In this document: positions 1 through 20,816 of the stretch, one piece after another
Position numbering within the stretch: the stretch's first letter is position 1
Layout: the number at the start of each line of letters is the position of its first letter
IMG/VR virus record: IMGVR_UViG_3300034062_002820
Coordinates: 1 to 20,816 of that record
Direction: 5' to 3' (one strand)
Origin: a virus
DNA length: 20,816 bases
Program-made: the position numbers and the translations under genes
The notes under the pieces: model-generated
What the model was told of the DNA's origin: nothing
Database searches by the model: none
The model's input: the letters and a program-made list of their open reading frames with translations, nothing else

Positions 1-953
1 AGCGGGATGGGCAGCAGCCCCTTGTTCCTAGCACCGATGCCGATGAACCGCTCGACACGCGACTCCTCGATGGTGGACTTAGTACCCAGACGCACCGCGC
101 AAAGGTGTTGCACGACGGGGTTATCGTGTTCCGATAACTCGATGAAACCTTCATCGTTCTTAGCAAGAGCATAGGTCTCCTTACCCGTGGTCAGGCTCGT
201 CTTCATGGGCGGCTCGATACCGAACGAGCGCAGCACCTCAGCGAACTGCGGGTTGCTTGCCAACTTGGCGCGGACCTCCTCCTCTGTACCGACCTTCAGC
301 ACATCCATGAGGCTACGCAAGAGCGTGGCCTTTTCATGCCTGATCTCATCTAAGCGGTCTACGAGCAGCGCGTCGTTGATACGCAGCACGGGTTGAGTGT
401 ACATACGCAGCGTCATGTCGATCAGGTCAAGCTCGTTCGACGGGAAGCCCTCGTCCAGAAGCGCAGCAAACAACTTGAAGGTCAGCTCCACGTCGTTGAT
501 GCAGTATGCACCGTAACGCGCCAAGTCTTCTGGCGTGAAGTCCTTGCGGTACTTGCCCAGAGCGTTGATGACCTCAGTACCCTTCTCGCCTAGCCGATAC
601 CGCTCAGCCAGAGCCTTGAGAGAGCCACCCGCATCCACGCCATGAATGGCACGGGCCATGCACAGCGTATCGAAATACTTAGCCGGGACGATGCCGAACG
701 TGAACGCCAAGATAGCCCCATCAAAGAGCATGTTATGGCAGAGCAGTGCGCTGTTCGCCCAGTCGATCTTGTCGAGATACGCCTTGACCTCGGCCTTGGT
801 ACCGCTGAACCACTCAGGCTCACCATCGTCAATCTTTACGCCGACACCGATGACCTCAAAGCGAGGGTCACGGATGTACTCCTCCGTTGTCATGCGAGAC
901 AGGGAGTAGTCCTTGTCGTAGAACGTCTCGAAATCAAGTGTAACGAAACTCAT
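1..953 (-). CDS. DNA polymerase family A, N-terminal part with 3'-5' proofreading exonuclease (runs off the window)
   Basis: This is the amino-terminal 317 residues of a phage DNA polymerase I-like replicase, truncated by the window edge at base 1. It starts with ATG at 951-953 (MSFVTLDFETFYDKDYSLS). A DnaQ-type exonuclease domain is visible: motif I is LDFETF near residue 6, motif II is CHNMLFDGAIL around residue 80, and motif III is YCINDVELT around residue 140. All acidic catalytic positions look intact, so proofreading is probably active. The last visible part (KETYALAKND, then RLGTKSTIEESR) is typical of the segment just before the polymerase palm in phage family A enzymes; the polymerase motifs themselves lie outside. 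The start overlaps the upstream stop as ATGA, which suggests translational coupling. Role (family knowledge): replication of the phage genome. Family assignment is firm. Confidence 0.92.
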   Translation of the reverse strand, partial: MSFVTLDFETFYDKDYSLSRMTTEEYIRDPRFEVIGVGVKIDDGEPEWFSGTKAEVKAYLDKIDWANSALLCHNMLFDGAILAFTFGIVPAKYFDTLCMARAIHGVDAGGSLKALAERYRLGEKGTEVINALGKYRKDFTPEDLARYGAYCINDVELTFKLFAALLDEGFPSNELDLIDMTLRMYTQPVLRINDALLVDRLDEIRHEKATLLRSLMDVLKVGTEEEVRAKLASNPQFAEVLRSFGIEPPMKTSLTTGKETYALAKNDEGFIELSEHDNPVVQHLCAVRLGTKSTIEESRVERFIGIGARNKGLLPIP

Positions 954-1162
954 AGCACCACCTCCTCAAATTTACCAAACCAAGATGAATCATCGTGAGT
1001 CCACCGCACAGATACAGTCTGCCCTGATTCCTTCACAGCCCCGGCGAGAGCCGTACCACAATGCCCACAGATGACCCTCCACCCGATGATGCGATACCGT
1101 TCCTCAAGCGCAGCGGCATTCGACGCAAAGTCATCGAGGAAGATTTTGTGCTTGCAGGTCAC
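950..1162 (-). CDS. Small hypothetical protein with CxxC motif (70 aa)
   Basis: I do not recognise a named family. I chose the GTG at 1160-1162 because it overlaps the upstream stop as GTGA and has AGGA seven bases before it. A longer GTG start at 1183 would add seven residues and overlap the upstream gene by 25 bases. The protein begins MTCKHKIFLDDFASN and contains ICGHCGTALAG near residues 37-47. Cys3, His5 and the CGHC pair could form a small zinc site, though a complete set of four ligands is not certain. The C-terminus is acidic and aromatic (WTHDDSSWFGKFEEVVL). Its TGA overlaps the DNA polymerase ATG, so it is co-translated with the polymerase. A replication-linked accessory role is only suggested by position. 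Confidence 0.7.
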   Translation of the reverse strand: MTCKHKIFLDDFASNAAALEERYRIIGWRVICGHCGTALAGAVKESGQTVSVRWTHDDSSWFGKFEEVVL

Positions 1163-1332
1163 GGCTTGATCCTGTTTATCCACTTCCCATCAATCACTAT
1201 GTAGCCTCGGGCTATCAGTCCTTCTACGGTCCTGCACCCGATACCTTTTAACTTGTGCATACGGAACGATTCAGGGTTGGCGAACACCCGCTTGCACTCA
1301 GCGCACCTTCTTACCTTTTTTGGGACTACCAT
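1159..1332 (-). CDS. Zinc-finger-like mini-protein (57 aa)
   Basis: This small gene starts with ATG at 1330-1332, preceded by a strong GGAGGTG eight bases upstream region (GGAGGTGAAAAATG), and ends TGA at 1159-1161. The product begins MVVPKKVRRCAECKRVFANP and continues with ESFRMHKLKGIGCRTVEGL. Cys-x2-Cys (RCAECKRVF), then His in FRMHK and Cys in GIGC, are arranged like a single zinc finger followed by a short helix. It overlaps the 3' end of the gene upstream by 35 bases and the gene downstream by the GTGA tetranucleotide, which supports real translation. Nucleic acid binding is the likely activity, by analogy with small phage zinc proteins; the target is unknown. Confidence 0.75.
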   Translation of the reverse strand: MVVPKKVRRCAECKRVFANPESFRMHKLKGIGCRTVEGLIARGYIVIDGKWINRIKP

Positions 1333-1591
1333 TTTTCACCTCCACTTCCATTCGCTTTCTCCACCCTGCATCCCACGCAAACTCCCATGCAATGCACCAC
1401 AGTTCGTAGTAGCACCCGCCAAGCGGGAATCTGAGTCCGCGTTCGTCTTTCGGGAACCCGTGTCTGCTCAGGTTTTTACCGTCCGGACTACGTATAAATC
1501 TGTCCCACGCCTTTTCCCGGTCAAGGTCGGCTATCGGGTATCGGACGCAATCCTCAACGGACTTTGCTTTGAGCCTTACTGCCTTTGCCAT
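1298..1591 (-). CDS. Hypothetical protein (97 aa)
   Basis: Function not recognised. The start is ATG at 1589-1591, with GGAG seven bases upstream (GGAGTTGGAAAATG). The protein starts MAKAVRLKAKSVEDCVRYPI, has a tryptophan- and aromatic-rich centre (GCYYELWCIAWEFAWDAGWR) and ends in a very basic tail (KNGSPKKGKKVR). The composition suggests a compact soluble domain with a basic tail that could contact nucleic acid, but no motif proves that. The gene overlaps its upstream neighbour by 38 bases and contains the start and ribosome binding site of the zinc-finger mini-protein in its last 35 bases, so the three are packed as one translation unit. Confidence 0.72.
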   Translation of the reverse strand: MAKAVRLKAKSVEDCVRYPIADLDREKAWDRFIRSPDGKNLSRHGFPKDERGLRFPLGGCYYELWCIAWEFAWDAGWRKRMEVEVKNGSPKKGKKVR

Positions 1592-1754
1592 TTTCCAACT
1601 CCTTCACTCGTCTACGTAAATAAACAATCTCATCACGGCACGCCCAAAGCACGCTGCCTACCGTCAGGAACTTGAACTCGGTCGTAGTCCCTGTGTTGTT
1701 GACCTCACCCGGCAACTCCCGGATCAGGTCGAGTATGTCTTCTTCTGTACCCAC
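1554..1754 (-). CDS. Small hypothetical protein with C-terminal helix (66 aa)
   Basis: Not recognised. The preferred start is GTG at 1752-1754, because AGGAG lies seven bases upstream, just at the stop of the preceding gene; a longer reading frame to 1796 has no comparable site and would overlap that gene. The product begins MGTEEDILDLIREL and ends with a charged helix (RDEIVYLRRRVKELENGKGS) that looks like a short coiled coil, suggesting dimerisation. The basic tail KAQSKVR overlaps the next gene. It sits in a run of small tightly spaced minus-strand genes upstream of DNA polymerase. Confidence 0.68.
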   Translation of the reverse strand: MGTEEDILDLIRELPGEVNNTGTTTEFKFLTVGSVLWACRDEIVYLRRRVKELENGKGSKAQSKVR

Positions 1755-1755
1755 A

Positions 1756-1998
1756 TCACTGCTCCTTCGGCAACATGAATATCGGCGTGTACTCACCGAC
1801 GTAAGACCCGACCACGTTGTACTCCATCCACTCGATAGCCTCCTCGTGGGTCATGTCCTCACGCAGGATAAGTATCTCCACGCACTTGTCGTAGTCATAG
1901 ATGGCAATCAGTTTTGTATGCTGCCACCCAAGCCCGATGAGCGCGTCCTCAAAGCCATCGGCGTACAGCGTGTTCGGGTCAAGTGGTTCGTCGGTCAT
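1756..1998 (-). CDS. Conserved phage hypothetical protein (80 aa)
   Basis: The protein reads MTDEPLDPNTLYADGFEDAL at the start, then IAIYDYDKCVEILI and MTHEEAIEWMEYNVVGSYVG before ending TPIFMLPKEQ. I recognise this pattern (DGFEDA, YDYDKC, EEAIEW, NVVGxYVGExTP) as a widespread small protein of phages and their hosts without an established function. It is acidic and has no membrane segment or signal peptide. The ATG at 1996-1998 overlaps the upstream stop as ATGA. Its own stop lies one base from the GTG of the next gene, and its last codons (AAGGAGCAG) supply that gene's ribosome binding site. Confidence is high for coding, none for function. Confidence 0.85.
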   Translation of the reverse strand: MTDEPLDPNTLYADGFEDALIGLGWQHTKLIAIYDYDKCVEILILREDMTHEEAIEWMEYNVVGSYVGEYTPIFMLPKEQ

Positions 1999-2225
1999 GA
2001 TTTGTTTTCCTCACCCCTTGCACGGATAGCCTCTACAGTTCGTTGAGCAGAATTATCAGACTCGCACAAACCATAAACAATTTTGCAGCAAGCCTCGCGC
2101 TCATGGGCGGCAACGAGGGCGGCAAACTTCTCAAAGCAATGCTCTGGCATATCGTAGACAGAGAAATCGCCGTCAAAAAAAGCCCCTGCCTCTTGCGCCA
2201 TCCGTATCACATCATCGCGGTTCAT
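1995..2225 (-). CDS. Hypothetical protein, tandem paralogue 2 (76 aa)
   Basis: The protein begins MNRDDVIRMAQEAGAFFDGD and has a central helix CFEKFAALVAAHEREACCKI, ending with AIRARGEENKS. The pattern (RDDVIRMAQEAG, FAALVAAHEREAC, AIRARG) is common in small phage proteins of unknown role. It is clearly related to the adjacent upstream gene (2222-2488): the helix FAALVA-HEREAC and the AIRARG tail are shared, and the underlying DNA is nearly identical around 2092-2124 versus 2352-2384. The start ATG sits in the junction GGTGCCGCGATGAA, which is also found at the start of the paralogue. The stop overlaps the next ATG as ATGA. Helical, soluble, no known domain. Confidence 0.82.
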   Translation of the reverse strand: MNRDDVIRMAQEAGAFFDGDFSVYDMPEHCFEKFAALVAAHEREACCKIVYGLCESDNSAQRTVEAIRARGEENKS

Positions 2226-2488
2226 CGCGGCACCCCCCGCGCACGGATGGTATCGGCGCAGTCTTTGGCTGTTGCCTCCATGTATGGAGCGTGTTTTCCG
2301 CCAACTTTTGTAAACGGGTCTTTTGAGACACCATCACACACCCGCGCACACGCCTCGCGCTCATGGTCGGCAACGAGGGCGGCGAAATGTTGGAAGATGT
2401 CAACAAACCCTTCGTAATTCTTCGGGGTCGGATTGTTCTCTTTCGCTCCAACTTCTTGCATCCATCGAATCACATCCTCGCGCTTCAT
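2222..2488 (-). CDS. Hypothetical protein, tandem paralogue 1 (88 aa)
   Basis: This is the upstream copy of the tandem pair. It begins MKREDVIRWMQEVGAKENNP, contains HFAALVADHEREACARVCDG and ends with DTIRARGVPR. Compared with its neighbour it has an insertion after the EREAC helix (DPFTKVGGKHAPYMEATAKD). The C-terminal VPR and stop are encoded by GTGCCGCGATGA, a junction that also ends the gene at 2485. The ATG at 2486-2488 overlaps the upstream stop by four bases, and AGGAGGTG precedes it. Role unknown; conservation of both copies argues against simple decay. Confidence 0.82.
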   Translation of the reverse strand: MKREDVIRWMQEVGAKENNPTPKNYEGFVDIFQHFAALVADHEREACARVCDGVSKDPFTKVGGKHAPYMEATAKDCADTIRARGVPR

Positions 2489-2805
2489 CGCGGCACCTCC
2501 TGCAAGAGTTCTCTGATGACCTCATCAACGCGGTTGACCTTCCACGGGTCTTGAGGCGGGTCGGTCAGCAGCATCCTGCCGTGCGAGTTCAGCGCCAACT
2601 TCAACGCATCCCGCAGCCGCTCGTTGTCGGCCTTCAGCCGCTCGGCATCCCGCCGCAGGGTTTCGATGTCCTCGCTCGGCGCGGCGAGGTGGGCGCGGAG
2701 TTTGATTGCCAACTGCGACATCCTCACCCCGCCAGCGAAAGTCCTCTGCGCGGCGTCGTGCGTCAACACATCAAGGCACTCGGTCAGCAATTCACGGTCG
2801 CTCAC
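2485..2805 (-). CDS. Coiled-coil hypothetical protein (106 aa)
   Basis: GTG at 2803-2805 is used as the start, with GGAGGTG five bases before it. The protein begins MSDRELLTECLDVLTHDAAQ and has a clear coiled coil (ETLRRDAERLKADNERLRDA, roughly residues 49-68) with regular leucines. The tail is DEVIRELLQEVPR. It probably dimerises through this helix. Similar leucine-zipper-like small proteins are frequent in phage accessory regions, and another occurs here at 11280-11690 with the shared theme ENERLREALK. No enzymatic motif is present. The stop overlaps the next ATG (CGATGA). Confidence 0.78.
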   Translation of the reverse strand: MSDRELLTECLDVLTHDAAQRTFAGGVRMSQLAIKLRAHLAAPSEDIETLRRDAERLKADNERLRDALKLALNSHGRMLLTDPPQDPWKVNRVDEVIRELLQEVPR

Positions 2806-2816
2806 GGCTGCACCTC

Positions 2817-3020
2817 CTAATCCCGAATGATTCGTTTCGCGCCGAGTTTTTTTCCCGGTAGTGGCTGTACCAAATAACCCACGGGAATTTCCGCAGGGAT
2901 AAAGCCCTTCATAAGGTGCAAGGCATGGATCTCTGCCCCGCCCATTTCATCCGCAAGTAATACAGCCTCCTCTCTGGTGGCCTTGATGAATGTGACAAAA
3001 TCTACAATTTTAGTTTCCAT
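2817..3020 (-). CDS. Small hypothetical protein (67 aa)
   Basis: Not recognised. The product begins METKIVDFVTFIKATREEAV and ends PLPGKKLGAKRIIRD, a basic tail. The ATG at 3018-3020 has GGAG nine bases upstream (GGAGATAAGACATG), placed over the stop of the preceding gene. Predicted soluble, with a first half that looks helical and a second half with short hydrophobic strands (EIPVGYLVQPLPG). It lies between a membrane-anchored coiled-coil protein and a soluble coiled-coil protein in the same operon. Confidence 0.72.
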   Translation of the reverse strand: METKIVDFVTFIKATREEAVLLADEMGGAEIHALHLMKGFIPAEIPVGYLVQPLPGKKLGAKRIIRD

Positions 3021-3023
3021 GTC

Positions 3024-3263
3024 TTATCTCCACTGCGTCACGGCAAACAAAAACCCAACGACGGACATAAGCAGCACCGCTCCAAGTATGACGCTCAGAG
3101 TATCAATCGTGCCGTCGGCTTCCGCCAGTTTGTCTTTCAGGACAATGATTTCTTTGTCCTTGAGGAACAGCGAGTTCTTGTGTAGCGAGTTCTCCCGCAG
3201 CAGCTCCCGTATCTCTTGGTTCAGCCTGTCCTTGCTGTACTCAGGCTTTCTTTCGTTATCCAT
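3024..3263 (-). CDS. Coiled-coil protein with C-terminal membrane anchor (79 aa)
   Basis: The first ~50 residues are highly charged and helical (DRLNQEIRELLRENSLHKN, then LKDKEIIVLKDKLAEADG). They are followed by one hydrophobic segment of about 20 residues (near 55-75, LSVILGAVLLMSVVGFLF) and a four-residue tail ending TQWR. This topology suggests a tail-anchored membrane protein exposing a coiled coil to the cytoplasm, or the reverse. Its early-operon location argues against a late lysis role, although a spanin- or holin-like function cannot be excluded. The ATG at 3261-3263 has GGAGGTGGGAC directly upstream; the gene overlaps its upstream neighbour by eight bases. Confidence 0.75.
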   Translation of the reverse strand: MDNERKPEYSKDRLNQEIRELLRENSLHKNSLFLKDKEIIVLKDKLAEADGTIDTLSVILGAVLLMSVVGFLFAVTQWR

Positions 3264-3519
3264 GTCCCACCTCCTTCTTCACTTGTTCGCGGACAAGCAC
3301 GAGCAGCTTACACAGTACATGCGTCTGCGGTTTGTCTTTACCTGCACGCAAGAGCGAGTCGAACTCAGTCGCGTACATATCAATGATGTCCCACCGCAGC
3401 ACCTCCAACTGACCGTCGTCGCCGATCTTGGCCCACACCGTCTCGGGGTTCGCTATAACCTTTGTATGTTCCTGCGGGATGATGAGATACGCCTCATCGT
3501 CATCTTTGATCTCACTCAT
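3256..3519 (-). CDS. Hypothetical protein (87 aa)
   Basis: Not recognised. It begins MSEIKDDDEAYLIIPQEHTK, includes ETVWAKIGDDGQLEVLRWD in the middle and ends LVLVREQVKKEVGHG. The N-terminal half is acidic with probable beta strands, and the C-terminal half is a helix. The ATG at 3517-3519 is preceded by AGAGGTG six bases upstream, inside the last codons of the glycosyltransferase gene, with an eight-base overlap. It is co-expressed with the glycosyltransferase module, but nothing in its sequence shows an enzymatic role. Confidence 0.74.
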   Translation of the reverse strand: MSEIKDDDEAYLIIPQEHTKVIANPETVWAKIGDDGQLEVLRWDIIDMYATEFDSLLRAGKDKPQTHVLCKLLVLVREQVKKEVGHG

Positions 3520-4189
3520 AGGTCACCTCTTTGGCTATGTTCATCCACTCTTTACCGTATTCAACTTCAGTCCAGTCCTTGAACCACGGCCCACCTCGCG
3601 TGAAGTGCACCGCTTGCGGGTTCGGGCAGTCATCCTTGGTGTGCCACCCTTCTAAGTAGTTGTAAGCAACCGGCAGGTTACCGATGCATGCGTCCCACAA
3701 GAACCTGAATTGATGTAAGTACATACCAGACTCACGGTTCACGACCTCGGGGGTCAGTGCCTTCACGTGCAGGTGCTCACAGTTCCACAGGATCATGCTC
3801 GACCAATTCTTGCGCGGATACAGGTGCTGAAACTTGCCGTCCATCTTGGTGGCTTCCTTCGGCTTGTAGTCATGCTTGACCACAACTGCACCATAGTACG
3901 GGTTCATGTAGTCCTGCAGCGCAGCGACATCACCTCGCCACAAGAAGTCGCAGTCCATGAACACCGCCCACCCTTTGTACCCTGCAAGATGTGGCACCAA
4001 GAAGCGTGTGAAGGAGAACTCCGTGGACGAAAGCGGGTCATGCTCACGCCAGTACAAGTTCTTTTCACGCATCTCCTGCTGCTTGATGGGTTGGATATCG
4101 AGCGGCACAGACGTGTGCTTCTCCAACGACCGCTTGCAAGCACGATACGCAACGTCCTCGCGGCTATCCCAACCAATAAAGATTTTCAT
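3512..4189 (-). CDS. Glycosyltransferase, GT8-like (225 aa)
   Basis: A compact GT-A fold glycosyltransferase. It starts MKIFIGWDSREDVAYRACKR, the first Rossmann-like strand and nucleotide-sugar-binding helix seen in GT8-like proteins. The metal/nucleotide DxD motif is FMDCDFLWRG (Asp79 and Asp81). Further downstream are KNWSSMILWNC (residues about 130-140), NYLEGWH and AVHFTRGGPWF, which match acceptor and donor-site elements of phage and bacterial relatives. The preferred start is the ATG at 4187-4189, which shares one base with the upstream stop (TGATG) and has GAGGTG before it; the adjoining GTG at 4192 is an alternative. It directly follows a large TPR-glycosyltransferase fusion. Likely role: transferring a sugar to a host surface glycan, a phage structural protein or modified DNA. 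The acceptor is unknown. Confidence 0.9.
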   Translation of the reverse strand: MKIFIGWDSREDVAYRACKRSLEKHTSVPLDIQPIKQQEMREKNLYWREHDPLSSTEFSFTRFLVPHLAGYKGWAVFMDCDFLWRGDVAALQDYMNPYYGAVVVKHDYKPKEATKMDGKFQHLYPRKNWSSMILWNCEHLHVKALTPEVVNRESGMYLHQFRFLWDACIGNLPVAYNYLEGWHTKDDCPNPQAVHFTRGGPWFKDWTEVEYGKEWMNIAKEVTYE

Positions 4190-6057
4190 CACGACACCTC
4201 GAATAGTTGCTTACGCGTTGCACCCTTGTAGTGCAGTATCTTCGCATCGTCGGTCTTGTGTTCGGGCAGACATCCGTAGATGGACTCAGGGAACGTCGCC
4301 ACTTCGTTCGACTCAGCATAGACACGCAGAGCCTCTTGGTCGCCGTACCACTTGCGGTACTTCGGGTCGAGCGTATCGTAAACCGCTAACAAGTCTTCCC
4401 AGAACTTCGGGCCATCAGTCACCAAAGCACAGAAGACATACGGATACACTTGATCCATCGTCTTTCCCTTGTGCTCGTCAAAGACCAACCCGCGCAACTC
4501 TGTGTTGAATCCACCGTCACAGTTGAACGACCTACGACAAACGGCAACCTCGGCATCGGCAAGCATCATCGCGGGGTCTATCTCGCCCTGCACAAGCATG
4601 TCCGTGTCCAAAAATATCGTCGGACCTTCCATCGCCAACCTAGCGTAAGCCTTGATCCGACCGTGGATTAGCTCGTCCCGGTCTATCTCAATCTCAAACC
4701 TGTCCGACACCCCCATGACATCCGGTGTATCTGTATCTGTACACATGACGATGTACGCATTGGGGTTGTATCGCAGGACAGACTTGACCATCTTCTGCGG
4801 ATGAGAGATGTCATCACCCACATGGAAAAACGCCACGACCGGCGGGTCTACATAACCTCGACGGTGCATCACATACTCTAGTGCATCCTTAACCTGCTGC
4901 AACTGCAAATCCCACGGCGCGTTCATGTTCTCGCGCTGATATATCCGTACACCGGGGTACCATAGACTATGATTACCCGCACGGTTGTTCCAATACCACA
5001 GTTTGTTGGCATCAAGCAGCAAGACCTCCTTGCCCATCGCCCCTGCCAGATGCACCGTGGCGCAAGATGGCGAGATGATGACGTTACATATCTCCATGAG
5101 CGCAGCGACGTTCTCCAAGTCAAAGAACGTATCGATATGTGTGGTGATGAGGCTCGGGTGAAAGTCCCGCCCCTCCTCTTGCGCCTGACCGTACTGCAGG
5201 TTGATGAACTTGACCCCCGGCTCATCGAGGATGTGCTTGAAGTCAGCCAAGGGGACAGACTTGTGTGGCCCGATGACAGGAGCGGTGCTCGTCCAAGACA
5301 GTCCAACAATAACATCGTCTTCCTTCAACCCGTACTCTTTACGCAGCCTCGCCACGCGCTCAGGGTCAGCCTCGACGTAGGAATGCCCCCATGTGTAAGT
5401 CGAGATGTCCCCAACTGAGTCGATGAAGTATTTACCCAGTGAGGCTATGGGGATGTGCGAGTCATGCTCGGACATCTTTACACGAGAGTTGTGCGTCAAG
5501 AACTTGACGTTGTCGGCTTTGCACCCCCGCTGCAACAGGTTCGTCAGGCGCAGGTCCACCATGACCGTGACCTCATCTACCTCCTTGGCAAGAGCCTCGA
5601 TGAGCGATGCGTAGAGCAGTTGGTCCCCGATGCCTTGTTCACACCAGATGAGCGGTCGTTTCAAGCCCTTGCCACGCTCCCACTGCGGGTGCTTGGTGTG
5701 CAGCTTCGGAGACTTGAATGTCTTGCTCTGCCACCGTCGCTCGTAGCCTTCCCAACCCTTCTTGAAGTCACCCATCTGCAGCGAGAGCAGACCCATCGTC
5801 CACGCCGCATCTGCGTTGTTCGGCTCAAGTTGAGTAGCGATTTCAAAGTGCTGCCGTGCCGACTGCCAACGGTGCATCTCCCAGTGGCAACGACCGATCT
5901 GTAACTCAGCCGCTGTGAAGACTGGCAGTGCATTGTGGATGTTGTTAAGCAGCCCGATGGCCTCGTCATACCGACCTGTGTTGGCGGCATCGAGTCCTCG
6001 TTTGTACAGGTCCTGAGCAAACTCAGGTAGCGTGCGTTGTTTCGTTTCTTCGCTCAC
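4189..6057 (-). CDS. TPR plus double glycosyltransferase fusion protein (622 aa)
   Basis: The start is GTG at 6055-6057: GAGGGGGG lies eight bases upstream, and the codon overlaps the stop of a 42-residue gene as GTGA. A TTG start at 6102 would be longer but lacks such a site. Domain order: tetratricopeptide repeats at about residues 10-110 (GLDAANTGRYDEAIGLLNN, then ARQHFEIATQLEPNNADAAW). Next is a GT-B-like heptosyltransferase/GT41-type domain at about 135-400 (LIWCEQGIGDQLLYASLIEA, SPSCATVHLAGAMGKEVLLL). Last is a GT-A domain from about 430 to the end, with FLDTDMLVQGE (DTD at 484-486) and a later CDGGFNTELRG. Two catalytic folds plus a TPR docking platform in one chain suggests processive or coupled sugar transfer. 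The next gene is a second GT-A enzyme, and a methyltransferase lies upstream. Confidence 0.9.
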   Translation of the reverse strand: MSEETKQRTLPEFAQDLYKRGLDAANTGRYDEAIGLLNNIHNALPVFTAAELQIGRCHWEMHRWQSARQHFEIATQLEPNNADAAWTMGLLSLQMGDFKKGWEGYERRWQSKTFKSPKLHTKHPQWERGKGLKRPLIWCEQGIGDQLLYASLIEALAKEVDEVTVMVDLRLTNLLQRGCKADNVKFLTHNSRVKMSEHDSHIPIASLGKYFIDSVGDISTYTWGHSYVEADPERVARLRKEYGLKEDDVIVGLSWTSTAPVIGPHKSVPLADFKHILDEPGVKFINLQYGQAQEEGRDFHPSLITTHIDTFFDLENVAALMEICNVIISPSCATVHLAGAMGKEVLLLDANKLWYWNNRAGNHSLWYPGVRIYQRENMNAPWDLQLQQVKDALEYVMHRRGYVDPPVVAFFHVGDDISHPQKMVKSVLRYNPNAYIVMCTDTDTPDVMGVSDRFEIEIDRDELIHGRIKAYARLAMEGPTIFLDTDMLVQGEIDPAMMLADAEVAVCRRSFNCDGGFNTELRGLVFDEHKGKTMDQVYPYVFCALVTDGPKFWEDLLAVYDTLDPKYRKWYGDQEALRVYAESNEVATFPESIYGCLPEHKTDDAKILHYKGATRKQLFEVS

Positions 6058-6182
6058 CAATAGTTCCCCCCTCGTCCGATACTGCCCCGACTGCACCGCC
6101 AATTAGGTGGCGGCACCCTGCGCCATGCGTAGTGAGCCTCGTACTCACGACGCTTCCACCAGTCGATCAATGCACGGATCAT
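6054..6182 (-). CDS. Mini-protein of 42 residues inside the glycosyltransferase operon
   Basis: This short frame is supported by its junctions. Its ATG (6180-6182) overlaps the methyltransferase stop as ATGA, and its TGA (6054-6056) overlaps the GTG start of the TPR-glycosyltransferase as GTGA. The product begins MIRALIDWWKRREYEAHYAW, followed by a basic Pro/Gly/Arg segment (RRVPPPNWRCSRGS) and ends GGNYW. The amphipathic start with WW and many arginines suggests membrane-surface or nucleic-acid association, but this is inference. It may mainly serve to couple translation of the two enzymes. Similarity of its first residues (MIR) to the methyltransferase start (MIRP) is probably chance. Confidence 0.65.
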   Translation of the reverse strand: MIRALIDWWKRREYEAHYAWRRVPPPNWRCSRGSIGRGGNYW

Positions 6183-6823
6183 GTGGCCTCCTGTGCTACG
6201 ACTTGTAGCAGAGACAACGGGATGGACATAGCGGTCTTCCCGCCATGATGGCGCGGGTAGATAAGCACACGCCCCGGTGACTCCAACATCATCGCGTTGG
6301 CTACACCCTTCTCGATACCCTCAAAGTCATCAAGCACAAAGACCGTGTGCGGAGCCAAGATTTTGTTGAGCGGCTCTTCATCCTGCTGACTCAAGCGACC
6401 ATCGAGATAGACCAGATCGACCTTGACTTCTTTCGATGCCAAGTCAGCAAACATGTCGTGCGACATAGTTTTCGGGTACTGCTTGATATGCGATGGCAGC
6501 CCCAATTTGATGTCGTTCGACCCGTCGCAGGTGTAGATATCCGCGTGCACTGAGAGCGCAGCGTCGATGACCCTTGTGGATACGCCGATGAACGTCCCCA
6601 CTTCAGCCACCACGTCGGGCTTGAAGAACTTGACTACCTTGTACAAGTCCCCCGCATCGTTTTCACCCAACGACCCTGTGTTGTAGTCGGCCTGTTCCCT
6701 GAGATGTTGCTGCTTCTGCACGATGTCTTGGATTTTGCTCCAATCCACGTCAACCTTCTCGTCGATGATTTGCCAGATTATTTCGCTCAAGCGGCGGCGA
6801 CTTAACTGGATGGGGCGGATCAT
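6179..6823 (-). CDS. Class I SAM-dependent methyltransferase (214 aa)
   Basis: The ATG at 6821-6823 overlaps the previous stop as ATGA and has AGGAAGG nearby; a longer frame to 6904 lies inside the upstream gene and starts with low-complexity arginine-rich residues, so it is rejected. The core fold is clear: motif I VVAEVGTFIGVSTRVID at residues 71-87, an acidic end of strand 2 (DIYTCDGSND, Asp100), then VDLVYLDGRL at 135-144 and VFVLDDFEGIEKG at 161-173. This is the layout of Methyltransf_24-type enzymes, often acting on sugars or small hydroxyl/carboxyl substrates. Placement just upstream of glycosyltransferases suggests methylation of a transferred sugar or glycan cap. DNA methylation motifs such as (D/N)PPY are not seen. 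Confidence 0.85.
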   Translation of the reverse strand: MIRPIQLSRRRLSEIIWQIIDEKVDVDWSKIQDIVQKQQHLREQADYNTGSLGENDAGDLYKVVKFFKPDVVAEVGTFIGVSTRVIDAALSVHADIYTCDGSNDIKLGLPSHIKQYPKTMSHDMFADLASKEVKVDLVYLDGRLSQQDEEPLNKILAPHTVFVLDDFEGIEKGVANAMMLESPGRVLIYPRHHGGKTAMSIPLSLLQVVAQEAT

Positions 6824-7329
6824 GCGCCCTTCCTCGCGTCTTTCATCTTCCTCTCTTCTGGATTGCCTTGGTACCTGACCTCGACCTTGGCAACCGCGTC
6901 CCATACCTCGGACAACTCAATCAGGGTGTCGTACTTGCGACGGCACGCCCGAAGCTCAATGAGTGCAGTCTGAATCAGATTCAACCGCAGCGCATCATCA
7001 CTCATCACATCGTTGATGTGACGGTATCCGGGGAAACCCGAACCCGCCTTGCGATCCTCGATGAGCGAGACCAATGCACGCACCGAAGGCTTCTGATCAT
7101 CGACCGGCTTTAACACAAACAGGCGAATGATCCTGCTCGCATAAGACAGCCGCGCCTGCTCTGCCGCATGACTGTCATCCCACAGACCTTGCTTCTCGAA
7201 GTCCTCCCACAATGCCGAGTCCGTATTGGCTCGGGCAAAGGCCACGATCTGTTCTTGTTTAAGAAACCCCCCGTGTGTTACACGGAGGGCATCCAGTTCC
7301 TGATTAACTCGTTCACGCAGCGACGACAT
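6820..7329 (-). CDS. Conserved phage hypothetical protein (169 aa)
   Basis: The start is ATG at 7327-7329 with GAGGTGG five bases upstream; it overlaps the preceding gene by 17 bases. The protein begins MSSLRERVNQELDALRVTHG and continues GFLKQEQIVAFARANTDSAL and WEDFEKQGLWDDSHAAEQAR. The middle is helical (SYASRIIRLFVL), and the second half has DDALRLNLIQTALIELRACR and ends with a basic tail EERKMKDARKGA. This pattern is familiar from phage genomes as an uncharacterised protein next to the glycine-rich protein upstream. It is all-helical, has no catalytic signature and shows no signal peptide. A DNA-binding or partner-binding role with the neighbouring 219-residue protein is plausible but unproven. 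Confidence 0.8.
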   Translation of the reverse strand: MSSLRERVNQELDALRVTHGGFLKQEQIVAFARANTDSALWEDFEKQGLWDDSHAAEQARLSYASRIIRLFVLKPVDDQKPSVRALVSLIEDRKAGSGFPGYRHINDVMSDDALRLNLIQTALIELRACRRKYDTLIELSEVWDAVAKVEVRYQGNPEERKMKDARKGA

Positions 7330-7972
7330 CGACCACCTCGCCTTGAATGTCAAACAGACCCCAACCCATGCCCGCACTATTCTTGGAGTCCGGGCGACCT
7401 TCACCGATACCAACCTGCTGACCGACTCGCATCATCAAGTTGATGATGTCATTGTGGCTGAACATATCGCCGTCGTATCGAACACGCACGGTCATCTTCC
7501 AGTTCTTCCACATCGGACGCACTCGGATATCCACCGCCCCGTTGTCGTTGCGAGCATACGTCGTGTGACGTTGCGGCTCACCAAAGATCCGAATCAACGG
7601 CGTCTCATCGTCCACATCGTAACCATCTGCCAACACGAACGCAGCGAGCTTGGCGTGCGTCATCTTGTATCCGACCGTACGACAGGCCGAAATCATCGCG
7701 TTTCTGAATGCACCGGCTGGCACACCAGACCAACCCTCATGGGTCAAGTGCATCGCGCCCGAATACACTTCGTCAAAGTTCTTCGGCTCACGCTTCCTCT
7801 TGCCCGTTGCACGGGAACCTTCCTTCTGCGTAGCAATGATCTGCTCACGCGCTTTCCGACTGAACTTGTTAATCACAAGCGGAGCCGCACCCACAATGTT
7901 GATCTCTGCAATCCGAAACTTCGGAGCCGGGATCTCTACCTTTTCAATCTTCGCATTTTCCTTCGTAGCCAT
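7313..7972 (-). CDS. Conserved phage protein with glycine-rich C-terminal loop (219 aa)
   Basis: The ATG at 7970-7972 has AGAGG eight bases upstream; the TTG two codons earlier is less likely. The chain begins MATKENAKIEKVEIPAPKFR and then IAEINIVGAAPLVINKFSRK, a strand-rich start. The middle contains HEGWSGVPAGAFRNAMISAC and DETPLIRIFGEPQRH. The C-terminus has VGQQVGIGEGRPDSKNSAG followed by GMGWGLFDIQGE. It is a recurrent phage protein, always near replication genes in my recollection, with no named function. The glycine-rich loop followed by a beta strand resembles that of RAMP/Cas7-like RNA-binding folds, which is an inference from pattern only. It is the first gene after the terminator at 8022-8045 and so heads the leftward operon. 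Confidence 0.82.
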   Translation of the reverse strand: MATKENAKIEKVEIPAPKFRIAEINIVGAAPLVINKFSRKAREQIIATQKEGSRATGKRKREPKNFDEVYSGAMHLTHEGWSGVPAGAFRNAMISACRTVGYKMTHAKLAAFVLADGYDVDDETPLIRIFGEPQRHTTYARNDNGAVDIRVRPMWKNWKMTVRVRYDGDMFSHNDIINLMMRVGQQVGIGEGRPDSKNSAGMGWGLFDIQGEVVDVVAA

Positions 7973-8021
7973 TTTCAATTACCTCTGTTGTTAATTACTA
8001 AACACACTTACTCAACACTCT

Positions 8022-8045
8022 AAAAAAGCCCGAACGATTCCGGGC
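8022..8045 (-). terminator. Intrinsic terminator (leftward)
   Basis: On the minus strand GCCCG-GAATCGTT-CGGGC is followed directly by six T residues (8022-8027). The stem is five G/C pairs, possibly extended by one A-T. It would end transcripts from the nuclease/DUF3310 operon after they have crossed the period-5 array, and separates that operon from the gene starting at 7972. No good promoter for the 7972 gene was identified in the 50 bases that follow. Confidence 0.75.
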
Positions 8046-8486
8046 GTTACCAAACCGTGCCACACCTAGCGTTGCCTGCGATGCTGAACCATGCCCCACC
8101 TTGCCAAACCGTGCCTCACCTCGCCTGCCCGTCCAAACCTCGCGCTGACTCACCTAGCCCGAAGCCGCCATGCCTGCGATTCCTTACCATGCCTTGTCCA
8201 ACCGGAACTTGCCCGACGACTCCACGCCTTGCCCGTCCGAGCCTGACCGCGCCTGCGATTCCTTACCTCGCCCCGCAGCGCCAAACCAGTACGCACCTCG
8301 CCTCACCATGCCTGCGATGCCCAACCACACCGGAACATACCCCGCCTAACCGCGCCGCGACGGGCCTTGCCTGCGATACCAAACTGAACCCCACCATGTC
8401 ATGTCATGTCTCGCCACGCCTTGCCTTACCTGCGATGCCAAATCCCACCCTACCTAACCGGGCCTTACCGAACCTTGCCTGCCTTG
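8046..8486 (-). repeat. Degenerate period-5 array (GGNNN on the minus strand)
   Basis: Over about 440 bases, CC dinucleotides on the plus strand recur every five bases with occasional one-base slips. The clearest stretch is 8089-8130, where nearly every pentamer ends in CC. The minus strand, which is the transcribed sense here, reads GG every five bases with three-base spacers. The octamer CCTGCGAT recurs at 8075, 8173, 8252, 8311, 8370 and 8429; the last four are exactly 59 bases apart. A triplicated ATGTC lies at 8396-8410. It sits between the DUF3310 gene and a terminator, so it would be a long 3' untranslated region. A plus-strand open frame crosses it (8057-8521), but its Pro/Cys/Leu-rich product follows the repeat and looks non-coding. 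Confidence 0.8.
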
Positions 8487-8888
8487 TTACGCTCGCTTCC
8501 TCGCGTCGATCTCGCGCTTGAGATACCACAACGCCTTCTCCAAGTCCTGCACAGGGTCGCTAGCCTTCTTACCGGCACGGCTGATGTACTTGACGGCGTT
8601 ACCCAAACGGAAGTTCAAATCTTTGGCTTCGATGAAGTCGATGACTTCGATACCACCGGCCTTGTAGTGCGGAGGATGGTTCACGAGGTCGGGATTCGTT
8701 TCACCCGCCCACTCCTCAATTGTCATCTGTTTCGCTTCGGGCTTTACCGCTTCGACTTCCTGCGACTTCTCGCGTTCCTTCCAGATGACAGTCCAGACAT
8801 AATTCTTTGAAACACCAAGAGTCTTAGCGATGTAATCCGCGCTCTTACCCTTCGCCAGATAGCGGCGAATCTTTGCACTCATAGTCAC
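8487..8888 (-). CDS. HTH plus DUF3310 protein (133 aa)
   Basis: The N-terminal third is a helix-turn-helix (AKGKSADYIAKTLGVSKNYV, residues 13-32), resembling resolvase or sigma-4 type recognition helices. After an acidic linker comes a DUF3310 domain at about 70-128: VNHPPHYKAGGIEVIDFIEA, FRLGNAVKYISRAGKK and LEKALWYLKREID. DUF3310 is widespread in phages and is sometimes called a phage nucleotide kinase-like protein; its biochemical activity is not settled. The GTG at 8886-8888 overlaps the nuclease stop as GTGA and has AGAGGAG eight bases upstream; an ATG two codons later is too far from that site. The HTH fusion suggests a DNA-linked role. The gene is followed by the period-5 array. Confidence 0.88.
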   Translation of the reverse strand: MTMSAKIRRYLAKGKSADYIAKTLGVSKNYVWTVIWKEREKSQEVEAVKPEAKQMTIEEWAGETNPDLVNHPPHYKAGGIEVIDFIEAKDLNFRLGNAVKYISRAGKKASDPVQDLEKALWYLKREIDARKRA

Positions 8889-9163
8889 TTGATCAACTCC
8901 TCTAATTTACTGATATTGGTTTCATCAACTACGAAGGCTCTGCCACCCGCATCTCTGATGCGTTGCATCGCCGCCTCTTGCAAAGCCGTGGGCTTGTTCC
9001 CACCCGCCTTACATTCAATCGCCACGAACGCACCCCGATAACAGACTAAAAAGTCCGGTGTGCCGCTCAACCCATATCCGCCGGTCGCAGGCATCGCGTA
9101 GTACGCGCCCAACTCGTGAAGAACCTTCTTCACCTTGATCTTGATTTTGGCTTCGGGAGTCAT
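8885..9163 (-). CDS. VRR-NUC family nuclease (92 aa)
   Basis: A minimal PD-(D/E)xK nuclease. It starts MTPEAKIKIKVKKVLHELGA, then YYAMPATGGYGLSGTPDFLV (catalytic Asp37), then AFVAIECKAGGNKPTALQ with the ExK pair Glu50/Lys52, and ends in a helix (MQRIRDAGGRAFVV). This is the stand-alone VRR-NUC domain known from phages, related to Holliday-junction resolvases and structure-specific nucleases. It could process recombination or replication intermediates or degrade host DNA. The start is ATG at 9161-9163; a TTG six codons earlier is possible. A TTGACA box at 9195-9200 would put the transcription start almost at this ATG, so a leaderless message is possible. Translation is coupled to the DUF3310 gene by GTGA. 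Confidence 0.9.
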   Translation of the reverse strand: MTPEAKIKIKVKKVLHELGAYYAMPATGGYGLSGTPDFLVCYRGAFVAIECKAGGNKPTALQEAAMQRIRDAGGRAFVVDETNISKLEELIK

Positions 9164-9171
9164 GCCACCGA

Positions 9172-9200
9172 CGATAAACAAATCTTTACTTACTTGTCAA
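9172..9200 (-). promoter_or_regulatory. Candidate sigma70-type promoter for the nuclease operon
   Basis: The minus strand has a perfect TTGACA at 9195-9200, a 17-base spacer containing GTAAAGA (9183-9189), and TTATCG at 9172-9177 as a weak -10. Two GCTCGCAC copies (9205-9212 and 9215-9222) lie immediately upstream and could be operator or activator sites. The predicted start would be within a few bases of the ATG at 9163. Confidence 0.45.
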
Positions 9201-9204
9201 CCCC

Positions 9205-9222
9205 GCTCGCACCGGCTCGCAC
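9205..9222. repeat. GCTCGCAC direct repeat pair
   Basis: Two copies of GCTCGCAC ten bases apart, the second inside the 12-mer ACCGGCTCGCAC that also occurs twice at 12155-12166 and 12221-12232. They sit just upstream of the TTGACA box of the nuclease operon and downstream of the tiny-gene cluster. Probably protein-binding sites, or copies of a small dispersed repeat. Confidence 0.6.
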
Positions 9223-9227
9223 ACGGT

Positions 9228-9425
9228 TTAGAACGGGTCCAAACTCTGTGACTGCACCGGCTCATCAAGCGGCAGACTCAACTGCATCGTCATCTGCTTG
9301 GGCCTACACCACCACTCGCGCAGTTCGTAAAGCTCGCATTCGTGGTCGAAGACCTGTTGCTGAATCCACCCATCGTCGTCCTCAACAGGAACCCACCAAT
9401 CGTTCTGAATCTCGATCATCTTCAT
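9228..9425 (-). CDS. Small hypothetical protein (65 aa)
   Basis: Not recognised. The protein begins MKMIEIQNDWWVPVEDDDGW and has an aromatic and acidic centre (CELYELREWWCRPKQMTM), ending PLDEPVQSQSLDPF. The start ATG is preceded by GAGGTGCGAAC, a variant of the GGTGCGAGCATGA junction used by two genes upstream. It is the last gene of the tiny-gene cluster. Highly acidic and tryptophan-rich, the type of small protein that often targets host enzymes, but nothing specific supports that. Confidence 0.7.
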   Translation of the reverse strand: MKMIEIQNDWWVPVEDDDGWIQQQVFDHECELYELREWWCRPKQMTMQLSLPLDEPVQSQSLDPF

Positions 9426-9434
9426 GTTCGCACC

Positions 9435-9707
9435 TCAAGGCTCGTCAATCGAAACCGCCGAGCCACCATCCAACTCCGCCGCCGCGTCCGAATACAAGTC
9501 AGGCACAGCATCAGGGTCTACAGCAACCGGCTTGGGTAACTCATGGTATGTCCCGTCCTTGTAGTGGATACCGACCAGACTTACCCACTCGACCTCTACC
9601 CCGTCGTCCAAGTAGAAATCGAGGGTTGCGCTGAATTCAGCCTTGAACCCCAACGCCCGACTTGTGAACTCGAACGGCGAACTGTATTGACGCTTTTTGC
9701 GGCTCAT
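9435..9707 (-). CDS. Hypothetical protein (90 aa)
   Basis: Not recognised. The ATG at 9705-9707 sits in the junction GGAGGTGCGAGCATGA and overlaps the preceding stop by four bases; a longer frame to 9755 would run into that gene. The product starts MSRKKRQYSSPFEFTSRALG and has a beta-rich middle (AEFSATLDFYLDDGVEVEWV) and SLVGIHYKDGTYHELPKP. The acidic tail is DLYSDAAAELDGGSAVSIDE. Likely a small beta-domain with a disordered acidic end. Confidence 0.75.
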   Translation of the reverse strand: MSRKKRQYSSPFEFTSRALGFKAEFSATLDFYLDDGVEVEWVSLVGIHYKDGTYHELPKPVAVDPDAVPDLYSDAAAELDGGSAVSIDEP

Positions 9708-9892
9708 GCTCGCACCTCCCGGTTCTTCGGGTCTTGCTCGACCCACCGCATCCACTCACTCAAAGTCTTCCGCGCCTCGGCTCGACTGATCCCAAAAGCC
9801 CCTTCAAGATAGGGCGCAGCCCCGAACATATTGGTCGCCCCGCTCTCACGCAGCCGATTCAAAAACACAAACCGTTCGTCAGTTTCGTTCAT
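9704..9892 (-). CDS. Small conserved helical hypothetical protein (62 aa)
   Basis: The protein MNETDERFVFLNRLRESGAT continues NMFGAAPYLEGAFGISRAEA and RKTLSEWMRWVEQDPKNR. The pattern (FLNxLRESGxxNMFGAxPYLxxxFGxSRxEAxxxLxxWM) is familiar from phages and some bacterial genomes as an unannotated small protein. The segment FGISRAEARKTLSEWM may be a helix-turn-helix-like element. It starts in the junction GGTGCGAGCATGA (9889-9901) and ends in a second copy of the same junction (VRA, then stop). Function not established. Confidence 0.82.
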   Translation of the reverse strand: MNETDERFVFLNRLRESGATNMFGAAPYLEGAFGISRAEARKTLSEWMRWVEQDPKNREVRA

Positions 9893-10086
9893 GCTCGCAC
9901 CCCCAGTACTGTTTCAACCGAACGCATAGCACGCCGAACCTCAAACTCGGTCAGGCTCGACGCAAAACCTTCAGCCAGTTGCTGCGCCTCACGCATCCTA
10001 TCCTCACTCGGCGCAGTCACAGCCAAAAATAATGCCAGTTCCAACGCCTCACGCGGCGTCTGTGGCGTTTTTAATTCGATGGTCAT
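9889..10086 (-). CDS. Small helical hypothetical protein (65 aa)
   Basis: The start is ATG at 10084-10086, preceded by AAGGAGGGGTGAAC; the longer frame to 10197 lies inside the neighbouring gene. The product begins MTIELKTPQTPREALELALF and continues LAVTAPSEDRMREAQQLAEG, then TEFEVRRAMRSVETVLGVRA. The repeated helix pattern (EALELALFLAVTAPSEDRMREAQQLAE) resembles small phage proteins seen in other environmental phages. Four-base ATGA overlap with the next gene. No function known. Confidence 0.78.
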   Translation of the reverse strand: MTIELKTPQTPREALELALFLAVTAPSEDRMREAQQLAEGFASSLTEFEVRRAMRSVETVLGVRA

Positions 10087-10088
10087 GT

Positions 10089-10304
10089 TCACCCCTCCTT
10101 TCCTTCTATCTCTTCCGACTCGACTACCTCGACCTCGATAGGATGGTCGATGAGGATGATGCTTTGACCATCGGTGAGTCCGTTGATGGCCGTCCACGCT
10201 AGGGATTCGGCCTTGTCACGCGCCTCTTCCTCGCTACGCGCCTTGACCTCGACAGAGACAGACAGCGTGACATCGGATTTCAGTTCAACTAGATAAGTCT
10301 TCAT
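10089..10304 (-). CDS. Small conserved hypothetical protein (71 aa)
   Basis: The chain begins MKTYLVELKSDVTLSVSVEV and continues KARSEEEARDKAESLAW, a beta-strand pair followed by a helix. This beta-alpha pattern with the EEEARDKAE helix is a common small phage fold in which a two-stranded sheet packs on a helix. The end is very acidic (EVEVVESEEIEGKEG). The ATG follows GGGAGGG by five bases, and the previous stop is one base away. A related strand-helix arrangement (VMVKVWVCAENEADAKELAS) appears in the protein at 11692-12090. Confidence 0.78.
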   Translation of the reverse strand: MKTYLVELKSDVTLSVSVEVKARSEEEARDKAESLAWTAINGLTDGQSIILIDHPIEVEVVESEEIEGKEG

Positions 10305-10305
10305 A

Positions 10306-10476
10306 TCAACCCTCCCTCAAGAAATACTTGCGCCCGTTGTCGTCATCATGCAAGTCCTCGTCCTCGTAAAACTCGGTGTCGTAGTCCCAGATTTCCACAT
10401 CCACACCGTCCGGTGCTTGGATAACCTCGGGGATGCCCCCGTTGATGGTGATGATCACTCGCTTCTTGTCAGTCAT
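10306..10476 (-). CDS. Small acidic hypothetical protein (56 aa)
   Basis: The start is ATG at 10474-10476 with AGAGGAC five bases upstream; it overlaps the end of the HTH mini-gene. The product begins MTDKKRVIITINGGIPEVIQ and then APDGVDVEIWDYDTEFYEDE, ending RKYFLREG. The start VIITINGGIPEVIQAPDGVDVEIWDYD is a pattern often seen in small proteins of phages and proteobacteria (beta-rich, unknown role). Extremely acidic in the second half, with no cysteine or membrane segment. Confidence 0.76.
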   Translation of the reverse strand: MTDKKRVIITINGGIPEVIQAPDGVDVEIWDYDTEFYEDEDLHDDDNGRKYFLREG

Positions 10477-10619
10477 GTCTTGTCCTCTTCTGTCCAATCA
10501 AACGCAGTTAAAACCTCGTAGACAACAAACAATGACAGCTTCAGAGAATCGGCAATCTCTTTCTCCTTCATGCCGTCCTTGTAGTACATCGTCAAGATTT
10601 TCAAGTCTGTGTCGTTCAT
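10473..10619 (-). CDS. HTH mini-protein B (48 aa)
   Basis: A tiny protein, MNDTDLKILTMYYKDGMKEK followed by EIADSLKLSLFVVYEVLTAF. It resembles an isolated sigma-region-4/LuxR-type helix-turn-helix: first helix DLKILTMYY, second helix EKEIADSLKLS, recognition helix LFVVYEVLTAF. It is a paralogue of the 47-residue gene at 10820-10963 with the same first six residues. The start lies in the junction GGAGATGTGAGATGAAC (variant at 10615-10631). A role as a small transcription regulator is plausible; with so short a chain it may act as a dimer or as an inhibitor. Confidence 0.72.
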   Translation of the reverse strand: MNDTDLKILTMYYKDGMKEKEIADSLKLSLFVVYEVLTAFDWTEEDKT

Positions 10620-10620
10620 C

Positions 10621-10809
10621 TCACATCTCCTCCTTGTCTGCGCCGTACATTTCTTCGACCCACGCGCTGTGCGCCCCGGATTCGGCACAGAATCTGTCGC
10701 ACTTATGTACCAATGACTCGACGATGGCGTCGGCCTCGTTGCTGTCGGGGTCTTCAATGCCTTCAAACTCAAACACCACCAGAACCCGCAATGATTTCTT
10801 CTCGTTCAT
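10621..10809 (-). CDS. Small hypothetical protein between the HTH paralogues (62 aa)
   Basis: The start is ATG at 10807-10809 in the junction AGGAGGTGTGAGATGAA; a longer frame to 10896 overlaps the HTH mini-gene and is rejected. The protein begins MNEKKSLRVLVVFEFEGIED and continues with PDSNEADAIVESLVHKCDRF, then AHSAWVEEMYGADKEEM. The layout strand (LRVLVVFEFEGI), loop (DPDSNEAD) and helix (AIVESLVHKCD) is a small alpha/beta unit. No family recognised. Confidence 0.75.
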   Translation of the reverse strand: MNEKKSLRVLVVFEFEGIEDPDSNEADAIVESLVHKCDRFCAESGAHSAWVEEMYGADKEEM

Positions 10810-10819
10810 CTCACACCTC

Positions 10820-10963
10820 CTAGCGTGTCTTGTACTCGCCATCTTCAAACGCCTTGATGACTTCTTTAACGGTGGCGACAGAGAGCCGCAGTTCATCGGC
10901 TATCACCTCTGCATCCATACCGCCGTAGTACATCTCCAGTATTTGCAGGTCTGTGTCGTTCAT
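10820..10963 (-). CDS. HTH mini-protein A (47 aa)
   Basis: This short gene begins with ATG at 10961-10963, overlapping the upstream stop as ATGA, and ends with TAG at 10820-10822. The product is MNDTDLQILEMYYGGMDAEV then IADELRLSVATVKEVIKAFE and a short basic tail DGEYKTR. It has a helix-turn-helix signature (AEVIADELRLSVATVKEVIKA) like the DNA-binding end of sigma or LuxR-type proteins. About two dozen of roughly 40 aligned positions match the paralogue at 10473-10619. The two copies are separated by one unrelated small gene. Confidence 0.75.
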   Translation of the reverse strand: MNDTDLQILEMYYGGMDAEVIADELRLSVATVKEVIKAFEDGEYKTR

Positions 10964-11127
10964 GACTCGTCATCCTTGTGCTTGATTGCCTTGCCAATCA
11001 CCACCCAATCCTCATAGTGGTAATCATTCGGATCAAGTCCACGCCGCCCCATCTCACGCCGGAACGCAGCCAACAGCGCGTCATAGAGCGCGTCACTTAT
11101 CGTGTCGATGTCCAATTGAATCTTCAT
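10960..11127 (-). CDS. Small hypothetical protein (55 aa)
   Basis: The ATG at 11125-11127 lies in the AGGAGGTGTGAGATGAA junction. The product starts MKIQLDIDTISDALYDALLA and continues AFRREMGRRGLDPNDYHYED, ending GKAIKHKDDES. The first half forms one long helix; the second half has a Tyr/His/Asp/Trp cluster (NDYHYEDWVVIGKAI). No enzyme motif recognised. It heads the two-gene unit with HTH mini-protein A through an ATGA overlap. Confidence 0.74.
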   Translation of the reverse strand: MKIQLDIDTISDALYDALLAAFRREMGRRGLDPNDYHYEDWVVIGKAIKHKDDES

Positions 11128-11128
11128 C

Positions 11129-11278
11129 TCACACCTCCTCATCAAAACTAGCCGTGTCACCATCAGCGTAGGCAAGAGCCTCTGCAATGTAGCCATGCGC
11201 CTCGCAGCCCTCCTCGACTAACTTGTACGCCTCACGCAGCGCGACCGCGATGCGGTTCAGCCGTTCTTGTTTGTTCAT
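11129..11278 (-). CDS. Small helical hypothetical protein (49 aa)
   Basis: The start is ATG at 11276-11278 in the conserved junction; the frame extending to 11320 is a shadow of the upstream gene. The product MNKQERLNRIAVALREAYKL is helical, followed by VEEGCEAHGYIAEALAYADG and the acidic end DTASFDEEV. The final EEV and stop are encoded by the ribosome-binding junction of the next gene (GAGGAGGTGTGA). Too short for confident family assignment. Confidence 0.72.
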   Translation of the reverse strand: MNKQERLNRIAVALREAYKLVEEGCEAHGYIAEALAYADGDTASFDEEV

Positions 11279-11279
11279 C

Positions 11280-11690
11280 TCACACCTCCTGCCGCAGCGC
11301 GGCATCTGCTGTTTCAGCAACCCAAGTGATTATGTTCAACGCCTCGTCGCGGGGCAGTCCTGCGATGTCGTTTGTGACCTCATGATGGATCTTCTTCAAC
11401 GCTTCACGCAGCCGCTCGTTCTCCTCACGCAGCCACCTGCACTCCAGACTCGATGCCGCCTCATCCCGCGACAGGAGCGCGTGCTCGTCCTTCCACCACT
11501 TGTTCTCCTTACGCAGCCGCTCGACCTCGCTCACCTCCTCGCTAATCAGCACATGGTCTTGTTCCACATAGTCGAACGCTGCATCCCACATCCGGGCATA
11601 GGTTTTCTCGTCGCTCGTATACCAAAGCAAAAAGTTCTCGATGGCTTCAAGCGCAGCGCGTTGCTTGGCGTTCAAATTGTCTCGGTTCAT
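11280..11690 (-). CDS. Coiled-coil hypothetical protein (136 aa)
   Basis: The start is ATG at 11688-11690 in the AGGAGGTGTGAGATGAA junction. The chain begins MNRDNLNAKQRAALEAIENF and has two coiled-coil stretches: EEVSEVERLRKENKWWKDEH near residues 50-70 and CRWLREENERLREALKKIHH near 82-102. The C-terminus NDIAGLPRDEALNIITWVAE is helical. It probably forms a homodimer or an assembly scaffold. A related but shorter coiled-coil protein lies at 2485-2805. No transmembrane segment or catalytic motif. Like its downstream neighbour it ends in EV plus stop within the junction. Confidence 0.76.
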   Translation of the reverse strand: MNRDNLNAKQRAALEAIENFLLWYTSDEKTYARMWDAAFDYVEQDHVLISEEVSEVERLRKENKWWKDEHALLSRDEAASSLECRWLREENERLREALKKIHHEVTNDIAGLPRDEALNIITWVAETADAALRQEV

Positions 11691-11691
11691 C

Positions 11692-12090
11692 TCACACCTC
11701 CTTGTCTTCAGACACGCTAACAACATCAAACGCCGCGACCGGGGTGTCCGCTGTGCATAAAAAACTCATCTCGTCGCTAGCAAGTTCTTTAGCGTCGGCC
11801 TCGTTCTCTGCACACACCCACACCTTGACCATCACGCAAAACTGTTTCGTTTCCGCTTCGGGCGACGGCATCTCGTCCTCATCCTCAAAGTTGTCGGGGT
11901 CTTCCGACCAATCCGTCCAGTACGAATCACCCTCTCCATCGGCGTAGAGTTCCGCAAACTCCTCGTCGGATATCTCCGTGTTGAGGCAGGGCTTTGAGCA
12001 GTAGTACTCGATGCCGGACTCGATGCAGTAGCCCTCGTTCATGCCGCCCTTACACGCTGTGCATTCACGGGCAAACTTCTTTTTAGCCAT
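11692..12090 (-). CDS. Zinc-binding hypothetical protein (132 aa)
   Basis: The ATG at 12088-12090 has GAGGA eight bases upstream; an ATG five codons earlier (12105) has no such site. The N-terminal domain has cysteines arranged like a treble clef or zinc ribbon: ECTACKGGMNEGYCIESG followed by IEYYCSKPCL (CxxC around 9-12, Cys22, CxxxC around 31-35). A very acidic linker follows (EDPDNFEDEDEMPSPEAE). The C-terminal domain is beta-alpha (FCVMVKVWVCAENEADAKEL) and ends VVSVSEDKEV. It is the first gene of the tiny-gene cluster. The zinc part suggests nucleic-acid or protein binding; a host-takeover regulator is a reasonable guess. Confidence 0.78.
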   Translation of the reverse strand: MAKKKFARECTACKGGMNEGYCIESGIEYYCSKPCLNTEISDEEFAELYADGEGDSYWTDWSEDPDNFEDEDEMPSPEAETKQFCVMVKVWVCAENEADAKELASDEMSFLCTADTPVAAFDVVSVSEDKEV

Positions 12091-12119
12091 CGTTCGCATC
12101 CTCATTGGTTAGTTGAGTA

Positions 12120-12136
12120 AAACAATGTTTCTTTAC
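12120..12136 (-). promoter_or_regulatory. Weak promoter-like element upstream of the tiny-gene cluster
   Basis: GTAAAGA at 12130-12136, a four-base gap and TTGTTT at 12120-12125, about 30 bases before the 12090 start. The same GTAAAGA-N4-TNT pattern precedes the 14041 and 9163 genes. No clear -35 box, so this is tentative. Confidence 0.3.
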
Positions 12137-12158
12137 AATGTAGCCGATAGTACCACCG

Positions 12159-12311
12159 GCTCGCACCCTGTCAAGTACGCCAAACCACTTTTTTTCAATC
12201 TTTTTTGGCGGAGCGGTCGCACCGGCTCGCACCTAGTTTTTCCCGGCCCTGCTCGCACCAGACCTATCCGGCTCGCACACGCTCGCACCCGGTTCTATTT
12301 CAGGCTCGCAC
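12159..12311. repeat. GCTCGCAC repeat cluster (six copies)
   Basis: GCTCGCAC occurs at 12159, 12225, 12251, 12271, 12281 and 12304, in one orientation, with a near copy (GGTCGCAC) at 12215. Several are preceded by ACCG or TCCG. Two further copies lie at 9205 and 9215, and two inside gene junctions at 9708 and 9893. Irregular spacing (10-66 bases) points to dispersed binding sites or a small proliferating repeat rather than a tandem satellite. Confidence 0.75.
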
Positions 12312-12344
12312 GGCGGGGTCGGGTGGGTCGGGCCGCTAGGGATC

Positions 12345-12372
12345 AAAAAGGGGGCGGTGTCAGTCCCGCCCC
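12345..12372 (-). terminator. Strong intrinsic terminator (leftward)
   Basis: The minus strand reads GGGGCGG, loop GACTGACA, CCGCCCC, then C and five T residues (12345-12349). The seven-pair G/C stem plus T tract is a textbook factor-independent terminator. It ends the operon of 14041-12408 and isolates it from the tiny-gene cluster. Confidence 0.85.
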
Positions 12373-12407
12373 AAGCCTCACCGGACAAAACGGGTTAGCC
12401 TATAGCA

Positions 12408-12716
12408 TTATTTTTGCCGCTCGCATTGCTCCGCAATATCCGCGCACGCAAGCCACAAAAGGCGGGAAAGGTTGTCATCATGCTTCGCCAATTCCGCGTT
12501 ATCCCACGCGCCCCATCCTCGCAAGCTAAGCGCCACGGTTTCAGGGTCGAGTCTTTCTAACTGTTCCGCGATATACGGCACGGCACGCAAGGCGGCTATA
12601 TCATCGTCGCATTGTCCCGAATGGTAACCCGTCGCCGCATCCTCAAGGTCTAACTGTAGCTCTATATACCCGTGCGAATCCGACCACCATTCCCGTACCC
12701 CTGTTTCGTTTGTCAT
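12408..12716 (-). CDS. Conserved hypothetical protein (102 aa)
   Basis: The chain begins MTNETGVREWWSDSHGYIEL and continues QLDLEDAATGYHSGQCDDDI, then VPYIAEQLERLDPETVALSL and GAWDNAELAKHDDNLSRLLW. I recognise this set (HGYI, GYHSGQCDxDI, LxxVPYIxxQL, GAWDxxELxxHxxNxxRxxW) as a small family on phages, plasmids and chromosomes of Proteobacteria, without known function. Conserved His, Asp, Cys and Trp positions hint at a real domain. The ATG follows GAGGGGGG by seven bases. It is the last gene before the terminator at 12345-12372. Confidence 0.82.
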   Translation of the reverse strand: MTNETGVREWWSDSHGYIELQLDLEDAATGYHSGQCDDDIAALRAVPYIAEQLERLDPETVALSLRGWGAWDNAELAKHDDNLSRLLWLACADIAEQCERQK

Positions 12717-12728
12717 GCTTCGCCCCCC

Positions 12729-13271
12729 TCAGTTAAAAAACCGGGACGCAAGGCCGCGTCCAAACTCACGCCGAAAGTGTCGGCGCATCCAATCCCCGGC
12801 GGATAGACCGTTATAGGTCGCGACCGTATGCAAGGGGGCGTCGGGATAACCGGGGTTCCGCGTAGACTTCGCCGGGGTTCCGTGGGTTTTGTACTCCGGC
12901 TCCGGCATTGAATTTTCACGCGTCCAATCCCATAAGGCCGACGCGCACAACCTAGCAACGGCGGCGCGGTATTCCGTGGGGAAGTACTGGCCCGTACAGT
13001 AATCCACCTTTACCCCGCCGTCCGGGGTCGCTTCAATGCTCAACCTTCCACCGCGTGCCGCGTCTAGCAATTCCTGCCCGGTGATGTTCGACCACTCAAT
13101 CCGTCGCAGCAAGGTCCGCGCATGGTTCAAGTCCCGCGTGATTCTCCGCATTTCAGCGCGGTAGGCTTGCGGGTCGCCGTAATTGCAGTATTCCAAGCCG
13201 GGCCGCTGACGGATAAACCGGTCGAGCGCGGCGAGAATCGAAACTTTAAGGGTGTCGGGTGTCGTGTCCAT
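12729..13271 (-). CDS. Conserved hypothetical protein (180 aa)
   Basis: The protein begins MDTTPDTLKVSILAALDRFI and continues RQRPGLEYCNYGDPQAYRAE, MRRITRDLNHARTLLRRIEW, then SNITGQELLDAARGGRLSIE. The C-terminal half has VDYCTGQYFPTEYRAAVARL and ends GDWMRRHFRREFGRGLASRF. The RQRPGLEYxNYGDxxAYRxExRxIxxDLxxAR pattern is a known uncharacterised family in plasmids and phages. The tail is basic and aromatic, which suggests nucleic acid contact. The start has GAGGAC six bases before the ATG. Predicted soluble. It overlaps nothing and stands 12 bases from the next gene. Confidence 0.82.
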   Translation of the reverse strand: MDTTPDTLKVSILAALDRFIRQRPGLEYCNYGDPQAYRAEMRRITRDLNHARTLLRRIEWSNITGQELLDAARGGRLSIEATPDGGVKVDYCTGQYFPTEYRAAVARLCASALWDWTRENSMPEPEYKTHGTPAKSTRNPGYPDAPLHTVATYNGLSAGDWMRRHFRREFGRGLASRFFN

Positions 13272-13311
13272 GTTGTCCTCGTTTTGATCTATTAGGGTTT
13301 AGGCTCATCAG

Positions 13312-13344
13312 GCACCGCGTCACGGTGCGACCGACTCGCGTCGG
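13312..13344. other. Two consecutive small hairpins in an intergenic space
   Basis: GCACCG-CGTCA-CGGTGC (13312-13328) is followed at once by CCGAC-TCGC-GTCGG (13331-13344) in the 86-base gap between the genes at 13358 and 13271. Neither is followed by a T tract on the leftward strand, so they are unlikely to terminate. They may stabilise or process the messenger RNA. Confidence 0.5.
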
Positions 13345-13357
13345 TTTCGCCTTGGGT

Positions 13358-13834
13358 TTAGAAGATGCGACCGTCAGCGGTAAAGGTGTACTCGTTAATT
13401 TCTAGGCTTTCGTCCACGGCCTTATCAGATAGCGAATACTCCCAGTCCTCGCGCCATGCATGAAAGGCCGCGTGTATCGCAGCATCAAAGGCGGCGCGGG
13501 GGTCGCCGGTCCGCTTCCATTCGTCGTAAAAGGTCTGATATAGCGCACAATCAAGGTGATACCCGGTCGGCATTGCGTCCCGGTTGATCTCCCGCAGCTT
13601 AACCCCGCGTAGCATCTCCGGCGGCATCTCTAACCGGTAGTCGATAGGCGCATAAGGCCCGACCGTCCAATCCTTTAGCCGCGCCCCGTACTTGTCGCAA
13701 AATTTTTCTATGCTATCCCGGTTTTCGGCACTCCAAGGGTAGGGGTCACAACTGCGCCACCAATCCCGTGCGGCCTCTTTCGCCCGGTCGGACAATTCGG
13801 AAAAGGTAAAAATCTGAATTTCTACGGTATGCAT
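13358..13834 (-). CDS. Conserved hypothetical protein with ELSDRAKEAARDWW motif (158 aa)
   Basis: The chain begins MHTVEIQIFTFSELSDRAKE, then AARDWWRSCDPYPWSAENRD and SIEKFCDKYGARLKDWTVGP. The start pattern (strand, then F-ELSDxAKExAR-W) defines a common uncharacterised family on plasmids and phages. The second half is helical (AAFDAAIHAAFHAWREDWEY) and ends VDESLEINEYTFTADGRIF. Rich in tryptophan and tyrosine, no cysteine cluster, no membrane segment. The ATG at 13832-13834 is preceded by GGAGGG seven bases away, in the final codons of the upstream gene. Function unknown. Confidence 0.83.
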   Translation of the reverse strand: MHTVEIQIFTFSELSDRAKEAARDWWRSCDPYPWSAENRDSIEKFCDKYGARLKDWTVGPYAPIDYRLEMPPEMLRGVKLREINRDAMPTGYHLDCALYQTFYDEWKRTGDPRAAFDAAIHAAFHAWREDWEYSLSDKAVDESLEINEYTFTADGRIF

Positions 13835-13837
13835 GGT

Positions 13838-14041
13838 TCAGCCCTCCGCCGGTATCAATGCGCCATTGCATTCGATCAAGTGGCCCCACAAGCCAAGCCG
13901 CCCAATCACGACTTCGATTTGTTCTTGTGCCCTTGAGGACGCGGCACGATGCAGCGCGGCAAGCATCCGGGCGGACATGGCGGGGTTGATGGCGGCGTAG
14001 GCTTCGGCCTTTAACGCTTCGCGCCGTTGGTTGCGTGTCAT
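13838..14041 (-). CDS. Small hypothetical protein, first gene of leftward cassette (67 aa)
   Basis: The product starts MTRNQRREALKAEAYAAINP and continues AMSARMLAALHRAASSRAQE, then QIEVVIGRLGLWGHLIECNG. It is alanine- and arginine-rich and mostly helical. Not recognised beyond its association with the next gene. The ATG at 14039-14041 has GGAG nine bases upstream. A promoter-like TATACT lies about 38 bases upstream. It ends three bases before the start of the following gene, whose ribosome site it encodes. Confidence 0.75.
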   Translation of the reverse strand: MTRNQRREALKAEAYAAINPAMSARMLAALHRAASSRAQEQIEVVIGRLGLWGHLIECNGALIPAEG

Positions 14042-14078
14042 GTTGTGTTCTCCGGTAGGTGAGGGAATCGACCTAGTA

Positions 14079-14095
14079 AGTATACATATCTTTAC
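14079..14095 (-). promoter_or_regulatory. Candidate leftward promoter for the 14041 operon
   Basis: The minus strand carries TATACT at 14079-14084 as a good -10 box, with GTAAAGA just upstream (14089-14095). The -35 region is weak (GTGTTG at 17 bases). The predicted leader is about 30 bases. The surrounding GTAAGTATACATATCTTTAC is partly symmetric around GTATAC, so an operator is possible. Confidence 0.4.
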
Positions 14096-14125
14096 AACCT
14101 ACAACACGCCCGGACGCGAAATTTT

Positions 14126-14140
14126 CTAGGCCGGGCCTAG
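14126..14140. repeat. Perfect 7-base-arm palindrome CTAGGCC-G-GGCCTAG
   Basis: Arms of seven bases surround a single G at 14133. It lies between the leftward promoter-like box and the TTGTGTCA array. No T tract follows, so an operator or recombinase-type site is more likely than a terminator. Confidence 0.6.
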
Positions 14141-14172
14141 CCGGGCGGGGCCTTGTGCCGGGTTTGTCCCGC

Positions 14173-14203
14173 TTGTGTCAGCGGGTCGGAAATGCTGACA
14201 CAA
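14173..14203. repeat. Perfect 10-base inverted repeat TTGTGTCAGC / GCTGACACAA
   Basis: Arms at 14173-14182 and 14194-14203 with an 11-base spacer, containing two of the seven TGTGTCA copies. The centre-to-centre distance of 21 bases is two helical turns, as expected for a dimeric DNA-binding protein. Confidence 0.75.
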
Positions 14204-14238
14204 AAAAAGTTTAGTAGAATCAATAGGTTATGCGTTTC

Positions 14239-14628
14239 TTGTGTCAGGTTTTGTGCGGGTTTTTCTTTACTTATTTTTGCGAAAAACCGGGCGTGTCGGA
14301 GCGTAAGTAATTGATTTTATTAGATATAGATAGTAATAAATAAAGAATAGAAAAGGCGTTTTGTGTCAGAAAAAGGCGATTTTTAAAAAATGAGCGTCCG
14401 GCAAAATGTTTTTTAGTTTTGGGGACACTTGCGGCGGTGCCTTTTTGATCCCGTCGCGCTACTGCATTTTCCCCCGCCCCCCTGATTTTCCTGACACAAC
14501 GGCACAAACCCGGTTTTTTCCCTTACATTTCAAGGCTTTACCTTGTGTTGCTAGAATCTACCTTTGACACAAGGCCGGGACACGGCCCAAAAAACCTAGC
14601 CGCGCCAATGGGTTACGCTTGTGTCAGC
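14239..14628. repeat. Further TTGTGTCA / TGACACAA copies
   Basis: Direct copies at 14239-14247, 14361-14369 and 14619-14628; inverted copies at 14491-14499 and 14565-14572. The last is part of an inverted repeat CCTTGTGT (14541-14548) / ACACAAGG (14567-14574). The 14619 copy shares CTTGTGTCAGCGGG with the 14172 copy, bracketing the whole field. Spacing is irregular. Confidence 0.72.
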
Positions 14629-15008
14629 GGGGATTTGATAGAATTCCGTTGCACCGCTCACCGGGTCCGCTAGGCTTGCCCCGTCCGCTAGGCCCGGCGC
14701 GGTCCGCCGGGTGCTACATGATCCCCACGGGGTTAGCGCGACCCCGACCCGGCCCGACATGGCGCGGCCCGGTACAGCCAGAAACAGAAACGCGCCGCTA
14801 GGCCATCCCGTCCGCCTTGTCCGCCGCGCCGACCCCGCCGCCGAAACGGGCCAAGCCCGACCCCACCCTACCCGGCCCCCCCGCGCACAGTTTGGAGTCC
14901 CGCGCTCGCCCCGCCCCGCTTTGATCCACACAAATCACCAGACCTTTTTCAAATTCTGGCTAGGCTGACCCCACCCCCCTCGTATATAGAACCCCCCCGG
15001 TATCAAAT

Positions 15009-15036
15009 TTGGTACCATGGCCTTTATTGGTATATA
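15009..15036 (+). promoter_or_regulatory. Candidate late promoter overlapping the terminase small subunit start
   Basis: TTGGTA at 15009-15014, a 16-base spacer and TATATA at 15031-15036, the latter preceded by TGG as in extended -10 promoters. Transcription would begin near 15043, just before the ATG at 15047. This conflicts with use of the ATG at 15017 unless another promoter lies upstream (a second TATATA is at 14983-14988). Confidence 0.35.
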
Positions 15037-15598
15037 TTTCGCAACAATGCAGCCACTTGTCCTAGACATAGAAGAGAACCTTGCGCTTCCGGCAAACGCG
15101 GCGGAGGCGTTGCCTGACTTGACTCCTGCACAGGAGTTGGAGATGCGGGCGCGGACGATCAAGTTTTTATCTGATGTATCGGGTCAGCCGATCATCCCAA
15201 ATGATTCGGACAGTGCGCTCGCACACGAAGTCGCCCGTAAAATGGTCGAAGACCCCAAGACCAAGGTGGATTACGCGATATATCCCAATGAAATGATTGC
15301 GTTTTTAGCTGGCATGGTCAAACAAATGAACCATGCGCTTGTAGATGACCTTGCGGATCTTAAAAATTACGTGGTAACAGGGCTGGTCAAAGAGATTGAG
15401 ACTGCGAAGGACAGCAAGACTCGCCTCCAAGCCCTGACTAAACTAGGCGAAGTAGACGGCGTAGACGCTTTCAAGAAGCGAAGTGAGGTCACGCACGTGG
15501 TCAAGCCCATCGAAGAGGTCGAGAAGGAGCTTATGTCGGTGCTTGAGGGTATCGAGTACCGCGTTGTAGGCGAGAAAAGTGCTGCAACTGACGCCTGA
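15017..15598 (+). CDS. Probable terminase small subunit (193 aa)
   Basis: The protein lies immediately upstream of terL, overlapping it by 20 bases, the usual place for the DNA-recognition subunit of the packaging motor. From residue 11 it reads MQPLVLDIEENLALPANAAE, then LTPAQELEMRARTIKFLSDV, helical and acidic. Later come IYPNEMIAFLAGMVKQMNHA, TRLQALTKLGEVDGVDAFKK and EEVEKELMSVLEGIEYRVVG. The segment TRLQALTKLGEVDGVDAFKKRSEVTH is a signature of this phage group, but the family is too divergent for me to name. The start is uncertain: neither ATG 15017 nor ATG 15047 has a Shine-Dalgarno site, and the first ten residues (MAFIGIYFAT) overlap promoter-like DNA, so 15047 may be real. Confidence 0.75.
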   Translation: MAFIGIYFATMQPLVLDIEENLALPANAAEALPDLTPAQELEMRARTIKFLSDVSGQPIIPNDSDSALAHEVARKMVEDPKTKVDYAIYPNEMIAFLAGMVKQMNHALVDDLADLKNYVVTGLVKEIETAKDSKTRLQALTKLGEVDGVDAFKKRSEVTHVVKPIEEVEKELMSVLEGIEYRVVGEKSAATDA

Positions 15599-17090
15599 AA
15601 ACCTCGAAAAGCTGAAAACTGCCCTTCCCACCATGCCGGAGAAGGAAAAACGGCGTGTCGCTGAGCTTCTTAAGCAGTATCAGACCCAGATCACGCAGAA
15701 GTTGGGCAAAGATTCGTTCCTAGACTTCATCCAGCACGTCTATCCGGGCTACAAGGTGGGTCCGCACCATCAGAGATTGGCTAAAATCTTCGAGGATATC
15801 GAGGCAGGCAAGAAAAAAAGAGTCATCGTCAACATCGCTCCGCGTCATGGCAAGAGCGAGATGATCTCGTACCTAGCCCCTGCTTGGTTCTTAGGCAAAA
15901 ACCCGCAGAAAAAGGTCATCATGGCGTCCCACACCGCTGATTTGGCGGTGAACTTCGGTCGTCGGGTGCGTAACTTGGTCGGTTCGGAGTCGTATCGTGA
16001 CATCTTCCCCAATGTATCTCTTCAAGCCGACAGCAAGTCTGCGTCTCGTTGGGGTACGAATTTTAACGGTGAGTATTTCGCTATTGGCGTTGGCGGCGCT
16101 CTTGCTGGCCGTGGTGCCGATCTCTTTATTATTGACGACCCTCATTCTGAACAGGAAGCTAAGCAAGGTCGCGCAGACGTATTCGAGCCAGCATGGGAGT
16201 GGTTCCAGTCAGGCCCTGTCCAGCGACTGATGCCGGGTGGCTCAATTATCGTGGTGATGACTCGGTGGTCGAAGATGGACCTGACCGGCAAGATCGTAGA
16301 CCACATGACCCGTGAAGACGAGGCAGATGAGTGGGAAGTGGTCGAGTTCCCTGCGATTTTGAACGAGAAACCGCTATGGCCAGAGTTCTGGAGCATAGAC
16401 GAGTTGATGGGCAAGAAGGCTTCGATGGACGTGCGGTACTGGCAGGCCCAGTACATGCAGCAGCCGACTTCGGAGGAAGGTGCCCTCATCAAGCGCGAGT
16501 GGTGGCAGGTCTGGGAGAAAGAGGACCCGCCTCATTGTGAGCACATCATCCTGTCGCTCGACGCTGCCCAAGAGAAGACCAACCGGTCGGACTTCAACGC
16601 CCTCCTGACTTGGGGGGTGTTTTTCAACGAAGAGACTAAAAACTACAACATCATCCTGTTGAACTCCATCAAGCAGCGGTTGGAGTTCCCGGAACTGAAG
16701 CAGTTGGTGCTGGAGGAGTACAAGGACTGGCAGCCCGACACCTTCATCGTCGAGAAGAAATCGAACGGCGCGGCGCTCTATCAGGAGATGCGTCGGATGG
16801 GGGTGCCCATCTCAGAGTTCACGCCGGGCAAGGGTCAGGACAAGATAAGCAGAGTAAACGCCGTATCAGACCTCTTCTCTTCCGGTATAGTCTGGGTCCC
16901 AGACCGCCGCTGGGCTTGGGAGGTGGTCGAGGAGTGCAACGACTTCCCGAGCGGGTCTAACGACGACTTGGTTGACGCGACGACTTTGGCACTCTTGAGG
17001 TTCAGGCAAGGAGGGTTCATCCGCCTGCCGACAGACGAGCCAGAGCCGACGAAGTGGTTCAAGAGCCACCGACGCGAAGCCTACTACTAG
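15579..17090 (+). CDS. terL: Terminase large subunit (503 aa)
   Basis: The motor ATPase/nuclease of DNA packaging. The ATPase half has Walker A APRHGKS (residues 87-93), Walker B LFIIDDPH (182-189) and the coupling motif VMTRW (226-230). The RNase H-like nuclease half has SLDAAQ (Asp328), FIVEKKSNG (Glu392) and NDDLVDATT (Asp462/Asp466), so all acidic nuclease residues appear present. The length is typical for this Terminase_6-type group. The start is GTG at 15579-15581, overlapping the small subunit gene by 20 bases, with AGGCGAG nearby; the N-terminal 40 residues form a helical linker (MPEKEKRRVAELLKQYQTQ). The portal follows after ten bases. The enzyme works at the capsid vertex with the portal. 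Confidence 0.96.
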   Translation: MLQLTPENLEKLKTALPTMPEKEKRRVAELLKQYQTQITQKLGKDSFLDFIQHVYPGYKVGPHHQRLAKIFEDIEAGKKKRVIVNIAPRHGKSEMISYLAPAWFLGKNPQKKVIMASHTADLAVNFGRRVRNLVGSESYRDIFPNVSLQADSKSASRWGTNFNGEYFAIGVGGALAGRGADLFIIDDPHSEQEAKQGRADVFEPAWEWFQSGPVQRLMPGGSIIVVMTRWSKMDLTGKIVDHMTREDEADEWEVVEFPAILNEKPLWPEFWSIDELMGKKASMDVRYWQAQYMQQPTSEEGALIKREWWQVWEKEDPPHCEHIILSLDAAQEKTNRSDFNALLTWGVFFNEETKNYNIILLNSIKQRLEFPELKQLVLEEYKDWQPDTFIVEKKSNGAALYQEMRRMGVPISEFTPGKGQDKISRVNAVSDLFSSGIVWVPDRRWAWEVVEECNDFPSGSNDDLVDATTLALLRFRQGGFIRLPTDEPEPTKWFKSHRREAYY

Positions 17091-17100
17091 GAGAATTTAG

Positions 17101-19623
17101 ATGGCCATTGACAAAGCACTGTATGAAGCTCCGGTTGGCATTGGTGCCGCTGTCGAGCCTGACATCCAGATTGAGATAGAAGACCCCGAAGCGGTCCGCA
17201 TCAACCTAGACGGTGCTCTCATCGAGCTGATGAAAGATGAGCCTCGTGCCGAGGACTTCGACGCCAACCTCGCGGAGTACATGAGCGAGGGAGACTTGCA
17301 GAGTCTGGCAAGTGAGTTGATCGGGAACTATGAGCAGGACCTCTCCAGCCGCAAGGACTGGCTGGACACTTATGTAAAAGGGCTGAAGATCCTTGGCATC
17401 CGGTACGAAGAGCGTACGGAGCCGTGGCCGGGTGCGTGTGGCGTGTTCCACCCCCTCCTCATGGAGTCGGCGGTCAAGTTCCAGTCCGAGACCATCATGG
17501 AGACCTTCCCTGCGGCAGGGCCGGTCAAGACCAAGATCATCGGTAAGGAGACCCCGGAGAAGAAAGACTCCGCCATCCGTGTCTCGGATGACATGAACTA
17601 TCAGTTGACCGAGGTCATGAAGGAGTACCGCCCTGAGCATGAGCGGATGCTGCTCAGCCTCGCCTTGGCAGGCAACGCCTTCAAGAAGGTTTACTTCGAC
17701 CCGAGTCTCGCCCGACAGGCGGCGATCTATATCCCGGCTGAAGACATCATCGTGCCCTACGGTGCGCCGAACCTTGAGACCGCAGAGCGCGTCACGCATC
17801 GGATGCGTAAGACCAAGAATGAACTGATCAAACTGCAGTACGCAGGGTTCTATCGAGACATCGACTTGGGTGAACCGGTCCGCACGATGGACGAGGTGGA
17901 GAAGCAGAAGGCAGAGGACCAAGGCTTCTCAGCCACGATGGACAATCGGTTCCAGTTGCTTGAGATGCATGTCAATCTTGACCTTGCTGGCTACCCGGAT
18001 ACGGATGAGGACAACAACGAGACAGGCATCGCTCTTCCTTATGTGGTGACCATCGAGAAGGGCACCGGGACGGTCTTGGCGATACGAAGGAACTATAGAG
18101 AGGATGACCGACTTAAAGAGAAGCGGCAGCACTTTGTCCATTACGGATATATTCCCGGTTTTGGCTTCTATTATTTCGGGCTTATCCACCTCATCGGTGG
18201 GCACAGCAAGGCCGCGACCTCTCTCCTTCGCCAACTTGTCGATGCCGGAACTCTTAGCAATCTTCCGGGTGGTCTCAAGTCACGTGGCCTGCGTATCAAG
18301 GGAGACGACACCCCCATCGCTCCCGGCGAGTGGCGAGACGTAGATGTACCCTCGGGTGCGGTGCGCGACAACATCCTGCCGTTGCCCTATAAAGAACCCT
18401 CGCAGACCCTTGCGATGCTCTTGGACAAGCTCGTCGAGGAAGGCCGTCGTTTTGCTGCGGTGTCGGACCTGAAGGTCTCGGACATGTCTTCGCAGGCTCC
18501 GGTTGGTACGACGCTTGCCATCCTTGAGCGCGTGCTTAAGGTGATGACGGCTGTTCAGGCCCGCATCTATTACACGATGAAGCAGGAGTTCAAGCTCCTC
18601 GCCCTCATCATCCGCGACAACACCCCGGACGAGTATTCGTACGAGCCGGAAGTCGGCAAGCGCAGCGCCAAGAAGGCTGACTACGATGACGTAGATGTCA
18701 TCCCGGTGTCGGACCCGAACGCGGCCACGATGTCGCAGAAGATCGTGCAGTACCAAGCAGTGCTCCAGTTGTCCCAGACCGCCCCGCAGATCTATGACCT
18801 GCCGCATCTGCACCGTCAGATGATCGAGACGCTTGGTGTCAAGAACGCCGACAAGATCATCCCGTTGCCTTCCGATGCCAAGCCGCGTGACCCCATCACC
18901 GAGAACATGGACCTGATGACGGGCAAGCCGACCAAGGTGTTCATGTATCAGGACCACGAGGCTCACATGCAGGTCCACATGGCGCTGATGCAGGACCCGA
19001 AGATCGCTGCGACGATTGGGCAGAGTCCGCAGGCTCAACAGATGCAAGCGGCCATCCAAGCACACATCATGGAGCACATGGCGTTCCAGTACCGCCGTGA
19101 GATCGAGAAGCAGTTGGGCGCGGCGTTGCCGCCCCTGCCGCAGGATGATAACGAGGAGTACGACCTGCCGCCTGAGTTCGAGGCTCAGCTTTCTCAGCTT
19201 GCTGCGGTTGCCGCAGCGCGTGTCTTGCAGAAGGATCAGGCCGAAGCGCAGATGCAGCAGGCTCAACAGCAGATGCAGGACCCGCTTATCCAGATGCAGC
19301 AGATGGACCTGCAGATCAAGCAGCTCACCGCGCAGACCAAGGCGCAGCAGGCTCAGATGGACGGGCAGATCCGCATGGCTGAGCAACAGCGCAAAGCTCA
19401 AAAGGATATGGTGGACGCCGCTGCCAAACTCGACGAGTTGGAGCTTCGCAAGGCCGAGATCTCCGCTTCGCAGCAGCTTGATGCAGCACGCCTTGGCGTA
19501 GACATCCAGAAGGACAAGGCTGCCCTTTCTGCCAAGCAGCAGATCGAGGGGGTCCGGCTTGGGCTTGATATCGGCAAGGCGCGGGACGATGCGGACCTGC
19601 GCCGCAGGGGTACTGAAAAGTGA
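17101..19623 (+). CDS. Portal protein, P22-like (840 aa)
   Basis: The dodecameric vertex protein through which DNA enters the capsid. The ATG has AGGAG seven bases upstream. After an acidic start the sequence shows DLSSRKDWLDTYVKGLKILG, then EPWPGACGVFHPLLMESAVK and QSETIMETFPAAGPVKTKII (around residues 105-150), characteristic of P22-type portals. Further come LSLALAGNAFKKVYFDPSLA, FHYGYIPGFGFYYFGL-like residues near 350, and LPYKEPSQTLAMLLDKLVEE. The last ~150 residues are a long glutamine- and alanine-rich helix (QAEAQMQQAQQQMQDPLIQM and so on) corresponding to the barrel/crown helix, here unusually long. P22 portal is 725 residues, so this is bigger. It overlaps the next gene by GTGA. Confidence 0.93.
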   Translation: MAIDKALYEAPVGIGAAVEPDIQIEIEDPEAVRINLDGALIELMKDEPRAEDFDANLAEYMSEGDLQSLASELIGNYEQDLSSRKDWLDTYVKGLKILGIRYEERTEPWPGACGVFHPLLMESAVKFQSETIMETFPAAGPVKTKIIGKETPEKKDSAIRVSDDMNYQLTEVMKEYRPEHERMLLSLALAGNAFKKVYFDPSLARQAAIYIPAEDIIVPYGAPNLETAERVTHRMRKTKNELIKLQYAGFYRDIDLGEPVRTMDEVEKQKAEDQGFSATMDNRFQLLEMHVNLDLAGYPDTDEDNNETGIALPYVVTIEKGTGTVLAIRRNYREDDRLKEKRQHFVHYGYIPGFGFYYFGLIHLIGGHSKAATSLLRQLVDAGTLSNLPGGLKSRGLRIKGDDTPIAPGEWRDVDVPSGAVRDNILPLPYKEPSQTLAMLLDKLVEEGRRFAAVSDLKVSDMSSQAPVGTTLAILERVLKVMTAVQARIYYTMKQEFKLLALIIRDNTPDEYSYEPEVGKRSAKKADYDDVDVIPVSDPNAATMSQKIVQYQAVLQLSQTAPQIYDLPHLHRQMIETLGVKNADKIIPLPSDAKPRDPITENMDLMTGKPTKVFMYQDHEAHMQVHMALMQDPKIAATIGQSPQAQQMQAAIQAHIMEHMAFQYRREIEKQLGAALPPLPQDDNEEYDLPPEFEAQLSQLAAVAAARVLQKDQAEAQMQQAQQQMQDPLIQMQQMDLQIKQLTAQTKAQQAQMDGQIRMAEQQRKAQKDMVDAAAKLDELELRKAEISASQQLDAARLGVDIQKDKAALSAKQQIEGVRLGLDIGKARDDADLRRRGTEK

Positions 19624-19814
19624 GTTATTCAAACGCTCTGGAGTACTTGGACTCAAAACTCCAAGAAGAGCGCATGTTGATCGTAGACACCCTTATCCAA
19701 GGCAAATTGGACGAAGGTGAATACAAACGTCTTTGCGGGGTATTACAGGGTCTTGAACTCGCAAAGAACCACATAAAAGACCTTGCAAAACGCTTGGAGC
19801 GCGACGATGAGTAG
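19620..19814 (+). CDS. Small helical protein between portal and GroES-like gene (64 aa)
   Basis: Starts GTG at 19620-19622, overlapping the portal stop as GTGA. The product MSYSNALEYLDSKLQEERML continues IVDTLIQGKLDEGEYKRLCG and VLQGLELAKNHIKDLAKRLE. It is all helical and charged. Small proteins of this shape (YKRLCGxLQGLxxAxxxI) occur in many podovirus-like genomes right after the portal, perhaps as assembly factors. No known function. Its last eight bases overlap the start of the next gene. Confidence 0.8.
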   Translation: MSYSNALEYLDSKLQEERMLIVDTLIQGKLDEGEYKRLCGVLQGLELAKNHIKDLAKRLERDDE

Positions 19815-20184
19815 CATCAATGTAGAGAAGACACAGGAAGAAGCCACCAAGGCCAAACTCCTGCCAGAACCGAAAGGCTACCGAATCCTGTGTGCCGTGC
19901 CACACGTGGAGGAGGAGTACGAAGGCGGCATCATCAAGGCCGAGGATACCAAGAAGGTCGAGGAGCAGACGACGGTCGTCCTGTTCGTCGTCAAATTGGG
20001 AGACCTCGCCTACAAGGATGAGACCCGCTTCCCGACCGGTGCGTGGTGTAAGGAGGGGGATTTTGTGCTGACACGACCCTATTCCGGCACCCGCGTGGTC
20101 ATCCACGGACGTGAGTTTCGCATCATCAACGACGACACGGTGGAAGCGGTGGTTGAAGACCCCCGTGGCATCCGTCGCGCATAG
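19807..20184 (+). CDS. GroES-like co-chaperonin (125 aa)
   Basis: Start ATG at 19807-19809 with GGAG seven bases upstream, overlapping the previous gene by eight bases. After an N-terminal tail (MSSINVEKTQEEATKAKLLP), the chaperonin-10 beta barrel follows: PKGYRILCAVPHVEEEYEGG (residues 22-41), a mobile-loop-like IIKAEDTKKVEEQTTVV, then VVKLGDLAYKDE, GAWCKEGDFVLTRPYSGTRV and FRIINDDTVEAVVEDPRG. The order barrel, loop, roof (EGDFVL) matches GroES-like phage proteins, which can help the host GroEL fold large capsid proteins (as T4 gp31 does). Its position before scaffold and coat genes supports that. Divergent sequence; activity with host GroEL unproven. Confidence 0.82.
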   Translation: MSSINVEKTQEEATKAKLLPEPKGYRILCAVPHVEEEYEGGIIKAEDTKKVEEQTTVVLFVVKLGDLAYKDETRFPTGAWCKEGDFVLTRPYSGTRVVIHGREFRIINDDTVEAVVEDPRGIRRA

Positions 20185-20193
20185 GAGTAATTT

Positions 20194-20816
20194 ATGGCTA
20201 CTGAACAAACCGAGTTCAAATTTCCTGATGAAATTGAGTCAGAAAAAACTCAATCAAAACAGGAGTTTAACGACGAAATTGAAGTAAAGGTTGAGGATGA
20301 CACACCCGAGGAAGACCGAGGTCGTAAGCCACTGCCTAAAGAGGTAGTTAACGATTTGGAGAATGACGACCTTGAGGAGTATTCCGATAAGGTCAAAAAG
20401 CGTCTTGGTCAGATGAAAAAGGCGTGGCATGACGAGCGCCGCGAAAAAGAGCGTGCAGCGCGGGAGCGGGAGGAAACCTACCGTTTTGCCCAAGCCCAGA
20501 TGGAGGAGAACCGTCGCCTCAAACAACGTCTTGGGGTGGGGGAGAGAGCCTTTGTTAATGAGATGACTAAGGCGGCTAATACCGACCTAGGTGTAGCGAA
20601 AGATAAACTAAAGACTGCTTATGAGTCTGGCGATGCTGAGCAAATCGCCGTTGCTCAAGAAATGCTGACTGATGCAAAACTCAAGTTGCAACAGTTCGCC
20701 CGGTTCCAGCCTGCTTTACAACAGCAGGATTCAGGAGTACAAGTAAACCAACAGGTACCGACGTTACCTACGTATTCGGCTCCAGTCATTGACCAAAAGG
20801 CCGAGGCTTGGAAGCA
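20194..20816 (+). CDS. Probable capsid scaffolding protein (5' part, runs off the window)
   Basis: The ATG at 20194-20196 has AGGAG six bases upstream. The visible 207 residues are extremely charged and low in hydrophobic residues: MATEQTEFKFPDEIESEKTQ and acidic stretches, then VKKRLGQMKKAWHDERREKE followed by long helix (RAAREREETYRFAQAQMEEN). Later come NTDLGVAKDKLKTAYESGDA and a glutamine/proline-rich segment with VNQQVPTLPTYSAP. This is the composition and position (after portal, before coat) of scaffolding proteins. No enzyme motifs. Codon use is richer in A/T than in the neighbouring portal gene. The C-terminus, where coat-binding usually lies, is outside the window. Confidence 0.72.
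   Translation, partial: MATEQTEFKFPDEIESEKTQSKQEFNDEIEVKVEDDTPEEDRGRKPLPKEVVNDLENDDLEEYSDKVKKRLGQMKKAWHDERREKERAAREREETYRFAQAQMEENRRLKQRLGVGERAFVNEMTKAANTDLGVAKDKLKTAYESGDAEQIAVAQEMLTDAKLKLQQFARFQPALQQQDSGVQVNQQVPTLPTYSAPVIDQKAEAWK

Follow-up and report, generated by a model that had tools for sequence, protein, structure and literature searches.

A probable iteron-type replication origin in a podovirus-like phage and its relatives, with a DUF927-class helicase as its presumed initiator

The DNA analysed here, referred to as the window, is a virus record of 20.8 kb (20,816 bases) in which two arms of genes diverge, the leftward one extending to a DNA polymerase at the window's left end and the rightward one carrying the genes for the small terminase (terS), the large terminase and the portal. 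An earlier note on this DNA had described a field of seven copies of a short motif, in both orientations, between the divergent arms, and both the copies and their setting hold: the word TTGTGTCA occurs exactly seven times, on both strands and always inside 14173-14626, with no further exact copy in the 20,816 bases, and terS begins 390 bp from the last word (Table 1). In 100 dinucleotide shuffles of the whole window the word had a mean of 0.86 copies and a maximum of 4, and it is the sole 8-mer of the window with seven copies in 500 bp. When one mismatch is allowed, window-wide enrichment is absent (14 found, 17 expected), so that the exact word is what counts. The perfect 10-base inverted repeat reported at the left edge of the field is confirmed as TTGTGTCAGC (14173-14182) and GCTGACACAA (14194-14203), 23 bp apart from start to start. 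A second inverted pair had been reported at 14541-14574; the pair is present but imperfect, with TTGTGTTG at 14543 facing TGACACAA at 14565, and lies within a pair of exact 8-base arms, CCTTGTGT/ACACAAGG, that can be read from the sequence. The AT-rich island that the motifs were said to flank is real and marks the window's AT maximum over 60 bp (80%), beginning at 14303-14305 between two clusters of words. Both perfect IHF consensus sites of the window are inside the field, which contains no DnaA box, the window's only TTATNCACA being at 11752.

Table 1. Positions of the putative iterons and accompanying features in the window
Feature	Position	Strand	Remark
Weak iteron variant TTGTGCCG	14153..14160	+	
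Iteron 1, TTGTGTCA, left arm of the perfect 10-bp inverted repeat	14173..14180	+	Exact match; position kept in relatives
Iteron 2, inverted, 23 bp from iteron 1	14196..14203	-	Exact match; same 23-bp step in word-A and word-B fields
IHF consensus, perfect, AATCAATAGGTTA (WATCAANNNNTTR)	14218..14230	+	One of two in window
Iteron 3, 43 bp from iteron 2	14239..14246	+	Exact match; 43-bp step also in relatives
AT-rich island, probable melting region	14303..14364	.	Most AT-rich 60 bp of window
IHF consensus, perfect, AATCAATTACTTA	14304..14316	-	One of two in window
Iteron 4	14361..14368	+	Exact match
Iteron 5, second cluster	14492..14499	-	Exact match
Weak iteron variant TTGTGCCG	14500..14507	-	
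Weak iteron variant TTGTGTTG	14543..14550	+	
Iteron 6, second cluster, pairs with weak variant TTGTGTTG at 14543	14565..14572	-	Exact match
Iteron 7, 16-base context CGCTTGTGTCAGCGGG identical to iteron 1	14619..14626	+	Exact match

Several other repeats are found in the window. The early region contains GTGAGATG six times on its minus strand (10617, 10807, 11050, 11125, 11276 and 11688), and at 11276 and 11688 the context in which a small gene starts is AGGAGGTGTGAGATGAAC. A C-rich and strongly GC-skewed stretch at 8075-8436 holds six copies of CCTGCGAT, the last four of them 59 bp apart, and a second array, of GCTCGCAC, occupies 12159-12311. Between the field and terS there are GC-rich repeats, CCGCTAGGC at 14660-14960 in the window and 12-16 copies of GCCTGACCCGC or GAGCAGGTCGAGCA in four relatives (L009, L014, L091, L092).

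Judged by the large terminase, the nearest isolated phages are HTVC027P, 023Pt_psg01, DSL-LC04 and HTVC023P, with 49-52% identity, and many closer relatives are available as IMG/VR contigs, one of which (IMGVR_UViG_3300032293_000024) is near-identical to the window's phage. Positions 13800-15000 of the window have no DNA match among phage records, and in the literature, covered largely outside subscription papers, we found no account of the field in this phage family. The related contigs keep a field upstream of terS with the same layout, an inverted pair at 23 bp, a step of 43 bp, the AT-rich island and a second cluster, and the AT-rich stretch with GTAAGT.ATTGATTTTATT is present in them as well. 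The word itself differs between relatives, all copies in a field being changed together: besides TTGTGTCA (word A) there are fields of TTGTTCCA (word B), which have the 23-bp inverted pair, the 43-bp step, the long gap and the second cluster in common with word A, and fields of TTGTTCTA, TTGTTCCG and TTGTACGC. The last three all consist of TTGT followed by a differing 4-mer, and they come from a scan anchored on TTGT, which words lacking it would escape. Because the word changes in all copies together, the comparison of these sequences points to a single trans-acting reader. Many word-B relatives carry the field in the opposite orientation with respect to terS.

Further regularities emerge when the fields are taken together. 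The spacings between sites cluster near multiples of 10.7 bp, with p-values that are optimistic because related contigs are not independent, and at least two words stand on each side of the AT-rich peak in 47 of the 66 distinct fields with five or more words. Across 74 distinct fields the density of perfect IHF consensus sites is 30-fold that of the sequence outside (1.59 versus 0.054 per kb); the fields hold 77 such sites against 9 for a reversed-pattern control, so that composition accounts for part of the excess. A cumulative GC-skew extreme at the field, a sign that the earlier note had proposed to look for, is seen in the near-complete relative G002, where the minimum (32,681) falls about 300 bp from the field (32,994-33,379), at a place where gene orientation, which the skew also follows, switches too. 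The three complete phages with terminase and portal in common (DSL-LC04, 023Pt_psg01 and HTVC023P) have no DUF927 protein and, in the 34-39 kb around the terminase that the field scan covered, no such field. Relatives with the gene layout but without the repeats, which the earlier note had counted as evidence against its reading, do exist, but the three complete phages that have no field are also without DUF927.

Other repeated sequences were met in these genomes. A 17-bp palindrome, TCCTGACA-N-TGTCAGGA, is found mostly in two copies, at 3825-3841 and 4183-4199 of L066 and also in L017, L054 and L067, and looks like the operator of another regulator. In L157, L158 and L159, five or six copies of GTGTAATT upstream of terS, at steps of 54-55 and 64-65 bp, form another candidate field. 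HTVC023P (L170) carries CTAGGAAA five times within 11200-11900, around the noncoding region before its annotated terS, possibly a different origin.

The long relatives encode a protein of 935-958 aa in which a primase is fused to a DUF927 helicase (AEP-DUF927), the DUF927 domain being confirmed by Pfam; searches detected it in 15 of 29 and in 4 of 21 records, most of them long. The protein of G021, a word-B relative, is 80% identical to that of the word-A relative G015. Its gene lies 19-22 kb from the field, past the equivalent of the window's left end (G002, helicase 7902-10715; G015, field 249-660 and helicase 19,309-22,116), which fits the earlier observation that no initiator can be identified in the window, a fragment without that region. 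None is seen in the phage's own contig either, and from the gene content of the relatives we infer that an AEP-DUF927 gene is present in this phage too. The G029 fragment (35 kb) and the D5 prophages described below carry fields without a DUF927 match, so that other helicase families, or some other factor, may read the same words.

The C-terminal 165 residues of the protein of G015, a word-A relative, were modelled (pLDDT 79, pTM 0.62). Among solved structures the predicted fold is best matched by residues 453-567 of SaPIbov1 Rep (8tch_B) and by SCCmec Cch (5dgk_A), each with Z 9.1 over 94-98 residues; structural Z values near 8 can arise by chance, and the weight of the result lies in both top matches being DUF927-class initiator helicases. 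Plain Foldseek E-values were weak (0.03), the comparison with the Pfam helix-turn-helix family of Cch (HTH_56) gave E 0.03-0.06, below the cut-off, and a full-length sequence search against solved structures returned nothing relevant. In SaPI Rep the iterons are recognised by the C-terminal domain, Cch is a DUF927-bearing relative of SaPIbov1 Rep, and the isolated C-terminal domain of Cch2 binds its origin specifically (PMC7581432). With core similarity controlled, the predicted recognition helix does not covary with the word (partial r -0.24), and the wing does so only weakly (p 0.015, one of two tests). Homology of the D5 and DUF927 C-terminal domains is unsupported by profile comparison.

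DUF927 genes were then gathered from 300 Burkholderiales genomes irrespective of any repeat, giving 29 loci with 3' sequence that are unrelated to the phages. In 21 of them the 700 bp that follow the gene on its 3' side contain a significantly repeated 7-mer (p ≤0.02 against 100 mononucleotide shuffles), and no significant downstream word was found in the other 8; upstream of the genes the top word scores reach at most 9, downstream up to 42. TGT/ACA is part of the top word in 9 of the 21 significant loci, against a background of 15% (p 0.002), and of one of the top three words in 14. The words are mostly TGT plus four bases (TGTCCCC, TGTCCCA, TGTCCCG, TGTTACC, TGTTACA, TGTGCCC, TGTTCCC), some having TGC, and two loci repeat GTGTCAC (L403) and GTGTCAG (L404), the latter forming the core of the word found in the window. 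Steps of 9-10, 21-24 and 42-44 bp recur, the same 9/23/43 pattern being met again, as in L394 with 44, 23, 10, 10, 11, 23, 43, 9 and 9. When viral contigs were scanned for the 23-bp pair, word-B fields also turned up in unrelated contexts: in four prophage loci the field follows immediately 3' of a D5-type helicase gene that has a prim-pol gene upstream of it, and in L206 it adjoins a DUF927 gene. Having been picked by pattern, these loci contain the word unsurprisingly, and it is the class of the neighbouring gene that was unselected. A chromosome scan with the word-A pattern gave 79 stretches, of which only L308 had four words in 700 bp, in chromosomal-looking surroundings, and the left gene of L266, VapE-like by eye, gave nothing with Pfam.

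On the basis of these data, we think it highly probable that the field serves a podovirus-like phage as its replication origin, with TTGTGTCA as iterons read by a DUF927-class initiator. An AEP-DUF927 primase-helicase would bind the iterons with its C-terminal winged-helix domain, and its gene would lie beyond the window, about 20 kb off at the far end of the leftward arm. Two iteron sets would flank the AT-rich melting region and host IHF would bend the DNA between iterons, so that the initiator could assemble on helically phased sites, melt the AT-rich stretch and then load itself as helicase and primase, replication proceeding from the point of divergence. Protein binding to these words, IHF binding and a replication start at this place are what we infer from the sites, their conservation and phasing, the joint change of words, the initiator class of the relatives with its predicted C-terminal fold, and the similar iteron grammar beside other DUF927 genes.

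The origin could in addition be a dual element, through whose iterons the initiator also represses or times early promoters. This extension of the origin reading is conceivable, if somewhat doubtful: initiators commonly autoregulate, and TAGAAT boxes follow the starts of iterons 2 and 7 at a distance of 19-20 bp, but that alignment is not kept in relatives and no sigma-70-like promoter is found in the field beyond chance. The missing promoters also weigh against a field of operators through which a phage repressor or activator governs both arms, the word changing with the regulator. Its place between the arms, the phasing and even the joint change of words would suit a regulator as well, yet the three candidate DNA-binding proteins that were compared do not follow the word: the recognition helices of HTH-DUF3310 and of an XRE-like protein adjoining the primase are nearly identical in word-A and word-B phages, and no TerS residue separates word-A from word-B phages. 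The same grammar moreover recurs in unrelated elements, close behind the 3' end of their DUF927 genes, and we regard the operator explanation as improbable. Between the two functions that the earlier note had offered, origin or master regulator, the origin is thus favoured by the two-cluster layout at an AT-rich island, the joint replacement of words, the grammar downstream of DUF927 genes, the IHF sites and the skew minimum of G002, and regulation may be a side role. Packaging sites (pac/cos) bound by the small terminase, suggested by the adjoining terS and by a TerS that diverges faster than TerL, are very unlikely given the lack of a discriminating TerS residue, the inverted fields of many relatives and the fields of D5 prophages and DUF927 elements that are not tied to terS.

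More speculatively, the origins of DUF927 replicons might share a code, in which a near-constant TGT half is joined to a variable half of four bases that has been chosen anew repeatedly, with fixed spacing, across phages and integrated elements; each replicon, forming an origin-specificity group of its own, would in this way avoid firing co-resident phages and satellites or being parasitised by them, an idea that we offer only tentatively. If the origin assignment is true, the presence of a PICI-like origin and initiator class in a large environmental phage family would link satellite and phage replication. It would also show where the origin lies in many viruses that have not been cultivated, and the joint word swaps offer a natural series in which changes of origin specificity can be tested while function is kept.

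Among known systems, the HTVC023P-type phages (HTVC023P, 023Pt_psg01, DSL-LC04) are among the closest isolates by terminase and portal and differ from the field-bearing relatives of the window, in that no DUF927 match and no field of TGT words was found in them. The alpha protein of P4 is a primase fused to an initiator helicase and acts at a repeat-bearing origin; the fusion and the origin repeats are shared, the helicase family is not, and the P4 type I repeats, which we take to be GGTGAACAG, resemble TGGAACAA. SCCmec Cch, a DUF927 protein, is matched by the predicted C-terminal domain of the relatives' helicase, whereas the putative origin of the D5-type Cch2, with only three iterons of core AAGTG (PMC7581432), differs from the window field in word and layout. 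The predicted domain likewise matches SaPIbov1 Rep, and the origins of PICIs, in which an AT-rich region is invariably flanked by two sets of iterons (PMC6092414), resemble the window in having words on both sides of such a region. A PICI origin, however, lies directly 3' of rep, and because the field of the window's relatives is 19-22 kb from the helicase gene and belongs to a phage that itself encodes terminase and portal, not to a satellite, we do not file it as a PICI/SaPI origin, although it would work in the manner of one.
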